In this document: piece by piece, positions 1 to 64,000 of the stretch
Layout of the letters: the number at the start of each line of letters is the position of its first letter
Numbering within the stretch: the stretch's first letter is position 1
Origin: Trueperaceae bacterium
Lineage (GTDB): Bacteria; Deinococcota; Deinococci; Deinococcales; Trueperaceae
Direction of reading: 5' to 3'
DNA length: 64,000 nt
Assembly (NCBI GenBank): GCA_023954415.1
Contig: JAMLIB010000006.1
Coordinates: forward strand, 62,001 to 126,000
Translations under genes and position numbers: made by a program
Notes under the pieces: generated by a model
What the model was told of the DNA's origin: nothing
What the model saw: only the letters and a program-made list of their open reading frames with translations
Databases searched by the model: none

Positions 1-2
1 TG

Positions 3-1016
3 CGGCAGGGCGAGCGCATCGCGCTCGTCGGGCCCAACGGGGCGGGGAAGACCACCCTCCTGCGGCTGCTGCTCGGCGAGCACGCGTCCGACCACCCCCT
101 CGGGGTCGTCCGCACGGGCGTGCGGGTGAGGGTGGGGTACTACGACCAGGGCCTGAAGGGGGTCGACGGCGACGCCACCCTCTTCGAGGAGCTCCTCAAG
201 CGCATGGGCGACGCCGACGCCCACAACGCACTCGGGCGCTTCCTGTTCCCGTACGAGGCGCAGTTCAAGCGCGTCAACGACCTCTCGGGCGGCGAGCGGG
301 CGCGCCTCGCGCTCCTCGACCTGACCCTGGCGCGCCGCAACCTGCTCGTCCTCGACGAGCCGACCAACCACCTGGACGTCGAGATGATAGAAGCGCTCGA
401 GGCCGCGCTCGACGCGTACGAGGGCACGCTCATCCTCGTGTCGCACGACAGGCGCTTCCTCTCCAAGCTAGCCACACGCGTCTGGGAGGTAAGGGACGGG
501 CGTTTCACCGACTACGCCGGCGACTGGCACTACTACGTGCGCAAGCGCGGGGAGGCGCACCCGGGCGCGATCGTCGCGTCCAGCGAGGGCGCGCGGGGCG
601 GCACGCGCGGGGCAGGCTCGGGAGCCGTAGCCGACGACCGTGGGGAGGACGGCGCCGCCGCCGGCTACCGCCGCGGAGCCGGCGGCTGGCAGGCGCGCTC
701 GCCGACCCCTTCCCGGTGGCAGTTGGAGAGGCGGCTGGCGGCGCTGGAGGGCGAGATCGCCGAGGTGGAGGAGCTGCTCGCGGACGTGACGCGCCTGCTC
801 GGCTCGCCGATGACCCTCACGGCCTCCGACCTGGCGGCGCTCGGCGTCGGCGACTGGCGTACGGCCGGGCCTCCGCCGTCCACCGCGGAGCTCCTCGCCG
901 CTCTGGGTGCCGAGCATGCCATCCTGGAAGCGCGGCTCCTCCAGCACATGGCGGAGTGGGAAGACACGACGGACATGCTGAGCGCCGCCGCCGCGACCGG
1001 CGGCAAGAGCGGCTAG
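3..1016 (+). CDS. ABC-F family ATPase, C-terminal part (5' truncated by window edge)
   Basis: This is the second nucleotide-binding domain of an ABC-F protein, a soluble duplicated ATPase family whose members act on the ribosome rather than in transport. The reading frame is open to the left edge. It shows Walker A GPNGAGKTT at about 33-59, the signature LSGGERARLAL, Walker B LLVLDEPTNHLD and the H-switch VSHDRRFL. After the ATPase domain come a Gly/Ala/Arg-rich linker and a predicted coiled-coil region (RRLAALEGEIAEVEELL), the usual place for the family's C-terminal extension. Family assignment is firm. The subfamily (Uup, EttA or other) cannot be decided without the missing N-terminal half and interdomain linker. 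Confidence 0.9.
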   Translation, partial: RQGERIALVGPNGAGKTTLLRLLLGEHASDHPLGVVRTGVRVRVGYYDQGLKGVDGDATLFEELLKRMGDADAHNALGRFLFPYEAQFKRVNDLSGGERARLALLDLTLARRNLLVLDEPTNHLDVEMIEALEAALDAYEGTLILVSHDRRFLSKLATRVWEVRDGRFTDYAGDWHYYVRKRGEAHPGAIVASSEGARGGTRGAGSGAVADDRGEDGAAAGYRRGAGGWQARSPTPSRWQLERRLAALEGEIAEVEELLADVTRLLGSPMTLTASDLAALGVGDWRTAGPPPSTAELLAALGAEHAILEARLLQHMAEWEDTTDMLSAAAATGGKSG

Positions 1017-1050
1017 CGAGAGCAGTCAGGTCTAGGAGGCGAGGACAAAG

Positions 1051-1830
1051 ATGCAACGCGTTCGTTACCGGAGCTTCGACGGGGTCCATTGGGGCGAGCT
1101 CGAAGGCGGGATGATCCACCAGTTGACGCACATGCTCGGCTCGCCGAGCGGGCACCGCGTGCCGCTGAGCGACGTGTCGTTGCTGCCCCCGTGCGAGCCG
1201 AACGTCATCGTGTGCGTGGGCAGGAACTACGCCGATCACATCCGCGAGCTCGGCAACGACAAGGCCGGGCTGCCGACCGAGCCGGGGCTGTTCCTCAAGG
1301 GCCTGAACACCCTGAGCGGCGCTGGCGACGACGTGCCTTACCCGGCCTGGACCGACGACCTGCAGTACGAGGGCGAACTGGCCGTCGTCATCGCCAGGGA
1401 ACTGCGCAACGTCGTGGTCGAGGAGGCGCTCGACCACGTCCTCGGCTACACGTGCGCCCTCGACGTGACGGCGCGCGACAAGCAACGCGCCGACCTCCAG
1501 TGGGTGAGGGCCAAGTCGGCCGACGGCTTCTGCCCGGTGGGGCCGTGGCTCGAGACGGACCTTGACCCCGCCGACCTGCGGATCACCACGCGCGTCAACG
1601 GCGAGGTCCGGCAGGACGGCAGGACGTCGGACATGATCTTCCCGGTCGCTCAGGTGCTGGCCTACATCAGTCGGTTCATGACGCTGCGCCCCGGTGACGT
1701 CGTGCTCACGGGCACGCCCGAGGGCGTCGGCAAGCTCAAGGTAGGGGACTCGGTCGAGGTGAGCGTGGAAGGCGTCGGCACGTTGACCAACCAGGTCGCG
1801 GCCGAGGTGCTCCCACCGCCGAGCGCATGA
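1051..1830 (+). CDS. fumarylacetoacetate hydrolase (FAA) family protein
   Basis: A 259-residue protein of the FAH/FAA family: metal-dependent hydrolases, isomerases or decarboxylases acting on small dioxo acids such as acylpyruvates and 2-hydroxyhepta-2,4-dienedioate. The metal ligands are visible as E107-x-E109 (YEGELAVV) and D138 (ALDVTARD), after the substrate-loop motif VGRNYADH at about 57-63. TGTPEGVG near the C-terminus is also typical. The ATG follows a clear Shine-Dalgarno sequence (ctaggaggcgagg). The stop overlaps the next start by 4 nt, so it is co-transcribed with the MBL gene. The substrate is not predictable; oxaloacetate decarboxylase or acylpyruvase activity are possibilities. 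Confidence 0.9.
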
Positions 1831-2858
1831 CCCTGCCGCAGGGGCTGGACGCCGCGACCGGCAGGAAGGCCGTCGACAACGTGCCCGATGACGCGGTGCC
1901 ACCCGACTACCCGCGGGTGCGCGACTTGGGCGGCGGCGTGCTGCAGATCGACACGGGCCACCTGGGCAACCCGGGCACCATCGCCGTGTTCGCCCTCCCA
2001 CTCCCGAGCGGCGGCTTCGCGCTCGTCGAGAGCGGGCCGGGCAGCACCCGCGCCGCCGTCAGCGCCGGCCTGCACGAGGCGGGCTTGGGGCCTAGCGACC
2101 TACGCTACGTCCTGCTCACCCACATCCACCTCGACCACGCGGCGGCCGCCGGCGCCCTCCTCGAGGGCGCGGACGCGAAGCTCGTGGTGCACGAGGCCGG
2201 GGCGCCGCACATGATCGACCCGAGCCGCCTCATGGCGAGCGCTCTGCGCGTGTACGGCGACGCCCTCACCAAGCTCTGGGGCGTCATGCTCCCGGTGCCT
2301 TCGGAGCGCGTGCTGGCCGTCGCCGGGGGCGAGCGGCTCGACATCGGCGGCCTGAGCGTGCGCGTCATCGCGACGCCGGGCCACGCCTCCCACCACGTCA
2401 GCTACCTCCTGGACGACGGCACGCTCTTCACCGGCGACAGCGCCGGCGTGCGCCTCGGCGGGACCGACCTGCTGCGTCCGGCCCTGCCGCCGCCCGACCT
2501 CGACCTCGAGGCGTGGCGAGGCAGCGTCGAGCGCATGGTGGCGGCCGCGCCCGAGCGGCTCGTGCTCACCCACTTCGGGCAGGTGGACGGACGCCATGCG
2601 GCCGCGGCCCACCTACGGTCGGTCGTCGAGCGCAACCGGGAGTGGAGCGAGGCCGTCCTGACGGGCATGAACGCCGGCGAAGACGACGCCGCGCTCGTTG
2701 CCCGCGTGCAACGCCTCGAGGACGCGGAGCTGGCCGCGGCCGGCGTCCTGCCCGGCATCCGGCTCCGCTACAAGATCACGTCGGACGCCGCCATGACCGT
2801 GTCCGGCCTCAAGCGCTACTTCACCAAGCTGCACCCTGAGCGGCTGACGCTCGCATGA
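1827..2858 (+). CDS. MBL-fold metallo-hydrolase
   Basis: A 343-residue metallo-beta-lactamase-fold hydrolase, probably cytoplasmic as no signal peptide is seen. The zinc-binding motif THIHLDH lies at residues 98-104 (H99, H101, D103, H104). Further conserved ligands are ATPGHASHH and FTGDSAGV, and the C-terminal part carries LTHFGQVDG. It resembles glyoxalase II-like and SoxH-like proteins of unknown substrate. It overlaps both neighbours by 4 nt (ATGA at each junction), placing it in one operon with the FAA protein, purN and purD. No link to purine synthesis is evident from the sequence. Confidence 0.88.
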
Positions 2859-3577
2859 GCGCGGTCATGGAGGCGTCGTCGAACGATCCGGGGGCCGCGT
2901 CCCCGGGCCCCCTGCCTCGGTCGCTAGCCGTCCCCGAGCGGGCAGCCGCCGCGTCCGGCGCGCCCACTCGTTTCCCGCTCGGGCGCCCCGCACGCCTGGC
3001 CGTGTTCGCCTCGGGGCGCGGGACCAACCTCCAGTCGCTCCTGCACGCGTTCCCGGCCGGCCACGAGCTCGCCTCCGTCGTGCTGGTCGTCAGCAACCGG
3101 CCCGACGCCTTGGCGCTGGAACGCGCGCGCGCCGCGGGGGTGGAAGCCGTACACGCGCCCTGGCCGAACCGCGCCGCCTTCGAGGCAGCGGCGAACGGCC
3201 TGCTCGCCGACCGTGGGGTTGACCTCGTCTGCCTCGCGGGCTTCATGCGGCTGCTGTCGGCCGGCTTCACGGAGCGCTGGGCGGGACGGCTCGTGAACGT
3301 CCACCCGAGCCTGCTCCCCGCCTTCCCGGGGCTAGACGCCCACGGGCAGGCCATAGCGGCCGGCGTGAAGGAGTCCGGCTGCACCGTGCACCTTGTAGAC
3401 GCTGGGGTGGACTCCGGTCCGGTGATACTGCAACGCAAGGTGCCCGTGTTGCCCGGCGACGATGCCGACACCCTGGCCGAGCGCGTCCTCGCCGCGGAGC
3501 ACGAGGCGTACCCGGCGGCCCTCCGCCTGCTGCTCACTGGCGCCTGGCGTCATGACGATCGTGGAGAGAACGGATGA
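2855..3577 (+). CDS. purN: phosphoribosylglycinamide formyltransferase PurN
   Basis: GAR transformylase, which transfers the formyl group of 10-formyl-THF to glycinamide ribonucleotide in de novo purine synthesis. Diagnostic motifs are [13 protein letters not shown] (about 51-63) and the catalytic set N148, H150 ([10 protein letters not shown]) and D186 (GVDSGP). The 240-residue length exceeds the usual 190-210 because of an N-terminal Pro/Ala-rich extension of about 45 residues before the Rossmann strand [10 protein letters not shown]. The ATG start is kept because it overlaps the previous stop (ATGA). An internal start cannot be excluded. It overlaps purD by 4 nt. Confidence 0.95.
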
Positions 3578-4797
3578 GGGTCGTAGTCGTAGGTAGCGGC
3601 GGCCGGGAGCACGCCTTGGATTGGGTGCTTCGCGCGGGCGGGGCAGACGTGGCGCTGGTGGGCGCAGACCCCGACGTGGAGGCCCTGGCCGAGCGCATCG
3701 CTGCGCGCGAGCCCAACCTGGTCGTCATCGGGCCGGAGGCTCCGCTCGTCGCCGGGCTCGCCGACGTGTTGCGCAGCAGGGGTCTCGACGTCTTCGGGCC
3801 GTCGCGCGAGGCGGCTGCGCTCGAGGGTTCCAAGGTGGTGGCCAAGGCGTTTATGTCGCGGTGGGGAGTGCCGACCGCATGGTACTCTACATTTGATAAT
3901 GCTAACGACGCCCTTGCCTATCTCAGGACCGCTACCGCCCCCATCGTCGTGAAGGACTCGGGGTTGGCTGCCGGCAAGGGTGTCACCGTCGCCGGCACGC
4001 TGGAGGAGGCCGAGGCGGCCGTGCGCGCCGTGTTCTCGGGCGGTGCCGGCGCGGCCGACACGCGAAGCGGCGCGCGCCGCGAGGTCGTCGTCGAGGAGTG
4101 CCTGAGCGGTCGCGAGCTGACCCTCATGCTCCTCACGGACGGCGCCACGTACCGCCTGCTGCCCACCGCGCGCGACCACAAGCGCCTGCGCGACGGCGAG
4201 GCGGGCGAGATGACCGGCGGCATGGGCGTGGTGGCCCCCGTCGCGCTGGCCGACCCCGCGCTGCTCGCCACGATCGAGGAGACCGTCGTCAAGCCGGTCG
4301 TCGCGGGCCTCGCCGCCGAGGGGCTCTTCTACCGCGGCGTCCTGTACATCGGCCTGATGCTCACCCCGGACGGCCCGAAGGTCCTGGAGTTCAACGTCCG
4401 CTTCGGCGACCCGGAGGCGCAGGCCGTGCTCCCGCTGCTCGCCTCGAACGCGCCGGAGCTGTTCCGGGCGGTGGCCAGGGGAGAGCTGGCGACCATGAGC
4501 ATCGCGTGGCGAGCCGCCCACGCCGCCTGCGTGGTCATGGCGGCGCCCGGCTACCCGGCCGCGCCCGTGGCGGGCGTGCCGGTGAGCGTGCCGCAAGACC
4601 TCGGGGAGGGCGTCATGGTGTTCGCCGGCGGCCTCGCGCCCGCTGGTGGGCCGGGCGAGTACGTCACGTCGGGCGGGCGGGCGCTGAACGTGGTCGGCCT
4701 CGGCGCCACCGCCGCCGAGGCGCGAGCGTCCGCCTACGCCGCCGTCGAGCGGATCTCCTTCCCGGGGGCGCAGTACCGCACGGACATCGGCGCGTGA
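3574..4797 (+). CDS. purD: phosphoribosylamine-glycine ligase PurD
   Basis: GAR synthetase: an ATP-grasp enzyme that ligates phosphoribosylamine and glycine. PurD acts directly before PurN in the pathway, and the genes overlap by 4 nt. Visible features are the N-terminal [16 protein letters not shown], the ATP-grasp loop [13 protein letters not shown], the region TGGMGVVAP and the metal-binding [12 protein letters not shown]. At 407 residues it is slightly short for the family (about 420-430) but covers all domains. A short AT-rich patch (3881-3906, codons for YSTFDNAN) stands out from the GC-rich surroundings. The gene ends the first operon. Confidence 0.96.
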
Positions 4798-4921
4798 CTC
4801 CCATACGGCCGCCCCGCGCGCCGGGCGGTAGCTCGTCGCGTCCGCGCCTGCTTGTGACGCAACGCACTACCGATCCGCTTGTGCTAATGCGCACGAGCGC
4901 TCCGGCGGACCGACGGCACGG

Positions 4922-4927
4922 TAGACT
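4922..4927 (+). promoter_or_regulatory. candidate -10 element of a leaderless transcript
   Basis: TAGACT ends 6 nt before the ATG at 4934, with no Shine-Dalgarno sequence between. This spacing places the transcription start at or very near the start codon. No convincing -35 hexamer is visible. Confidence 0.5.
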
Positions 4928-4933
4928 CGCGTT

Positions 4934-5686
4934 ATGCATAGCGCCCCCCGGCTCACGGCCAGCCCTGACGCGCCCAGGCCCGGTCGTCAACCCGTTCAGG
5001 TCGCCCGCGCCGCCACCCTCCTAGGGCTCGTGGCGCTCCTCCTCGCCGCCTGCGCGCCGAGCGGGGACGCCCCGCGCGTAGGCGTGGAGCAGCTCACGGA
5101 GCCCATCTCCTTCTACCCGAACCAGACGGGCGCGACTTGGGAGTACCTGCCCAACGGCGCCCGCCTCACGGACCCCCGCACCTCGGTGCAGATCGTCGGT
5201 CCGACGGTCGTCGACGGCGAGGTCTGGGTGGCCTGGCACGCGCGGGGCCGCGGCCTCGACGAGACGAGCTACCGCCAGGTCCGGGCGGACGGCGTGTGGC
5301 TCAAGCGCCAGGAACGCCTGGGCACGACCTACACGTTCGACCCACCGCTGAGGGAGTACCCCTCGCAGGCCGAGCTCCGCGTCGGCGGTCTCTGGACGGG
5401 CAAGACGACCGTCCACATCAGCGCAGACGCCGGCAAGCAGGACCTCACCCTAGCCGTCGACTACACCTACATGGTCGTCGACAAGCGCAAGGTGACGGTG
5501 CCGGCCGGCGAGCTGGAGGTGTACGTCATCGACTTCATCAGCCGCACCATCGACGAGAACGGCGCCGTCACCGAAGAGCTGACGCAACAGTCGTGGTTCT
5601 CGCCGTACCTCGGCGACGTGCGCCTACGGTCCAACCAAGTGCTGGTCGGCACGAACGTGTCCGCCCTGGCCCCTCAGGAGCCGTGA
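4934..5686 (+). CDS. hypothetical lipoprotein
   Basis: A 250-residue protein with a long positively charged N-region, a hydrophobic stretch (TLLGLVALLLA) and the lipobox LLAAC with Cys40, so it is probably processed by signal peptidase II and anchored in the cell envelope. The mature part looks beta-rich, with repeated Thr/Val strands and aromatic residues (TGATWEYLPNGA, YTYMVVDKRKVTVPAGE), resembling the broad class of envelope beta-sheet proteins of unknown function. I do not recognise the family. Its own TAGACT box supports independent transcription. It is followed 13 nt later by dxs. Confidence 0.8.
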   Translation: MHSAPRLTASPDAPRPGRQPVQVARAATLLGLVALLLAACAPSGDAPRVGVEQLTEPISFYPNQTGATWEYLPNGARLTDPRTSVQIVGPTVVDGEVWVAWHARGRGLDETSYRQVRADGVWLKRQERLGTTYTFDPPLREYPSQAELRVGGLWTGKTTVHISADAGKQDLTLAVDYTYMVVDKRKVTVPAGELEVYVIDFISRTIDENGAVTEELTQQSWFSPYLGDVRLRSNQVLVGTNVSALAPQEP

Positions 5687-5699
5687 GCCGGAAGGCGCC

Positions 5700-7631
5700 A
5701 TGAGTTCCGACCCCGCCAACACCCCCCCGGCCAAGCCTCCGCCCACCGGGCTCCTGGAGCGCGTCGACCAGCCGGAAGACCTGAAGCGACTCGAGCCCAC
5801 CCAGTTGCCGGAGTTGGCCGAAGAGCTCCGCTCCGAGGTCATCCGCGTCTGCTCCGTCGCCGGGGGTCACCTGGCCTCGAGCCTCGGCGCCGTCGAGCTG
5901 ACCGTCGCGCTGCACTACCTGTTCGACACGCGCCGCGACCGCGTCGTGTGGGACGTCGGCCATCAGACCTACGGCCACAAGATCCTGACGGGCAGGAAGG
6001 ACCGGATCGAGACGATCCGCACGGGCGGCGGCCTCGCCGGCTTCACATCCATCGGCGAGTCCGAGCACGACGCCCTCACCGTCGGGCACGCCTCGACGAG
6101 CCTCGCGGCGGCGCTCGGCATGGCGCTCGCCCGCGACGCCCGCGGCGACGACTACGAGGTCGCCGCCGTCATCGGCGACGGCGCCCTGACGGGCGGCATG
6201 GCCCTCGCCGCGCTCAACCAGATCGGCCACCTCAAGCCGCGCATGCTCATCGTGCTCAACGACAACGAGATGTCGATCAGCGAGAACGTGGGCGCCATCA
6301 ACCACTACATGCGCACGTTGCAGGTGCAGCCGTGGTTCCAGCGGGCGGAGGACCGCGCCAAGGCGGGCCTCACGCGCGTCTGGGAGCCGCTCGGCGACCT
6401 GAGCAGCCGCGCCAAGAAGGCCGCGCGCCGCTTCTTCGACCCCGCCAGCAACAACCCGTTCCACGCCATGGGCCTGCGCTACGTCGGGCCGATCGACGGG
6501 CACGACATCCCGCAGCTGCTCTACTACCTCGCCAAGATCCGCGAGCTGGACGGCCCGACGATGCTCCACATCGTCACCCGCAAGGGCAAGGGCTACGAGG
6601 TGGCCGAGTCCGACCCGATCACGTGGCACGGCGCCTCCACCTTCGACCCCAAGCACCCCGTCGCTAAGGGCAAGAGCCACACGTGGTCGAGCGCGTTCGG
6701 CGACGCGGCCGCCGCCATGGCGCAAGCCGACGACCGCGTGTGGGTCATCACCCCGGCCATGCGCGAGGGCAGCGGGCTCGTCGAGTACAGCAAGACGCAC
6801 GCCGACCGCTACCTCGACGTCGGGATAGCCGAGGACGTCGCCGTCACCGTGGGCGCCGGGCTCGCGCTGCGCGGTGAGAAGCCGATCGTCGCCATCTACT
6901 CCACGTTCCTGCAACGGGCCTTCGACCAGGTCGTGCACGACGTGGCCCTCGACGAGCTGGACGTCATCTTCGCCATCGACCGTGCCGGCCTCGTCGGCGG
7001 CGACGGCGCCACGCACCAGGGCATCTACGACCTCGCCTACTTACGCACGGTGCCTCACGTCGGCATCGGCATGCCGCGCGATGCCACCGAGCTGCGTGGG
7101 ATGCTGAAGGCCGCGCACCGCCTCGGCGGCCCCAAGGCCATCCGGTGGCCGAGGGGGAGCGTGGCGCCGGCTGCGGACACGCCCTTCGCTGAGTGGCCGG
7201 AGGTCCGGTGGGGGAGCTGGGAGGTCGTCAAGGACGGCACAGACGTGGTCGTGCTCGGCATCGGCCCCACCGTCGACTACGCCCTCGCGGCCGCGGCCGA
7301 CGACCCCCGCGTTGCGGTCGTGAACGCCCGCTTCGTCAAGCCGCTCGACACGGAGCTCCTGCTGCGGCTGGTGCGCCCCGCGAAAGCCATCGTGACCGTC
7401 GAGGACCACACGGTGGTCGGCGGCCTGGGCAGCGCCGTCCTGGAGGCCCTCGCCGACGCCGGCGTGGCGACGCGGCTCGTGCGCCTCGGCGTCCAGGACA
7501 CGACCGTGCCGCACGGCGATCCGGTGGCGCAGCACGAGGAGCTCGGGTACGGGCCGAAGGCGATCGGTCGGGCGCTGGCGAGGCTCGGCGTCGGTCCAGG
7601 CGCGAGGGATGGACGCGCCGCGGCCATATGA
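5700..7631 (+). CDS. dxs: 1-deoxy-D-xylulose-5-phosphate synthase Dxs
   Basis: A thiamine-diphosphate enzyme that condenses pyruvate and glyceraldehyde 3-phosphate, the first step of the MEP isoprenoid pathway. At 643 residues it has the family's full length. Recognisable segments are SVAGGHLASSLGAVELTVAL, DVGHQTYGHKILTGR, the ThDP-binding GDGALTGGM with LNDNEMSISENVGA, and the transketolase Pyr domain (GIAEDVAVTVGAGLAL, YSTFLQRAFDQVVHDVAL, DRAGLVGGDGATHQG). The ATG at 5700 lies 7 nt after a weak GGAAGG. It probably shares a transcript with the lipoprotein gene. Confidence 0.97.
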   Translation: MSSDPANTPPAKPPPTGLLERVDQPEDLKRLEPTQLPELAEELRSEVIRVCSVAGGHLASSLGAVELTVALHYLFDTRRDRVVWDVGHQTYGHKILTGRKDRIETIRTGGGLAGFTSIGESEHDALTVGHASTSLAAALGMALARDARGDDYEVAAVIGDGALTGGMALAALNQIGHLKPRMLIVLNDNEMSISENVGAINHYMRTLQVQPWFQRAEDRAKAGLTRVWEPLGDLSSRAKKAARRFFDPASNNPFHAMGLRYVGPIDGHDIPQLLYYLAKIRELDGPTMLHIVTRKGKGYEVAESDPITWHGASTFDPKHPVAKGKSHTWSSAFGDAAAAMAQADDRVWVITPAMREGSGLVEYSKTHADRYLDVGIAEDVAVTVGAGLALRGEKPIVAIYSTFLQRAFDQVVHDVALDELDVIFAIDRAGLVGGDGATHQGIYDLAYLRTVPHVGIGMPRDATELRGMLKAAHRLGGPKAIRWPRGSVAPAADTPFAEWPEVRWGSWEVVKDGTDVVVLGIGPTVDYALAAAADDPRVAVVNARFVKPLDTELLLRLVRPAKAIVTVEDHTVVGGLGSAVLEALADAGVATRLVRLGVQDTTVPHGDPVAQHEELGYGPKAIGRALARLGVGPGARDGRAAAI

Positions 7632-7787
7632 CCGTCTAGACACGCGGCCTAGTACGAGGCGAAGTGGCGACCCCGGCAGCTCAGAGCCCACTAACGGTGG
7701 CGGGTGGCCTGGCAGAGCCCGTGCCGCTGAAGACACACCCGAACCGGAGCCGGGGGAGCAGGATGCGCCGGAAACGCGAGCGCGCGA

Positions 7788-7817
7788 TTGACACGCCGCG
7801 AGCCCGCCAGGTATCCT
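7788..7817 (+). promoter_or_regulatory. promoter of the tRNA cluster
   Basis: A perfect TTGACA (7788-7793) and TATCCT (7812-7817) are separated by 18 nt. They lie about 55 nt upstream of tRNA-Asp, in the direction of the three tRNA genes. Confidence 0.75.
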
Positions 7818-7872
7818 TGCTTTCGCCTTGGTGGCCGGTAATACCGACGGGAACGGCAACCAGGCGCAGCGC

Positions 7873-7948
7873 GGAGCCGTAGTGTAGCGGTTAGCATATC
7901 TGCCTGTCACGCAGAAGGTCGCGGGTTCAAATCCCGTCGGCTCCGCCA
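7873..7948 (+). tRNA. tRNA-Asp (anticodon GTC)
   Basis: A 76-nt cloverleaf including an encoded CCA. Acceptor stem GGAGCCG pairs with CGGCTCC, with discriminator G. The anticodon stem TCTGC/GCAGA encloses the loop CTGTCAC with GTC at 7906-7908. The T arm contains GGGTTCAAATCCC. First of three tRNAs read from one promoter. Confidence 0.96.
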
Positions 7949-8018
7949 CCGACCGAAGGCCAGCCGGGCGAGCGCGTACTCGAATCTTGGGGCGCGCTCC
8001 CCGCTGCCGGAGGGGCAA

Positions 8019-8094
8019 GGCCAGGTAGCTCAGTCGGTAGAGCATGCGACTGAAAATCGCAGTGTCGGCAGTTCGATTCTGCCCCTGGCCACCA
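8019..8094 (+). tRNA. tRNA-Phe (anticodon GAA)
   Basis: A 76-nt tRNA with CCA encoded. Acceptor stem GGCCAGG pairs with CCTGGCC, with discriminator A. The anticodon stem TGCGA/TCGCA encloses CTGAAAA with GAA at 8052-8054. The T loop is TTCGATT. Second in the cluster, 70 nt after tRNA-Asp. Confidence 0.96.
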
Positions 8095-8173
8095 CGGACC
8101 GCGGGCGCCGTCAACCCACTCACAGGCGAGCGGCGCTCCGCGCTTGAAGCGGCTGTGGTAGGGCCCCAGGCGC

Positions 8174-8248
8174 GCCAATGTAGCTCAGCGGTAGAGCAGC
8201 CGATTCGTAATCGGCAGGTCGTCGGTTCAAATCCGACCATTGGCTCCA
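8174..8248 (+). tRNA. tRNA-Thr (anticodon CGT)
   Basis: A 75-nt tRNA with CCA encoded. Acceptor stem GCCAATG pairs with CATTGGC, with discriminator T. The anticodon stem GCCGA/TCGGC encloses TTCGTAA with CGT at 8206-8208, reading ACG. The T arm contains CGGTTCAAATCCG. Last tRNA of the cluster, directly before the terminator. Confidence 0.95.
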
Positions 8249-8253
8249 CGAGA

Positions 8254-8291
8254 AAGCCCGTTCAGGACGATGGTTCTGAACGGGCTTCTTC
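8254..8291 (+). terminator. intrinsic terminator of the tRNA cluster
   Basis: A 12-bp perfect stem AAGCCCGTTCAG (8254-8265) / CTGAACGGGCTT (8276-8287) with a 10-nt loop, followed by the T-rich tract cttctt. It starts 5 nt after the CCA of tRNA-Thr. Confidence 0.85.
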
Positions 8292-8577
8292 TTACCATGA
8301 TCACTTCGGCGGCTCTGTACCCCCAGTTGTACCCACAAGTTCGTCGGAAGCTTGGAGCGAACCCGCTTCCCTCGTCAGTCCTGCTGCGTCTCGCGTGGGA
8401 ACCGACGACTGGTGGTTCTATCTTCTGATCCCTCGGTACTCGGCCCCGGCGTGACCGCGGTCCGGTCGCTTATAGGCCATCCTTCCCGTGAAGTCCGCCT
8501 CCACTAACGGTTGGGATTTGCGTCGACCGGTTACGTCCTTTCGCCACACCATGCGCACATGGATCTCGGGCGGTCAC
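8292..8577. other. gene-free spacer downstream of the tRNA cluster
   Basis: I find no gene here. The stretch is less GC-biased than its surroundings and has no reading frame with coding character. Its one notable feature is a direct repeat of TGTACCC at 8316-8322 and 8328-8334. Position (just after a tRNA gene) and repeat pattern recall an old integration junction, but no integrase remnant can be read. Confidence 0.4.
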
Positions 8578-9237
8578 TCACTCCGGCTCCCAGTCGCCCA
8601 CGGGCCTGGTCAACGCCCTGGCCGTGAGCCACTCGTCCGGGCACGGCCGCAACAGGTCCTGGACGGCGGCGGGGTCGGTCAACTCGGGGTCGAGCCACCT
8701 GTCGACGTCCGCCGGGTCGAGGATGACCGGCATGCGGTCGTGGATCGGCGCCATCAGGGCGTTGGGGCTGGTCGTCAGGAGGGTGAACGAAGCTCCCCAT
8801 TCGTGCAGGGCGTACAAGCCCGCGATGATGAGGGGTCGGCCGTCTTGCCGCGCGATCCAGTAAGGCTGCTTGCGCTTGGCGCCTTCGATCGGCTGCCATT
8901 CGTAGAAGCCGCTGACCGGGACGACGCACCTGGAACGCCGCAGCGCGTCGCGGAAGGACGGCTTCTCAGCCGCGGATTCCGCTCTGGCGTTGAAAAGGGT
9001 GCTCTTGACTTGCGCGGGGTCGCGCACCCAACCGGGCTCCAAGCCCCAGCGGCCGACGAGCGTCGTCTCCACGCCGTGCGGTTGCGCTACGAATGCGATC
9101 TGCTCGGTAGGCGCGAGGTTGAAGCCGAGCCCGCCCTGCTGCATGGCGGTCAGTATGCGGCGGTAGTAGCCGTCCGGGCCAAGCTCGTCTATCAGCGCCT
9201 GTACGTCCTTGTCGATCTTTCCCATGCGCCCGCACAT
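8578..9237 (-). CDS. SRAP-domain (YedK/HMCES-type) abasic-site DNA-protein cross-link protein
   Basis: A 219-residue SOS-response-associated peptidase-family protein. The family covalently caps abasic sites in single-stranded DNA through its N-terminal cysteine. The frame is open further upstream, but the start is set at 9237 so that the protein begins MCGR, because Cys2 is the catalytic residue after Met removal. The other active-site residues are present: N83 (NARAES), E113 (GFYEW) and H166 (HDRMPVIL). It is divergent from the TauE gene with 127 nt between. TACCAT ends 10 nt before the start and may serve as a -10. The gene context gives no further clue. Confidence 0.93.
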   Translation of the reverse strand: MCGRMGKIDKDVQALIDELGPDGYYRRILTAMQQGGLGFNLAPTEQIAFVAQPHGVETTLVGRWGLEPGWVRDPAQVKSTLFNARAESAAEKPSFRDALRRSRCVVPVSGFYEWQPIEGAKRKQPYWIARQDGRPLIIAGLYALHEWGASFTLLTTSPNALMAPIHDRMPVILDPADVDRWLDPELTDPAAVQDLLRPCPDEWLTARALTRPVGDWEPE

Positions 9238-9350
9238 GTCATCGAGGATGGTAGCGCGAGCCGGGCCTAGCGTGGGGAGGCTGCGGCACGAGCGGCGGTC
9301 GCGTTCCGGCTCGCCGAGCCGCTCCCGCCGCGCTCCCACCCCTTTGGGTG

Positions 9351-9356
9351 TAAGGT
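9351..9356 (+). promoter_or_regulatory. candidate -10 element of a leaderless transcript
   Basis: TAAGGT lies 5 nt before GTG (9362) and 8 nt before ATG (9365), which form an in-frame GTGATG pair. No Shine-Dalgarno sequence is present. Confidence 0.4.
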
Positions 9357-9364
9357 TTCGCGTG

Positions 9365-10123
9365 ATGTCTCTCTCATGGCACGCTCTCATCATCGGTCTG
9401 GCAGGCGGGTTCTTCGGGAGCATGGTCGGCCTCGGGGGAGCCGTCGTCATGATCCCGCTCATGACCGGCTGGGCGAAGATAAGCCAGCACAAGGCGCACG
9501 CCACGAGCCTAATAGCGGTCGTGTTCACCGGGCTCGTCGGGGCTTGGGCCTACGCGGGCGATGGCAAGCTGGACTGGGGCATCGCCGTCACCGTCGGCGT
9601 GGCGGCCGTGGTCACCTCGATCATCGCCGCGGCCTACTCGGCGAAGGTCCCCGCCGGTCTGCTGAAGAAGATCTTCGGTGGTCTGCTCGTCGCCGCCGCC
9701 GTCTTGCTCATCTCCGGGCTCGAGGTCTCCGGCACGGGCATCGGGGGCGCCTGGCGGATCCCTTCCGCGCTCCTCCTCGGCCTCATGTCCGGCACCCTGA
9801 CGGGCCTGCTAGGCATCGGGGGCGGCGCTTTCGTCGTGCCGCTGCTCGTGTTCGCGTTCGGCCTGCCGCAGCACATCGCGCAAGGCACCAGCCTGGCGGT
9901 CATGATCCCGGCGGGCATCGCCGGTACCCTGGTGCATGCCCGGGCCGGGCGCCTGGACCCGAAGCTCGCGGTGGGCCTCATCATCGGGGTCGCCATCGGC
10001 GCGTTCGGCGGCGGCAAGCTCGCGCTCCTCACGCCCGAGCGGCCGCTTCAGATCATCTTCGGGCTTATCCTGTTATGGACGGGAGCGCGGTACCTGCTTC
10101 CGAGGCGCAAGCCGACGCCATGA
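9365..10123 (+). CDS. TauE/SafE family sulfite exporter-like membrane protein
   Basis: A 252-residue polytopic inner-membrane protein with about eight hydrophobic segments in two halves, each with the family's Gly-rich motif (GGFFGSMVGLGGAVVMIPL and SGTLTGLLGIGGGAFVVPLL). Family members export sulfite, sulfoacetate or other small organosulfur anions, or act as permeases of unknown substrate. The frame extends upstream to 9209, but that part is not hydrophobic and overlaps the divergent promoter region. The start is therefore placed at ATG 9365 (or GTG 9362). No sulfur-metabolism gene is adjacent, so the substrate stays open. Confidence 0.88.
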   Translation: MSLSWHALIIGLAGGFFGSMVGLGGAVVMIPLMTGWAKISQHKAHATSLIAVVFTGLVGAWAYAGDGKLDWGIAVTVGVAAVVTSIIAAAYSAKVPAGLLKKIFGGLLVAAAVLLISGLEVSGTGIGGAWRIPSALLLGLMSGTLTGLLGIGGGAFVVPLLVFAFGLPQHIAQGTSLAVMIPAGIAGTLVHARAGRLDPKLAVGLIIGVAIGAFGGGKLALLTPERPLQIIFGLILLWTGARYLLPRRKPTP

Positions 10124-10201
10124 AGCGCCCGCCCCGGCCGACGTGGTCAGGGCGTCCCGGCACCGCCGGAGGGAGCGACTCGACCCTGATGGATAGAGAC
10201 G

Positions 10202-11956
10202 ATGGATCGGCGCCGAGGCACCCCTTCAGGCCCCAGCCTGACCGTTCTGCCGGTCTCCGTCGCCGTCGGGCGGGGGAGGCTGAGCGTCTGGGACGCCGTG
10301 GCCTTCTGCGTCCTGCTGGCCGTCCTCGCGCTGGTGGCGCTCGGCGGTAGAGGAGCGTTCGCGGAGCTTGGCGCGGCCGAGGCCGGCGCGCGCTCCCTCG
10401 ATCCCCGCTCGCTGCCGTGGTACGCGGCGCGTACGAGCCTGCGCATGGTCATCGCCCTCGGCGCGTCGTTCCTGTTCACCCTTGGCTACGCGACCCTAGC
10501 CGCCAAGAACCGCCGGGCGGGCGCCTTCCTCATCCCGCTTCTCGACGTCCTGCAGTCCGTGCCCGTTCTAGGCTTCGTGTCCGTCGCCACCCTGTTCTTC
10601 TTGAACCTCACGCCCGGTCGCGTGTTCGGCGCCGAGCTCGTGGCGCTGTTCGCCATCTTCACGAGCCAGGCCTGGAACATGACCTTCAGCCTCTACGCGT
10701 CGCTGCTGAGCGTCCCTAAGGAGTTGGAGGAGGTCGGGCGCTCGTTCATGCTCGGCGCCTCGGCCCGGTTCTGGCGCATCGAGCTGCCTTACGCGCTGCC
10801 GCCGCTCGTGTGGAACGCCATGGTGTCGATGTCCGGCGCCTGGTTCTTCGTCGTCGCCGCGGAGTCGATCGCGGTCGGCAACACGACGATCGACCTACCC
10901 GGCGTCGGCACCTACATCGCCTCGGCGCTCGCGGCCCGCGACCTCGCCGCCGTCGGCTGGGCGATCCTGACCATGGCATGCGTGATCCTCGCGTACGACG
11001 TGCTCCTCTTCCGCCCCCTCGTGGCGTGGTCCGCGCGCTTCCGGTACGACACCGGCTACGGCGGGGGCGAGGAGGAGGCCTCCGTCGTCTACCGGGCGCT
11101 GACGCGCTCGCGCCTGGTGCGCGGCGTGGTCGCGCGCCTGGCGGCGTCGACGCCGCGCCGGAGACCGACGGCGCCACCGCGCCCGGCGCTTCCGAGCGAC
11201 CCGGCGAGGGAGCGCCGCCTGGACGCGGTCTTCGGCTGCGTGGCCGGCGGCGCCGCGCTCACGTGCCTGGTGTTGGCGTGGCGCTACCTCGGCGACGCCG
11301 TGTCCGCCGCCGAGGCGTGGCGCGTGGTGGTGCTCGGCTCCTACACGGCGCTGCGCGTGTTCGTGCTGGTGGGCGTCGCGAGCCTGGTATGGGTGCCGAT
11401 CGCCGTCCACGTCGGCCTGCGCCCGCGCCTGCGCGCGCTCGTGCAGCCCGCCGCGCAGGTCCTCGCGGCGTTCCCCGCCAACCTCCTGTTCCCGCTCGCC
11501 GTCTGGGCCATCGTCAGGTACGGGCTGGACCCCAACGTCTGGCTCAGCCCGCTGATGATCTTGGGGACGCAGTGGTACATCCTCTTCAACGTCGCGGCCG
11601 GCGCAGCCGGCATACCGAGCGAGCTACGCGACGTCTCCGCCGGCTTCCACGTGCGGGGCTGGCTCTGGTGGCGCAAGGTCGCCCTGCCGGCGGTCGCCTC
11701 GACCTTCCTGACCGGCGTCGTCACGGCCTCCGGCGGCGCCTGGAACGCCAGCATCGTGGCCGAGCTCGTCCACTGGGGCGACGAGACCATCGAGGCGGCC
11801 GGACTCGGGGCCTACATCGTGAAGGCCACGACGGACGGCGACGGCGCGCGCATCGTGCTCGGCATCGCCGTGATGAGCCTCTACGTCGTACTCATCAACC
11901 GCGCGGTCTGGGAGCCGCTGCGACGGCATGTCGCCAGGCGCTTCCGCCTAGAGTGA
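10202..11956 (+). CDS. ABC transporter permease with two fused BPD transmembrane domains
   Basis: A 584-residue membrane protein with two binding-protein-dependent permease domains in tandem (about 70-280 and 370-575). Each has its EAA loop: ELEEVGRSFMLGASARFWRI and ELRDVSAGFHVRGWLWWRKV. A charged linker of about 50 residues joins them. Such fused NitT/TauT-type permeases replace the usual dimer. Its ATPase starts 4 nt after the stop. No solute-binding protein gene is nearby. Substrate is unknown; family relatives are loosely annotated as nitrate, sulfonate or bicarbonate transporters. Confidence 0.9.
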   Translation: MDRRRGTPSGPSLTVLPVSVAVGRGRLSVWDAVAFCVLLAVLALVALGGRGAFAELGAAEAGARSLDPRSLPWYAARTSLRMVIALGASFLFTLGYATLAAKNRRAGAFLIPLLDVLQSVPVLGFVSVATLFFLNLTPGRVFGAELVALFAIFTSQAWNMTFSLYASLLSVPKELEEVGRSFMLGASARFWRIELPYALPPLVWNAMVSMSGAWFFVVAAESIAVGNTTIDLPGVGTYIASALAARDLAAVGWAILTMACVILAYDVLLFRPLVAWSARFRYDTGYGGGEEEASVVYRALTRSRLVRGVVARLAASTPRRRPTAPPRPALPSDPARERRLDAVFGCVAGGAALTCLVLAWRYLGDAVSAAEAWRVVVLGSYTALRVFVLVGVASLVWVPIAVHVGLRPRLRALVQPAAQVLAAFPANLLFPLAVWAIVRYGLDPNVWLSPLMILGTQWYILFNVAAGAAGIPSELRDVSAGFHVRGWLWWRKVALPAVASTFLTGVVTASGGAWNASIVAELVHWGDETIEAAGLGAYIVKATTDGDGARIVLGIAVMSLYVVLINRAVWEPLRRHVARRFRLE

Positions 11957-11960
11957 GGGC

Positions 11961-13265
11961 ATGGAGATGGCCGACATGGAGATCGTACGGCTCGCGGGGG
12001 TCGGCAAGACCTTCGCTCGCCCGGGCGCGCAGCCGCTCGTGGTCCTGGAGGGCGTCTCGCTCACGTTGCGCCGGGGAGAGATCGTCGGCATAGTCGGCCG
12101 GTCCGGCTCCGGCAAGAGCACGCTCCTCAGGGTCATAGCGGGCCTGACGCAGGCCACCGCGGGCTCCGTCGCGTACCGGGGCGAAGCCGTGGTGGGACCG
12201 CCGCCCGGCGTGGCGATGGTCTTCCAGAGCTTCGCCCTCCTCCCGTGGCTCACCGTGCTCGGGAACGTGGAGCTGGGCCTCCAGGCGCTCGGCGCGAGCA
12301 GGGAAGAGACGCGGGCGCGCGCCATGGAAGCCATCGACCTCATCGGCCTCGACGGCTTCGAGCAGGCCTTCCCCCGCGAGCTCTCCGGCGGCATGCGCCA
12401 GCGCGTGGGGATCGCGCGGGCCCTCGTCGTCCACCCTGAGGTCCTGCTGATGGACGAGCCGTTCTCCGCCCTCGACGTGCTCACGGCCGAGGCGCTACGC
12501 GGGGAGCTCCTCGAGCTCTGGTCGACGGGCCGCCTGCCCACCTCCGTCATCGTCCTCGTCACCCACAACATCGAGGAGGCCGTCCTCATGTGCGACCGCG
12601 TCCTGGTCTTCGCCAGCCGGCCCGGCCGGGTGGCGGCGGAGGTCGCCGTCGACCTGCCCCACCCCCGCGACAAGACCGACCCGCGCTTCGGGAGGCTCGT
12701 CGAACGCCTCTACTCCGAGCTCGCCGGGCTCACCGTGCCGCGTGCGGCTACGCCACCCGCCGGTGTCCAGGAGCTCTTCCGGCACCTTCCGCACGCCTCG
12801 CCCGGCCTGATGGCCGGCCTCATCGAGGCGCTGGTCGAGCGCCCGTACTCGGGCCATGCCGACCTGCCGGTGTTCGCGCACGCGCTGCGCATGGAGGTCG
12901 ACGACCTCTTCCCGGCGGCGGAGGCTCTGCAGCTGCTAGGGTTCGTGCGCTTGGAAGGGGGCGACATGATCATCACCGGCGCCGGGAGGCGGTTCGAGGA
13001 AGCCGATGGGGACGACCGCAAGGCCCTGTTCGCGGAGGCCCTCGTCGGCCGCGTGCCCCTGGTCGCCCACCTCCTCGAGGTCCTGGAGGCGGCTCCCGAG
13101 CATCGCGCCCCTTACGGGAAGCTGCTGACTGAGCTGGAGCAGGGGCTCGCCCCGCACGCTGCCGAGGAGACGTTGCGCACGGCGATCACCTGGAGCCGCT
13201 ACGCCGAGCTCGTCGAGTACGACGACGGCACCCGGACTCTCGGCTTGGAGAAGGAGCCGGTGTGA
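11961..13265 (+). CDS. ABC transporter ATP-binding protein with C-terminal AAA-associated domain
   Basis: A 434-residue ATPase partner of the fused permease. Residues 1-260 form a NitT/TauT-type ABC domain: Walker A GRSGSGKS (46-53), Q-loop VFQSFALLPWLTV, signature LSGGMRQRVGIARAL, Walker B VLLMDEPFSALD and H-loop VTHNIEEAV. Residues from about 275 to the end match the AAA-associated C-terminal extension typical of this subclass (FRHLPHASPGLMAGLIEALVE and following), proposed to be regulatory. Its start codons (ATG 11961, 11967, 11976) are ambiguous; 11961 is used. The stop overlaps the GTG of the TrhA-like gene. Confidence 0.92.
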   Translation: MEMADMEIVRLAGVGKTFARPGAQPLVVLEGVSLTLRRGEIVGIVGRSGSGKSTLLRVIAGLTQATAGSVAYRGEAVVGPPPGVAMVFQSFALLPWLTVLGNVELGLQALGASREETRARAMEAIDLIGLDGFEQAFPRELSGGMRQRVGIARALVVHPEVLLMDEPFSALDVLTAEALRGELLELWSTGRLPTSVIVLVTHNIEEAVLMCDRVLVFASRPGRVAAEVAVDLPHPRDKTDPRFGRLVERLYSELAGLTVPRAATPPAGVQELFRHLPHASPGLMAGLIEALVERPYSGHADLPVFAHALRMEVDDLFPAAEALQLLGFVRLEGGDMIITGAGRRFEEADGDDRKALFAEALVGRVPLVAHLLEVLEAAPEHRAPYGKLLTELEQGLAPHAAEETLRTAITWSRYAELVEYDDGTRTLGLEKEPV

Positions 13266-13939
13266 ACGCCGCCTGGAGCAGGGCGCTCGTCCGGGCCTTC
13301 AAGGAGCCCGTCAACGCCCTCACCCACCTGGCCGGCGCCGTCCTGGCCGTCGGGGCCACGGTAGCGCTGGCGGTCCTGGCGCGGGGCGACGCCATGGCGG
13401 TGGCGGCGTTCCTGGTCTTCGGCGCGACCTCCGTGCTGCTGTTCACGGCGAGCACCCTCCTGCACGCCGTGCGCGCCGGGCCCGGCGCCGAGCGGTGGTT
13501 GAGGCGCTTCGATCATGGAGCCATCTACCTGCTCATCGCGGGCTCCTACACCCCCATCACGCTGGTGGCCCTGCAGCCCCAGCGCGCCACTTTGGGCTGG
13601 TGGCTGTTCGCGCTCGTCTGGCTCTGCGCCGTCGGCGGCCTCGTGTTCAAGACGTTCTGGCTGAACGCCCCGCGCTGGCTCAGCACGGCCCTCTACCTCG
13701 CCATGGGCTGGCTCGTCGTCCTCGCGATCGTGCCCGTGGCAAGGTCGCTCGGCACGGCGAACACCGTCTGGCTCGGTCTCGGCGGGCTGTTCTACAGCGT
13801 GGGCGCGGTGATCTACGCGCTCAAGCGACCCCGCCTGTGGCCGGGCGTGTTCGGCTTCCACGAGCTCTGGCACCTGTTCGTGCTGGCGGGCTGGGGCTGC
13901 CACCTCGTGATGATGGTGCGCTTAGGCGTCGGCGTATGA
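13262..13939 (+). CDS. trhA: TrhA / hemolysin III (PAQR) family membrane protein
   Basis: A 225-residue seven-helix membrane protein of the hemolysin III/PAQR family. Signature elements are NALTHLAGAVLAVGA at the N-terminus, S-x3-H (STLLHAV), FDHGAIYLLIAGSYTP and the C-terminal FHELWHLFVLAGWGCH. The conserved His and Asp residues form the proposed metal site. Bacterial members have been linked to membrane homeostasis. The GTG start overlaps the ATPase stop by 4 nt (GTGTGA), so it is translationally coupled to the ABC transporter. I do not know whether that reflects shared function. Confidence 0.92.
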   Translation: MNAAWSRALVRAFKEPVNALTHLAGAVLAVGATVALAVLARGDAMAVAAFLVFGATSVLLFTASTLLHAVRAGPGAERWLRRFDHGAIYLLIAGSYTPITLVALQPQRATLGWWLFALVWLCAVGGLVFKTFWLNAPRWLSTALYLAMGWLVVLAIVPVARSLGTANTVWLGLGGLFYSVGAVIYALKRPRLWPGVFGFHELWHLFVLAGWGCHLVMMVRLGVGV

Positions 13940-13966
13940 CCCATGCGCGGCCGGCGCGACACACCC

Positions 13967-13987
13967 TATAACCCGCGTATAACCCGC
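13967..13987. repeat. tandem direct repeat TATAACCCGC, 11-bp period
   Basis: Two identical copies of TATAACCCGC at 13967-13976 and 13978-13987 are one helical turn apart and about 85 nt upstream of the stalk-domain gene. This could be an operator, overlapping -10 elements (TATAAC), or chance. Confidence 0.5.
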
Positions 13988-14072
13988 ACCGCCCTAGGCT
14001 GCCCCATGCCAGGCTCGGCGGGCCGCGGGTGCGTAGCGTCCCACGTCAGCGACCGCGCCCCGGAGGTGCACA

Positions 14073-14876
14073 GTGAAACGGACCCTCATCGCCATCACGT
14101 TGACCTTCTCCACCCTCGCGGGCACCAGCCTCGCCCAGGAGTACACCGTCACGGTCGACGGCGCGCGGTCGTCGCTCACGGCCGTGACCGTGAACGGCGT
14201 GGTGTACGTGCCCCTCCAGGCCCTCACCGACGTCGGCGTGGTGGCCACCTTCGACGGCGGCGCCCTGGCACTGACCCTACCCCCGAAGGCGGCCGGCGGC
14301 GCCGATCAACGGGAGTCGGTGGAGGGCTGCCTCCGTCAGGACCTCTTCAACGGCGTCTGGCGCGTGCGCGTGACGGGCGTGGAGCGCCTGACGGGCGACA
14401 GGCGGGGCTGGGGGGTCACCGTGGAGCTGCGTAACGGCACCACCACCACGCTGATGCCGGTGGACGCCGGCGCCGACCCGACGGGCGAGGGCATCCAGCT
14501 CGTGCTCGCCGACGGCAGGATCCTGGAGGCCGACCCTTACGACGTCCAGCAGCTCACGTTCGCGAGCCTGCCACAGGGCGGCGGGCTCACCCACGAGCTG
14601 CTCTTCTACGTCCCGGACGGCGCGGCGCTGGGCGAGCCGGACAAGTTCCTGTTCGAGTTGCAGGCGGACGGCATCGGCTTCACGCCGCAACAGGCCGGGG
14701 TGGCGTTCACGGTTCCCAACCCGAGCCTGAGGGTGAGGCTCGGCTGCGGCATGTTAGGCGGCTCCGGGAGACAGGGCACGCCGGGGCGCCAGGACGCCCC
14801 GCGCCGCATGCCTAGAAGGGTGCGCGCCGACCGTGTCACCGGGTCGGCGCGCGCACGAGCCCGTCCACCGAGCTAG
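14073..14876 (+). CDS. secreted protein with copper amine oxidase-type stalk domain
   Basis: A 267-residue exported protein. The signal peptide covers about residues 1-21 (MKRTLIAITLTFSTLAGTSLA, cleaved before QEY). It is followed by a stalk-type module (VTVNGVVYVPLQALTDVGV, typical of the copper amine oxidase N-terminal-like domain) and a beta-rich region I do not recognise. The GTG start has a good Shine-Dalgarno sequence (GGAGGTG, 4 nt upstream). The last 35-40 residues turn Arg/Gly/Pro-rich and are encoded across two GC-rich hairpins, which suggests a lost stop codon or frameshift. The TAG overlaps the stop of the convergent gene. Confidence 0.75.
   Translation: MKRTLIAITLTFSTLAGTSLAQEYTVTVDGARSSLTAVTVNGVVYVPLQALTDVGVVATFDGGALALTLPPKAAGGADQRESVEGCLRQDLFNGVWRVRVTGVERLTGDRRGWGVTVELRNGTTTTLMPVDAGADPTGEGIQLVLADGRILEADPYDVQQLTFASLPQGGGLTHELLFYVPDGAALGEPDKFLFELQADGIGFTPQQAGVAFTVPNPSLRVRLGCGMLGGSGRQGTPGRQDAPRRMPRRVRADRVTGSARARARPPS
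14783..14856. terminator. two GC-rich hairpins between convergent genes
   Basis: GGGGCG (14783-14788) pairs with CGCCCC (14795-14800). A 9-bp stem GCGCCGACC (14824-14832) pairs with GGTCGGCGC (14842-14850) and has GC-rich flanks. There is no long T tract. The position between convergent genes suggests a bidirectional terminator, although the hairpins fall inside the 3' end of the upstream reading frame. Confidence 0.45.
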
Positions 14877-16420
14877 AACCGCTCGGTGACCGTCTTCATC
14901 TCCATGAAGTTGCGCAGGTAGTCGGGGCCACCCGCCTTCGTGTTCGAGCCGGACATCTTGAAGCCGCCGAACGGCTGGACGCCGACCAGCGCGCCCGTGA
15001 TCTTGCGGTTGAGGTAGAGGTTGCCGGCCTGGAACTCGCGGCGCGCCTTCTCGAGGTTGCGCCTGTCCTTGCTGATCACGCCGCCCGTGAGGGCGTACAT
15101 GCTGCCGTTCGCGATCTCGAGGGCGTGGTCGAAGTCGCGCGCGCGCAGCACGCTCACGACCGGCCCGAAGATCTCGTCGCACGCGATGCTCGCGCCGACG
15201 GGCACGTCGGCGAACACCGTCGGCCGTATGAACCAGCCGTCGCCACCCGCCGGGCCTCCGCCCGTCAGGAGCCGCGCCTCGCTCTTGCCCGTCTCGATGT
15301 AGCCCAGGATCTTCTCGTACTGCCGCTCGTTGATGACGGCGGCGACGTCGTGGTTCTCGTCGGCCGGCCCGACGCTCAAGGCCTCGGTGAGCGCCTTCAC
15401 GCGTTCCAACACGGCGTCGTACACGGCGTCGACCACGATGAGCCTGCTCATGGCGGAGCACTTCTGGCCCTGGAACCCGAACGCGCTGGCCACGGCAGAG
15501 GCGGCCGCCAGCTCGACGTCCGCCGAGGCGTCGACGATGAGCGCGTCCTTGCCGCCCATCTCGAGGAACGCCCTCTTGAGCCAATGCTGGCCGGGGTGCA
15601 CCTTGGCCGAGCGCTCGAAGATGCGCACACCCGTCGCGACGGAGCCCGTGAAGTTGACGAAGCGCGTGCGCGGGTGGTCGACGAGGGCGTCGCCCAGGAC
15701 GGCGTCGTCGCCCGTGAGCAGGTTGATGACGCCGGCAGGGAAGCCGGCCTCGGCCACGAGCTCCATGAACTTCGCCGCGATGACGGGCGTGGCGGGGGAG
15801 GGCTTGATGATGACGGTGTTGCCGACGACGACGGGGCCGACGGCGGTGCCGACGAGGATGGCCAGCAGGAAGTTCCACGGCGGGATCACGAGACCGACGC
15901 CCATGGGCTGGAAGGTCGTCGTGTTCTCCTCGCCTGGATGGTCGTACGTAGGCAGCGGCTCCGCGAGGGGCAGCGCAGTGCGCGCGTAGTACTCGCAGAA
16001 GTCGATGGCCTCGGCCACGTCGGCGATCGCCTCGAGGTAGTTCTTGGACGCCTCGAACACGAGCCAGGCGGCCAGCTCCTCGCGCCGGCGCCGCATGATG
16101 GCGGCGAGCTTGACGAGCAGCCGCGCCCGCTCGGCCATGCCCCAGCGCGACCAGTCGGCGTAGGCCTCCCACGCCGCGTCCATGGCGCGTTCGATCTCGC
16201 GCGGGTCGGCCTTGGCGACGCGCCCGACGAGCCGGTCCTTGCTGGAGGGGTCGTACGACTCGAGGAAGGCTCCCGTCACGACATGCTCGCCGCCGATGGT
16301 GAGCGGGTAGTCGCGGCCCAGCTGCGCCCTCACGCCCTCGAGGGCGCGCTTGAAGCTCGCCAGGGTGGCGGGATCGGAGAAATCAGCGAACGGTTCGTTG
16401 CGATAAGGTTCGAAGAGCAT
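14873..16420 (-). CDS. pruA: L-glutamate gamma-semialdehyde (P5C) dehydrogenase
   Basis: A 515-residue aldehyde dehydrogenase superfamily enzyme of the P5CDH type, oxidising glutamate semialdehyde to glutamate with NAD+. It shows PPWNFLLAILVGTAVGPVVV, the NAD-binding FTGSVATGVRI, the catalytic Glu region LEMGGKDALIVD and the nucleophile Cys in GQKCSAMSRLIV, ending with QPFGGFKMSGSNTKAGGPDY, a segment characteristic of P5CDH. The ATG has a strong Shine-Dalgarno sequence (GGGAGGA). It lies 67 nt downstream of the proline dehydrogenase gene, completing proline catabolism in one operon of two separate enzymes rather than a fused PutA. Confidence 0.95.
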   Translation of the reverse strand: MLFEPYRNEPFADFSDPATLASFKRALEGVRAQLGRDYPLTIGGEHVVTGAFLESYDPSSKDRLVGRVAKADPREIERAMDAAWEAYADWSRWGMAERARLLVKLAAIMRRRREELAAWLVFEASKNYLEAIADVAEAIDFCEYYARTALPLAEPLPTYDHPGEENTTTFQPMGVGLVIPPWNFLLAILVGTAVGPVVVGNTVIIKPSPATPVIAAKFMELVAEAGFPAGVINLLTGDDAVLGDALVDHPRTRFVNFTGSVATGVRIFERSAKVHPGQHWLKRAFLEMGGKDALIVDASADVELAAASAVASAFGFQGQKCSAMSRLIVVDAVYDAVLERVKALTEALSVGPADENHDVAAVINERQYEKILGYIETGKSEARLLTGGGPAGGDGWFIRPTVFADVPVGASIACDEIFGPVVSVLRARDFDHALEIANGSMYALTGGVISKDRRNLEKARREFQAGNLYLNRKITGALVGVQPFGGFKMSGSNTKAGGPDYLRNFMEMKTVTERF

Positions 16421-16487
16421 CTAGGTGGTCCTCCCTGAGTGATGGCACCGCCCCTGGAGCTAGGGGGGGCGCGGCGGTCGATCGTCT

Positions 16488-17432
16488 TCAGCCGAACAGC
16501 CCGCGCGCCACGAAGGCGAGGTTGGCGGGGCGTTCGGCCAGCCTGCGGCTGAAGTAGCCGTACCAATCCGATCCGAAAGGGACGTACACGCGCACCGGCA
16601 GCCCGGAGGCGCTGAGACGCTCCTGGAGCTGCGGCTTCACGCCGTAGAGCATCTGCACCTCGTACCGGTCCTGGCCAAGCGCAGCGCCATGGGCGTAAGC
16701 GAGCAGCTCGCGCTGCAGGCCCTCGTCGTGCGTGGCGACGTTGAGCTTGAGGCCCGCCCCGAGGGCGCGGTAGGCGAGGGCGCGGTAGGCCTCCTCGATG
16801 CCGGCCACGTCCTGGATGGCGTGCTCGGCCGTCTCGCGGTAGGCGCCCTTCACGAGCCGCAAAGCCGTGGTGACGTCCGGGTAGGTGCCGGCAAGGCCGA
16901 TCAGGCGGTCCAGGTCGTCGGGGGTGCGGAAGAGGTAGCTCTGCAGCACGGTGCTCACGTGGTGGTGCCCGGCACGCCTCAAGGCCTCGTAGAGGTCGAG
17001 CGTGCCGCTCACGTAAGGCGTGTTCTCCATGTCTAGGCAGAGGTGGCCGCCGGCGGCCCCGATGGCGCTCGCGACGCCGTCGGCCAGCTCGAGCGCGAGC
17101 TCCGCCCCGACGCCGAGGCCGAGCTGCGTCGGCTTGACGCTGAAGTACGGCTCCACGCCGCTCGCGCGCGCGACGGCGACGCACTCCTTCACGGCGTCCG
17201 CCACCGCCCGCGAGGCGCTCTCGCTCTCGACGAACTCGCCTAGCAGGTCGAGGATCACGTGCCTGCCGCTCGCCTGGATGGCGAGAAGCGCGGGCACGGC
17301 GGACCGGATGTCCTCACCCGCCACGAAGCGCCCGACGCCGAGGCGCCAGCCGTAGCGGCCTATCACCGACTTGACGGGCTTCGCGCCGGCGATGGCCAGG
17401 GTGGCGTTGCGGTAGATAGCGGCCAGGTCCAT
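16488..17432 (-). CDS. proline dehydrogenase (monofunctional)
   Basis: A 314-residue FAD-dependent PRODH with the TIM-barrel fold, oxidising proline to pyrroline-5-carboxylate. Key segments are DMENTPYVSGT, RLVKGAYRE (substrate/FAD contact), ATHDEGL and the C-terminal YVPFGSDWYGYFSRRLAERP, the signature helix with the Arg pair that binds the proline carboxylate. Length agrees with short bacterial PRODH. It is first gene of the prodh-pruA operon. TAGAAT (reverse complement of 17447-17452) lies 14 nt before the ATG as a candidate -10. Confidence 0.94.
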   Translation of the reverse strand: MDLAAIYRNATLAIAGAKPVKSVIGRYGWRLGVGRFVAGEDIRSAVPALLAIQASGRHVILDLLGEFVESESASRAVADAVKECVAVARASGVEPYFSVKPTQLGLGVGAELALELADGVASAIGAAGGHLCLDMENTPYVSGTLDLYEALRRAGHHHVSTVLQSYLFRTPDDLDRLIGLAGTYPDVTTALRLVKGAYRETAEHAIQDVAGIEEAYRALAYRALGAGLKLNVATHDEGLQRELLAYAHGAALGQDRYEVQMLYGVKPQLQERLSASGLPVRVYVPFGSDWYGYFSRRLAERPANLAFVARGLFG

Positions 17433-17584
17433 GTCTTCCGTAGGCGATTCTACCTGTGAGAGAGCCCACGACCTGTGGTCGGGCGAGGGGGAGTAAACAT
17501 TCGAACAGTGGCGGTAGGCCCCCGCTGATAACTTGGCTCAAGCCCGCCGCTCGGCGGGGCGACCGCCTTCAGGTGAGGAGTTAC

Positions 17585-18151
17585 GTGAGACTCTATTTCG
17601 TACGCCACGGTGAGACGGACTACGGCCTCGTCGAGGCGCGCGGCGCCCGCGGCGTCGCCAAGGAGTTCGCGCCCCTCACGGCCCTGGGGCGTATCCAGAT
17701 AGACACCATCGCTCGCGACTACCGACTCCGCGAGGCCGAAGCCATACTGTGCAGCACCTACACGCGCGCCCTGGAGTCCGCCGCGCTCCTCAGCCGCGCC
17801 ATCAACAAGCCCCTGTACGTCGAGCACGACCTGCACGAGTGGCTGCCGCAGAAGGACCCGCTGGCGGAGATCGACCCGAAGAGCTTCGAGCGCGCCCGCC
17901 AGAGCCTCTCCGGCACGCGCATGGAGGAGGACGCGCCCTGGGAGTCGGTCGATGAGGTGCGCGACCGCGTCCTGGCCGTGCTGAAGCGTTACCGCCGCTT
18001 CCAGACGCTCGTCGTCGTCACCCACGGTGTCGTCATCGGCAGCCTGGTCGGCGTGCAGCGGCTCGTGGACCACGCCGAGATCGTCCCGTTCGACCTCGAC
18101 GTCGACGGTCCGCTCCGGGCGCCTCACGGCGGCGAGCGGGTGCCGCGGTGA
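17585..18151 (+). CDS. histidine phosphatase family protein
   Basis: A 188-residue protein of the phosphoglycerate mutase-like branch. The N-terminal RHGET (H8 is the phosphorylated residue) and the second catalytic His in VVTHGVVIG are present, with C-S-x-Y-T-R-A-L-E-S (SSTYTRALESA-like: CSTYTRALESAALL) between. The frame continues upstream, but the start is set at GTG 17585 because AGGTGAGGAG precedes it and the RHG motif must be near the N-terminus. The stop overlaps the GNAT start (GTGA). The substrate cannot be assigned. Confidence 0.88.
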   Translation: MRLYFVRHGETDYGLVEARGARGVAKEFAPLTALGRIQIDTIARDYRLREAEAILCSTYTRALESAALLSRAINKPLYVEHDLHEWLPQKDPLAEIDPKSFERARQSLSGTRMEEDAPWESVDEVRDRVLAVLKRYRRFQTLVVVTHGVVIGSLVGVQRLVDHAEIVPFDLDVDGPLRAPHGGERVPR

Positions 18152-18804
18152 CGGCCGGCGCCGCCGGCGCGCCGACCGGACCGGCCGCCCTGACGGCGCG
18201 ACCGGTCCTCGGCGGGACACTCGTGCGCATCGAGGCGCTGGAGCAGCGCCACCTTCCCGACCTGCTGAGGATCGCCTTCGCGCACCCGGACGAGTTCCGG
18301 CTGACCTCCACCCCGACGGACGCGGCCGCGGCCGACAAGTACTTCGGCGCGGTCTTCGCTCAGCGCGACGCCGGCCACGCCTACCCGGTGGCCATCCTCG
18401 ACGCCGCCGGTAAGGTGGTCGGCACGAGCCGCCTGAGCGAGATCGACTTCAGGCACCTGCGCTGCGAGCTCGGCTTCTCCTGGTACGACCCGGCCACGTT
18501 CCGCACGGGCGTGAACATCGAGAGCAAGCTCCTGCTCCTGCGCTTCGCGTTCGAGGCTCTGGGCATGCACCGCGTCCAGATCCACACGGACACACGCAAC
18601 GTGCGCTCCCAGAAGGCCATCCTCGCGCTCGGCGCCCGCTTCGAGGGGGTGCTGCGACGGCACCAGGTCGCCAAGGACGGTTACGTTCGCGACACGATGG
18701 TGTACGGCATCACGGACCTCGACTGGCCCGAGGTGGAGCAGCGCCTACTGGGCAGGCTGGCGCGCCGCCTCGAGGGCCAACGCGCGGCGATCCAGAGCGG
18801 CTGA
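18148..18804 (+). CDS. GNAT family N-acetyltransferase (RimJ/RimL-like)
   Basis: A 218-residue acetyltransferase with the order typical of RimJ/RimL-type enzymes: L-R-I-E-A-L-E at the start, GTSRLSEIDF, WYDPATFRTGVNIESKLLLL and the acetyl-CoA region ALGMHRVQIHTDTRNVRSQ, followed by LGARFEGVLRRHQVAKDG. Such enzymes acetylate protein N-termini or small molecules. The GTG start overlaps the phosphatase stop by 4 nt, so the two are coupled. The target is unknown. Confidence 0.9.
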   Translation: MTAGAAGAPTGPAALTARPVLGGTLVRIEALEQRHLPDLLRIAFAHPDEFRLTSTPTDAAAADKYFGAVFAQRDAGHAYPVAILDAAGKVVGTSRLSEIDFRHLRCELGFSWYDPATFRTGVNIESKLLLLRFAFEALGMHRVQIHTDTRNVRSQKAILALGARFEGVLRRHQVAKDGYVRDTMVYGITDLDWPEVEQRLLGRLARRLEGQRAAIQSG

Positions 18805-18882
18805 CGACGCAAGCGGCATGACGGTCGGGCACGTTCGCGCCGCGCTTACCGCCGATAGCGTCGGACGGAAGCCGCAAGTGGT

Positions 18883-19590
18883 TCAGCGGATGCCGTGGAG
18901 GATCTCGTCAAGCCCAGCCGGGTCGGTGATGAAGACTTCCTTCGGGCGCGTCTCGATGACGCCCTCGACCTCGAGGGCCTTGAGCGCGCGCGTGACAGTC
19001 TCCCGTGACGTGCCCGCCAGGTTCGCCAGCTCCTGGTGCGTGAGGCGCACGAGCGCGCGCTCCTCCTCGTGCTCCACGACGCCTCCCTGGTAGAGCTTCA
19101 GCAGCACGTAGGCCACGCGCCCCTGAGCGTCCTTGTAGGAGAGGACCTGCGACTCGTCGTCCATGCCGCGGAGCCGCTCCGCCAAGGTGGCGTTCAGGTT
19201 CAGGCTGATGGCCGGGTAGTCGGCGATGAGCTTGCGGAAGTCGTCGTTGAAGAGGAGGTAGGCCTGCACCTCGCTCAGGGTTACGGCCGTGGCGCTGCGG
19301 GTCGACTCGCCCAGGAGCGCCATCTCGCCGAAGTACTCCGGGCACTGCAGGATGGCGAGCGTCTTCTCGTGACCTCCGAGGTCGACCTTCGAGAGCTTCA
19401 CCAGACCCGAGGCGATGATGTAGAGGGCCTCGCCCTTGTCGCCTTCCTGGAACATGGTGACACCGGCCTCGTAACCCCGCTTGCGCACGGCGGCGGCAGC
19501 GATGTCCAGCGCCCTGTCCGGTGCGCCGACGAAGAGGGGGACCCGCTTCAGCAGTTCCAGGATCTCGAGTCGTTCGGCATCGCTGTTCAC
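18883..19590 (-). CDS. Crp/Fnr family transcriptional regulator
   Basis: A 235-residue regulator. Residues about 20-130 form a cyclic-nucleotide-binding fold (GVTMFQEGDKGEALYIIASGLVKL, FGEMALLGESTRSATAVTL). Residues from about 150 form the Crp-type winged helix (RLTHQELANLAGTSRETVTRAL, recognition helix included). The FGEMALL-x4-R-S-A phosphate-binding cassette is intact, so cyclic nucleotide binding is plausible. No cysteine cluster typical of Fnr is seen. The GTG start has GGAG 6 nt upstream. It is divergent from the LolD-like gene with 84 nt between. Its targets are not evident. Confidence 0.93.
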   Translation of the reverse strand: MNSDAERLEILELLKRVPLFVGAPDRALDIAAAAVRKRGYEAGVTMFQEGDKGEALYIIASGLVKLSKVDLGGHEKTLAILQCPEYFGEMALLGESTRSATAVTLSEVQAYLLFNDDFRKLIADYPAISLNLNATLAERLRGMDDESQVLSYKDAQGRVAYVLLKLYQGGVVEHEEERALVRLTHQELANLAGTSRETVTRALKALEVEGVIETRPKEVFITDPAGLDEILHGIR

Positions 19591-19659
19591 AATGGACTCC
19601 AGGTGGCTTCACGGCCCAGGTCGGGGCGCGGTGTGGAGCAACTTTTCGCGACCGGCCCG

Positions 19660-19665
19660 TATAGT
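19660..19665 (+). promoter_or_regulatory. candidate -10 element of a leaderless transcript
   Basis: TATAGT lies 6 nt before GTG (19672) and 9 nt before ATG (19675), an in-frame GTGATG pair without a Shine-Dalgarno sequence. Confidence 0.55.
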
Positions 19666-19674
19666 AACCCCGTG

Positions 19675-20373
19675 ATGCCCGTTCTTGCGAGTCGCGCCCT
19701 CGAACGCCGGTTCGACTCCCCCGGCGGGGCGGTGGAGGTGCTGGCGGGCGTGTCGCTGACCGTGCGGGCGGGCGAGGTGGTGGCCGTCCTTGGGCCGTCC
19801 GGTTCCGGCAAGAGCACGCTGCTGCACCTGTTGGGCGGTCTCGACAGGCCGGACGCGGGCGAGATCTACTGGGGCGACTTCCCGGTGCACGAGCACGCTC
19901 CGCGGCAGCTGGCCGCTCGCAGGGCGCGTTACGTAGGGCTCGTGTTCCAGAACCACTACCTGCTGCAGGACTTCACGCTGCTCGAGAACGTCACCATGCC
20001 GTCGCGCATCCTCGGCGAGCCGGACGAGGAGCGCGCCGCCACCCTCCTGACGCGCGTCGGCCTGGGCGGACGCCTCGACCATCCGCCCTCCAAGGTCTCG
20101 GGCGGCGAGCGCCAGCGCGCGGCCGTCGCGCGCGCCCTCGCCCTGCGACCGAAGGTGATCCTCGCGGACGAGCCGACCGGCTCCCTCGACCACGCCAGGG
20201 CAGAGGAGGTCTTCGACCTGCTCGTAGCCCTCGCCGCCGAGGAGGGCACGGCCGTGGTGGCCGTGACGCACGACGAGCGCCTCGTCGACCGCCCCGGCGT
20301 GCGCAAGCTCCGACTCGTCGCCGGGCGGCTGGGGCCGACCGAGGTCGTAGGGGCGACGCCAACGGTCGCCTGA
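19675..20373 (+). CDS. LolD/MacB-type ABC transporter ATP-binding protein
   Basis: A 232-residue ATPase of the LolD/MacB/FtsE class: Walker A GPSGSGKST, Q-loop VFQNHYLLQDFTLLENV, signature VSGGERQRAAVARAL, Walker B VILADEPTGSLD and H-loop VTHDERLV. Relatives energise lipoprotein release or mechanotransmission from the inner membrane. The frame is open far upstream (through the antisense of the Crp gene), but the start is set at the GTGATG pair behind TATAGT, and homologues begin near LASRALERRF. No FtsX-type permease is adjacent, so it is an orphan component here. Confidence 0.9.
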   Translation: MPVLASRALERRFDSPGGAVEVLAGVSLTVRAGEVVAVLGPSGSGKSTLLHLLGGLDRPDAGEIYWGDFPVHEHAPRQLAARRARYVGLVFQNHYLLQDFTLLENVTMPSRILGEPDEERAATLLTRVGLGGRLDHPPSKVSGGERQRAAVARALALRPKVILADEPTGSLDHARAEEVFDLLVALAAEEGTAVVAVTHDERLVDRPGVRKLRLVAGRLGPTEVVGATPTVA

Positions 20374-20493
20374 GCGCCATCGCCACCGAGGCCGCCGGTG
20401 GCCGTACGTGCGTAGGCCCGGCAGCAGGACTTCCACTCGTCAAGCAGGTGAACGGAAGCTGAAGCATGGGCGCCTAGTGTGCGGTAGTTCACG

Positions 20494-20502
20494 TGCTAGC
20501 AT
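20494..20502 (+). promoter_or_regulatory. candidate extended -10 promoter of the first solute-binding protein gene
   Basis: TGC-TAGCAT followed by CGC, about 100 nt before the ATG. The same TGn-TAGCATCGC arrangement precedes the paralogous gene at 25227. No good -35 hexamer is visible, consistent with an extended -10. Confidence 0.5.
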
Positions 20503-20605
20503 CGCAGGCGTCGAACGTTGGTACAGCGAGGGCCGCGAGCGCGTCACCGATACGAAAGCGCCAAGGCGGCCCCATGCCGACCACGTCGTGGAAACTGGAG
20601 GCTAC

Positions 20606-22174
20606 ATGAAGAGACTGGTACTGCTGCTCGCTCTACTCCTCACGCTCGGGCTGACGAGCGCGCAGACCCTCGTGTTCGGGTCGAGCGGCTTCCCCGCCTC
20701 GCTCGACGCCGTCGATTCCCAAGACGGCAACTCCCTCGTCGTCAGCGGTCAGGTCACGGAGCGCCTCGTCGACTTCGCGCCCGGCAAGACGGACCTCATC
20801 CCCGGCCTCGCCACCTCATGGAGCGCCAACGACGACGCCACCGTATGGACGTTCGAGCTCCGCCAGGGCGTCAAGTTCCACGACGGCACCTCGTTCAACG
20901 CCGAGGCGGCCAAGTTCAACCTCGACCGTTGGAACGACCCGAACCACCCGTACAGCGGGCGCGCCGAAGGCAAGACCTTCGTGCCGTGGGGCTGGGTCTT
21001 CGGTGGTCCGATCGGTGAAGGCAACCTGATCGAGAGCGTCGCCATCACCGGCGAGTACGAGATCCAGCTGACCCTCACCCAGCCGGCTCCGTTCCTCCCC
21101 GCGCTGTTCGCCGCCGCCTACTTCCAGTTCAACAGCCCTACGGCCGTCATGGCCGCCGGCGTCAACTACGGCACGCCGAACGTCGGCTCCGTCGGCACCG
21201 GCCCCTTCAAGTTCGTCGAGTGGATCGAGGGCGAGCGCATCGTCCTCGAGCGCAACGACGACTACTGGGGCGGCCCCGCCGGCGTCGAACGCATCGTCTT
21301 CCGCGGCATCGAGCAGCCCACCGCCCGCCTCGCTGAGCTCCAGGCCGGCACCATCGACATCGCCGTCAACCTGACGAGCGACGACCTGGCCACGGTCCAG
21401 AACGACCCCAACCTCAAGACCGCCATCGCCGACACCGAGCTCAACGTCGGCTACATCTCCATGCACCAGGCGAACGCGCCGTTCGACAACGTGCTCGTCC
21501 GCCGCGCCGTGGCGTACGCCATCGACCGCGACGCGATCGTGAGCGCCTTCTACGAGGGCCTCGGCGTCGTCGCCCAGGACCACCTCCCACCCGTGCTCTT
21601 CGGTCACGGCGAAGACTGGCCGTACGAGTACAACCCGGAGAAGGCCAAGGAGCTCCTCGCGGAGGCGGGCTTCCCGAACGGCTTCACCACGCAGTACTGG
21701 TACATGCCGGTCAGCCGCCCGTACTTCCCGGCCCCGCAGCCCATCGCCGAGACGATCGCCTCGTACCTGGCGGACGTCGGCATCACGGCCGAGCTCATGA
21801 CGGAAGACTGGGCCACCTACCTCGCCGACTACCAGACGGGCAAGTTCCCGATGTACATGATCGGCTGGAACGCCGACTACGCGGACCCCGACAACTTCCT
21901 CCGCACCTTCTTCGGTCCCTCGGCCCTCACCGACCAGGGCTGGGATAGCCCAGAGACCCGTGCCATCATCCAGGAGGCCAGCCAGATCGCCGACCAGGAC
22001 CGCCGCGCCGAGCTCTACGCGCAGGTCGTGAACACGGTCGCGGACCAGGCCATCTCGATCCCGATGGCGCACAACCGCTCGCTGAACGCGACGCGCGTCG
22101 GCATCGACGGCTGGGTCGCCAGCCCGCTCGGCTTCAGCTCCGTCAGCCTGCACTCCGTCACGAAGGCGCAGTAA
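20606..22174 (+). CDS. ABC transporter substrate-binding protein, family 5 (peptide/nickel type)
   Basis: A 522-residue periplasmic SBP with a signal peptide of about 20 residues (MKRLVLLLALLLTLGLTSAQ) and no lipobox. Class C features: a ligand lobe starting LVFGSSGFPASLDAVDSQDG, the family-5 signature region LATSWSANDDATVWTFELR and KFHDGTSFNAEAAKFNLDRW, then KAKELLAEAGFPNGF and IGWNADYADPDNFLRTFFGP. Binds oligopeptides or other solutes. The ATG follows GGAGG. The protein is closely similar over its whole length to the gene product at 25348. A strong hairpin separates it from the permeases downstream. Confidence 0.95.
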   Translation: MKRLVLLLALLLTLGLTSAQTLVFGSSGFPASLDAVDSQDGNSLVVSGQVTERLVDFAPGKTDLIPGLATSWSANDDATVWTFELRQGVKFHDGTSFNAEAAKFNLDRWNDPNHPYSGRAEGKTFVPWGWVFGGPIGEGNLIESVAITGEYEIQLTLTQPAPFLPALFAAAYFQFNSPTAVMAAGVNYGTPNVGSVGTGPFKFVEWIEGERIVLERNDDYWGGPAGVERIVFRGIEQPTARLAELQAGTIDIAVNLTSDDLATVQNDPNLKTAIADTELNVGYISMHQANAPFDNVLVRRAVAYAIDRDAIVSAFYEGLGVVAQDHLPPVLFGHGEDWPYEYNPEKAKELLAEAGFPNGFTTQYWYMPVSRPYFPAPQPIAETIASYLADVGITAELMTEDWATYLADYQTGKFPMYMIGWNADYADPDNFLRTFFGPSALTDQGWDSPETRAIIQEASQIADQDRRAELYAQVVNTVADQAISIPMAHNRSLNATRVGIDGWVASPLGFSSVSLHSVTKAQ

Positions 22175-22191
22175 GCACAAACCGTGAAGGT

Positions 22192-22222
22192 GTTTGGGAG
22201 CGCGAGTCACGCGCTCCCAAAC
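22192..22222 (+). terminator. hairpin between SBP and permease genes
   Basis: A perfect 13-bp stem GTTTGGGAGCGCG (22192-22204) / CGCGCTCCCAAAC (22210-22222) with a 5-nt loop. There is no T tract. It may stabilise the SBP mRNA 3' end and lower read-through into the permeases. Confidence 0.7.
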
Positions 22223-22371
22223 CCATGCCGGGAGCGTCGGGGACGCCCTGCCCGGGGCGGCCCCGACCCGTCCGGGTTATGTTGCTGCAAGAATCACTGA
22301 TCGACTTGGCGGCGCCGGGTGTATCGCCCCGTTAGCGCGCCCGTTCGCCGGGTCCTATTAGGAGCAAGCGC

Positions 22372-23427
22372 TTGACCGCGTATATCGTCCGCCGCCTGTT
22401 GGGTCTCGTCCCCGTGCTGATCGGGGTCACCCTGCTCATCTTCTTCCTGACGCGCATCATCCCCGGCGACCCGGCGATCGCCATGCTCGGGGAGCGCGCG
22501 GCCCCGAACCTCATCGAGCGGCTACGGGCCGATCTGGGGCTCGACCGACCGTTGTTCTTCAACACGGCCGAGTACCGCGAGACCGGCAAGCTCGGCGACC
22601 TCTTCGACTCGCAGTACTTCGACTACATGGGCGGCATGCTGCGCGGCGACCTGGGGCGCTCGATCCTCACCCTGGTGCCCATCACGCAGAGCCTCCTGCA
22701 CCGCTTCCCCGCGACGCTGGAGCTCACGCTGGCGGCCATGCTCCTCGCCGTCGCCATCGGCATCCCCGCCGGCACGTGGGCGGCGCTGCGCCGGGGCACC
22801 CTCGCCGACACGAGCGTGATGCTGGTAGCCATCGCGGGCGTGTCGTTCCCCGTCTTCTGGCTCGGCATCATCCTCATCTACGTCTTCGCGGTCGTGCTCG
22901 GCTGGCTGCCGCCTTCCGGCCGGCTCTCCGTGTCGACCTCGATCCAGCCCATCACGGGCATGTACGTGCTCGACGGCCTGCTCGCCGGCAACTTCAAGGG
23001 CGCGCTGAACGCCGCCAGGCACCTGGTCCTGCCTGCGATAGCGCTCGGCACCATCCCGCTCGCCATCGTGGTGCGCATGACCCGCTCCGCGATGCTAGAG
23101 GTCCTCGGCCAGGACTACGTACGCACGGCCCGCGCCAAGGGCCTCGCCGAGCTGACGGTGGTACGCAAGCACAGCTTGCGCAACGCCCTGCTGCCCGTCA
23201 TCACGGTCATCGGCCTGAGCTTCGGCTCGCTCCTGTCCGGCGCCATCCTGACGGAGACGGTCTTCAGTTGGCCCGGCATAGGACGGTGGGTCTACGACGG
23301 CATAGCTGCCCGCGACTACCCCATCATCCAGGGAGGCGTGATCTTCGTGGCCACCCTGTTCGTGTTCGTGAACCTGCTCGTCGACCTCTCCTACACGCTG
23401 ATCGACCCGAGGATCCAGTACGCATGA
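22372..23427 (+). CDS. ABC transporter permease, DppB/OppB type
   Basis: A 351-residue inner-membrane permease with six predicted helices. It has the N-terminal YIVRRLLGLVPVLIGVTLLIFFLTRIIPGDP typical of DppB/GsiC, and the EAA loop EVLGQDYVRTARAKGLAELTVVRKH. The TTG start is chosen because AGGAG lies 7 nt upstream and homologues begin at this position. It pairs with the DppC-type gene 98 nt downstream. No ATP-binding subunit is encoded in the window, so the transporter must use an ATPase encoded elsewhere. Confidence 0.94.
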   Translation: MTAYIVRRLLGLVPVLIGVTLLIFFLTRIIPGDPAIAMLGERAAPNLIERLRADLGLDRPLFFNTAEYRETGKLGDLFDSQYFDYMGGMLRGDLGRSILTLVPITQSLLHRFPATLELTLAAMLLAVAIGIPAGTWAALRRGTLADTSVMLVAIAGVSFPVFWLGIILIYVFAVVLGWLPPSGRLSVSTSIQPITGMYVLDGLLAGNFKGALNAARHLVLPAIALGTIPLAIVVRMTRSAMLEVLGQDYVRTARAKGLAELTVVRKHSLRNALLPVITVIGLSFGSLLSGAILTETVFSWPGIGRWVYDGIAARDYPIIQGGVIFVATLFVFVNLLVDLSYTLIDPRIQYA

Positions 23428-23525
23428 TCGAGACCGCCCGACCTCACCGCCAGCAGCCGTACGAGGGTCCAGTGCGCAAGACCGCTGCCATCCGACCTAC
23501 CGACAACGCCGACGGAGGAGGGTAG

Positions 23526-24416
23526 ATGGACGCCGCGACAACGACCCAGAACGGCCTCGAAGCGACGAGCCACAAGCGCGGCAACGACCTGGTACGGCGG
23601 TTCTTCCGCCACCCCACGGGCGTCCTCGGTCTCGCCATCGTCGTCTTCCTCGTCCTGATCTCGGTGCTGGCACCCGTGCTCAAGCCGTACGACGCCAGGC
23701 GCGACCGCGACCTGAGGGCGCGGCTCAGCCCGCCGAGCGCCGAGCGGTGGTTCGGCGCGGACGAACTCGGCCGTGACAACTTCACGCGCGTGCTGCACGG
23801 CGGCCGCATCAGCCTCCGGGCCGGCCTCATCGCCGTCGCCTTCGCGGTCGTCATAGGCACTCTCCTTGGGCTGATCGCGGGCTACGTCGGCGGCTGGCTC
23901 GACACCGTCATCGTGTGGCTGGTCGACATCCTCCTGGCGTTCCCCGGCATCCTGCTTGCCATCGCGATCGTGGCGACGCTCGGTCCTAACCTGACCAACG
24001 CGCTCATCGCGATCGCCATCACACAGGTGCCGATCTACACGCGGATCGTGCGCTCCGTCGTGATGCAGGTGCGCCAGTCGGAGTACGTGCAGGCCGTCAG
24101 GGCGCTCGGGTCGGGGGGCACCAGGGTCGTGCTGAAGCACGTACTGCCCAACTCGCTCGCCCCGCTCATAGTTCAACTCACTCTCTCCATCGGCACCGCC
24201 ATCCTGGATGTCGCCGCACTCGGCTTCCTCGGCCTCGGCGCGCAGCCCCCGGCCCCGGAGTGGGGGCTGATGATCCGCGACGGCTTCTCGCAGTTCCTCA
24301 GGGCGCCCTGGATGTCGATCTTCCCAGGCATCGCCATCTTCCTGGCCGTGGTCGGCTTCAACTTGCTCGGCGACGCGATCCGCGACATCCTCGATCCGCG
24401 GTTGCGCAACATCTGA
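23526..24416 (+). CDS. ABC transporter permease, DppC/OppC type
   Basis: A 296-residue permease. After an N-terminal charged segment come LVRRFFRHPTGVLGLAIVVFLVLISVLAP, the domain LSPPSAERWFGADELGRDNFTRVLHGGR common to OppC/DppC, five further hydrophobic segments and the EAA loop YVQAVRALGSGGTRVVLKHVLPN. It ends IRDILDPRLRNI, as family members do. The ATG follows an excellent GGAGGAGGG. It forms the heterodimer partner of the upstream permease. Confidence 0.95.
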   Translation: MDAATTTQNGLEATSHKRGNDLVRRFFRHPTGVLGLAIVVFLVLISVLAPVLKPYDARRDRDLRARLSPPSAERWFGADELGRDNFTRVLHGGRISLRAGLIAVAFAVVIGTLLGLIAGYVGGWLDTVIVWLVDILLAFPGILLAIAIVATLGPNLTNALIAIAITQVPIYTRIVRSVVMQVRQSEYVQAVRALGSGGTRVVLKHVLPNSLAPLIVQLTLSIGTAILDVAALGFLGLGAQPPAPEWGLMIRDGFSQFLRAPWMSIFPGIAIFLAVVGFNLLGDAIRDILDPRLRNI

Positions 24417-24471
24417 CCGGCCTCGCTCCGCGAGCTCTGCGCCGGAGTCCGGTCCCTCCGGTCGATCGGCG

Positions 24472-25101
24472 CTAGCGTGGGGCGAGCGTGAGCGCCTCCA
24501 GATGAGCGTGGTCGTTCACCCGCTCGACGACTGTCCAGGCACCGAGCCGCACCACGCTGACGCTGGCGTTCGCTATCAAGATGGTCGGCCCGCCCGGCGC
24601 GCCAGCCACGTGACCGAAGGCGACCTTGAGCACCGTGTGGATGACGCCGCCATGCGTCACGCACGCCACGCGACCCTGCCCGGGTAGCTCCCCCAGCCAG
24701 TCGCGGACGCGGACCATCACGTCTTCGTACGACTCGCCGCCTTCCGGCCGCACGTCGACCCGCCCGGAGCCCCTGAGCGCCCTTACGCGCAGCTCGCTCT
24801 CGGACATCTCGGCCACGGTCTTGCCCTCGAGCACCCCACCGGCCATCTCACGTAGCCGGGCATCGAGCTCGGGCGCGCGACCGGGGAAGACGAGCCGGGC
24901 CGTCTCGACCGCGCGGCTCAGGTCGGAGGCGTAGACGCGGTCGAAAGCGGTGGCGGCCAGCCTGGCACCGAGGGCGCGCGCCTGCGCACGGCCGAGGTCG
25001 TTGAGGGCGTTGTCGCTGCGCCCCTGCACGCGCCCCTCGCGGTTCCAGTCGGTCTCGCCGTGGCGTATCAGCCACAGCTCCAGCATCTTCTCGCATCTCA
25101 T
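24472..25101 (-). CDS. histidine phosphatase family protein (phosphoglycerate mutase-like)
   Basis: A 209-residue phosphatase with LWLIRHGETDWNREGRVQG at the N-terminus (catalytic His in RHG), YASDLSRAVETARLV, the Glu-containing LREMAGGVLEGKT and the second catalytic His in ACVTHGGVIHTVL. This motif set is typical of cobalamin alpha-ribazole phosphatase/GpmB-like enzymes, but no cobalamin gene is close. The frame is open upstream to 25284. The start at 25101 is supported by TACACT 7 nt before it. The gene lies antisense between the two transporter blocks. Confidence 0.9.
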   Translation of the reverse strand: MRCEKMLELWLIRHGETDWNREGRVQGRSDNALNDLGRAQARALGARLAATAFDRVYASDLSRAVETARLVFPGRAPELDARLREMAGGVLEGKTVAEMSESELRVRALRGSGRVDVRPEGGESYEDVMVRVRDWLGELPGQGRVACVTHGGVIHTVLKVAFGHVAGAPGGPTILIANASVSVVRLGAWTVVERVNDHAHLEALTLAPR

Positions 25102-25108
25102 CCGGCGA

Positions 25109-25114
25109 AGTGTA
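25109..25114 (-). promoter_or_regulatory. candidate -10 element of a leaderless transcript
   Basis: On the minus strand TACACT ends 7 nt before the ATG at 25101, with no Shine-Dalgarno sequence. Confidence 0.55.
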
Positions 25115-25226
25115 ACGCGCGCGCGGGGTGCGCCGTGGCACGGCCCGCTCGATCGGGACGAGGCCGGAGACCGGCGACGGGTCGCGTGCGGCTTACGGCC
25201 CTCACGCGAATCAGCGAGCCGGGGCG

Positions 25227-25235
25227 TGGTAGCAT
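25227..25235 (+). promoter_or_regulatory. candidate extended -10 promoter of the second solute-binding protein gene
   Basis: TGG-TAGCAT followed by CGC, 112 nt before the ATG at 25348. It matches the element before the paralogue at 20494-20502. Confidence 0.5.
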
Positions 25236-25347
25236 CGCCTGCATAACCAACAGGTGGAGGCGTCTTCGAGCACCTGCCCGACAACCATCAGCCAGATGGT
25301 CGAGCGTACCGTTGCCGGCGAGCCCCCTACCGCCTACAGGAGGCAGG

Positions 25348-26919
25348 ATGAAGAAAGCAGCATTCGTCGCGGCACTGTTCTTGGTACTCGGGTTGGCGCA
25401 GGCGCAGACGCTCGTGTACGGCGTCTCCGGCTTCCCAACGTCCCTCGACGCCGTCGACACCACGGACGGCAACTCGCTGGTCGTCAGCCGCCAGATCGCC
25501 GAGCGCCTCGTCGACTTCGCGCCCGGCTCCACCGACCTCGTGCCCGCCCTCGCCACCTCGTGGAGCGCCAACGAGGACAGCACGGTCTGGACGTTCGACC
25601 TCCGTCAGGGCGTGAGCTTCCACGACGGCACGCCGTTCGACGCCGCCGCCGTGAAGTTCAACATCGACCGCCTCAACCACGCCGACGACCCGGCCGGCAA
25701 CCGCGCCGACGGGAAGACGTTCGCCATGTGGGACGCCACGTTCGGCGGCACCATCGAGAGCGGCTCCAACCTCATCGCCGACGTCGAGGTCGTCGACGAC
25801 CACACGGTGCGCATGCACCTGACGCAACCCGCGCCGTTCCTGCCGGCCCTGTGGGCGGCCGTCTACTTCCAGTTCGGTAGCCCGGCGGCCATCCAGGCGG
25901 CCGGCGTCGCCTACGGCACCCCGGGCTTCGGCGCCGTCGGCACCGGCCCCTTCAAGTTCGTCTCGTGGACCGAGGGCGAACGCGTAGTGTTGGAGCGCAA
26001 CGACGACTACTGGGGCGGCCCCGCCGGCGTCGAGAGCGTCGTGTTCCGCGGCATCCAGGAGCCGACCGCCCGCCTCGCCGAGCTGCAGGCCGGCACGATC
26101 GACGTCGCCGTGCTCCTCACGTCCGACGACCTCGCTACCGTGCAGGCCGACCCGAACCTCGTCGTCCAGGTCGCCAGCTCGGAGCTGAACGTCGGCTACG
26201 TCGCCATCCACATCGACCACGCTCCGCTCGACAACGTCCTCGTGCGCCGCGCCATCATGCACGCCGTCGACCGCGACGCCATCGTAGACGCGTTCTACGA
26301 GGGCCTCGGCGTGACCGCGCAGGACCTCCTGCCGCCTTCGCTCTTCGGTCACGGCGAGCCCTGGCCCTACGAGTACAACCCCGAGCGCGCCAAGGAGCTC
26401 CTGGCGGAGGCCGGTTTCCCGAACGGCTTCGACATCGAGTTCTGGTACATGCCGGTGAGCCGCCCCTACTTCCTGTCGCCGCAGCCCATCGCCGAGACCA
26501 TCGCGTCCTACCTCGCGGACGTCGGGATCAACGTCGAGCTCAAGACCGAGGACTGGACGACCTACGGCGCCGACTACCGCGCGGGCAAGTTCGCCATGTA
26601 CATGATCGGCTGGAACGCCGACTACGCGGACCCCGACAACTTCCTCCTCACGTTCTTCGGACCCTCGGCCGTCGGCCGCAGCGGCTGGGCGGACGCCGAC
26701 GTCTACGCCGCCCTCGCGGAGGCTCGCCAGATCGCCGACCCCGACGAGCGCGCCGCCCTCTACGCCAAGGTGAACGACATCATCGCCGACCAGGCGATGG
26801 CGATGCCCGTCGCGCACAACCGCTCGCTCAACGCCACGCGGGCCAACGTCCACGGCTGGATCCCCAGCCCGCTCGGGTTCAGCTCCGTGGACCTTCACGG
26901 CGTCACGAAGACCGAGTAG
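25348..26919 (+). CDS. ABC transporter substrate-binding protein, family 5 (paralogue of 20606-22174)
   Basis: A 523-residue SBP with signal peptide (MKKAAFVAALFLVLGLAQAQ). It matches the first SBP almost collinearly: TLVYGVSGFPTSLDAVDTTDG, LVRRAIMHAVDRDAIVDAFYE, YEYNPERAKELLAEAGFPNGF, IGWNADYADPDNFLLTFFGP. Differences concentrate in residues around 110-150 and 240-280, which may alter ligand choice. The ATG sits behind AGGAGGCAGG; the longer frame upstream is not coding. It has its own promoter element and a 14-bp hairpin at the 3' end. It probably delivers to the same permease pair. Confidence 0.95.
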   Translation: MKKAAFVAALFLVLGLAQAQTLVYGVSGFPTSLDAVDTTDGNSLVVSRQIAERLVDFAPGSTDLVPALATSWSANEDSTVWTFDLRQGVSFHDGTPFDAAAVKFNIDRLNHADDPAGNRADGKTFAMWDATFGGTIESGSNLIADVEVVDDHTVRMHLTQPAPFLPALWAAVYFQFGSPAAIQAAGVAYGTPGFGAVGTGPFKFVSWTEGERVVLERNDDYWGGPAGVESVVFRGIQEPTARLAELQAGTIDVAVLLTSDDLATVQADPNLVVQVASSELNVGYVAIHIDHAPLDNVLVRRAIMHAVDRDAIVDAFYEGLGVTAQDLLPPSLFGHGEPWPYEYNPERAKELLAEAGFPNGFDIEFWYMPVSRPYFLSPQPIAETIASYLADVGINVELKTEDWTTYGADYRAGKFAMYMIGWNADYADPDNFLLTFFGPSAVGRSGWADADVYAALAEARQIADPDERAALYAKVNDIIADQAMAMPVAHNRSLNATRANVHGWIPSPLGFSSVDLHGVTKTE

Positions 26920-26931
26920 GGCGGCGATGAG

Positions 26932-26963
26932 CTTGGGGGCGCCGAGCAATCGGCGCCCCCAAG
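26932..26963 (+). terminator. terminator-like hairpin after the second SBP gene
   Basis: A perfect 14-bp stem CTTGGGGGCGCCGA (26932-26945) / TCGGCGCCCCCAAG (26950-26963) with a GCAA tetraloop. It starts 12 nt after the stop. No T tract follows. Confidence 0.75.
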
Positions 26964-26984
26964 ACGCTCTCCGGCGCCTCGCAT

Positions 26985-26990
26985 TACAGT
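26985..26990 (+). promoter_or_regulatory. candidate -10 element of a leaderless transcript
   Basis: TACAGT ends 7 nt before the ATG at 26998. This decides that start over the in-frame GTG at 26989, which would lie inside the element. Confidence 0.6.
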
Positions 26991-26997
26991 GGGGCGC

Positions 26998-28368
26998 ATG
27001 ACCATCGCAGACGAACTCTCGCTCCTACTGGGCGCCGACCGCGTCGACACGACCACAGCCGCCTTGACCCAGCACTCGCGCGGCGAGTCCTATGCCGCGG
27101 GGGTCATGCCCGAAGTCGTCGTCTACCCGCGAAGCGCGGACGAGGTGAGCAGGGTGCTGCGCTTCGCGACCGAGCGGGGCGTGCCGATCACGCCGGTCGC
27201 TGCCAACTCGAGCCTGGAAGGCCACACTGTCCCCGTGGCCGGCGGCATATCCCTCGACCTCGGGCACCTCGACCGCATCCTCGAGTCGCGGCCCGAGGAC
27301 CTCCTCATCGTCGTGCAGCCGGCAGTCACGTACCCCCGCGTCAACGACCACGTTCGTCGGCACGGCCTCTTCTTCCCGATCGACCCGGGCGCGCACGCGT
27401 CCATCGGCGGCATGGTCAGCACGAACGCGTCGGGCACGGCCGCCGTACGCTACGGGACTACCGGCGACTACGTGCTCGCGCTCGAGGTGGTGACGCCCAC
27501 CGGCGAGGTCATGCGCCTCGGCAACCGCGCCAGGAAGTCCGCGAGCGGCTACGACCTCTGCGCGCTGTTCACGGGCGCGGAGGGCACCCTCGGGGTGATC
27601 ACGGAGGTCACGCTGCGCCTCGTGGGCCTGCCCGAGGCCGCCGCGGCTGCCAGGCTCCCGTTCCCTGACGCCTTCAGCGCGACCTCGTTCGTGACCAGGC
27701 TCATCCAGGCCGGCGTGCCGGTGGCGCGCTGCGAGCTGATCGACCCGATCAGCATCAGGGCCGTCAACGCCTACTCCGGCACGGCTTTCCCGGAGGAGAT
27801 GACCATCTTCCTAGAGTTCCACGGCAACCCGGCGGGCATAGCCGCCGAGGTGGAGATCGCCCGCGAGCTGGCCGCGGACTCCGGCGCGACCGCCTTCGAG
27901 GCGGCCACGGACGCCGGCGAGCGGGCGCGGCTGTGGGAAGCGCGCCACACCATGCTGTTCGCGGCCAACGCCGCGCACCCGGGGCTGGACAGCATCATCA
28001 CCGACGTGGCGGTACCCATCTCCGAGCTGCCCGCCGCCGTGGCGAGCGCCATGGCCGACTGCGCCGAGCACGGCCTGGACGTGCATGTCGTCGGCCACGT
28101 CGGCGACGGGAACTTCCACTTGACGCTCTACGTCGCGGACGCCGGCGAGCGGGCGCTGGCACAGGGCGTGGTCGACCGCATGACGCACCGGGCCATCGAC
28201 GCGGGCGGCACGGCCACGGGCGAACACGGCGTCGGCCTGCGCAAGCTGAAGTACATGGAGCGGGAGCACGGCAAGGCGCTCGGGCTCATGCAGGCCATCA
28301 AGGCGACGCTCGACCCGGCCGGCATCATGAACCCGGGCAAGAAGCTGCCAGGAGGGGCGCCTAGGTGA
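26998..28368 (+). CDS. glcD: FAD-binding oxidase, glycolate oxidase/D-lactate dehydrogenase (GlcD) type
   Basis: A 456-residue flavoprotein of the VAO/PCMH superfamily with an FAD-oxidase C domain. FAD-binding segments are VYPRSADEVSRVLRFA, PVAANSSLEGHTVPVAGG and GGMVSTNASGTAAVRYGTTG. The C-terminal domain has HVVGHVGDGNFHLTLYV and TGEHGVGLRKLKYMEREHG, the usual metal/substrate residues of GlcD and bacterial D-LDH. It oxidises 2-hydroxy acids. No GlcE/GlcF partner is adjacent, which favours a single-subunit D-lactate dehydrogenase-like enzyme. It overlaps manA. Confidence 0.92.
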   Translation: MTIADELSLLLGADRVDTTTAALTQHSRGESYAAGVMPEVVVYPRSADEVSRVLRFATERGVPITPVAANSSLEGHTVPVAGGISLDLGHLDRILESRPEDLLIVVQPAVTYPRVNDHVRRHGLFFPIDPGAHASIGGMVSTNASGTAAVRYGTTGDYVLALEVVTPTGEVMRLGNRARKSASGYDLCALFTGAEGTLGVITEVTLRLVGLPEAAAAARLPFPDAFSATSFVTRLIQAGVPVARCELIDPISIRAVNAYSGTAFPEEMTIFLEFHGNPAGIAAEVEIARELAADSGATAFEAATDAGERARLWEARHTMLFAANAAHPGLDSIITDVAVPISELPAAVASAMADCAEHGLDVHVVGHVGDGNFHLTLYVADAGERALAQGVVDRMTHRAIDAGGTATGEHGVGLRKLKYMEREHGKALGLMQAIKATLDPAGIMNPGKKLPGGAPR

Positions 28369-29405
28369 TGGTCCGCGAGCGCGCCTCCGGCCCGGCGCGA
28401 CCGTTCGAGCCGTACCCGCTGCTCCTGCGCCCGCACCTGTACCGGCGCGTCTGGGGCGGCGCGCGCCTCGCGGAGTGGTACGGCGGGGGGCCCGTCCAGG
28501 TCCCGGTGAGCGGGCCGGCCGGGGAACCGCTAGGGGAGTGCTGGCTCGTCGACGCCGGCAACCTGGTCGAGAACGGCCCGTACGCCGGCCTGACGCTCGG
28601 CGAACTGGCCCGCACGCACGGAGCGGCGCTGGTCGGGTCGGCCCCCGCCGAGCGTTACGGCGCCCGCGTGCCACTACTGGCCAAGTTCCTCGACGCGGCC
28701 TCCGACCTCTCCGTGCAAGTGCATCCGGACGACGCTTATGCCGCACGGGTCGAGGCCGCCAGCGGCCACCTCGGCAAGGCGGAGGCCTGGCTGATGCTCC
28801 AGTGCGAGCCCGGGGCGTCCGTGCTCCGCGGCTTCGTGCGCGACGTCACGGAGGCGGAGGCGCGCGCGGCGCTGGCGGAGGGCACTTTCGTGAACCTGAT
28901 GCACCGCGTCGGCGTGCGCGAGGGCGACGTGGTCGTGAACCCCGCCGGCACCGTGCACGCGGTCGGCGCCGGGTGCTTCCTGTTCGAGATCCAGCAGGCG
29001 AGCGACCTGACGTACCGGCTCTACGACTACGGGCGAGCCGGGGCCGACGGCAAGCACCGCGAGCTGCACGTGGAGCGGGCCCTGGCCGTCGCGGACCTGA
29101 CGGGCGGTCCTTACGCGCCTGGCAGCGCCCCGCCTGAGCCGGACCGCTGGCGGCGGGCGGTCGAGCTGCCGGAGTTCGTGCTCGACGCGTGCCGCCTGAC
29201 GGCAGGCCCGCCGCTCCTGGGCGCCACGACGGAGCGCTCGCTCGAGCTCATCGTCCTGACGGGCGGCTCCGCGCGCCTGTCCGCCGCCGGTCGCACGCTG
29301 GCGCTTGGGCGCGGCGCGGCGGTCGTCTTGCCGGCAAGCCTAGGGAGCTACGCACTGGAAGGCGACGCCGACGTGCTGAGGGCGACCGTAGGGGAGGGGG
29401 GCTGA
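28365..29405 (+). CDS. manA: mannose-6-phosphate isomerase, class I
   Basis: A 346-residue cupin-fold, Zn-dependent isomerase interconverting mannose 6-phosphate and fructose 6-phosphate. It shows LLLRPHLYRRVWGG, LAKFLDAASDLSVQVHPDDAYA (Gln and His ligands), GKAEAWLML (Glu), and NPAGTVHAVGAGCFLFEIQQASDLTYRLYDYGR with the last His and catalytic Arg. The size and order fit the shorter bacterial ManA. The start is GTG 28365 (4-nt overlap) or ATG 28368 (1-nt overlap) with glcD. The next gene starts directly at 29406. Confidence 0.94.
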   Translation: MMVRERASGPARPFEPYPLLLRPHLYRRVWGGARLAEWYGGGPVQVPVSGPAGEPLGECWLVDAGNLVENGPYAGLTLGELARTHGAALVGSAPAERYGARVPLLAKFLDAASDLSVQVHPDDAYAARVEAASGHLGKAEAWLMLQCEPGASVLRGFVRDVTEAEARAALAEGTFVNLMHRVGVREGDVVVNPAGTVHAVGAGCFLFEIQQASDLTYRLYDYGRAGADGKHRELHVERALAVADLTGGPYAPGSAPPEPDRWRRAVELPEFVLDACRLTAGPPLLGATTERSLELIVLTGGSARLSAAGRTLALGRGAAVVLPASLGSYALEGDADVLRATVGEGG

Positions 29406-30089
29406 ATGGCCGACACGCGGCCGGTCGCGGCGCTTGCGGGAACGCACGAGCCACCACCCGAGAGCGTGCTCGCGGTCATGCGCCACGTGGCCCTAGGGTC
29501 CACGAGCCCGGCGAAGGTCAGGGCGGTCGAGACGGCGTTGCGGTGCGTGCACGGGCGCTTCGTAGCGGTGACGCACGTCGAGGCGCCCTCCGGCGTGCCC
29601 GCGCAGCCGCTGGGCGACAAGGAGACGTACGCCGGAGCCCTCAACCGCGCTCGCGGCGCGTTGGCGCTCGTGCCGGGCGCGCAGCTGGGCGTCGGGATCG
29701 AGGCGGGCGTGAGCGGCGGCGAGGCCGAGCGTGGGGCGGGTGGCGCTCAGGCAGGGGTCGGCGACGCTCAGGCGGGCCCAGGCGGGAGCGGGCCGGCGCG
29801 CGGCGGGCAATACACGAGCGCCTGGGTCGTCGTCACGGACCGCGCCGGTCGGCTCGGCACGGCTCGCAGCGCGACGTTCGAGGTGCCGGCCTTCCTCGCG
29901 GAGCGCGTCTCGTCCGGTCAGGAGCTCGGCACGGCGCTCGACGCGGCCTACGGGCTCGAGCGGGCGAAAGATGGCCCCGGGGCAGCTGGCGTGCTCACCC
30001 GGGGCCTCGTGTCGCGGTCCGACCTGTACGTGCAGGCGGTGCTGCTGGCCCTGACGCCGTGGCTGGCGCCGGAGCCGCGCGGGGTGTAG
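29406..30089 (+). CDS. DUF84 / inosine-xanthosine triphosphatase-like NTPase
   Basis: A 227-residue protein matching the YjjX/DUF84 house-cleaning NTPases, which hydrolyse non-canonical purine NTPs. Core motifs are VALGSTSPAKVRAVETAL, AQPLGDKETYAGALNRARGAL and LGVGIEAGVSGGE, then AWVVVTDRAGRLGTARSATFEVP. The conserved GIEGGV and W-x-VV segments are separated by about 25 low-complexity Gly/Ala residues not usual in the family. Translation may start at ATG 29406 or at the internal ATG 29478 closer to the conserved core. It converges with lon, 9 nt away. Confidence 0.86.
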   Translation: MADTRPVAALAGTHEPPPESVLAVMRHVALGSTSPAKVRAVETALRCVHGRFVAVTHVEAPSGVPAQPLGDKETYAGALNRARGALALVPGAQLGVGIEAGVSGGEAERGAGGAQAGVGDAQAGPGGSGPARGGQYTSAWVVVTDRAGRLGTARSATFEVPAFLAERVSSGQELGTALDAAYGLERAKDGPGAAGVLTRGLVSRSDLYVQAVLLALTPWLAPEPRGV

Positions 30090-30098
30090 CCCAGCCGG

Positions 30099-32498
30099 TC
30101 AGCCGGGGGTGACGGGCTGCGCGCCCGAGCGGTCGGCGGCCGGCGGCACGAACGCCGCGGCGCTCTCCGCCTGCTCCTCCGGCATCAGCATGATGTCGAG
30201 GACCTGGCGGAAGTCGCTAACCGGCACGACCTCGAGGTCCTCGAGGATGACGCTGGGGACCTCCTCCAGGTTGGCCTCGTTGTCCTTGGGCAGGATGACC
30301 GTGCCGATGCCGGCCTGGTGGGCGGCCAGGAGCTTCTCCTTCACGCCGCCGATGGGCAGGACGCGGCCGCGCAGCGTGATCTCGCCCGTCATCGCGACGT
30401 CGCCGCGCAGCGGCCGGCCGGTCAGGGCGCTGACCACGGCGCTCGCGATGGCGATGCCGGCGGACGGACCGTCCTTCGGCGTGGCGCCCTCCAGCACGTG
30501 CACGTGCAGGTCGCGCTTCTCGTGGAAGTCGGGGGCGATACCGTACTCCTCGGCGTGCTTGCGTAGGAACGCGATGCCGGCCTGAGCGCTCTCCTTCATG
30601 ACGTCGCCCAGCTGGCCCGTAAGGGTCGTCACGCCCTTGCCGGACACGGCGACGGTCTCGATGTCGAGCGTAACGCCGCCGACGGACGTCCAGGCGAGCC
30701 CGTGCGCCAGGCCGACCTGCGGCTGCTTCTCGGCCTGCTCGTCGCGGTAGGGCGGCACGCCGAGTAGGACGCGCACAGCGTCGGAGTCGACGTTGCGCAC
30801 ACCCTCCCAGGGCGTCGTGAGGAACTCCTTGGCGGACTTGCGTGCAGCCTTGGCGATGAGCCGGTCGAGGTTGCGCACCCCGGCCTCGCGCGTGTACTCG
30901 GTGACGACCCGGCGGATGGCGCCGTCGTCGAACGCTAAGTGCTCGGCCAGACCGTGGTCGCGGAGTTGACGTGGCACGCGGTAACGCTTGGCGATCTCCA
31001 GCTTCTCGACGAGCGTGTAACCGGGGATCTGGATGACCTCCATGCGGTCGAGGAGCGGCCGGGGGATGGTCGAGAGGCTGTTGGCCGTCGTGATGAACAT
31101 GACCTTGGAGAGGTCGTAGGGAATCTCGAGGTAGTGGTCGGCGAACGTGTTGTTCTGCTCGGGGTCGAGGACCTCGAGGAGGGCGGACGACGGGTCGCCA
31201 CGGAAGTCCGCCGTCATCTTGTCGACCTCGTCGAGCAGGAAGACGGGGTTGATCGTCCCGGCCGTCTTCATGCCCTGGATGATGCGACCGGGGAGGCTGC
31301 CGATGTACGTGCGGCGATGGCCCCTGATCTCGGCCTCGTCGCGCACGCCGCCAAGGCTCATGCGCACGAACTTGCGCCCGAGGCTGCGCGCGATGGACTT
31401 CCCTAGGCTCGTCTTGCCGACCCCGGGCGGTCCGACGAGGCAGAGGATGGGGGCCTTGTAGTCGGCCGATTCGACGTCCCGCGTGAGCTGCCGCACGGCC
31501 AGGAACTCGAGGATGCGCTCCTTGGGCTCCTCCAGCGCGTAATGGTCCTCGTCGAGCACCCTCTGGCTGTTGCCGATGTCCAGGTGCTCCTCGTCGATCT
31601 CACTCCACGGGAGCTCCAGGAGGGTGTCGACGTACGTGCGCACCACGGTGGCTTCCGGCGAGCCGCCGGCCATCTTCTCGAGCCGGTCGATCTCCTTGAG
31701 GGCCCGCTCCTTGGCGTGCTCGGGCAGGTTCTTGGCCTCCACCTTCGCGCGCAGCTCCTCGCCCTCGCTCTCCTCGCCCGAGCCGAGCTCCTTCTGGATG
31801 GCCTTCATCTTCTCGCGCAGGTAGTACTCGCGCTGGTTCGAGTCCATCTGCTGCTTGACGCGGGCGCTGATCTCCTTCTCCGTGTCGAACCGTTCGAGGT
31901 CACGGGTCAGGAACCCGAAGACGAGCTCGAGGCGTTTGACCGCGGAGGCCTCCTCGAGTGCGGCCTGTTTGTCCGCCACGTCCCACGTGGCGAACTTGGC
32001 CACCACGTCAGCGAGCGAGCCGGGCTCCTTCATGGCGCGGAGGTTCTCGAGGTGGAACGAGTCGAGGCGCATGTTCTTGTTCTGCTGGGCGTACTCGCCG
32101 AAGGCGACCTTGACCTGCTCGACGAGCGCGAGGACCTTCTCGTTCTGCCTGTCGACGCCCACCTCCGTGATGGTGGAGACGCGGGCCCGCAACGCGGAGC
32201 CATGCACGTACTCCTCGATGGTCGCGCGGTCGCGGCCTTCGACGAGTACCTGGAGCGTGTCGTTGGGGAGGCGGATGACCTGCTTGACCACGGCGAGGGT
32301 GCCGACGGAGTAGAGGTCCGTCTCGTTCGGGTCGTCTATGCGCGAGTCGCGCTGGACGACGAGCAGCACGCGGTTGTCGCCCGCCTGCGCCTCTTCGAGG
32401 GCGCGCTTGGACTTCGGCCGACCGACGTCCACGTTCTCGAGCGTGCGCGGCAGCACGACTTGGCTGCGAAGCGCGATAACTGGCAGTTCCCAATCCAT
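30099..32498 (-). CDS. lon: ATP-dependent protease Lon
   Basis: A 799-residue LonA protease degrading misfolded and regulatory proteins in the cytoplasm. The N-terminal substrate domain (LPVIALRSQVVLPRTLENVDVGR) and coiled coil are followed by the AAA+ module with Walker A GPPGVGKTS (356-364), Walker B VFLLDEVDKM and sensor NTANSLSTIP-like TTANSLSTIP. The protease domain has the Ser-Lys dyad Ser679 (KDGPSAGIA) and Lys720 (GGVKEKLLAA). The C-terminus carries an extra Ala/Pro-rich tail. TTTACT lies 6 nt before the ATG. An upstream 138-nt gap contains a duplicated gene tail. Confidence 0.98.
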   Translation of the reverse strand: MDWELPVIALRSQVVLPRTLENVDVGRPKSKRALEEAQAGDNRVLLVVQRDSRIDDPNETDLYSVGTLAVVKQVIRLPNDTLQVLVEGRDRATIEEYVHGSALRARVSTITEVGVDRQNEKVLALVEQVKVAFGEYAQQNKNMRLDSFHLENLRAMKEPGSLADVVAKFATWDVADKQAALEEASAVKRLELVFGFLTRDLERFDTEKEISARVKQQMDSNQREYYLREKMKAIQKELGSGEESEGEELRAKVEAKNLPEHAKERALKEIDRLEKMAGGSPEATVVRTYVDTLLELPWSEIDEEHLDIGNSQRVLDEDHYALEEPKERILEFLAVRQLTRDVESADYKAPILCLVGPPGVGKTSLGKSIARSLGRKFVRMSLGGVRDEAEIRGHRRTYIGSLPGRIIQGMKTAGTINPVFLLDEVDKMTADFRGDPSSALLEVLDPEQNNTFADHYLEIPYDLSKVMFITTANSLSTIPRPLLDRMEVIQIPGYTLVEKLEIAKRYRVPRQLRDHGLAEHLAFDDGAIRRVVTEYTREAGVRNLDRLIAKAARKSAKEFLTTPWEGVRNVDSDAVRVLLGVPPYRDEQAEKQPQVGLAHGLAWTSVGGVTLDIETVAVSGKGVTTLTGQLGDVMKESAQAGIAFLRKHAEEYGIAPDFHEKRDLHVHVLEGATPKDGPSAGIAIASAVVSALTGRPLRGDVAMTGEITLRGRVLPIGGVKEKLLAAHQAGIGTVILPKDNEANLEEVPSVILEDLEVVPVSDFRQVLDIMLMPEEQAESAAAFVPPAADRSGAQPVTPG

Positions 32499-32504
32499 GG
32501 CGCT

Positions 32505-32510
32505 AGTAAA
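32505..32510 (-). promoter_or_regulatory. weak candidate -10 element before lon
   Basis: On the minus strand TTTACT ends 6 nt before the lon ATG. The second base deviates from TAnnnT, and no Shine-Dalgarno sequence is visible. Confidence 0.35.
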
Positions 32511-32571
32511 CCCCCAATCCGCCCGTCGGCTCCGTAATGTGGCTGACTGCGGCCCCGGCCAGCGTTCAGGA

Positions 32572-32634
32572 GCTCACAGGTCTCTGGGCGCCCCGAACTC
32601 CCGCAGGGGCACGCGGCGCAAGGCGCCGCCCACG
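32572..32634 (-). repeat. duplicated 3' tail of the beta-CASP gene
   Basis: This 63-nt block lies directly downstream of the stop of the minus-strand beta-CASP gene and repeats the last part of that gene (32635-32690) with a 63-nt period. Over the first 49 nt I count about 8 mismatches. Translated in register it reads RRVPLREFGAPRDL-stop against RRVSLPEFGVPIDL-stop in the gene. Confidence 0.75.
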
Positions 32635-32636
32635 GC

Positions 32637-34013
32637 TCACAGGTCGATGGGCACTCCGAACTCCGGCAAGGACACGCGGCGCCCGCTGTGCCTCAGCTCC
32701 GCCGCGAAACCGTCCATCACTTCCGGCTCGCCGTGGACGAGGAGCACGTGCGTGGCGCCGGTCGGCGTCATGAACGCGAGCAGGTCGTCGTGATCGGCGT
32801 GGGCCGAGAAGCCCCTGATGTTCTCGATGGCGGCACGCACCACCACCTCCTCGCCGAACAGCTTGACGCGCTTGGCGCCGTCCAGGAGGAGCCTGCCGAG
32901 CGTGCCGTGCGCCTGGTAGCCGACCACGATGAGGGTCGCCTCCTCGCGCCAGAGGTTGTGCTTGAGGTGGTGCCTGATCCGGCCGCCGGTCAGCATGCCG
33001 GAGCCCGCGATGACGACCGCCCCGCCGGTGACCTCGTTGATGGCCTTCGACTCGTCCGCCGTCACGGCGTAACGGAGCGTCGGCGGCTCGAACGGGTCCT
33101 GGCCGGCGTCTATCAGGTCCGCTATCTCCGGCCGGAAGTCGCACGCGCACTCCTGATACAGGCGCGTCATCTTCGCGGCCATCGGCGAGTCGAGGAAGAC
33201 CGGCAGCTTCGGGACCTGCCCGGCGGTCATCAGGCGGTTGACGAGGTAGAGGACCTGCTGGGCCCGTTCCGCGGCGAATGTCGGGATCATGACGTTGCCG
33301 CCCTTCTCGAGCGACCGCGCTAGCGCTGCCCGGAAGCGTGCCTCCGTCTCGGCGCGTTTCGGGTGCGTCTGGTCGGCGTAGGTGGACTCGATGACGAGCA
33401 CGTCGCACGCGTCCGGCGGCTCCGTCGGCGCTTGGATGCTGCTCTCGCGGTTGCCAAGGTCGCCGGAGAAGACGAGGCGCGCCTCGCGCGTCCGCAGCTC
33501 GATGTAGGCGCTGCCGAGGATGTGCCCGGCCGGTCTGAAGGTGGCCGTGACGCCGTCGGCGACGCGCACAGGCTCGTGCATCGCCACGCTCTGGAAACGC
33601 GCGATGGCTGCCTCGACGTCCGCCAGGGTGTAGAGCGGACCCTGCAGCTCGGACTCGCGTCCGGCGCGGCGCGCCTTACGCAGGTCCCGTTCGAAGTCCT
33701 CCTCCTGCAGCTTGGCGGCGTCCCGGAGGATGATGGCGGCCACGTCGGCCGTGGCCTTGGTGGCGAGGAAGCGCCCCGCGTAGCCCGCCTTCACTAGGAG
33801 CGGCAGGCGACCGACGTGATCGAGGTGCCCGTGGGTTACGAGCACGGCGCCGAGGTCGCGCGGCTCGAAAGGGAAGGGCGCGCGGTTGAGGGCGTCCAGC
33901 TCGGCGCCGCCCTGGAAGAGGCCGCAGTCGACCACGAGTTGGAAGTCGCCGAGGTCGAGGTGGTGGCAGCTGCCCGTGACGGTGCGCGCGGCGCCGGCGC
34001 TGGTGAACCTCAT
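32637..34013 (-). CDS. MBL-fold beta-CASP ribonuclease-like protein with RMMBL domain
   Basis: A 458-residue protein of the CPSF73/YSH1-type bacterial family. The metallo-beta-lactamase core has VVDCGLFQGG and THGHLDHVGRLP (zinc ligands). It is followed by the beta-CASP insert (ESTYADQTHPKRA, FLDSPMAAKMTRLY, IAGSGMLTGGRIRHHL) and the RNA-specificity domain (KLFGEEVVVRAAIENIRGFSAHADHDDLL). Members act as RNA endo- or exonucleases. It overlaps the upstream MBL gene by 4 nt. A degenerate copy of its own tail follows the stop. Confidence 0.92.
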   Translation of the reverse strand: MRFTSAGAARTVTGSCHHLDLGDFQLVVDCGLFQGGAELDALNRAPFPFEPRDLGAVLVTHGHLDHVGRLPLLVKAGYAGRFLATKATADVAAIILRDAAKLQEEDFERDLRKARRAGRESELQGPLYTLADVEAAIARFQSVAMHEPVRVADGVTATFRPAGHILGSAYIELRTREARLVFSGDLGNRESSIQAPTEPPDACDVLVIESTYADQTHPKRAETEARFRAALARSLEKGGNVMIPTFAAERAQQVLYLVNRLMTAGQVPKLPVFLDSPMAAKMTRLYQECACDFRPEIADLIDAGQDPFEPPTLRYAVTADESKAINEVTGGAVVIAGSGMLTGGRIRHHLKHNLWREEATLIVVGYQAHGTLGRLLLDGAKRVKLFGEEVVVRAAIENIRGFSAHADHDDLLAFMTPTGATHVLLVHGEPEVMDGFAAELRHSGRRVSLPEFGVPIDL

Positions 34014-35062
34014 GCGTCGCCGCCCTTCTCGAGTCGCGCGGCTCCGGCGACCGGCGCGGACCGGCCTTCAGGCTCTTCGGCGGCGCGGCGCGCCCGCCGC
34101 CAGACGAGGCGCCCGGCCTCCAACGCGCAGACGATCTCGCCCAGTTCCCGGAGGCGGCCGAGGTGGGCGGACACGACGCAGAAATTGAGGTGGTAGCGAG
34201 CCAGGTCGTCGAGCGCGACGCCGAGGCTCTCGGCGGAGCCGGCCACCACGTCCTCCGTGCTCGCGCCGGAGCGCGCCTCGGGCGCGGCACAGGCCGTCAG
34301 GACGGCGTCGGCCGCGCGCAGAACGGCCACGCGGTTGCTATTTGCGACGCCTGTGATGTCCTCGGTCGGGGCGCCGTGACCGGGGAGGAGAACCCTGGCG
34401 TCAACGCCGGCCACCGTCTCGAAGGCCCGCAGTTGTCCGACCACGTCCTGGGCGAACGGGATGGGGTACTTCTCCAGCGTCTCCGCGCCGAACACCGCGT
34501 CCGCGGCCAGCAGCACGTCGTCGACGAGCACGGCCAGCTGCCTGTGGGCGTGGCCCCTCACGTCGAGCAGCTCGAAGCTCGCGCCGCCGACGGTGTCACG
34601 GCCGGCGGTCAGGACGCGGTGGACAGGGGAGGCCTCGGCCTGCAACCACTTGCCCGTGAGTTCAGGCAGTGGCTTGGCGCCGTGAAACAGGTAGATGGGC
34701 TCGAGCGCCGGGGTGCGGATGATCTCGGCCTCGATCTCGGGGGCCCAGACCCGCGCCTCCCGGAACTGCCTGAGGAGGTAGGCGTTGCCGCCGTAATGGT
34801 CGGCGTGCGAGTGCGTGGCCAGGATGACGGCTAGCTCCAGGCCGAGCGCGTCGAGAGCCTTACGGACCTTGCGTCCGTACTCCTTGTCCTGACCGCTGTC
34901 GATCAGGAGGGCGCGGCCATCGCCGACATCGACGATGGCGCAGTTGACACCCCCGAGCACGGCATGGACCCGCTCTGAGAGTTGCACGGACGTGGGCCTC
35001 TGACCGGTCGCCGGCTCGGCGACGGCCGCGGGCGCGGCGTTACGCGTTCCCTCGCTGGACAT
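34010..35062 (-). CDS. MBL-fold metallo-hydrolase (SoxH/glyoxalase II-like)
   Basis: A 350-residue hydrolase with the motif THSHADHYGG (zinc site), DVRGHAHRQLAVLVDDVLLAADAVFG and LPGHGAP. It has an N-terminal Ala/Pro-rich extension of about 30 residues and a C-terminal helical region resembling the winged-helix tail found in some LACTB2-like proteins. TACCCT 5 nt before the ATG suggests it leads the operon with the beta-CASP gene, which it overlaps by 4 nt. The substrate is unknown. Confidence 0.87.
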   Translation of the reverse strand: MSSEGTRNAAPAAVAEPATGQRPTSVQLSERVHAVLGGVNCAIVDVGDGRALLIDSGQDKEYGRKVRKALDALGLELAVILATHSHADHYGGNAYLLRQFREARVWAPEIEAEIIRTPALEPIYLFHGAKPLPELTGKWLQAEASPVHRVLTAGRDTVGGASFELLDVRGHAHRQLAVLVDDVLLAADAVFGAETLEKYPIPFAQDVVGQLRAFETVAGVDARVLLPGHGAPTEDITGVANSNRVAVLRAADAVLTACAAPEARSGASTEDVVAGSAESLGVALDDLARYHLNFCVVSAHLGRLRELGEIVCALEAGRLVWRRARRAAEEPEGRSAPVAGAARLEKGGDA

Positions 35063-35067
35063 GCGCC

Positions 35068-35073
35068 AGGGTA
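35068..35073 (-). promoter_or_regulatory. candidate -10 element of a leaderless transcript
   Basis: On the minus strand TACCCT ends 5 nt before the ATG at 35062, with no Shine-Dalgarno sequence. Confidence 0.45.
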
Positions 35074-35098
35074 CCGTTCGGCGGCCCCTCCGTGCCGG

Positions 35099-36433
35099 TC
35101 AGACCGCTCTACGCAAGCGCGCGACGTAGAAGCCGTCGAGCCCGGCCAAGGGCAGAACGTACCGGCCGTGGTCCACCGCATGCGTCGGGAGCGGAAGCTC
35201 GAACTGCTCCGAGGCGAACCCGTCGCCATGGCTCGAGGTCAGGAACCGCGCCACGACCAGCGGACCCTCCTCCGGTGTCAGGGCGCACACGGCGTACTGG
35301 AGCAGGCCGCCGGGCGCGACCACGGCCGCCGCCGTCGCGAGCATGCGCGCCTGCGTCTCGGCCGCGGAGGCGATGTCCTCTGGGGTGAGCCGGAGCTTGA
35401 TCTCCGGGTGCCCCCGCAACGTCCCCGTGCCGCTGCAGGGCGCGTCGAGGAGGACTTGGGGTGCGGGGGCGACGTCGAGCGGTCGCGTGAGGTCCGCGGT
35501 CAAGTGCTTCACGCTCAAGCCGAGGCGCCGCAGGTTGCGCTCCGCGGCGGCCGAGCGGCGCGGGTCGAGCTCCACGGCGCACACCTCGGCGCCCAGCGCG
35601 GCCAGCACGGCGCTCTTCACGCCTCTGCCGCTCGCCAGGTCGAGGACGCGACCTCCCGGCGGTGGGTCGAGGAGCAGCGCGACCTGCAAGGAGGCGGGGT
35701 TCTGAGGTTGCACGAGGCCGGCGGTGAAGGCCGCGAGCCGGTCGACGCTCATGGGCGCCATGACCCGCAACGAGTGGGGTCGACCCTCCCGCACCGTCCC
35801 GTAGGCCGACACGACGGCGCCGTCGGCCTCCAGGGCGGTCCGGGCGGCCGGCCCGAACGCGGTCAGCCACAACGGCTCGGGCTCCAGCATGGCCGCCGCG
35901 GCCCCCGGGGCATGCTCTCCGAGGGCGGCCGCGAAGCGCTCGTACAACCAGGCGGGCAGCGAGGCGCGTAGAGCGGCAGCCGCGTCGGGCGGCCGGGCAG
36001 CCGGCAGCGGCGCCACACGCCTGAGGACTGCGTTGACGAGCCCGGCGAGCCCCGGGGCCTCGCTCTTGACGATGCCGACCCAGGCGTCGACGGCGGCGTA
36101 CGGTGGCGTGCCACGGTGCAGCACCTCGAAGGCGCCGAACCGCAACGCGTCCATCACTATTGGCGGCAGGCGATCGGGGCGCTTGAGCAAGGGTGCCAAC
36201 ACCGCGTCCAGCTCGAGCATGCGCCTGGCGACGCCGTAACTGAGGTCGGTGACGAGCCCGCGATCGGCGCGACCGAGCGGCGCGGCGCTCAAGTACTCGT
36301 GGAGCGTAGGAGCGAGAAAGGCGCCGCCGCGCATGCGCCCAAGCACGGCCAGCGCCATGCGCCGCGGCTCGTCGCCCGCCGCGGCGCCTCGCGTGCGTCC
36401 ACCAGCCGCCGTTCTTGAGCGTGTGCCGTCCAC
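35099..36433 (-). CDS. rsmB: 16S rRNA (cytosine-C5)-methyltransferase RsmB
   Basis: A 444-residue enzyme with an N-terminal NusB-like RNA-binding domain (about 20-145) and a C-terminal Rossmann SAM-dependent methyltransferase domain. It shows LDLASGRGVKSAVLAALGAEV, and the two catalytic cysteines of the RsmB/Nop2 family: Cys333 in DAPCSGTGTLRG and Cys383 in QYAVCALTPEE. In E. coli the enzyme makes m5C967 of 16S rRNA. The GTG start is supported by TAACGT 6 nt upstream. It lies downstream of the SpoVS-like gene. Confidence 0.94.
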   Translation of the reverse strand: MDGTRSRTAAGGRTRGAAAGDEPRRMALAVLGRMRGGAFLAPTLHEYLSAAPLGRADRGLVTDLSYGVARRMLELDAVLAPLLKRPDRLPPIVMDALRFGAFEVLHRGTPPYAAVDAWVGIVKSEAPGLAGLVNAVLRRVAPLPAARPPDAAAALRASLPAWLYERFAAALGEHAPGAAAAMLEPEPLWLTAFGPAARTALEADGAVVSAYGTVREGRPHSLRVMAPMSVDRLAAFTAGLVQPQNPASLQVALLLDPPPGGRVLDLASGRGVKSAVLAALGAEVCAVELDPRRSAAAERNLRRLGLSVKHLTADLTRPLDVAPAPQVLLDAPCSGTGTLRGHPEIKLRLTPEDIASAAETQARMLATAAAVVAPGGLLQYAVCALTPEEGPLVVARFLTSSHGDGFASEQFELPLPTHAVDHGRYVLPLAGLDGFYVARLRRAV

Positions 36434-36439
36434 GCGACC

Positions 36440-36445
36440 ACGTTA
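36440..36445 (-). promoter_or_regulatory. candidate -10 element of a leaderless transcript
   Basis: On the minus strand TAACGT ends 6 nt before the GTG at 36433, with no Shine-Dalgarno sequence. Confidence 0.45.
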
Positions 36446-36521
36446 CCGCGCGTGCGCTCCGGCGCGTGGACGCGCCCTCTGCGGGTGGCCAGGCCGACTC
36501 GCCACCCGTTGGTGCTATCGC

Positions 36522-36842
36522 TTAGCTCGTCACCGACGGCTCGGGCACCCCGGCCGGATCGAGCCCGCCGCCTTCCGCGACCGGCCTGGACGTCACGAGG
36601 AAGCGCACCGCCGTCCGCTCCTCGCCGAGCAGCTCGAGCCGCACGAACGACGGAACGGCGTACAGGTCCAGCCGGTCGTTCTCGAGGTAGGAGCGGGAGA
36701 TGGCGATGGCCTTCACGGCCTGGTTGACCGCCTGCGGGCCGATGGCCTGGACTTCCACCTCGCCCTCGCTCCGTAGGAGCGCCGCGATGGCGCCGGCCAC
36801 GGAGTTCGGGCGAGACGATCCGGAGACGCGTAGGATTTCGAT
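36522..36842 (-). CDS. spoVS: stage V sporulation protein S (SpoVS)-like protein, apparent ATC start
   Basis: A 106-residue protein matching SpoVS through EILRVSGSSRPNSVAGAIAA, VEVQAIGPQAVNQAVKAIAI and GEERTAVRFLV, plus an 18-residue C-terminal tail. SpoVS homologues are small (about 86 residues), bind nucleic acid or help development and division, and also occur in non-sporulating Thermus/Deinococcus. They begin MEVLKVS or similar. Here the matching position is an ATC codon (36842-36840) with GGGAGG 6 nt upstream. No ATG, GTG or TTG is in frame for about 40 codons; the next ATG (36974) would add a non-homologous 44-residue extension. I therefore infer ATC initiation. Confidence 0.8.
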   Translation of the reverse strand: MEILRVSGSSRPNSVAGAIAALLRSEGEVEVQAIGPQAVNQAVKAIAISRSYLENDRLDLYAVPSFVRLELLGEERTAVRFLVTSRPVAEGGGLDPAGVPEPSVTS

Positions 36843-36848
36843 GGCGGA

Positions 36849-36854
36849 CCTCCC
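36849..36854 (-). promoter_or_regulatory. Shine-Dalgarno site that decides the ATC start of spoVS
   Basis: On the minus strand GGGAGG is followed by TCCGCC and then ATC GAA ATC. The 6-nt spacing is ideal and the position matches the N-terminus of SpoVS homologues. Confidence 0.7.
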
Positions 36855-37025
36855 AGCAGCAGGACTGCTTGATTGTGCGCCAAGCGAAGCCCGGAGCCAT
36901 GTGTCGCCGTCACTTCGCCGCGCGAGGGCGCCCTCGCGCGGACGCTTATGCGAACGGCTATACACCGCCACCAAGCGCTAGGCGCCAGGAACGCCGAGCG
37001 CCACGGCGTGAACTCGCCGGGCGGG
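36855..37025. other. intergenic region between spoVS (-) and the ilv promoter (+)
   Basis: No gene is recognised here. It holds the spoVS 5' region, with a possible TTGGTG/CATAAG promoter pair on the minus strand (weak), and the 24-bp palindrome at 36918-36941. Confidence 0.5.
36918..36941. repeat. 24-bp perfect palindrome upstream of spoVS
   Basis: A perfect inverted repeat of 12 bp per arm centred on GGCGCC, about 75 nt upstream of the spoVS start. It is either an operator or a stable 5'-UTR hairpin. Confidence 0.7.
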
Positions 37026-37055
37026 TTGACACCGTGAGCGGAACGCACGTATAGT
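37026..37055 (+). promoter_or_regulatory. ilv operon promoter
   Basis: A perfect TTGACA (37026-37031) and TATAGT (37050-37055) with an 18-nt spacer. Transcription should begin around 37062, within a few nt of the leader-peptide ATG. Confidence 0.85.
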
Positions 37056-37063
37056 GCCCGCCA

Positions 37064-37138
37064 ATGACGGTTTCTCTGTCGGGAGCGATCACCAGCTGGG
37101 GCCTACTAATTACCAGCTCGCGGGGTCGTGCCGGCTAG
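37064..37138 (+). CDS. ilvL: ilv leader peptide (attenuation control), 24 aa
   Basis: A small open frame starting 8 nt after TATAGT and ending in TAG. It encodes 24 residues with the run Gly-Leu-Leu-Ile at codons 13-16, written GGC CTA CTA ATT, plus Val, Leu and Ile earlier. CTA and ATT are rare choices in this GC-rich genome and would make translation sensitive to charged tRNA-Leu and tRNA-Ile. The control codons lie in the loop of a hairpin (37094-37118), upstream of an intrinsic terminator. The arrangement is that of a classical ilv/leu attenuator; expression is inferred, not shown. Confidence 0.75.
   Translation: MTVSLSGAITSWGLLITSSRGRAG
37094..37118 (+). promoter_or_regulatory. leader hairpin 1:2 enclosing the control codons
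   Basis: AGCTGG (37094-37099) pairs with CCAGCT (37113-37118). The 13-nt loop contains CTA CTA ATT. Segment 2 continues into GCGGGG (37120-37125), which is complementary to CCCCGC (37162-37167) in the terminator's left arm. That gives an antiterminator incompatible with both flanking hairpins. Confidence 0.6.
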
Positions 37139-37161
37139 TCAACGTCAAGACTGCCACTGAG

Positions 37162-37192
37162 CCCCGCCGGATTCGAGCACGGCGGGGTTTTT
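37162..37192 (+). terminator. intrinsic terminator (attenuator) before ilvB
   Basis: An 8-bp perfect GC stem CCCCGCCG (37162-37169) / CGGCGGGG (37180-37187), a 10-nt loop and five T residues. It lies 57 nt upstream of the ilvB ATG, inside the operon's own leader. Confidence 0.9.
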
Positions 37193-37249
37193 CGTTTCGG
37201 ACGTCTCGCTATAGAGGCAACGACGGCAGCTGCCCTCGGAGGTAAGAGG

Positions 37250-38956
37250 ATGACAGGTTCGGAAGTCGTGATGAAGCTCCTCGAGAGGCATGGCGTGGGG
37301 GTGATATTCGGTCATCCAGGCGGCGCCATCATGCCCATCTACGACGCGCTCTACGATTCGCCGATCAAGCACGTCCTCGTCAGGCACGAGCAGGGCGGCG
37401 CGCACATGGCCGACGCCTACTACCGTGCGAGCGGCAAGGTCGGCGTCTGCTTCGCCACGTCCGGCCCGGGGGCGACCAACCTGGTGACCGGCCTCGCGAC
37501 GGCCATGATGGACTCCTCGGCCGTGGTGGCGATCACCGGCAACGTCGCCAGCGGCCTCATCGGCACCGACGCGTTCCAGGAGGCCGACGTCTACGGCATC
37601 ACGGGCCCCGTCACCAAGCACAACTACCTCGTCAAGCGCGTCGAGGAGCTCCCCCAGGTGCTCGCCGAGGCGTTCCATATCGCCTCCACCGGCAGGCCCG
37701 GCCCGGTGCTCGTCGACGTTCCCAAGGACGTGCAGCTGGCCAAGTACGACGGCTCCCTCGACGCCGAGATCGACCTGCCCGGCTACAAGCCGACGATCGT
37801 CGGGCACGCCGGCCAGATCCGCAGAGCGGCCGAGGCCATCCGGGCCGCCAAGCGCCCCGTGATGATCGTCGGCGGCGGCGGCCAGGTCGCGCCGCGCGAG
37901 GTGGCCGAGCTGGTGGAGCGCACCGGCATCCCCGTCATCACGACGCTGATGGGCATCGGCGCCTACCCGCCGGCCGCGGACGAGTCCCTCGGCATGCCCG
38001 GCATGCACGGCACCGTGTCCGCGAACAAGGCGATCAGCCACTGCGACCTCATCCTCGGGGCGGGCCTGCGCTTCGACGACCGGGTGACGGGCAAGATCAG
38101 CCGGTTCGCTCCCAACGCCACCGTCGTGCACATCGACATCGACCCGGCCGAGATCAGCAAGCTCGTCAAGGCACACGTGCCGGTGGTCGGCGACCTGCGC
38201 GACGTGCTGCCGCGCCTCACGCAGGAGCTCGGGCCGCTCGACATCGGCGAGTGGCGCGAGACGCTCGCCGGTTGGAAGGCCACGTACCCCGAGAAGTACA
38301 CGCTCGACAAGCCGCTCGTGTCGCAGGAGGTCCTCGCGATGCTGCGCGAGGCGACCGCTGGGGAGTGCGTGGTGGCTACGGAGGTCGGGCAACACCAGAT
38401 GTTCGCCGCGCGCATGCTCCCGACCACCAAGGCGCGCTCGTTCATCACGTCGGGCGGCCTCGGCACCATGGGCTTCGGCCTCCCCGCCGCCATCGGCGCC
38501 GCCATCGCGCGCAAGGGCGAGACGGTGGTCCTGGTCGCGGGCGACGGCAGCCTCCAGATGAACATCCAGGAGCTGGCCACCCTGTACAAGGAGAACCTCC
38601 CCGTCGTCATCGCCATCCTCAACAACGGCGTCCTCGGGATGGTCCGCCAGTGGCAGGAGCTCTTCCACGCCCAGCGTTACAGCGAGATCTACCTCGCCGA
38701 CTCCAACCCGGACTTCGCCAAGCTCGCCGAGGCGTACGGCATCGAGGGCCACAACATCCACGACCGCGACACGGCGAAGAGCGCCATCCGAGCGGCCGTC
38801 GCGGCCAAGAAGCCCGTGCTCCTCAACTTCTTCGTCTACGAGGCGGAGAAGGTCTTCCCGATGGTGCCTGCGGGCGCGGGCGTCGACGAGATGATCCTCG
38901 GCGACCAGGAGCCCGACGCCCATGAGGTCCGTGAGCCGGAACCGGTGGCTCGGTGA
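37250..38956 (+). CDS. ilvB: acetolactate synthase large subunit IlvB
   Basis: A 568-residue ThDP/FAD enzyme making acetolactate or acetohydroxybutyrate, the first common step of Val, Leu and Ile synthesis. It has the N-terminal VIFGHPGGAIMPIYDAL with VRHEQGGAHMADAYYRASG (catalytic Glu), FAD-domain segment GVNR-like GAGLRFDDRVTGKISRF, and the ThDP motif VAGDGSLQMNIQELATLYKENLPVVIAILNN. The ATG follows GGAGG. It is first structural gene behind the attenuator, and overlaps ilvN by 4 nt. Confidence 0.97.
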   Translation: MTGSEVVMKLLERHGVGVIFGHPGGAIMPIYDALYDSPIKHVLVRHEQGGAHMADAYYRASGKVGVCFATSGPGATNLVTGLATAMMDSSAVVAITGNVASGLIGTDAFQEADVYGITGPVTKHNYLVKRVEELPQVLAEAFHIASTGRPGPVLVDVPKDVQLAKYDGSLDAEIDLPGYKPTIVGHAGQIRRAAEAIRAAKRPVMIVGGGGQVAPREVAELVERTGIPVITTLMGIGAYPPAADESLGMPGMHGTVSANKAISHCDLILGAGLRFDDRVTGKISRFAPNATVVHIDIDPAEISKLVKAHVPVVGDLRDVLPRLTQELGPLDIGEWRETLAGWKATYPEKYTLDKPLVSQEVLAMLREATAGECVVATEVGQHQMFAARMLPTTKARSFITSGGLGTMGFGLPAAIGAAIARKGETVVLVAGDGSLQMNIQELATLYKENLPVVIAILNNGVLGMVRQWQELFHAQRYSEIYLADSNPDFAKLAEAYGIEGHNIHDRDTAKSAIRAAVAAKKPVLLNFFVYEAEKVFPMVPAGAGVDEMILGDQEPDAHEVREPEPVAR

Positions 38957-39468
38957 GCGGCTCCGCCAACGGGTCGCGCAGCAAGCGCCACGTGCTCAGC
39001 GTGGCCGTAAGGGACAAGCCCGGCGTACTCGTGCGCATCGCCGGGCTCTTCGCGCGCCGCGGCTTCAACATCGAGTCGCTCTCCGTCGCGCAGTCGGAGC
39101 GCCCGGGCGTCAGCAGGACGACGTTCGTGGTGAGCGGCCCCGACGACACCATCGAGCAGGTCGAGAAGCAGCTCCAGAAGCTCATCGACGTGCTCACCGT
39201 CGTGAACCACACGACCGGCCGGTCCGTCGACCGCGAGTTGATGCTCCTCAAGGTCGCCGTGAAGAACCCCGACGAGCGCGTCGAGATCCGCCAGATCGCC
39301 CAGGACTTCAGGGCCCGCATCCTCGACGTCGCCCGGACCGCCCTCGTCTTCGAGGTGACGGGCGACGAGCACAAGATGGACGCCTTCATAGAGCAGATGC
39401 GCCCGTTCGGGATCGTCGAGCTCATCCGCACCGGCAGGATCGCCCTGGAACGCACGGCGGCCGGCTGA
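38953..39468 (+). CDS. ilvN: acetolactate synthase small (regulatory) subunit IlvN
   Basis: A 171-residue ACT-domain subunit that activates IlvB and mediates valine feedback inhibition. The ACT motif is LSVAVRDKPGVLVRIAGLFARRGFNIESLSVAQSE, with TTFVVSGPDDTIEQVEKQLQKLIDVL; the C-terminal ALS_ss_C domain carries RELMLLKV and IVELIRTGRIALER. The GTG start overlaps the ilvB stop (GTGA). The first 10 residues are a basic extension. Confidence 0.96.
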   Translation: MSGSANGSRSKRHVLSVAVRDKPGVLVRIAGLFARRGFNIESLSVAQSERPGVSRTTFVVSGPDDTIEQVEKQLQKLIDVLTVVNHTTGRSVDRELMLLKVAVKNPDERVEIRQIAQDFRARILDVARTALVFEVTGDEHKMDAFIEQMRPFGIVELIRTGRIALERTAAG

Positions 39469-39552
39469 CCGACCTGCTCGGCTATCGCCCCAAGACCCTA
39501 GGACCCCACGTCACCACGCCGCCGCCAGCGGCACGAGGAGAACTTAAGACAC

Positions 39553-40551
39553 ATGGCAAACATCTACTACGACTCTGACGCCAACCTCCAGCACCTCTCC
39601 GGCAAGACGATAGCCGTGCTCGGCTACGGCTCCCAGGGGCACGCCCACGCCCTCAACGCCAAGGAGTCCGGCGCGGACGTCGTCGTCGGCCTGCGGCGCG
39701 GCTCGGCGTCCTGGGCCGAGGCAGAGGCGGCGGGCCTGAAGGTCATGGAGGTGCCGGACGCCGCCGCGGCCGGCGACCTGATCATGGTCCTGCTGCCCGA
39801 CGAGGTGCAGAAGGCCGTGTACGAGGCCCAGATCAAGCCGCACCTGCGGCCGGGTAACGCGCTCCTGTTCGCGCACGGCTTCAACGTCCACTTCGGCCAG
39901 ATCACGGCTCCGGAGGGCGTCGACGTCTTCATGGTCGCCCCGAAGGGCCCGGGGCACCTCGTGCGGCGCGTCTACACCGAGGGGGGCGGGGTGCCGTGCC
40001 TGCTCGCCATCCACGTCGACGCCAGCGGCAACGCCAAGAACCTGGGTCTGGCGTACGCCAAGGCCATCGGCGGCACACGCGCCGGCGTGCTCGAGACGAG
40101 CTTCCGCGAGGAGACGGAGACGGACCTCTTCGGCGAGCAGGCCGTGCTCTGCGGCGGCGTCACCCACCTCATGCAGGCGGGCTTCGAGACCCTCGTCGAG
40201 GCCGGCTACGACCCTGAGATCGCCTACTTCGAGTGCGTCCACGAGATGAAGCTGATCGTCGACCTCATCTACGAGGGCGGCATGGAGCGCATGCGCTACT
40301 CGGTGAGCAACACGGCGGAGTTCGGCGACTACCGCACGGGCCCGCGCATCGTCACGGACCAGACCAAGGCGGAGATGAAGCGCGTGCTGGCCGACATCCG
40401 GGGCGGCGCCTTCGCGAGCGACTTCCTCATGGAGAACGTCACCGGCCAAGCGCGGCTCAAGGCCGGCCGCAAGGCGACGGAAGCGCACCTCCTCGCTCGG
40501 ACCGGCGCCCGACTACGGAAGATGATGCCGTTCATAGGAGGCAAGCGTTGA
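39553..40551 (+). CDS. ilvC: ketol-acid reductoisomerase IlvC (class I)
   Basis: A 332-residue NADPH-dependent enzyme converting acetolactate to dihydroxyisovalerate. Rossmann motif [19 protein letters not shown] is followed by GLRRGSASW, which with its Arg and Ser residues favours NADP. Catalytic metal-site residues are in [24 protein letters not shown] and [19 protein letters not shown]. The length marks a short class I enzyme. GAGGAG lies 12 nt before the ATG, a long spacing. An 84-nt gap separates it from ilvN. Confidence 0.97.
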
Positions 40552-40557
40552 CGAGGG

Positions 40558-40578
40558 GCACGCCCGCTTTGGGCGTGC
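40558..40578 (+). promoter_or_regulatory. hairpin in the ilvC-leuA gap
   Basis: An 8-bp stem GCACGCCC (40558-40565) / GGGCGTGC (40571-40578) with a 5-nt loop and no T tract. It lies 6 nt after the ilvC stop and could act in mRNA processing or partial termination. Confidence 0.55.
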
Positions 40579-40654
40579 GTAGGTGAGTACACCGCTCGAC
40601 GGCCCGCGCGCCGGCGTCCGGCCGCGGCGAACGAGCAGGGAAGAGGTAGAGGGC

Positions 40655-42211
40655 ATGTCGTACATCAAGTTCTTCGATACGACGTTGCGCGACGGGGAGC
40701 AGAGCCCTGGCGTCGCGCTCAACACGCAGCAGAAGCTCGAGATCGCGTTCGCGCTGGCGAAGCTGGGCGTCGACATCATCGAGGCCGGCTTCCCCATCAC
40801 GTCGGAGGGCGACTTCGAGTGCGTCGACAAGATCGCCCGCGAGGTCCGGGGTCCCGTCATCGCGGCGCTGGCCAGGACGCACAAGCTCGACATCGAGCGC
40901 GCCGCGAAGGCCATCGAGCCCGCGGACCGCGGGCGCATCCACATCTTCACCAGCGCGAGCGACGTGCACCTCGAGTACATGCTGCGCAAGACGCGCGCGG
41001 AGGTCCTCGCGCTCTCCCAGGAGATGGTCGAGTACGCCAAGACGTTCACGGACGACGTCGAGTTCTCCGCCCAGGACTGCATGCGCGCCGACCCGGAGTT
41101 CGTGTACCAGCTCGTGCGCACGGCCATCGCGGCGGGCGCCACGACCGTGAACATCCCCGACACGACGGGCTACGGCACGCCGCAGGACTACGGTGCGCTC
41201 ATCCGGTCGATCTTCGCGAACGTGCCCGAGGCGCGCGGCGTCAGCATCTCGACCCACTGCCATGACGACCTCGGGCTCGCCACGGCGAACACGCTGGCGG
41301 CCGTCGAGAACGGCGCGACGCAGGTCGAGGTGGCCGTCAACGGCATCGGCGAGCGGGCGGGGAACACGTCGCTCGAGGAGGTCGCCATGGCCCTCTACAC
41401 GCGCCGCGACCACTTCGGGCACGACATCGGCATCAACACCCGCGAGCTCTACCGGGTATCCCGCCTCGTGTCGCGCTACACGGGGATGCTCGTGCAGCCG
41501 AACAAGGCCATCGTCGGGGAGAACGCGTTCGCCCACGAGGCCGGCATCCACCAGGACGGCGTCATCAAGAACAAGAGCACCTACGAGATCATGAACGCCG
41601 AGCTCGTCGGGCGTGAGGCCGGCGTCCTCGTGATGGGCAAGCACTCGGGGCGCAACGCCTTCAGGCAGCGCCTCGGTGAGCTCGGCTACGTCGACCTCTC
41701 CGCGGAGCAGCTCAACGAGCTGTTCAAGCAGTTCAAGGAGCTCGCGGACCTCAAGCAGAGCGTCACCACCGACGACCTGCGCGCGCTCGTCGAGAACGAG
41801 ATCGTCAAGGTCGCCGAGACGTACAAGCTCGACCACCTCCAGTTCCAGTCGGGCATGGGCGGCATGACGCCGCAGGCGCTCGTGCGGCTGCGCACGCCCG
41901 CCGAGCTCCTCGAGGCGACCGCCACCGGCTCCGGGCCGGTCGACGCCGCCTACAAGGCGCTCGCGACGCTCGCCCCCATCCCGTTCGAGCTCGAGAGCTA
42001 CGACCTGAAGGCCATCGGCAGCGGCACCGACGCCCTCGGCGAGGTCACCATCCGGGCCACGGCGGACGGGCGGACGCTATACGGCCGCGCCATCTCGACG
42101 GACGTCGTCCACTCCTCGGTGCTCGCCTACGTCGACGTCATCAACAAGCTGGCGGCCGGCGTCGGCCGCGCCAAGGTGGAGGCGAAAGCCGTCACCATGG
42201 CCCTACCCTGA
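40655..42211 (+). CDS. leuA: 2-isopropylmalate synthase LeuA
   Basis: A 518-residue enzyme condensing acetyl-CoA with 2-oxoisovalerate, committing carbon to leucine. TIM-barrel motifs are FFDTTLRDGEQSPG, IEAGFPITSEGDF and the metal-binding HCHDDLGLATAN. The C-terminal LeuA dimerisation/allosteric domain includes ATIRATADG-like VTIRATADGRTLYG, the leucine feedback site. ATG 40655 is chosen because GAGGT precedes it and homologues begin near YIKFFDTTLRDG. An in-frame GTG at 40583 would add 24 basic residues. Confidence 0.95.
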   Translation: MSYIKFFDTTLRDGEQSPGVALNTQQKLEIAFALAKLGVDIIEAGFPITSEGDFECVDKIAREVRGPVIAALARTHKLDIERAAKAIEPADRGRIHIFTSASDVHLEYMLRKTRAEVLALSQEMVEYAKTFTDDVEFSAQDCMRADPEFVYQLVRTAIAAGATTVNIPDTTGYGTPQDYGALIRSIFANVPEARGVSISTHCHDDLGLATANTLAAVENGATQVEVAVNGIGERAGNTSLEEVAMALYTRRDHFGHDIGINTRELYRVSRLVSRYTGMLVQPNKAIVGENAFAHEAGIHQDGVIKNKSTYEIMNAELVGREAGVLVMGKHSGRNAFRQRLGELGYVDLSAEQLNELFKQFKELADLKQSVTTDDLRALVENEIVKVAETYKLDHLQFQSGMGGMTPQALVRLRTPAELLEATATGSGPVDAAYKALATLAPIPFELESYDLKAIGSGTDALGEVTIRATADGRTLYGRAISTDVVHSSVLAYVDVINKLAAGVGRAKVEAKAVTMALP

Positions 42212-42220
42212 GGTGAGCAC

Positions 42221-43870
42221 ATGAGCGCCGATCCGACGGCCGCCAGGGTCGAGATCTACGACACGACCTTGCGTGACGGCACGCAGGGTCAGGACGTGCA
42301 CTTCACGGAGCACGACAAGGTGGCGATAGCGAAGCGTCTCGACGCGTTCCGCGTCGACTTCATCGAGGGCGGCTGGCCCGGCTCCAACCCCAAGGACGCG
42401 CGCTTCTTCGACGAGATGAAGGGCGTGCGGCTGGAGCACGCGAAGCTGACCGCCTTCGGCAGCACGCGGCACAAGGACGCCGCTCCCGAGGATGACGGCA
42501 ACCTACGGGCCCTGCTCGACGCAGGGACCGAGGTGCTGGCCATCTTCGGCAAGTCGTGGACGTACCACGTCGAGCACGCGCTCGGAGCGACCCTGGAGCA
42601 GAACCTCGCGATGATCGAGTCGTCCGTCGCGTACCTGCGCGCGCAGGGGCGAAGGGTGCTCTACCTGGCCGAGCACTTCTTCGACGGTCACGCCGCCGAC
42701 CCGGACTACGCCGTCGCCACGCTGCGGGCCGCACTAGCCGGCGGGGCGGAGCGGGTCGTGCTCTGCGACACGAACGGCGGCTCGCTGCCCGAGCGCGTCC
42801 ACGCGGCCACGCGGGCCGTGGTGGGCTTCAGCCCCGTGCCGGTCGGCATCCACGCCCACAACGACGGCGAGCTGGCCGTCGCCAACTCGCTCGCGGCCGT
42901 GCAGGCAGGCGCCACGCACGTCCAGGGCACGATCAACGGTTATGGCGAGCGCTGCGGCAACGCCAACCTCGTCAGCATCATCGCCAACCTGGCCCTCAAG
43001 CTCGGCAGGCCCCAACCGCAGCGGCTCGAGGAGCTCAAGGGCTTGTCGCGCTACGTCGACGAGCGCGCCAACCTGGCGCCAAACGTACGCGCCGCCTACG
43101 TCGGCGACGGCGCCTTCGCCCACAAGGGCGGCATCCACGTCTCGGCCGTCAACAAGCACCCGCAGACGTACGAGCACGTGGAGCCGGAGAGCGTCGGTAA
43201 CCGGCGCAGGGTCCTCGTCTCCGACCTGTCGGGTCGCGCCAACGTGGTCGCCAAGCTCGCGGAGTGGGGCGAGGCGGCCGGCGAGGGGAGGGAGGGGGGC
43301 GCCTTCACGTCCGGCAGCACGGACACGCGCGCCGTGGTCGCCCACATCAAGGAGTTGGAGGCGCGGGGCTACGCCTTCGAGGGGGCCGAGGCGAGCTTCC
43401 AGCTCCTCACGCGCAAGCTCCAGGGCGGCTTCGAGCCCTACTTCCACATCGACGGTTTCACCGTGATGATCGACAAGACGGTCGGAGCCCCACGCTGCGA
43501 GGCCACCGTTCGGCTACGCGTCGGCGACCATGAGGAGCATAGCGCAGCCTCCGGCGACGGGCCCGTGAACGCCCTCGACCGCGGCCTCCTCAAGGCGCTC
43601 GGCTCCTTCTATCCGGCCCTGCGCGGCCTCACGCTCCGCGACTACAAGGTGCGCGTGCTCTCCGGCCCCGAGACGGGCACGGCGAGCGTCGTGCGCGTGC
43701 AGGTGGAGATGGGCGACGGCACCACGACCTGGAGCACCGTCGGCGCGAGCACGAACATCATCGAGGCCTCGTACGAGGCGCTGCTCGACGCCTACGAGTA
43801 CAAGCTCGTGACGGACGGCGTGGCGCCCGTGTTGACCGACCGCGATCACGGGCTGGCCGCCAGCGCCTGA
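42221..43870 (+). CDS. cimA: citramalate synthase CimA
   Basis: A 549-residue DRE-TIM enzyme that makes (R)-citramalate from pyruvate and acetyl-CoA, opening a threonine-independent route to isoleucine. It begins EIYDTTLRDGTQGQDVHFTEHDK, has IEGGWPGSNPKDARFF (diagnostic of the CimA subfamily, where LeuA has IEAGFP), the metal motif GIHAHNDGELAVANS and a C-terminal LeuA-type regulatory domain. It starts 9 nt after leuA behind GAGGTGAG and closes the operon. Confidence 0.95.
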   Translation: MSADPTAARVEIYDTTLRDGTQGQDVHFTEHDKVAIAKRLDAFRVDFIEGGWPGSNPKDARFFDEMKGVRLEHAKLTAFGSTRHKDAAPEDDGNLRALLDAGTEVLAIFGKSWTYHVEHALGATLEQNLAMIESSVAYLRAQGRRVLYLAEHFFDGHAADPDYAVATLRAALAGGAERVVLCDTNGGSLPERVHAATRAVVGFSPVPVGIHAHNDGELAVANSLAAVQAGATHVQGTINGYGERCGNANLVSIIANLALKLGRPQPQRLEELKGLSRYVDERANLAPNVRAAYVGDGAFAHKGGIHVSAVNKHPQTYEHVEPESVGNRRRVLVSDLSGRANVVAKLAEWGEAAGEGREGGAFTSGSTDTRAVVAHIKELEARGYAFEGAEASFQLLTRKLQGGFEPYFHIDGFTVMIDKTVGAPRCEATVRLRVGDHEEHSAASGDGPVNALDRGLLKALGSFYPALRGLTLRDYKVRVLSGPETGTASVVRVQVEMGDGTTTWSTVGASTNIIEASYEALLDAYEYKLVTDGVAPVLTDRDHGLAASA

Positions 43871-43953
43871 GCCTCTCGCTCGCGGTGACGAGGCGGTAGG
43901 GCTGCGAAGGGCCGCCCGCCGCTCCCAAGACCTCTCCACCAGCAGTGACGAGT

Positions 43954-43981
43954 CGGCCGGCCCGAAGTTCCGGGCCGGCCG
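43954..43981. terminator. bidirectional terminator between cimA and the kinase gene
   Basis: An 11-bp perfect stem CGGCCGGCCCG (43954-43964) / CGGGCCGGCCG (43971-43981) with a 6-nt loop, midway between two convergent genes. Confidence 0.75.
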
Positions 43982-44014
43982 CTACGGCGCTTAGGGTCCG
44001 GCTACCAGCCGCGG

Positions 44015-45865
44015 CTAGCCGTACGCGGCCAGGGTCCCGTCGAGCGCCGCCACGAAGAGGCGTTCGCCGAGCGGCAACGGCGGCGCCTGGATGGCCGCGT
44101 TGGCTACCCGGTCGAGCAGCAGCACGCGGCCGCTGCGGGCGTCGAGCACGATCAGGTCGCCCCCTTCCGTGACCACGTAGAGGTTGCCGGCCGCCACCAC
44201 GGGCGGGGCCGTGACGGGGGCGGGCAGCGGGCGGGTCCAGACGTCGTCGCCGCTGCGCGCCGCCAGGCAGTGCAGGCGTTGCCCCCACGACACCACGTAC
44301 ACGTACTGCTGCCAAGCGACGGGCGTGCTCCACTGCTCGCCCTCCAGGTCGTAGCTCCAGACGACCTCGCGCTTGGCCAGGTCGAACGCGTGGACCTCGC
44401 CCTGCCTCACCGGGATGAACAGGAGGCCGCCCGCCGCGGAGGGCGGCGCCGTGATAGCGCCCACCTCGACCTTGTAGGCGGGGGCGCCCGCCTCCGTGCG
44501 AACGGCGTGGAGCCAGCCGTCGCGCGTCGGGACGAGGGTCAGGCCGGCATGCAGGGTGGGCGCGGCCGCCGGGGGGGCGCCGAGCGCGGCGCGCCAGCGC
44601 TCGTCGCCCGCAGGCGTCCACCTTGCGACCCCGTCCGCCACCGCCAGGAGGAGGTCGCCGCCGTACGGCGCCGCGCCGACGACCTCGTCGTCGAGGCGTT
44701 GCCACGCCACCTCCCCGCGGGGCCAGGCGACGGCCCTGATGGCCCCGTCGCGGCTGACGACGTACAGCGTGTCGCCTATGACCAGCGGCGGCTGGCTCGC
44801 CTCGTCGTGCAACGCGAAGGAGGTCTGGAGCCCACCGTCCGCCGGGCGCACTACGGCCAGCGAGTCCGAGCGCTGCCCCACGAGGAGGAAGCCGGCGGAG
44901 GAGGAGAGGCCGGACGGGAACTGCGGCCCCTCGTCGAGCGCTACCGTCCAGAGGCGCTGGAGCGCGGCGGCGTTCGCCGGGCCGGTCGGGTACGCCCCCG
45001 TGCGCCCAGGGCCGGCCTGGGCGCGTTGGGGGGCGCGCTGCAGCTCCGCGGCCCGGACGGCGCGCAGCGTGTCCGCCACCGCCCAACCCGAGGTCGGGCG
45101 CTTGTTGGGGTCCTTCTCCAGCAGCGCCAGTATGAGGCGCGCCAGGGAGTCGGGCACCTGAGGGTTGAGCTCCTGCGGGTGGGTCGGGGTGCCGTAAACG
45201 TGCTGGTAGAGGACGGCCTGGTCGTTGTCGGCGTCGAACGCCGCCTTGCCCGTCACGGCACGGTACAGCACGGCCCCGAACGCGTAGAGGTCGGTCGCGG
45301 CGCCGGTGGGCTCGCCCGTGGCCTGCTCCGGGGCCATGTACTGCGGCGTGCCGAGGGTGAAGCCCGTGCGGGTGAGCGCCCTAGACGTCTCGGTGAGCTG
45401 CACGAGGCCGAAGTCCATGACCTTGGGGGTCCCGTGCGCCGTCACGAGGATGTTGCGGGGGGTGAGGTCGCGGTGGACCATGCCGAGGCGGTGCACGTAG
45501 CCGAGGGCCTCGGCCACCGTGATCGCGGCGCCGAGGAGCCGGTCGACGCTCTCGGGATCGCCCTCGTACGGACCCAGGTCGGTCATGGGGCCGCCCTCGA
45601 TGAGCTCCATGGCGAAGTAGACGTGCTTCCCGAGGCCGAGGTCGTAGATGGCCACGATGCCGGGGTGATTGAGCCGTGCCAGCGCGCGGATCTCGCGCCT
45701 GAACCTCTCGCTGTCAGCCTCCGTCAGGTGCGGGCGGAGGACCTTGAGCGCGACGGTGCGCTCGAGGTGGGTGTCGCGCGCGCGGAACACGTGCGCCATG
45801 CCCCCGACCCCTAGGGGACCGAGGACCTCGTAACGGTCGTCGACTCTCTCTCCAGGCTCGAACAT
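44015..45865 (-). CDS. Ser/Thr protein kinase with C-terminal PQQ-type beta-propeller
   Basis: A 616-residue protein. Residues 1 to about 275 form a Hanks-type kinase: Gly loop GPLGVGGMAHVFRA, Lys41 (VALK), catalytic loop HRDLTPRN (D133, N138), DFG at 151-153, and APEQATG. The usual catalytic-loop Lys is Thr135. Residues about 300-616 contain repeated PQQ/Trp-docking blades (VVGAAPYGGDLLLAVADGV, GNLYVVTEGGDLIVLDARSG). No transmembrane segment separates the parts, so the propeller seems cytoplasmic, unlike many sensor kinases. It lies 18 nt after the RHH gene. Targets and ligand are unknown. Confidence 0.92.
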   Translation of the reverse strand: MFEPGERVDDRYEVLGPLGVGGMAHVFRARDTHLERTVALKVLRPHLTEADSERFRREIRALARLNHPGIVAIYDLGLGKHVYFAMELIEGGPMTDLGPYEGDPESVDRLLGAAITVAEALGYVHRLGMVHRDLTPRNILVTAHGTPKVMDFGLVQLTETSRALTRTGFTLGTPQYMAPEQATGEPTGAATDLYAFGAVLYRAVTGKAAFDADNDQAVLYQHVYGTPTHPQELNPQVPDSLARLILALLEKDPNKRPTSGWAVADTLRAVRAAELQRAPQRAQAGPGRTGAYPTGPANAAALQRLWTVALDEGPQFPSGLSSSAGFLLVGQRSDSLAVVRPADGGLQTSFALHDEASQPPLVIGDTLYVVSRDGAIRAVAWPRGEVAWQRLDDEVVGAAPYGGDLLLAVADGVARWTPAGDERWRAALGAPPAAAPTLHAGLTLVPTRDGWLHAVRTEAGAPAYKVEVGAITAPPSAAGGLLFIPVRQGEVHAFDLAKREVVWSYDLEGEQWSTPVAWQQYVYVVSWGQRLHCLAARSGDDVWTRPLPAPVTAPPVVAAGNLYVVTEGGDLIVLDARSGRVLLLDRVANAAIQAPPLPLGERLFVAALDGTLAAYG

Positions 45866-45883
45866 GCCTACGCCAGGACCGGT

Positions 45884-46093
45884 CTAGGCCTCGTCGAGGG
45901 CTCTCAGGATCTCTGGGTCGAGCTCGCCCTGCTCCACGGCCCGGTTGAGCATCTCGATGCCCAGGCGCACGACCTCGGACTTCGAGACCAACCGTTCCGG
46001 GTTGGAGAGTTGGTACGCCGTCTTGGTGAGGAGCGAGTCCTGCTCTTCGGTTATGACTACCTGGAGCCGCTTGCTCTTCTCGCGCTTGGCCAA
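45884..46093 (-). CDS. small ribbon-helix-helix (CopG/Arc-like) DNA-binding protein
   Basis: A 69-residue protein: a basic N-terminus AKREKSKR, the strand LQVVITEEQ, and two helices (DSLLTKTAYQLSN and VSKSEVVRLGIEMLNRAV) in the order of an RHH fold, then an acidic tail. The TTG start is chosen because GGAGGG lies 6 nt upstream and the basic strand follows directly. The longer frame upstream has no coding character. It is the first gene of a two-gene operon with the kinase and may regulate it. No toxin partner is seen. Confidence 0.75.
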   Translation of the reverse strand: MAKREKSKRLQVVITEEQDSLLTKTAYQLSNPERLVSKSEVVRLGIEMLNRAVEQGELDPEILRALDEA

Positions 46094-46240
46094 GGCCTTC
46101 CCTCCGAAGGGCCGCCGCGCCCGGGCGTGAACTGACCGGAGCGCGTGCGGTTGCGGACCACGAACAGCGTCCGCCACGCATGGTTCCCCATGCGGCGTAG
46201 CGTGGACCGCTCCTAAGTCTACAGCAACATGAGCATGTCC
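46094..46240. other. leader region of the RHH-kinase operon
   Basis: No gene is recognised in this divergent intergenic region. It contains a 7-bp hairpin, CGCATGG (46177-46183) / CCATGCG (46188-46194) with loop TTCC, inside the probable 5' UTR. A TAGACT box on the minus strand (46216-46221) is a weak -10 candidate without a good -35. Confidence 0.4.
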
Positions 46241-46269
46241 TTGACGCGACGTACCTAGCAGCATACACT
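46241..46269 (+). promoter_or_regulatory. murA promoter
   Basis: TTGACG (46241-46246) and TACACT (46264-46269), 17 nt apart. Predicted start near 46276, giving a 5' UTR of about 120 nt without a recognisable riboswitch. No other gene lies between here and murA. Confidence 0.7.
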
Positions 46270-46398
46270 GCCCCTGAGGGTCGTGTGTAACTTGCACATC
46301 GTGCTGAGATGACTCTACCTGCCAACGCCCCCTCGCCGGCGCGACCGGCGTTCGACTAGTCGGCGAGCGCGCCAGAAGCGCGCCCCTTGGAGAACGAG

Positions 46399-47694
46399 AT
46401 GCCGCAAGACGACATCCTACTGGTGCGAGGAGGAACGCCCCTCATAGGGGAGATAGCGGCCTACCGAGCCAAGAACTCGGCTCTCTACCTCATGCTGGCC
46501 GCCCTCCTGACCGACGAGCAGGTGGTGCTGCGGGACGTCCCGCAGCTCTCCGACGTGCTCGTGAGCGAGGAGATCCTGCGCCACGTAGGCGTGGCCACGC
46601 GCTGGGAGGGGCACGACCTCCACCTCCACGCCGCTAACCTCGTCTCGCACCACGCGCCGTACTCGCTCGTCAGCAAGATGCGCGCCTCGTTCGTGATCAT
46701 GGGCGCCCTCCTCGGCCGCACGGGCGAAGCCCGGGTGAGCATGCCCGGCGGCTGCGCCTTCGGCCCCCGCCCCGTCGATCGCCACATCACGGCCTTCGAG
46801 GCCATCGGCGCGAGCATCCAGGAGGAGGACGGCGACTTCTACGCGTTCCGGCACGGCAAGCTGTCCGGCACGGTCGCGTTCGAGTCCCCGACCGTCGGCG
46901 GCACGCAGAACGTCATCCTAGCCGCGGCGCTCTCCGCCGGCGAGGTCGTCATCGAGAACGCCGCCCGCGAACCCGAGGTCCCGGACCTCGCCAACATGCT
47001 GCGCGCCATGGGCGCCGACATCGAGGGTGCCGGCACGAGCACCGTCCGTATCCGGGGCGTCGAGCGGCTCCGAGGCGTCGACTACCGGCCCATCGGCGAT
47101 CGCATCGAGGCGGGGACCTACCTCCTCGCCGCGGCCGCGACGCGCGGACGGATCACCGTGACGGACGCGGCGCCCGAGCACATGAGCGCCGTCCTCGACG
47201 CCCTCGAGCGCACTGGGGTCGTCGTCACGCGCGGCCAGGATAGCGTGAGCATCGACGCCACCGGACCCCTGCGCCCGATCGACGTGGAGGCGCGGGAATA
47301 CCCCGGCATCCCGACGGACCTGCAGGCCCCGTTCTCCGCCTACCTCGCCACGCTGCCGGGCCTGAGCCACGTCCGCGACCACGTGTACCCCGACCGCTTC
47401 ACGCACGTCGACGAGCTCGTGCGCGCGGGTGCCAGGCTCGTCCTGGAGGACCAGTGCCTGGAGATCCGCGGCGGGCCCCTCAAAGGCACGGCCATGCACG
47501 CCGCCGACATCCGCGCCGGCGGAGCCCTGATCGTGGCCGCACTGGCCGCGGAAGGGTTGAGCGAGGTCAGCGGCATGCGTTACGTCGACCGCGGTTACGA
47601 GCGCGTCGCCGAGCGCCTGCGCTCGCTCGGCGCGCGGGTGGAACTCGCCGTGGCCAAGCAGGCGTCGACCGCTACCGGGACGTACGGCAACTGA
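46399..47694 (+). CDS. murA: UDP-N-acetylglucosamine 1-carboxyvinyltransferase MurA
   Basis: A 431-residue enolpyruvyl transferase that commits UDP-GlcNAc to peptidoglycan. It has the Lys-Asn pair in AAYRAKNSALYLMLAALL (24-25), the catalytic Cys119 in MPGGCAFGPRPVDRH (the residue targeted by fosfomycin in sensitive enzymes), and YPGIPTDLQAPFSAYL and RFTHVDELVRAGA toward the C-terminus. ATG 46399 is chosen because GGAG lies 6 nt before it; the in-frame TTG at 46387 overlaps that site. It is monocistronic. Confidence 0.95.
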   Translation: MPQDDILLVRGGTPLIGEIAAYRAKNSALYLMLAALLTDEQVVLRDVPQLSDVLVSEEILRHVGVATRWEGHDLHLHAANLVSHHAPYSLVSKMRASFVIMGALLGRTGEARVSMPGGCAFGPRPVDRHITAFEAIGASIQEEDGDFYAFRHGKLSGTVAFESPTVGGTQNVILAAALSAGEVVIENAAREPEVPDLANMLRAMGADIEGAGTSTVRIRGVERLRGVDYRPIGDRIEAGTYLLAAAATRGRITVTDAAPEHMSAVLDALERTGVVVTRGQDSVSIDATGPLRPIDVEAREYPGIPTDLQAPFSAYLATLPGLSHVRDHVYPDRFTHVDELVRAGARLVLEDQCLEIRGGPLKGTAMHAADIRAGGALIVAALAAEGLSEVSGMRYVDRGYERVAERLRSLGARVELAVAKQASTATGTYGN

Positions 47695-47746
47695 GCGACG
47701 AGTGAGTGACGACAGGTAAGTAACGAGGCGCCCCCGGAGCGCGCTC

Positions 47747-49819
47747 CTAGGCCGGGTCGGCGTCCTCGTCCGGCTCGCTGCCGCCGGTGCCGGGCCCGGG
47801 CGCCGGTGCGTCGCCGGGCGACGCCGCGGCGGCCCTAGTCGCCTCGGCGTCCTCGGCACCCTCGGCGACCTCAGCGAGCTCAGGAGCGGTCTCGAGGGTC
47901 GGGGGCCGATAGGCGGAGCGTGTGCTCGGGTGCCAGAAGCTCTCCTCGCCGCCCAGCTCGTCGATGAAGTCCTCGACGGCGCTCGGGTCGTCGATGGGCA
48001 GCAAGAACGTGTTGCCTGCCTCGGTGCCGAACGGGTCCTTGGCGCTCTCCGCCGCCTGCGCCTCCGTAGGCTCGGGCTCCGGCTCGGGCCCCGTCGCATG
48101 ATGCTCCGGCGCCGGGCCGGGAAGCTGTTCGCCAGGCTCGGCGGCCGGCGCTGTTGCCGGGTCGCCCTCTTGCCCGAACAGCCCGATGAAGGCGGCTTCG
48201 CGCTCGCCCGTGTCGAGCACGAGCTCGTCGGTGTCGTCGACCAGTAGCTCCTGGTCGGCGGCGCCGGCCTCGTCGGCCGCTGCGACCTCCGCGGCCAGGA
48301 CGTCGGCCGCCGTGGCCACCGGGTCGTAGAGGTCGTCGTCATCGTCGTCATCGCCGTCGCGGGGATCATCGAGGCCGTGATCGGGGGCGCCATCCTCACC
48401 CGCGGCGGCCCGTGGCGCCGCCGCGAACCCGGCGAGGGGGTCGACGTCCGAGGGATCTTCCCACTCGCCGCCGAACGCTGGGTCCGGCTCGCCTTCCGGC
48501 GAACCGCTCTCCGCCGCGTCCGAGGCCATCACGTCCGCCGGAGCGGCCTCCACGGGCACCGAAGCGTCCGTGCCGCCGGCCTCCGAGGCGGTGGGTGCCG
48601 CGGCACCCTCGTCCGTGACGGTCGGGTCCGTGACAGCCGGGTACATTACAACAGCGGTCGCCGCTGCAGCGGGCATAGCCGCATCAGCGTCCGTCAGCGC
48701 ATCGGCGTCCACCAGCGCATCAGCGTCCGTCAGCGCACCGGCGTCCGTCGCCGCTCCGGCCGTCGCCACACCGGCCGCCGTCGCGGCATCGGCGGTCACG
48801 GCCGCAGCGCCGACGGCGTCCTTCTCGCCGACCTTGACGCGGCTACGCGAGACGAGGCCGCCCAGGGCGAGGAGCAGGCCGATCACCATCACGTACGGCC
48901 ACGGCGTGAACTTGATCGCCCTGGCCTCGGACTGCCGTGGCAGCACGCCCGTGGCGATGGCGGACGCTTGGGCCTCGGGGTCGGCGGACAGCAGGTCTAT
49001 GACGGGGCTGACTTGCGCGTTGGCGCCGGAGAAAGCCCAGGGGGACGGCGTGGGGCTGAGACCGCGCCAGCCCGTCGAGGAGAACGGGTCGTACACGCCG
49101 GACATGGCCTGGACGCGCGTGTCATCGGCCACCGTGACGGGGAGGTAGACGACCAGGTCGCGCCCACGCCGGTTGACCGCCAGCGCGAGCCTCGGCATGT
49201 CGCCGGGCCCGGGCTCGGCGACCCCCTGGCCCGTCTCATCGCCTCCACCGGTCGCCGCGTCCTCACCCGTGTCCACCGCCGTGGGGTCGTCACCCGGCGC
49301 TGTGCCCCCGCTGGCCTCCGGCGCCACGGGCGTGCCGGGATAGGCGACCAGGTAGGCGCCGTCGCTGCTGATCCGCACGGCGTACTGCCACGCCGTGCCG
49401 GTCGGGAAGTCCAGGTCCGGTCCCGGGAGCGTCGCGGTGAAACCCGGGCCGGCGCCTACCAGGTAGACATCGACGACCGCGGGCAAGAACCCGGTCAGTG
49501 GCACCTCCGCCACCAGCTCGTCCTGCTGGCCGCCGTCCGGCGGCGCGGGATCGCCTTCCTCGTCTACCGGCGCAGGCGCATCCTCGCTACGCGCGGCGCC
49601 TGCGCCGGCGCCGCCGCCCGCCGAACCGAGCGAGCCGAGGGCGACGCTCAAGCGCGTGCCGCCGGAGACGGCGGTGAGGTCGACGGCCCGGATGTCGAAG
49701 ACGGCCGTATCGGCGTAGACGGGCGCGGTGGGGGGCGTCAGGGTGCCGTCGCCGAACGCGTCGCCGCTCGGGTCGGCGACGCTGAGGGCTACCAGGGCAA
49801 GGATGGCGGGGAGGATCAC
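47747..49819 (-). CDS. membrane-anchored glucodextranase-type (DOMON-like) protein with long acidic tail
   Basis: A 690-residue protein. A short signal sequence ([15 protein letters not shown]) precedes DPSGDAFGDGTLTPPTAPVY and FDIRAVDLTA, the pattern of the C-terminal binding module of glucodextranase. The module continues to about residue 300. One transmembrane helix follows (about 307-323), with SRSRVKV after it. The remaining 360 residues are acidic, Ala/Pro/Gly-rich and low-complexity, including a six-residue tandem repeat near 362-381. It overlaps yvcK by 4 nt (GTGA). I infer an outside sugar-binding-like domain and an inside disordered tail; function is unknown. Confidence 0.7.
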   Translation of the reverse strand: MILPAILALVALSVADPSGDAFGDGTLTPPTAPVYADTAVFDIRAVDLTAVSGGTRLSVALGSLGSAGGGAGAGAARSEDAPAPVDEEGDPAPPDGGQQDELVAEVPLTGFLPAVVDVYLVGAGPGFTATLPGPDLDFPTGTAWQYAVRISSDGAYLVAYPGTPVAPEASGGTAPGDDPTAVDTGEDAATGGGDETGQGVAEPGPGDMPRLALAVNRRGRDLVVYLPVTVADDTRVQAMSGVYDPFSSTGWRGLSPTPSPWAFSGANAQVSPVIDLLSADPEAQASAIATGVLPRQSEARAIKFTPWPYVMVIGLLLALGGLVSRSRVKVGEKDAVGAAAVTADAATAAGVATAGAATDAGALTDADALVDADALTDADAAMPAAAATAVVMYPAVTDPTVTDEGAAAPTASEAGGTDASVPVEAAPADVMASDAAESGSPEGEPDPAFGGEWEDPSDVDPLAGFAAAPRAAAGEDGAPDHGLDDPRDGDDDDDDDLYDPVATAADVLAAEVAAADEAGAADQELLVDDTDELVLDTGEREAAFIGLFGQEGDPATAPAAEPGEQLPGPAPEHHATGPEPEPEPTEAQAAESAKDPFGTEAGNTFLLPIDDPSAVEDFIDELGGEESFWHPSTRSAYRPPTLETAPELAEVAEGAEDAEATRAAAASPGDAPAPGPGTGGSEPDEDADPA
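48681..48752. repeat. 18-bp minisatellite, four units, within coding sequence
   Basis: Four tandem 18-bp units starting GCATCAGCG or a close variant at 48681, 48699, 48717 and 48735. Units 1 and 3 are identical. On the minus strand they encode repeats of Asp-Ala-Asp-Ala-Leu plus Thr or Val in the acidic tail. Confidence 0.8.
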
Positions 49820-51165
49820 GGGGTCACTCCGGTCACCCGCACAGTCTTACCTACCTTGAGCGACCTGTCGCCCCTCGTGGCCAGATCGGCGAGGACCGTC
49901 GCCAACCTGTCGCTGTCGTGCTGCGCGTAGGCGCCACTGCCGAGTAGCGGCAGCTCGAGAACGAAGACGCCGGCCAGGTCCAGGCTGGAACGCGCGCGGC
50001 CAACGAGCTCGGCACCCTCCTCCGAGTACTTGGCCAGGCGCGCCTGGTCGACGGGCGAGGAGTTCCAGAGGACCACGTCAGGCGCCCTCACCCCATGCTT
50101 CTCGATGGCGACGACGTGATCGAAGGCATCGAAGCCGTCCGTCTCGCCCGCCTCGGTCATGATGTTGCACACGTAGGCGAGCGTGGCGCGGCTCTTGTTG
50201 ATGGCCTCGCGCACCGACGGCACGAGCAGCGGGGGGATGGTGCTGGAGAAGAGGCTTCCCGGTCCGAGGACGATGAGGTCGGCTGCGCGGATCGCACGCT
50301 CCACCTCGGGCAAACCCTCCGGCTGATCAGGTTCCGTTCGCATGCGCACCACGGCGCCCTTCACCGAACGCAAGTTGACTTCCCCCCTCACCGTCTCGCC
50401 GCCCTCCTTCTCGACCACCAGGGTCACGGGCTGTGCAGTCGCAGGGTACACCCTGCCCGAGAGGTCGAGCAGGCGGTTGATGGACCGCAGCGCGTTCCCG
50501 AAGTCGCCCTCCACCTCCGTGACGGACGTGATGAGGAGGTTGCCGAAGGTATGCCCGCGCAGCTCCTCCCCCCTCGTGAACCGGTACTGCAGGAGGCGGG
50601 CGAGCTCCGACTCGTTATCGGAGAGCGCGGCCATGCAGTCGGTGAGGTCGCCCGGCGCCGGCATGTCGAACGCGACCCGCAGGCGCCCGGAGCTGCCGCC
50701 GTCGTCGCTCACGGCCACGACGGCGGTCAGGTTGGTCGTGTGCTTGCGCAGACCCCTCAGGAGGTTGGAAAGGCCCGTGCCGCCGCCGAGCGCGACGATC
50801 CGCGGCCCCTTGGCGAGCACCACCTTGCGGTTGAGGAGCAGCGCCACGTCGTCCGGGTGGGGGAGCCAGTTGGAGAGTAGCGACCGGTTGAGGCGGCCGA
50901 CCGCCATCACCACGATCACGATGCCGGCGAGCGCCGTGCCGGCCGCGATCCAACCACCGAAGGCGTCCCAGGCGCCGGACCCGAGCGCCCGCTCGAGAGG
51001 CTCCGCCACTTGCCTGCGCTCCTCGTCGAAGGCCCACAGGCTCCACGCGACCACGCCGAGGAGCGCGAGCATGCCGCCGGCCATGGCGACCGCGAGGTGG
51101 CGCTTGACGCCCATGCCGGGCGCCAGCCACAGGAGGAACCTGCCCAGGGCGGCCGGACGCCTCAA
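49816..51165 (-). CDS. yvcK: gluconeogenesis factor YvcK/MgfK (CofD-like) with N-terminal membrane segments
   Basis: A 449-residue protein. Two hydrophobic segments ([22 protein letters not shown] and [21 protein letters not shown]) precede the cytosolic UDP-GlcNAc-binding domain: [55 protein letters not shown] and [16 protein letters not shown]. YvcK tunes carbon flow toward peptidoglycan. The TTG start overlaps the rapZ stop (TTGA), and homologues with the membrane anchor begin at the same place ([12 protein letters not shown]). Coupling with rapZ is conserved in many bacteria. Confidence 0.93.
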
Positions 51166-52082
51166 GGAGCCCCCCCGTTGCCGGGTCCGTGTTCCTCGAG
51201 CGCGGCGGCGAGGTCGCGGTGTTGCGGCTTGCTGCGGTACGCGCCGGCCAGGTCCTGGCTCAACCGCTCCACCACCGCGACCGAGCGGTGCTGACCGCCC
51301 GTACAGCCAACGGCCACGGTGTACGTGTTGCGGCCGGAGCTCTCCGCCAAGTGCGCGAGCGAGCGCACGAGCATGCGGATCTGGTGGTAGAGCTCCAACG
51401 CTTCCGGCGTGAACACGTACTCCTGCACGTCGGCGTTCGTGCCTGGCAGGCGCCGCAGCCTCTCGGCGTAGTAGGGGTTCGGCATGCCGCGCACGTCCAG
51501 TACGACGTCGACATCCGTGGGTATGCCGCGCTTGAAGCCGAAGGACACGAGCCGCAGCAGCGTGCCGACCCCGCCCGAGAAGCGGTCCCACAGGAGCTGC
51601 GTGAGCGTCCGGACGTCCGTGTTCGAGGTGTCTATGACGTCGTCGGCCAGGGCCCGCAGGGGCTGCAGTGCGACGCGTTCGGCCGCGAGGTCGGCCGTGA
51701 GCGTGCCGGCCGCCATGGGGTGCGCGCGGCGCGTGAAGTTGTAGCGCTTCACGAGCACCTCGTCAGAAGCGTCCAGGAAGATGAGGCGCGGCGTGAGGCC
51801 GCGCTCCTTGAGCTCGGCCACGGCGTCAGGGACGTCCGCGAGCAGCTCGCGCACGCGGATGTCGATGCTGATGCAGATGCCCTTCCAGTCGCCCCCGAGC
51901 GTGCCGACGAACGTCGCCCACAGCTTGGGAGGCAGGCTGTCGACCGTGTAGAAGCCGAGGTCCTCGAGGGCATGGAGTGCCGAGGTCTTGCCAGCGCCGC
52001 TCAGGCCCGTGAGGACGACTAGGGGACGGGCCGCCACTTCCTGCTCCGCTCCGCTCTCGGTCACCTGCTCGCCGCGGCTCAT
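51162..52082 (-). CDS. rapZ: RNase adapter / nucleotide-binding protein RapZ (YvcJ)
   Basis: A 306-residue P-loop protein. Walker A VLTGLSGAGKTSALHALED, second motif YTVDSLPPKLW, DASDEVLVKRY, and the C-terminal domain with DVRGMPNPYYAERLR and the conserved GCTGGQHRSV. In E. coli RapZ controls GlcN6P synthase via sRNAs; in Gram-positives the homologue acts beside YvcK. ATG 52082 overlaps the SPOR stop (ATGA); an earlier in-frame ATG (52106) is less likely. It sits between the SPOR protein and yvcK. Confidence 0.94.
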   Translation of the reverse strand: MSRGEQVTESGAEQEVAARPLVVLTGLSGAGKTSALHALEDLGFYTVDSLPPKLWATFVGTLGGDWKGICISIDIRVRELLADVPDAVAELKERGLTPRLIFLDASDEVLVKRYNFTRRAHPMAAGTLTADLAAERVALQPLRALADDVIDTSNTDVRTLTQLLWDRFSGGVGTLLRLVSFGFKRGIPTDVDVVLDVRGMPNPYYAERLRRLPGTNADVQEYVFTPEALELYHQIRMLVRSLAHLAESSGRNTYTVAVGCTGGQHRSVAVVERLSQDLAGAYRSKPQHRDLAAALEEHGPGNGGAP

Positions 52083-52762
52083 GGCGCCTCGCTCTTGAGG
52101 TCGCACGCCACGAGCAGGTCGCCCTGCTCGACGATCGCGACCTCACCGATCTGCGCAAGCAGGCGGCCAGGGCAGACGATATGGGTGTGGCCGTCGACGA
52201 CCTCCGCCACGAAGCGGACCCCGCCCCGCACGGCCTCGGTGAACTCGGCGCTCGGCAGCTCGCCGACCGGGGGGATGGGGCCGTAGCCCTGCTCCAGGCG
52301 CCAACGACTGCCGTCGTGCATCACGCGCGCGCCCAGGCCGCTCACCTTGACGTTGAAGGCCGGGACCGCGCCCGGCTCGCGCACGGGCTCCCATTCCGAC
52401 GGCTTGACGAAGCCGACCGTGCTCGTCGCGCATGAGCGCGCCGGGCCGCCGTCCGTGTACTCGACCACGGCGGCTTCCCGCGTGATGCGACCCCGTAACG
52501 CGTCGGCCATGGCCTCCGCGGCCTCGCGGCTCGTGAAGCAGCCGACGCGCACCCGCACGAACTGCATGCCGTCTTGCATGGCGAACTCCGTGTACGCGTC
52601 GAAGTCCCTGAGGCGCAGCTCCGCCGCAGCCGCCTGGGCCTCGCGGTAGTCGCGCAGCGCGACGGTCTGCACGGCCCAGGCACGGGGGCCGCCCTCCTGC
52701 GCCGCCGCCCACCCGCCGAGCAGCGCCACGAGCAGCAGCCACGCCGCCGCTCGTGCGCTCAC
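52079..52762 (-). CDS. secreted SPOR-domain protein
   Basis: A 227-residue protein with a signal peptide (ARAAAWLLLVALLGGWAAAQ). A SPOR-like module follows: WAVQTVALRDYREAQAAAAEL, FVRVRVGCFTSREAAEAMADAL. This fold binds denuded glycan strands at division sites. The C-terminal half has TVGFVKPSEWEP and a beta-rich segment of unknown type. The GTG start overlaps hisH (GTGA), replacing a longer frame without signal-peptide logic. Envelope function is consistent with its rapZ-yvcK neighbours. Confidence 0.8.
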   Translation of the reverse strand: MSARAAAWLLLVALLGGWAAAQEGGPRAWAVQTVALRDYREAQAAAAELRLRDFDAYTEFAMQDGMQFVRVRVGCFTSREAAEAMADALRGRITREAAVVEYTDGGPARSCATSTVGFVKPSEWEPVREPGAVPAFNVKVSGLGARVMHDGSRWRLEQGYGPIPPVGELPSAEFTEAVRGGVRFVAEVVDGHTHIVCPGRLLAQIGEVAIVEQGDLLVACDLKSEAP

Positions 52763-53397
52763 GCGGCGGCTCCGGGCGTGCCGGAGGCGAGGTTGGAGAG
52801 CACCCGCAGCCCGACGGCCTGGCTCTTCTCGGGGTGGAACTGCGTGGCGTGGACGTTGGCTAGGGAGAAGGCGGAGAGGAAGCTCACGCCGGCGTACTCG
52901 GTGGTGGCGCTGGCCGCGGGGCGGTCCTCGAGCCCGACGTCGGCGTAGTAGGAGTTCGCGAAGTACACGTACGCCCCCGTGTCGACCCCGGCCAGGAGCG
53001 GGAAGTCGGAGCCTTTCGTCAGCCGGTTCCAACCCATCTGGGGCACCGGCGCGACGCCCTGCGGGAAGCGCCTGACCCAGCCGGGCAGGAGGCCGAGCCC
53101 GGGCTCCCCGGGCGCCTCGTCAGACCCCTCGAGCAGGAGCTGGAGGCCCACACAGATGCCGAGGAACCGCCGGCCGCTCGCCACGTGCTCCCGCACCGCC
53201 GCCTCGAAGCCGGAGGCCCTGAAAGCGCGAGCCACCTGCCCGAAGTGCCCCTGGCCGGGGAGGACGAGCAGGTCCGGCTCGCCGACGGCAGCGGGTTCCG
53301 ACACGACCCTGGGCGCGAGCCCGGCGACCGCCAAGGCGCGCTCGATGCTCCTTAAGTTGCCCGCGCCGTAGTCGATGACGACGCTGGTGAAGCTCAC
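52759..53397 (-). CDS. hisH: imidazole glycerol phosphate synthase glutaminase subunit HisH
   Basis: A 212-residue class I amidotransferase supplying ammonia to HisF. It begins VVIDYGAGNLRSIERAL, has the oxyanion region LPGQGHFGQ, the nucleophile Cys82 in GICVGLQLLLEGSDE, and H188/E190 in QFHPEKSQ. The GTG start overlaps the hisB stop (GTGA); the longer upstream frame is not homologous. HisF is not in this window, so the pathway is split across loci. Confidence 0.95.
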   Translation of the reverse strand: MSFTSVVIDYGAGNLRSIERALAVAGLAPRVVSEPAAVGEPDLLVLPGQGHFGQVARAFRASGFEAAVREHVASGRRFLGICVGLQLLLEGSDEAPGEPGLGLLPGWVRRFPQGVAPVPQMGWNRLTKGSDFPLLAGVDTGAYVYFANSYYADVGLEDRPAASATTEYAGVSFLSAFSLANVHATQFHPEKSQAVGLRVLSNLASGTPGAAA

Positions 53398-54002
53398 AGC
53401 ACGCCCTTGGTCGAGGGCAGGTCGGCATGGGTGACCTTCACGGCGTCGCGCAACGCCCTGGCGAAGGCCTTCATCACCGCCTCGCACGCATGGTGAGTGT
53501 CGTCGGCGCTGATGAGACGGACGTGCAACGTCGCGCCGGCGTGGTTGGCGAAGCCCCTCAGGAGTTCGCGGAGGTGGTACGCCGTGAAGCCCCCCGAGTC
53601 GCCATGCAGCGTGCCCGGGTCGAAAGTGATGTGCGGGCGCCCCGACAGGTCGACGACGGCGTGAGCCAGGGTCTCGTCCATCGGAACGAACGCGCTCCCG
53701 TAACGCTCGATGCCTTGACGGCTCCCGAGCGCCTCCGAGAACGCCTGGCCGATGACGATGCCGCAGTCCTCGGCCAGGTGGTGTACGTCGACGTGCAGGT
53801 CGCCGCTGCCGGCGAGCGAGAGCGCGAGGCGCCCGTGGCGCACGAGCTGCTCGAGGAGGTGATCGAGGAAACCGTGCCCCGTCGTGACGCTGCCGGCTCC
53901 CGACGCCGAGGCGTCCGTCGGCGATGCGTCCAGGTCGACGGTCACGCGGATGCGCGTCTCGCGCGTCTCGCGAACGACCTCAGCGCTGCGTGTCAGGTCC
54001 AT
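53394..54002 (-). CDS. hisB: imidazoleglycerol-phosphate dehydratase HisB
   Basis: A 202-residue monofunctional dehydratase (Mn-dependent), sixth step of histidine synthesis. Metal-binding His motifs are HGFLDHLLEQLVRHG, VDVHHLAEDCGIVIGQA and the C-terminal DDTHHACEAVMKAFARAL, with DLSGRPHITFD between. No N-terminal phosphatase domain is present. ATG 54002 has GGAGGG upstream and overlaps hisC by 23 nt. It overlaps hisH by 4 nt. Confidence 0.96.
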   Translation of the reverse strand: MDLTRSAEVVRETRETRIRVTVDLDASPTDASASGAGSVTTGHGFLDHLLEQLVRHGRLALSLAGSGDLHVDVHHLAEDCGIVIGQAFSEALGSRQGIERYGSAFVPMDETLAHAVVDLSGRPHITFDPGTLHGDSGGFTAYHLRELLRGFANHAGATLHVRLISADDTHHACEAVMKAFARALRDAVKVTHADLPSTKGVL

Positions 54003-55074
54003 CTCGTCCCTCCAAGGGCACGGCGGTCGCGGCGGCCGCCTCGCAAGCGGCCAAGAACGCGTCGTTCTCGGAACTAGTGCCGACGGAGACCCTGAGGCAG
54101 CCCTCGGCGCCGGGCAGGTGGTCCTGGCGCCTGATCACTACCCCGGCCTCGAGCAGGCGGCGGTACCAGGCCTCCGGGTCCGCGACCCGGAAGAGGATGA
54201 AGTTCGCCTCGGACGGGAACGGCTCCACGCCCGGGAGCGCCGCGAGGGCGGCACTGAGGCGGCGGCGTTCGGCCAGCACATGACGCACCCGCTCGGCCAC
54301 GAGGCCCTGCTCGTCCAGCAAAGCCGTGGCAACGGTCGTCTGCCAGGCGCCGATGCTGAACGGCAGGAGCGCCTTGCGCACTTCCTCCGCGACGTCCGGG
54401 TGCGCCAGCGCGTAGCCGACGCGCGCGCCGGCGAGCCCGAGCGCCTTGCTGAACGTGCGCAGGATGACGACGTTCTCGTGACGCGCCGCCAAGCCCTCGA
54501 GGTTCTTGCCGGCGAACTCGGCGTAGGCCTCGTCCACCACGACGAGGAGCTCGGGACCGGCCGCCTCGACCAGGCGCTCGATCGCGCTCTCCTCGAAGAG
54601 GTTGCCCGTCGGGGCTGCCGGGTTGGCGAGGAAGAGCACGCCCGCGCGACCCGCGACTGCAGACGCCAGGTCGTGCTCGGGCAGGGCGAAGCCCGGCAGG
54701 AGGGGGACCTCCACGAGCTCGGTCCCCAACAGGCGCGCCTGCGCGGAGTACACGGCGAACGTCGGCGCGACCGTTATCACGCTGCGCCCTATCCCCGAGA
54801 CGATGGTGATGGCCTGGATGAGCGTGTTCGAGCCGTTGGCGACCACCACCGCCTCGGCGGGCAAGCCGTGGCGGTCCGCCAAGCGGGCCTCGAGCGTCCG
54901 CGGCCCCAGGTCGGGGTAGCGGTTCCATGCCACGTTCGCGAGCGCGCGCGCGACCCGCTCCTTGACGACCTCGGGTACGTCGTCCGGGCTCTCGTTCTGG
55001 TCGAGCTTGATGGGCTCGGGCCGCGGGGTGAAGCGGTACGGCGCCAGGGCCTTGACGGCGGTCCTTATCGTCAT
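53980..55074 (-). CDS. hisC: histidinol-phosphate aminotransferase HisC
   Basis: A PLP-dependent class I/II aminotransferase of 364 residues. It shows IKLDQNESPDDVP, NRYPDLGPRTLEARLA, VVANGSNTLIQAI, NPAAPTGNLF, VVDEAYAEFAG and the PLP-lysine in RTFSKALGLAGARVGYAL. Start 55074 is preferred over ATG 55083, because TAGCAT ends exactly 7 nt before it while the earlier ATG lies within and just after that box. First gene of the his-rapZ-yvcK operon. Confidence 0.95.
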   Translation of the reverse strand: MTIRTAVKALAPYRFTPRPEPIKLDQNESPDDVPEVVKERVARALANVAWNRYPDLGPRTLEARLADRHGLPAEAVVVANGSNTLIQAITIVSGIGRSVITVAPTFAVYSAQARLLGTELVEVPLLPGFALPEHDLASAVAGRAGVLFLANPAAPTGNLFEESAIERLVEAAGPELLVVVDEAYAEFAGKNLEGLAARHENVVILRTFSKALGLAGARVGYALAHPDVAEEVRKALLPFSIGAWQTTVATALLDEQGLVAERVRHVLAERRRLSAALAALPGVEPFPSEANFILFRVADPEAWYRRLLEAGVVIRRQDHLPGAEGCLRVSVGTSSENDAFLAACEAAAATAVPLEGRDGPDTQR

Positions 55075-55081
55075 GCGTGAC

Positions 55082-55087
55082 ATGCTA
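55082..55087 (-). promoter_or_regulatory. candidate -10 element of a leaderless transcript (hisC)
   Basis: On the minus strand TAGCAT ends 7 nt before the ATG at 55074. It overlaps the alternative ATG at 55083, arguing against that start. Confidence 0.55.
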
Positions 55088-55129
55088 GCGCGCTTCGGGG
55101 AGCGCGCTTCGCTGGGGTCGACCCCCGGC

Positions 55130-57256
55130 TTACTGCCCCATGCGCTTGCGGACGTCGGCGATCAGGCCGTCGGTGGTGGCCTGCAGGCCCGGATCGAGCC
55201 GCCCCGCCTCGGTGAACTCGGTGATGGAGTCGTCTAAGCGCTGGATCGCGTAGTAGACGATGCCGAGGTTCAGGTGCGCCTGAGCGTTCTGCGGGTTGGC
55301 GGCGACCGCCCTGCGGAGGTAGTCCAGGGCGAGATCGAAGCGGCCGAGCTCGATCTGGGCGTAGCCCAGGTTGTTCAGGACGGTGTCCGAGCTCGGGTAG
55401 GTCTGCAACGCGACCTCGTAGTCCGAGACGGCGCCGCGCGTGTCGCCGTTCAGCTGCTTGGAGTAGCCCAGATAGAAGGACGCGAGCCCGTTGGCCTGCG
55501 CCTCGGTCGAGCGCGAGAAGGCGGCGACGGCGGCGGCGTAATCGCTGACGTCCAGGGCGTAGAGACCCTGCTGGAACGCCACGCCGGCCTCCTCGGAGAA
55601 CACCACTTCCGCGCCGCCCGTCAGCTGGCTCTGCTGGTCGAGGAGGTCGAGGCTGCGGCGCGCGACGGCCTGGTTCGGGTCGACGGCGAGAGCCTTCTCG
55701 AGCGCCTGGCGGCCATCCGTGAGGCGGCCGACGCGTACGAGCGCGGTCCCGTACAGCGCCTGCAGCTCGGCGTCCTCCGGATCGGCCGCGACGAGCGGTT
55801 CGATGAGACCGAGCGCCCCGGAAGCGCGGCCCGCGGCGAGGTACAGCTCGGCGAGGCTCCGGTCGACGTCCGCGCCGGTGCCGCGCAGGGACTCGAAAGT
55901 GCGCTTCGCGCCCGCGAGGTCGCCGCGGCGCGCCTGTGCGACGGCCAACAGGTTGCCGACCGAGGTGTCCGTGGGGTACTGCGTGAACAGGGGTCCGAGG
56001 AGCGCCTCCGCCTCCTCGGCTCTGCCGGCCTGCAACAGGAGGTCGGCTTGCGCGACCCGCAGGTCGACGCTGTCCGGGTAGGCCTCCTGCCCGTCGCCGA
56101 CGATGCGCAGCGCCTGATCCGCGTAAGCGGAAGGCAGCAACCGCGCCAGGGCGTAGAGACCGGCGGAGCGGGCCAGCGGGTCCGTGAGCGCCTGCTGGAG
56201 GTAGGCGAGCGCGTCGCCGCCGGCGCCGGCGCTCACGAGGCGCTGCATGACGGAGCCGCGCAGGAGGACGGACTCGGGGGTGTAGCTCTCGGCCCGCCTG
56301 AGGGTCTGGAGGGCACGCTGGGAGTCGCTCTGCAGTCCGGCGAGGCGCACGTAGGCGTCCACGAAGCGCGGGTAGGCCGCGATGGCCGCCTGCAGGTCGG
56401 CGGCGCTCGCGTCCGTGCCACCCGGCAGTGCGGCCCGGCCGACGAGGGCGACGGCGTGGGCGGGGTTGGCGGCGAGAGCCGCCTCGAACGCGGCGGCGGC
56501 AGTCTCGTCGCCTGCCGCGTCGAGCACTACGCCGGCGGTCGCCTGGACCTCGGCATCGTCAGGCGCGAGCGCGACCGCGCGTTTCGCGGCCGCGACGGCC
56601 GTCTCGAGGTCGCCTTCCAAGGCTGCGGTGCGCGCGTACTCGACCACCACCCATGCCGAGCCGGCGTCCAGCTCGGCCGCCACGGCGAGGTCGTCCAAGC
56701 GCGCGCCGGGCAGACCCGACGCCGCCAGGCCCGTGGGGCCGAGGCTGGCCACGCTCGGGGTCTGCGCGGCGGCGGCCTTGACCTTGGCAAGCGCAGCGCT
56801 CGAGACGTCTGGCGAGACGACCTTGGCGACCGCCTCGGCCGCGTTCGCGGCGAGGGAGGCGGGATCGCTGCCCTGCACCTGGAGCGCCTGAACACCCCCA
56901 CCGACGACGACGTTGAGCGCCGCCCTCACGCCGCCGCCACCCGTGGTGACGCTGCCCGTCACGACGGCGCTGGCGTCGAACAGCCTGCCGACGGTCGCGC
57001 CGACGTCGACCTGCGCGGCGGCGGCCTTGTTGGCCACGAGGGCGGCGTCGCCGACGGGGGGGACGTACGTGCCCGGCAGTTGGTTGAGGGCGTGTTGCAG
57101 GGCCGTCGGCAGCCCCAGTTGGTACGGCGACACGGCGGCGTCCGTGTCGAACGGCAGGATCACCACGCGCTTCACGGCCGTGGTGCCCTGCGCGGCCGCG
57201 AAGGTAAGCGCCAGGGAGAGCGCCAGCACCGAGAAGAGGGTCGAGGATCGTCGCAT
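55130..57256 (-). CDS. secreted TPR-repeat protein
   Basis: A 708-residue protein with a signal peptide (RRSSTLFSVLALSLALTFAAAQ). An N-terminal domain (AVKRVVILPFDTDAAVSPYQ, VTGSVTTGGGGVRAALNV) resembles CsgG/TolB-N-like envelope modules. About 13 tetratricopeptide repeats follow (e.g. DSTVLNNLGYAQIELGRFDLALDYLRRAV, AHLNLGIVYYAIQRLDDSI in shortened form). It probably scaffolds envelope complexes. An in-frame GTG (57259) directly precedes the ATG. It reads toward hisC, 55 nt away, but hisC has its own -10. Confidence 0.85.
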   Translation of the reverse strand: MRRSSTLFSVLALSLALTFAAAQGTTAVKRVVILPFDTDAAVSPYQLGLPTALQHALNQLPGTYVPPVGDAALVANKAAAAQVDVGATVGRLFDASAVVTGSVTTGGGGVRAALNVVVGGGVQALQVQGSDPASLAANAAEAVAKVVSPDVSSAALAKVKAAAAQTPSVASLGPTGLAASGLPGARLDDLAVAAELDAGSAWVVVEYARTAALEGDLETAVAAAKRAVALAPDDAEVQATAGVVLDAAGDETAAAAFEAALAANPAHAVALVGRAALPGGTDASAADLQAAIAAYPRFVDAYVRLAGLQSDSQRALQTLRRAESYTPESVLLRGSVMQRLVSAGAGGDALAYLQQALTDPLARSAGLYALARLLPSAYADQALRIVGDGQEAYPDSVDLRVAQADLLLQAGRAEEAEALLGPLFTQYPTDTSVGNLLAVAQARRGDLAGAKRTFESLRGTGADVDRSLAELYLAAGRASGALGLIEPLVAADPEDAELQALYGTALVRVGRLTDGRQALEKALAVDPNQAVARRSLDLLDQQSQLTGGAEVVFSEEAGVAFQQGLYALDVSDYAAAVAAFSRSTEAQANGLASFYLGYSKQLNGDTRGAVSDYEVALQTYPSSDTVLNNLGYAQIELGRFDLALDYLRRAVAANPQNAQAHLNLGIVYYAIQRLDDSITEFTEAGRLDPGLQATTDGLIADVRKRMGQ

Positions 57257-57264
57257 CACGGCGG

Positions 57265-57270
57265 AGTATA
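57265..57270 (-). promoter_or_regulatory. candidate -10 element of a leaderless transcript (TPR gene)
   Basis: On the minus strand TATACT ends 5 nt before GTG (57259) and 8 nt before ATG (57256), an in-frame GTGATG pair. No Shine-Dalgarno sequence is present. Confidence 0.6.
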
Positions 57271-57383
57271 CCCAGCTGCTCGTGAGAACCGCCTGTTGCG
57301 AGCGGCGCTACCTGCCCACGAAGGGCCGTGGTGGGCCGCCTGCGCCCATCGCGGAGGCCGGAGTCCGGAAGCGGGGCCGGACG

Positions 57384-57797
57384 TTAGAGGCGGAAGCCGG
57401 CCGGGAGGAGCGCGCCCACGGTCGTCTCCCTGACCGCACCGGCAGTGTTCACCAGGTACACGCGCGCTTCGGGCGCGAACTCGAAGAGCACCTGCCTACA
57501 GGCGCCGCAAGGTGTGGCCGGTTCGTCAGCGGACGAGACGACCACCACCTCGGTGAACGTGCGCTCGCCGGCGGTGGCCAACGCCTGGACGGCCGACTGC
57601 TCCGCACAGCGCGTCAGGCCGAAGCTCGCGTTCTCCACGTTCGCCCCCGCGTAGATCGTGCCGGACGCCGCGCGCAAGGCCGCCCCGACGGGGAAGCGCG
57701 AGTAAGGCACGTAGGCGTTCGCCTGCGCCCTCCGCGCCGCCAGCCAGAGGTCCTGCGGCACGCCGGCCGGCGCGTCCGCCATGTGCAAGCTCGTCAC
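57384..57797 (-). CDS. cdd: cytidine deaminase
   Basis: A 137-residue zinc enzyme deaminating cytidine or deoxycytidine in pyrimidine salvage. Motifs are YSRFPVGAALRAASG, ENASFGLTRCAEQSAVQAL (Cys ligand with catalytic Glu) and ATPCGACRQVLFEF (the Cys pair). The GTG start at 57797 is preferred over ATG 57782 because GGGAGG lies 6 nt upstream and GTGA overlaps the dgkA stop. Last gene of the envelope cluster. Confidence 0.94.
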   Translation of the reverse strand: MTSLHMADAPAGVPQDLWLAARRAQANAYVPYSRFPVGAALRAASGTIYAGANVENASFGLTRCAEQSAVQALATAGERTFTEVVVVSSADEPATPCGACRQVLFEFAPEARVYLVNTAGAVRETTVGALLPAGFRL

Positions 57798-58186
57798 GCC
57801 CCGCCTCCCAGCACGCCGGCCAGCTTGGACACGAGCGGCGGCCCGATCACGAGTATGCCGACCAGCAGCGCCACGCCGGCCGCCACGAGCACGGCGGCGG
57901 CGGCGAGGTCCTTGGCCGCGGCGGCCGTCGGGTGGACGCTCGGCTCGACGAGGTCGACGAGCGCCTCGATGGCGCTGTTGAGGAGCTCGAGGCCAAGGAC
58001 CAGGCCGGCCATAACGAGCACGGGCGTGTACGGTGCCCCCGACCACCAGCAGAGCAGGCCGGCCGCGGCGCCGATCGCGACCTCGATCCGGAAGTTCCGT
58101 TGAGTGCGCCAGGCCTTGCTGAGGCCCGCGTACGCGAAGCCGAAGGCGCGCGCCAGCCCACGGTCGCCCACGCGCCCGTGGCTCAC
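57794..58186 (-). CDS. dgkA: diacylglycerol/undecaprenol kinase DgkA family
   Basis: A 130-residue membrane kinase with three hydrophobic segments. It shows FAYAGLSKAWRTQRNFRIEV, the family signature ELLNSAIEALVDLVEPSVHP with the catalytic Glu, and AAAKDLAAAAVLVAAGVALLVG. Homologues of this size phosphorylate undecaprenol (Gram-positive type) or diacylglycerol. The GTG start overlaps the ybeY stop, and the stop overlaps cdd, both by 4 nt. The ybeY-dgkA-cdd order is common in bacteria. Confidence 0.92.
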   Translation of the reverse strand: MSHGRVGDRGLARAFGFAYAGLSKAWRTQRNFRIEVAIGAAAGLLCWWSGAPYTPVLVMAGLVLGLELLNSAIEALVDLVEPSVHPTAAAAKDLAAAAVLVAAGVALLVGILVIGPPLVSKLAGVLGGGA

Positions 58187-58632
58187 GCGCCGTCCGCCTC
58201 TCCGGCCAACGCGACCATCTTGGCCTGCGCCTCCAGGAACGGACGCCAGGCCGCCTCGTCGACGTGATCGAAGCCGACGAGGTGGGTGATCGCGTGGCCG
58301 GCGAGCACGAGCACCTCGGTCTCCAGGTCGTGGCCGTGCTCGAGGGCCTGGCGCCGAGCGGTGTCCAGGCTGATGAAGACGTCGCCCAGATGCGCCACGC
58401 CGGGGAACCACTTCCCGTCCGGCTCGAAGGTCGGGTAGGAGAGCACGTCGGTGGGGCCCGTCACCCCCCGGTCGCGCTCGTTGCGCTCCGCCATGGCCTC
58501 GTCGTCCACGAGGACGACCGTCAGCTCGCGCTCCCGCCACCCTTCAGCGTCGAGGTAGGCGGTGAGGACCGCCTCGAGGCGCTCAACGCGAGGGAAGCGT
58601 TCCGTCTCGTCCAACACCTCTACGTGCGCCAC
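58183..58632 (-). CDS. ybeY: endoribonuclease/rRNA maturation factor YbeY
   Basis: A 149-residue metalloprotein for 16S rRNA 3' maturation and ribosome quality control. The zinc site is H113-x3-H117-x5-H123 in GHAITHLVGFDHVDE, preceded by TDVLSYPTFEPDG and LGDVFISLDTARRQA. The GTG start has GGAGGG 8 nt upstream. It overlaps the HD-hydrolase gene's 3' end by 50 nt, and dgkA by 4 nt. Confidence 0.94.
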   Translation of the reverse strand: MAHVEVLDETERFPRVERLEAVLTAYLDAEGWRERELTVVLVDDEAMAERNERDRGVTGPTDVLSYPTFEPDGKWFPGVAHLGDVFISLDTARRQALEHGHDLETEVLVLAGHAITHLVGFDHVDEAAWRPFLEAQAKMVALAGEADGA

Positions 58633-60572
58633 CCTGACCGCCCTCCTTCGCCGGTGCCTCCGCTTTGGAGCGCTTGAGGCCGCGTACCTCTTCTGCGCTC
58701 GGGTAGTTGATACGACGGTGGAGGATGGCCGTCAGCATGCGCTGGAAGGTCGCGGCGACGACATCCAGGTCATGGAAGTTGAGGGGCGTCTCGTCCAACT
58801 GGCCGTCCTGAAGGCGCTGCTTGACGATCCGGTCGATGAGCGAGCGGATGCTCGTCGGGGTCGGGTCGGACAGGGTCCGCGAAGCCGACTCGACGGCGTC
58901 GGCGAGCATGAGGATGCCCGTCTCCTTGGAGCGCGGCTTCGGACCCGGGTAGCGGAAGTTCAGCTCCTCCACCTGCCCCTCGTCGAGGGCGCGCTTGTAG
59001 AAGTAGCTGAGGACCGTGGTGCCGTGGTGCTCGGCCGCGAAGGCAGTGAGCTCCTCCGGCATGCGGTACTCCTCGAGCAGTTCGACCCCCTCGCGCACGT
59101 GGTTCGTGATGATGAGATAGGAGAGGTGCGGGCTGACGCGGTCGTGGGGGTTGTCGCCGGAGAACTGGTTCTCGACGAAGAACCCGGGCCGTTTGATCTT
59201 GCCGACGTCGTGGTACAGAGCGCCGACGCGGGCGAGCAGCGCGTTGCCACCGACGTTCTTGACGGCCTGGTCGACCAGGTTGGAGATGATGAGGCTGTGC
59301 TGGTAGGTGCCGGGCGCCTCCGTAATCAGCCGCTGGAGGAGCGGGTGGTTGGGGCTCGACAGCTCCACCAGCCGGAAGTCCGTCAGGAAGCCGAACCCGC
59401 TCTCGGCGATGGGCAGGAGCCCGAGCGCCAGCACGCCGGCCAGGACGCCCCCCGCGAAGAGCAGGCCGGCCCCGGCCGCCATGCCGCCCGGCGTCATGCC
59501 TCCACCCAGCAGGACGAGGCCGACGAGCGACACCGACGCGGCCAGGCCGCCGAGGGTCCCGGCGAAGAGGAGGCTGAGGCGGTTGGTGAGGCTCCGCGCC
59601 AGGTGCGCGGCGACGGCGCTCCCGACGAGGGTCGCGGCGACGGCGAACAGGGGGGAGGCCTGCACGATGAGGCCGACCGCCAGCGCCATCCACGCCGCCC
59701 ACGGCATGGCGGCGCGCGGGCCGAGGAGCGCGGCGACCACGAGCGGCACGAGGAAGGCGAACAGGAAGTTCGGCGAGGCGCCCACCACGAGGCGTTGTAG
59801 GGCCAGGACGGCCAACGACAGGGCGACGAGGAACGCGACCTTGCGGAACGACATGGTGGAGCGCAGCATGGCCCTGGTCGTCACGAGCGGCGCGACGAGC
59901 ATGATCGTGAGCAGGACGATGCCTACGACGATCCAGGTCGTCTGCGACGCCGCCTCGTCGCGGGCGTTGTAGAGCCCGAGCTGGTCGAGGACGCGCAGCT
60001 CGTCGTCCGTGAGCGGCTCGCCGGCGCGCACGAGGACCTGACCGGCCTCGACGGACTGCATCACGGGCGCGACCGCCGCCGCAGCGGCGTCCCGCGCCAC
60101 CTGCGTGAGGCGATCGTTGGGCACGGAGTTCGCGGCCAGCCGCCGCTCGAGCACGAGGCGCGTCTCGCGCTGCCTGTCGGCCGGCGCCAGTCGCGTTACC
60201 TCACCGATCAGGCCGGCCAGGTCGGCGGCACGGACACCGCGCGGCGCCTGATAGCGACTGATCACCTCGTCGATGACTGGCGCAGGTAGACCGGAGCTCG
60301 TAACGGCGGCGAGCACGAGCGTCGTGACCTGCAGGTCGGACGTGTAGACGGGCTCGATCTGGGCCCTGGCGGACTGCCGCTCGCGTTGCGTGGCGATGAG
60401 GTCGACGACCTGGGTCGCTACGGGCGCGACGAAGGTCTGCGGGCTGGGCTGCCCGACGCGCAGGGGCGTGCGTTGGCGCGTTCCGTAGACGCTGTAGAGG
60501 ATGAGCCCGAAGGCGATGGCCGCCAGTAGTGCCAGCAGCCAGTAACGACCGGCCGCCGCCATCCTCAGGCGT

Positions 60573-60589
<17 letters not shown>
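58583..60589 (-). CDS. 7TM-HD family phosphohydrolase (PgpH-like, HDIG domain)
   Basis: A 668-residue membrane protein. One N-terminal helix (WLLALLAAIAFGLILYSVY) leads to an extracellular 7TMR-HD domain (about 45-210). Seven transmembrane helices follow (about 215-405), then a cytoplasmic HD domain with HSLIISNLVDQAVKN, GALYHDVGKIKRPGFFVENQ and AEHHGTTVLSYFYKRAL. PgpH-type enzymes hydrolyse cyclic di-AMP. The ATG overlaps phoH by 17 nt. The unusual 50-nt overlap with ybeY encodes a Gly/Arg-rich tail. Confidence 0.93.
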
Positions 60590-61552
<963 letters not shown>

Positions 61553-61556
<4 letters not shown>

Positions 61557-62389
61557 CGAAGTCGCGATCTCGTCCTCCTGAGGCGCTTGAGGGCTGCCGG
61601 TTCGGAGAGCACCTCATGCCAGATCATGCCGCGCAAGAGGTCGTCTCGTCCGGCGCCGAGGAACGCCGGTCCCCCCACGCCACCGTGCCGCTCGTCATGG
61701 GAACCCCTTCCACCCGGTTCCCTTCGCGCGCCTGGCGCGCCCAGTGTAGCTGCTCCCGGCCTCGCGCCCTGTCTCCCGCCCGGCGTGCGCACGCTCGGCC
61801 GCACGACCTGCTCGTGGGCGTCGACGGCGCGGCGCGAGTCGACCCGCCGCCTCGTCACTTGGAGCGGCTCGGACTCGGGCAGGGGTGCCGAGGCGCCTTC
61901 GCGCCCGAGCCCGCCGGAGGGCGCGTTGCCGGAGACGAGCTGGCCCCCAGCAGGACCGCCCGTGACGAGCCGACCGCTCTGCTGCCCGCTGACCAGACCG
62001 CCCTGGTGCGCGGGAGGCAGCGTGGTAGGCGTCGCGACGGGCCGCGCGGGCGTGGCCTGCCGACCCGCCGGAACCTGACCGGCGGGGCCTCTCTGCGTCG
62101 CCTGCTCGGCCTCCGCCACCCGCCGCTGGATCTCCTCGAGCATCTCGCGGAAGGACTGCGGCTGCCGTCCGGACGCGCCGGCGTCGGCCTTGGCTCCCCG
62201 GGCCTGTGGGGCGGTAGTCGCCGAGGGGCGCGTGCCGGGCACGCCTTGCCCGGCGCCCCCGGTCGCGGGAGCGTTCGGCTTGCGCGGCGCCTGACCGCCC
62301 TGCTGGCCTTTCTTCTTCGTGAACAGCGGCATGACGAAGAAGAAGACGAAGAAGATCAGGCCGATGATCTCCTCGAAGCCGATGTTCAC
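61553..62389 (-). CDS. hypothetical single-pass membrane protein with Pro/Gly-rich linker
   Basis: A 278-residue protein I do not recognise. It has an N-terminal membrane helix ([16 protein letters not shown]) followed by the basic stop-transfer TKKKG. A helical segment ([19 protein letters not shown]) and a long Gly/Pro/Ala/Gln-rich linker come next. The C-terminal tail [23 protein letters not shown] looks conserved in character. The GTG start overlaps floA and the TTGA end overlaps phoH, so it is tightly coupled to both. Confidence 0.7.
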
Positions 62390-63363
62390 CCTCGGTCGCT
62401 ACCCTCCTCGGCGGCCCTGCCGATGCTGCCGCGCATGGTGGTGTCCGACTGGATGTTCTGCAAGGAGTAGTAGTCCATGATGCCGAGGTTGCCGTCGCGG
62501 AACGCCTGGGCGATGGCCTGCGGGACCTCGGCCTCCGCCTCGACGACCTTCGCGCGCATGGCCTCGACGTGCGCGCGGTTCTCCTGCTCGGCGGCCACGG
62601 CCATGGCGCGGCGCTCTTCCGCCTTCGCCTGGGCGACGCGCTTGTCGGCCTCGGCCTGGTCCGTCTGGAGCTGGGCTCCGATGTTGCGGCCGACGTTGAC
62701 GTCGGCGATGTCGATGGAGAGGATCTCGAAGGCCGTGCCGGAGTCGAGGCCCTTCGCGAGGACCGTCTTGGAGATGATGTCGGGGTTCTCGAGGGTGTGC
62801 TTGTGGCTGTCCGTGGAGCCGATGGAGGAGACGATGCCCTCGCCGACGCGCGCGATGATCGTCTCCTCGCCGGCGCCGCCGACGAGGCGTTCGAGGTTGG
62901 CGCGCACGGTGATGCGGGCCGTGGCGATGAGCTCGATGCCGTCCTTGGCGACGGCGCTCACGTTGGGCGTCTGGATGACGCGCGGGTTGACGGAGACCTT
63001 CACGGCGTCCAGGACGTCGCGGCCGGCCAGGTCGATGGCGGCGGCCCTGTCGAACGGGAGGGCGATGCGCGCCTTGTCGGCGGCGATGAGCGCGTCGACG
63101 ACGCGGTTGACGTTGCCGCCCGCCAGGAAGTGGGCCTCCAACTGGTTCTGGTTGACCTCGATGCCCGCCTTGTCCGCCTTGATGAGCGGCAGGATGATCT
63201 GGTTGGGCGGCACGCGCCGCAGGCGCATGGCGAGCAGCGAGAAGAGCGAGACCTTGACTCCCGCCGCGACGGCGGAGATCCACAAGCCGACGGGTATGAA
63301 GTTGAAGAGGATGATGAAGAAGAGGATTACTGCGCCGGCGAGGATCAGTAGCGGGATGTCCAT
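62386..63363 (-). CDS. floA: flotillin-like protein FloA
   Basis: A 325-residue SPFH-domain membrane scaffold protein. A membrane segment ([29 protein letters not shown]) is followed by [18 protein letters not shown], an SPFH core ([38 protein letters not shown]) and the coiled-coil [25 protein letters not shown]. FloA organises functional membrane microdomains. ATG follows AAGGAGAG. Its usual partner NfeD lies 57 nt upstream. Confidence 0.96.
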
Positions 63364-63420
63364 GTGCTCTCCTTGTGGCTGCTGCGCTCGTTGGCGGCGC
63401 TGGCTAGCGTGATTCCGGTT

Positions 63421-63999
63421 CTACTCGTCGCCCCGGGCGGCGATGGAGCGCCCGTCGACGGCGCGCACCGTGACGCGGTTGCCCTCGACGCGCAGGACCT
63501 TGATGGTGGCGCCCGCGTTGACGAACTCGCCTTCGCTGACGACGTCGACGCGCTCCTGGCCGAAGCGGGCCACGCCCGCCGGCCTCAAGTCGGACATGGC
63601 GACGCCCGTCTGACCAACCAGGTCCCTGCTCTCGCTGCGGAACTCGAGCCCGCCGCCGTCGGGCGTCGCTATGCGCGTCGTCAGGCGGAACGCGGCGGCG
63701 AGCCGGCTGTTGGGCAGGAGCCAGAGCAGGACGCCGAGGAGCACGCCACCGAAGAGGACGGTGTAGCCGAGCACGGGGATGGTCCCCTCCTCGAAGATCC
63801 TGACGAGGGCGATGACGATGGCGGCGAGGCCGAGGACGCCTGGGACGCCGAAGCCAGGGAGGAGGAAGACCTCCACGGCCAGGAGCACGATGCCGACCAC
63901 CAGGATGGCCACGTCGAACAGCCCGAGCGGGTCGGCGAAGTAGGCGGCCGCGGCGAACACGGCGAGCGCGCTGAGCCCGATGGCGCCGGGGATGCCGAA
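63421..63999 (-). CDS. nfeD: NfeD family membrane protein, C-terminal part (5' truncated by window edge)
   Basis: At least 192 codons, with the frame open to the right edge. It contains hydrophobic helices with two related motifs (FGIPGAIGLSALAVFAAAAY and FLLPGFGVPGVLGLAAIVIAL). The C-terminal OB-fold typical of NfeD follows: LVGQTGVAMSDLRPAGVARFGQERVDVVSEGEFV and GATIKVLRVEGNRVTVRAV. The doubled helix motif suggests the long NfeD1 form with an N-terminal ClpP-like protease domain outside the window. It partners with FloA downstream. Confidence 0.92.
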   Translation of the reverse strand, partial: FGIPGAIGLSALAVFAAAAYFADPLGLFDVAILVVGIVLLAVEVFLLPGFGVPGVLGLAAIVIALVRIFEEGTIPVLGYTVLFGGVLLGVLLWLLPNSRLAAAFRLTTRIATPDGGGLEFRSESRDLVGQTGVAMSDLRPAGVARFGQERVDVVSEGEFVNAGATIKVLRVEGNRVTVRAVDGRSIAARGDE

Positions 64000-64000
64000 G

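Follow-up and report, generated by a model that had tools for sequence, protein, structure and literature searches.

The window, a stretch of 64,000 nucleotides from a Trueperaceae bacterium, carries a spoVS gene whose conserved N-terminus begins at an ATC codon. This raises the question whether translation starts at that codon and, if so, what such a start may mean for the expression of the gene. In the literature searched, no report of a non-canonical spoVS start was found.

The spoVS gene and its product

The spoVS coding sequence was located on the minus strand at 36522..36842 (106 codons plus stop) from its match to PF04232, from the Thermus structures 2eh1 and 2ek0 and from its translation. 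The ATC codon occupies 36842-36840 and the stop codon TAA 36524-36522. Read on the minus strand, the 5' end runs GGGAGG, six bases, ATC GAA ATC CTA CGC GTC, with GGGAGG at 36854-36849 and the spacer TCCGCC at 36848-36843; taken as GGGAGGT (36848..36854, minus strand), the Shine-Dalgarno sequence has the start 5-6 nt downstream. The preliminary description had given the same motif and 6-nt spacer without naming a strand, and had counted about 40 upstream codons without ATG, GTG or TTG. Both statements agree with the minus strand sequence, where the nearest canonical codon in frame is a GTG at -41, followed upstream by GTG at -43, TTG at -44 and a stop at -46.

The protein matched the SpoVS family PF04232 with E=1.5e-34 and 118 bits (Pfam gathering cut-off 24). 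Position 1 of the profile aligned with the Glu directly after the ATC codon, and the same Glu is residue 2 in the Thermus SpoVS chain 2eh1, thus Met1 corresponds to the ATC codon. The AlphaFold model of the window protein (pLDDT 89.5) was superimposed on 2ek0 with a Z score of 18.9 and 0.9 A over 90 residues, residue 1 lying on residue 1. The first strand of the model comprises residues 3-6, so close to the N-terminus that a later start cannot be accommodated. Thermus thermophilus SpoVS (2eh1, 2ek0) shares family and fold with the window protein, at 67% identity over 90 residues, but its gene, like spoVS in all sampled Thermaceae, starts with GTG and not with ATC.

Start codons in Trueperaceae and outgroups

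At the place of the SpoVS methionine codon we found ATC in 22, ATA in two, ATG in seven and GTG in three of 34 Trueperaceae genomes. An ATC or ATA start was hence present in 24 of the 34 genomes and in 14 genera, with ATA in two genera, a recurrence at one exact position that exceeds chance. This answers the question, raised in the preliminary description, whether ATC is conserved at orthologous loci: within Trueperaceae it is. In the outgroups spoVS started with GTG, apart from an ATG in one family and in a single additional genome, in a genome set from which the Deinococcaceae were apparently missing apart from one control genome. The ATC and ATA codons were preceded by a Shine-Dalgarno sequence of the GGAGG type, with a 6-8 nt match to AAGGAGGTGA, in all cases except G002 and G031. 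In G031 a GTG is found at -3 upstream of the non-canonical codon and a canonical start is possible there. Some genomes have ATC ATC in tandem, where the exact start codon is ambiguous.

In five genomes of five genera the stretch from the upstream stop to the ATC contains no ATG, GTG or TTG; the stop is at codon -2 in G010, -7 in G026, -12 in G036, -30 in G023 and -35 in G022. These genomes make the ATC separable from an internal Ile codon. G022 belongs to the genus of the window; its SpoVS is 92% identical and the last 40 bases of its leader are almost identical. Farther upstream than these 40 bases, the alignment within the genus contains one-base gaps and has no coding look.

Selection on the start codon

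We built a tree from SpoVS, RsmB and IlvB sequences, rooted with Thermaceae and other Deinococcota. On this tree four changes were required between the ATC/ATA and the ATG/GTG class, compared with 13 when the labels were shuffled. Most parsimoniously, the non-canonical start was gained once, at the root of Trueperaceae, and lost three times: in the genus of G024-25, in that of G013-16 and in most of that of G031-35. Within the family, the start codon changed five times at its third base, whereas the count at fifteen fourfold-degenerate positions of spoVS was 9-14 (mean 11.5). G is frequent at the fourfold-degenerate sites across the genomes and was found in none of the 24 ATC/ATA starts at the third base; under free drift of this base, ATG should have arisen on many occasions. 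The internal Ile codon I34 changed four times, as slowly as the start codon, so the count of changes alone does not tell a start from an Ile codon. Taken as a comparison of sequences, these data support well that the non-canonical start is retained by selection, which disfavours a G in its third position. The reversion to ATG or GTG in three lineages indicates that the non-canonical start is dispensable there.

The leader and a putative promoter

About 30 bases before the ATC the motif CANAAT was kept in all six genomes of the window's genus (as CACAAT, CATAAT or CAGAAT in the alignment); in the window it reads CACAAT at 36872..36877 on the minus strand. If it belongs to a promoter, it would be the -10 box of spoVS and the leader would be about 25 nt long; a sigma-70 scan did not detect this element. 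The spoVS leader of the window folded no better than shuffled sequences (z 0.3) and had no match in Rfam. We also observed a GTGACG at 36908-36913 (minus strand), which precedes the start of spoVS by about 65-70 bases and is kept in 6/6 genomes of the genus, which is possibly the site of a regulator.

Other origins of the ATC codon

Three readings would remove the non-canonical start. SpoVS could begin upstream, at TTG(-44) or GTG(-41/-43), with the ATC as an internal Ile codon. This fits the reading frame of the window, open back to codon -46, and the slow rate of change at the ATC, which is about that of an Ile codon. Against it, the frame of G022 is closed by a stop at -35 with no canonical codon after it, and the four other genomes likewise lack a canonical start, so that an N-terminal extension is refuted for all five. 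The one-base gaps in the upstream alignment also argue against it, and other lineages have ATG or GTG at the place of the ATC while the position of the Shine-Dalgarno sequence is unchanged. If CANAAT is the -10 box, the upstream GTG and TTG codons would moreover lie off that transcript. We judge the upstream start to be very unlikely. Even less credence is due to initiation at the GTG that forms codon 15 in the window, since it would cost the protein its first strand together with the conserved motif LRVSGSSRPN, and codon 15 is GTG in only 10 of 33 genomes; this candidate was rejected. Equally improbable is an ATG turned into ATC by a sequencing or assembly error. The window's genome is indeed a draft of 30 contigs, yet ATC was found in independent assemblies of many genera, some of them single-contig (G012, G020, G036), and these refute the error. 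The preliminary description had named ATG orthologues combined with a sequencing error as evidence that would overturn its proposal. ATG orthologues do exist, in two genera and one outlier of separate lineages, and of the error there was no sign. The ATC at 36842-36840, kept as ATC/ATA in 24/34 Trueperaceae genomes and with a slowly changing third base, is strongly supported as the true spoVS start by conservation, by the five forced cases and by the structural model. The start assigned in the preliminary description is borne out on these same grounds, and the start position together with selection on the codon can be regarded as well supported.

Rarity of such starts and comparison with infC

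As a control for rarity, 400 kb of the window's genome was aligned with a second species of the genus. Among 340 ORF pairs, 121 had a conserved ATG, GTG or TTG start led by a Shine-Dalgarno sequence; the control is partial, as 214 of the 340 pairs were without a clear Shine-Dalgarno sequence and some pairs may be shadow frames. The only stand-alone conserved non-canonical start with a Shine-Dalgarno sequence in this control was that of infC, all other non-canonical matches being inside conserved coding sequence or beside a canonical start. A list of ORFs in which the alignment extended beyond the first canonical codon was set aside due to noise from shadow frames.

infC, the gene of IF3, is known to start with AUU, AUC or AUA and to be autoregulated by IF3. 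Its starts were read by eye from the Shine-Dalgarno sequence and the conserved N-terminus at loci L145-L174 and L217-L226. The codon was ATT in the window's genus, mostly ATA or ATC in the rest of Trueperaceae, and ATA in several Thermaceae and other Deinococcota families checked, with GGAGG-type Shine-Dalgarno sequences ahead of these starts. It was non-canonical even in Trueperaceae with a reverted spoVS start. An IF3-sensitive kind of start is thus in use across these genomes. In G024 (L160) a TAG stands directly before the ATA start of infC.

A possible link to IF3

We propose that Trueperaceae spoVS is probably translated from AUC or AUA as a start that IF3 discriminates, with a low and IF3-linked output. 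The strong Shine-Dalgarno sequence would recruit the 30S subunit onto AUC or AUA and compensate for the weak codon. The initiator fMet-tRNA(CAU) would pair with the first two bases and mispair at the third, and IF3 would destabilise the mispaired 30S complex, leading to repression of spoVS. SpoVS output would then be low and would rise as the ratio of IF3 to 30S subunits falls, the start codon acting as a sensor as in infC. Such an arrangement would presuppose that the cell benefits from SpoVS being scarce or tied to IF3. On our analysis, IF3 most likely exerts translational control over spoVS; this view is favoured by the ATT, ATA or ATC start of infC in the same genomes and by the precedent of sigR, and the retention of a strong Shine-Dalgarno sequence together with a weak codon also leans towards a link to IF3.

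The start could instead be real and selected and yet only set a constant low level of SpoVS, a tuning of dosage without regulation by changing IF3. The same sequence evidence fits, as a fixed weak start would look identical in sequence. Replacement by ATG or GTG in three lineages and the ordinary fold of the window leader (z = 0.3) agree with a fixed level, and the work on sigR itself shows no stress-induced derepression. However, a weaker Shine-Dalgarno sequence or a GTG or TTG codon would also cut output, and what was kept is a strong Shine-Dalgarno sequence with a rare codon, of the IF3-sensitive kind that these genomes have on infC. We therefore consider constant dosage possible but the less likely explanation. 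A more speculative and rather improbable variant is that SpoVS itself acts on 30S initiation, its AUC codon serving as the sensor in a feedback loop like the one between IF3 and infC. It is suggested by the Alba fold, which resembles the C-terminal domain of IF3 (IF3-C) in topology, and by the position of the gene upstream of the 16S rRNA methyltransferase gene rsmB. A common topology of SpoVS, Alba, YhbY and IF3-C has been published (PMC11621453). In our comparison the SpoVS model had an Alba-like fold with Z 10-11 to archaeal Alba, and Z 7-8 to IF3-C, a range where chance likeness is possible; YhbY was absent among the structural matches listed.

The preliminary description had called the product a developmental regulator, a label for which we found no support. 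SpoVS is an Alba-fold protein also present in phyla not known for spores, and the family has been described from Chloroflexi, Thermotogae and Deinococcus-Thermus (PMC8510167). A sporulation role for the Trueperaceae protein is not implied. In one Trueperaceae genome (G001) SpoVS-like sequence occurs at four places, of which two are very divergent.

Comparison with known systems

Very few bacterial genes besides infC are, to our knowledge, known with a selected non-canonical start. infC and spoVS share the AUH start, the strong Shine-Dalgarno sequence, the rarity in the genome and the genomes themselves. They differ in that infC encodes IF3, with feedback, while spoVS encodes SpoVS, for which no feedback is known, and in that the non-canonical start of infC is phylum-wide and that of spoVS limited to one family. 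A parallel outside translation factors is Streptomyces sigR, which has a GTC start behind the Shine-Dalgarno sequence AGGAGGTG. The GTC is conserved across the genus, whereas relatives outside the genus use canonical codons; infC fidelity alleles derepress sigR, and additional IF3 represses it (PMC5472188). Initiation on codons with a mismatched third-base pair is reduced by IF3 in vitro (PMC10158994). Like spoVS, sigR combines a rare start with an extended Shine-Dalgarno sequence, encodes something other than a translation factor, and has its rare start in one bacterial group, with canonical starts in relatives. Its start is GTC and not ATC or ATA, its repression by IF3 was assayed whereas spoVS is known from sequence, and its product, unlike SpoVS, is a sigma factor that has an anti-sigma partner.

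Within the same phylum, Deinococcus deserti dnaA and rpsL reportedly start with ATC and CTG, as identified through N-terminal proteomics by Baudet et al. in 2010 in Mol Cell Proteomics. These are likewise non-canonical starts, on other genes than spoVS; the window's genome carries an ATG where dnaA is expected to begin, and no ATC as in D. deserti. spoVS probably joins the small class of genes with selected and, by our reading, IF3-read non-canonical starts. The sister genera in which the start has reverted to ATG or GTG offer a natural comparison for asking why a cell would put a gene under IF3. For annotation, a restriction to ATG, GTG and TTG misplaces or loses the spoVS start in most of Trueperaceae.

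Gene neighbourhood

Downstream of spoVS on the same strand lies a gene for an RsmB-like 16S rRNA m5C967 methyltransferase (35099..36433), which matched PF01189/PF01029 over the cut-off and RsmB models below it. In many Deinococcota loci rsmB is adjacent to spoVS or one gene after it. RsmB methylates C967 of 16S rRNA near the P site. In most genera a gene resembling a membrane zinc-metallopeptidase, YugP-like by look, is found between spoVS and rsmB (for example L003 3273-4133 and L025 3156-3959); it is missing there in the window's genus.

On the other side, ilvB for the large subunit of acetolactate synthase (37250..38956, plus strand; TIGR00118) is the divergent upstream neighbour. It adjoins spoVS across Trueperaceae, with ilvBN divergent from spoVS. 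Upstream of ilvB, the region 37026-37192 (plus strand) contains a promoter TTGACA-18-TATAGT, a leader ORF MTVSLSGAITSWGLLITSSRGRAG at 37064-37138 (plus strand) with Leu-Leu-Ile codons, and thereafter a GC-rich inverted repeat at 37162-37187 followed by a T run. Judged from these sequence features, the region is likely an ilvB attenuator.

Farther downstream on the minus strand, 32637-34013 encodes a beta-CASP metallo-beta-lactamase, adjoined by a second metallo-beta-lactamase gene at 34010-35062. The beta-CASP protein matched the NCBIfam models for type VII Cas14 and aCPSF1 well below cut-off, and looks like an ordinary RNase rather than the product of a CRISPR gene.
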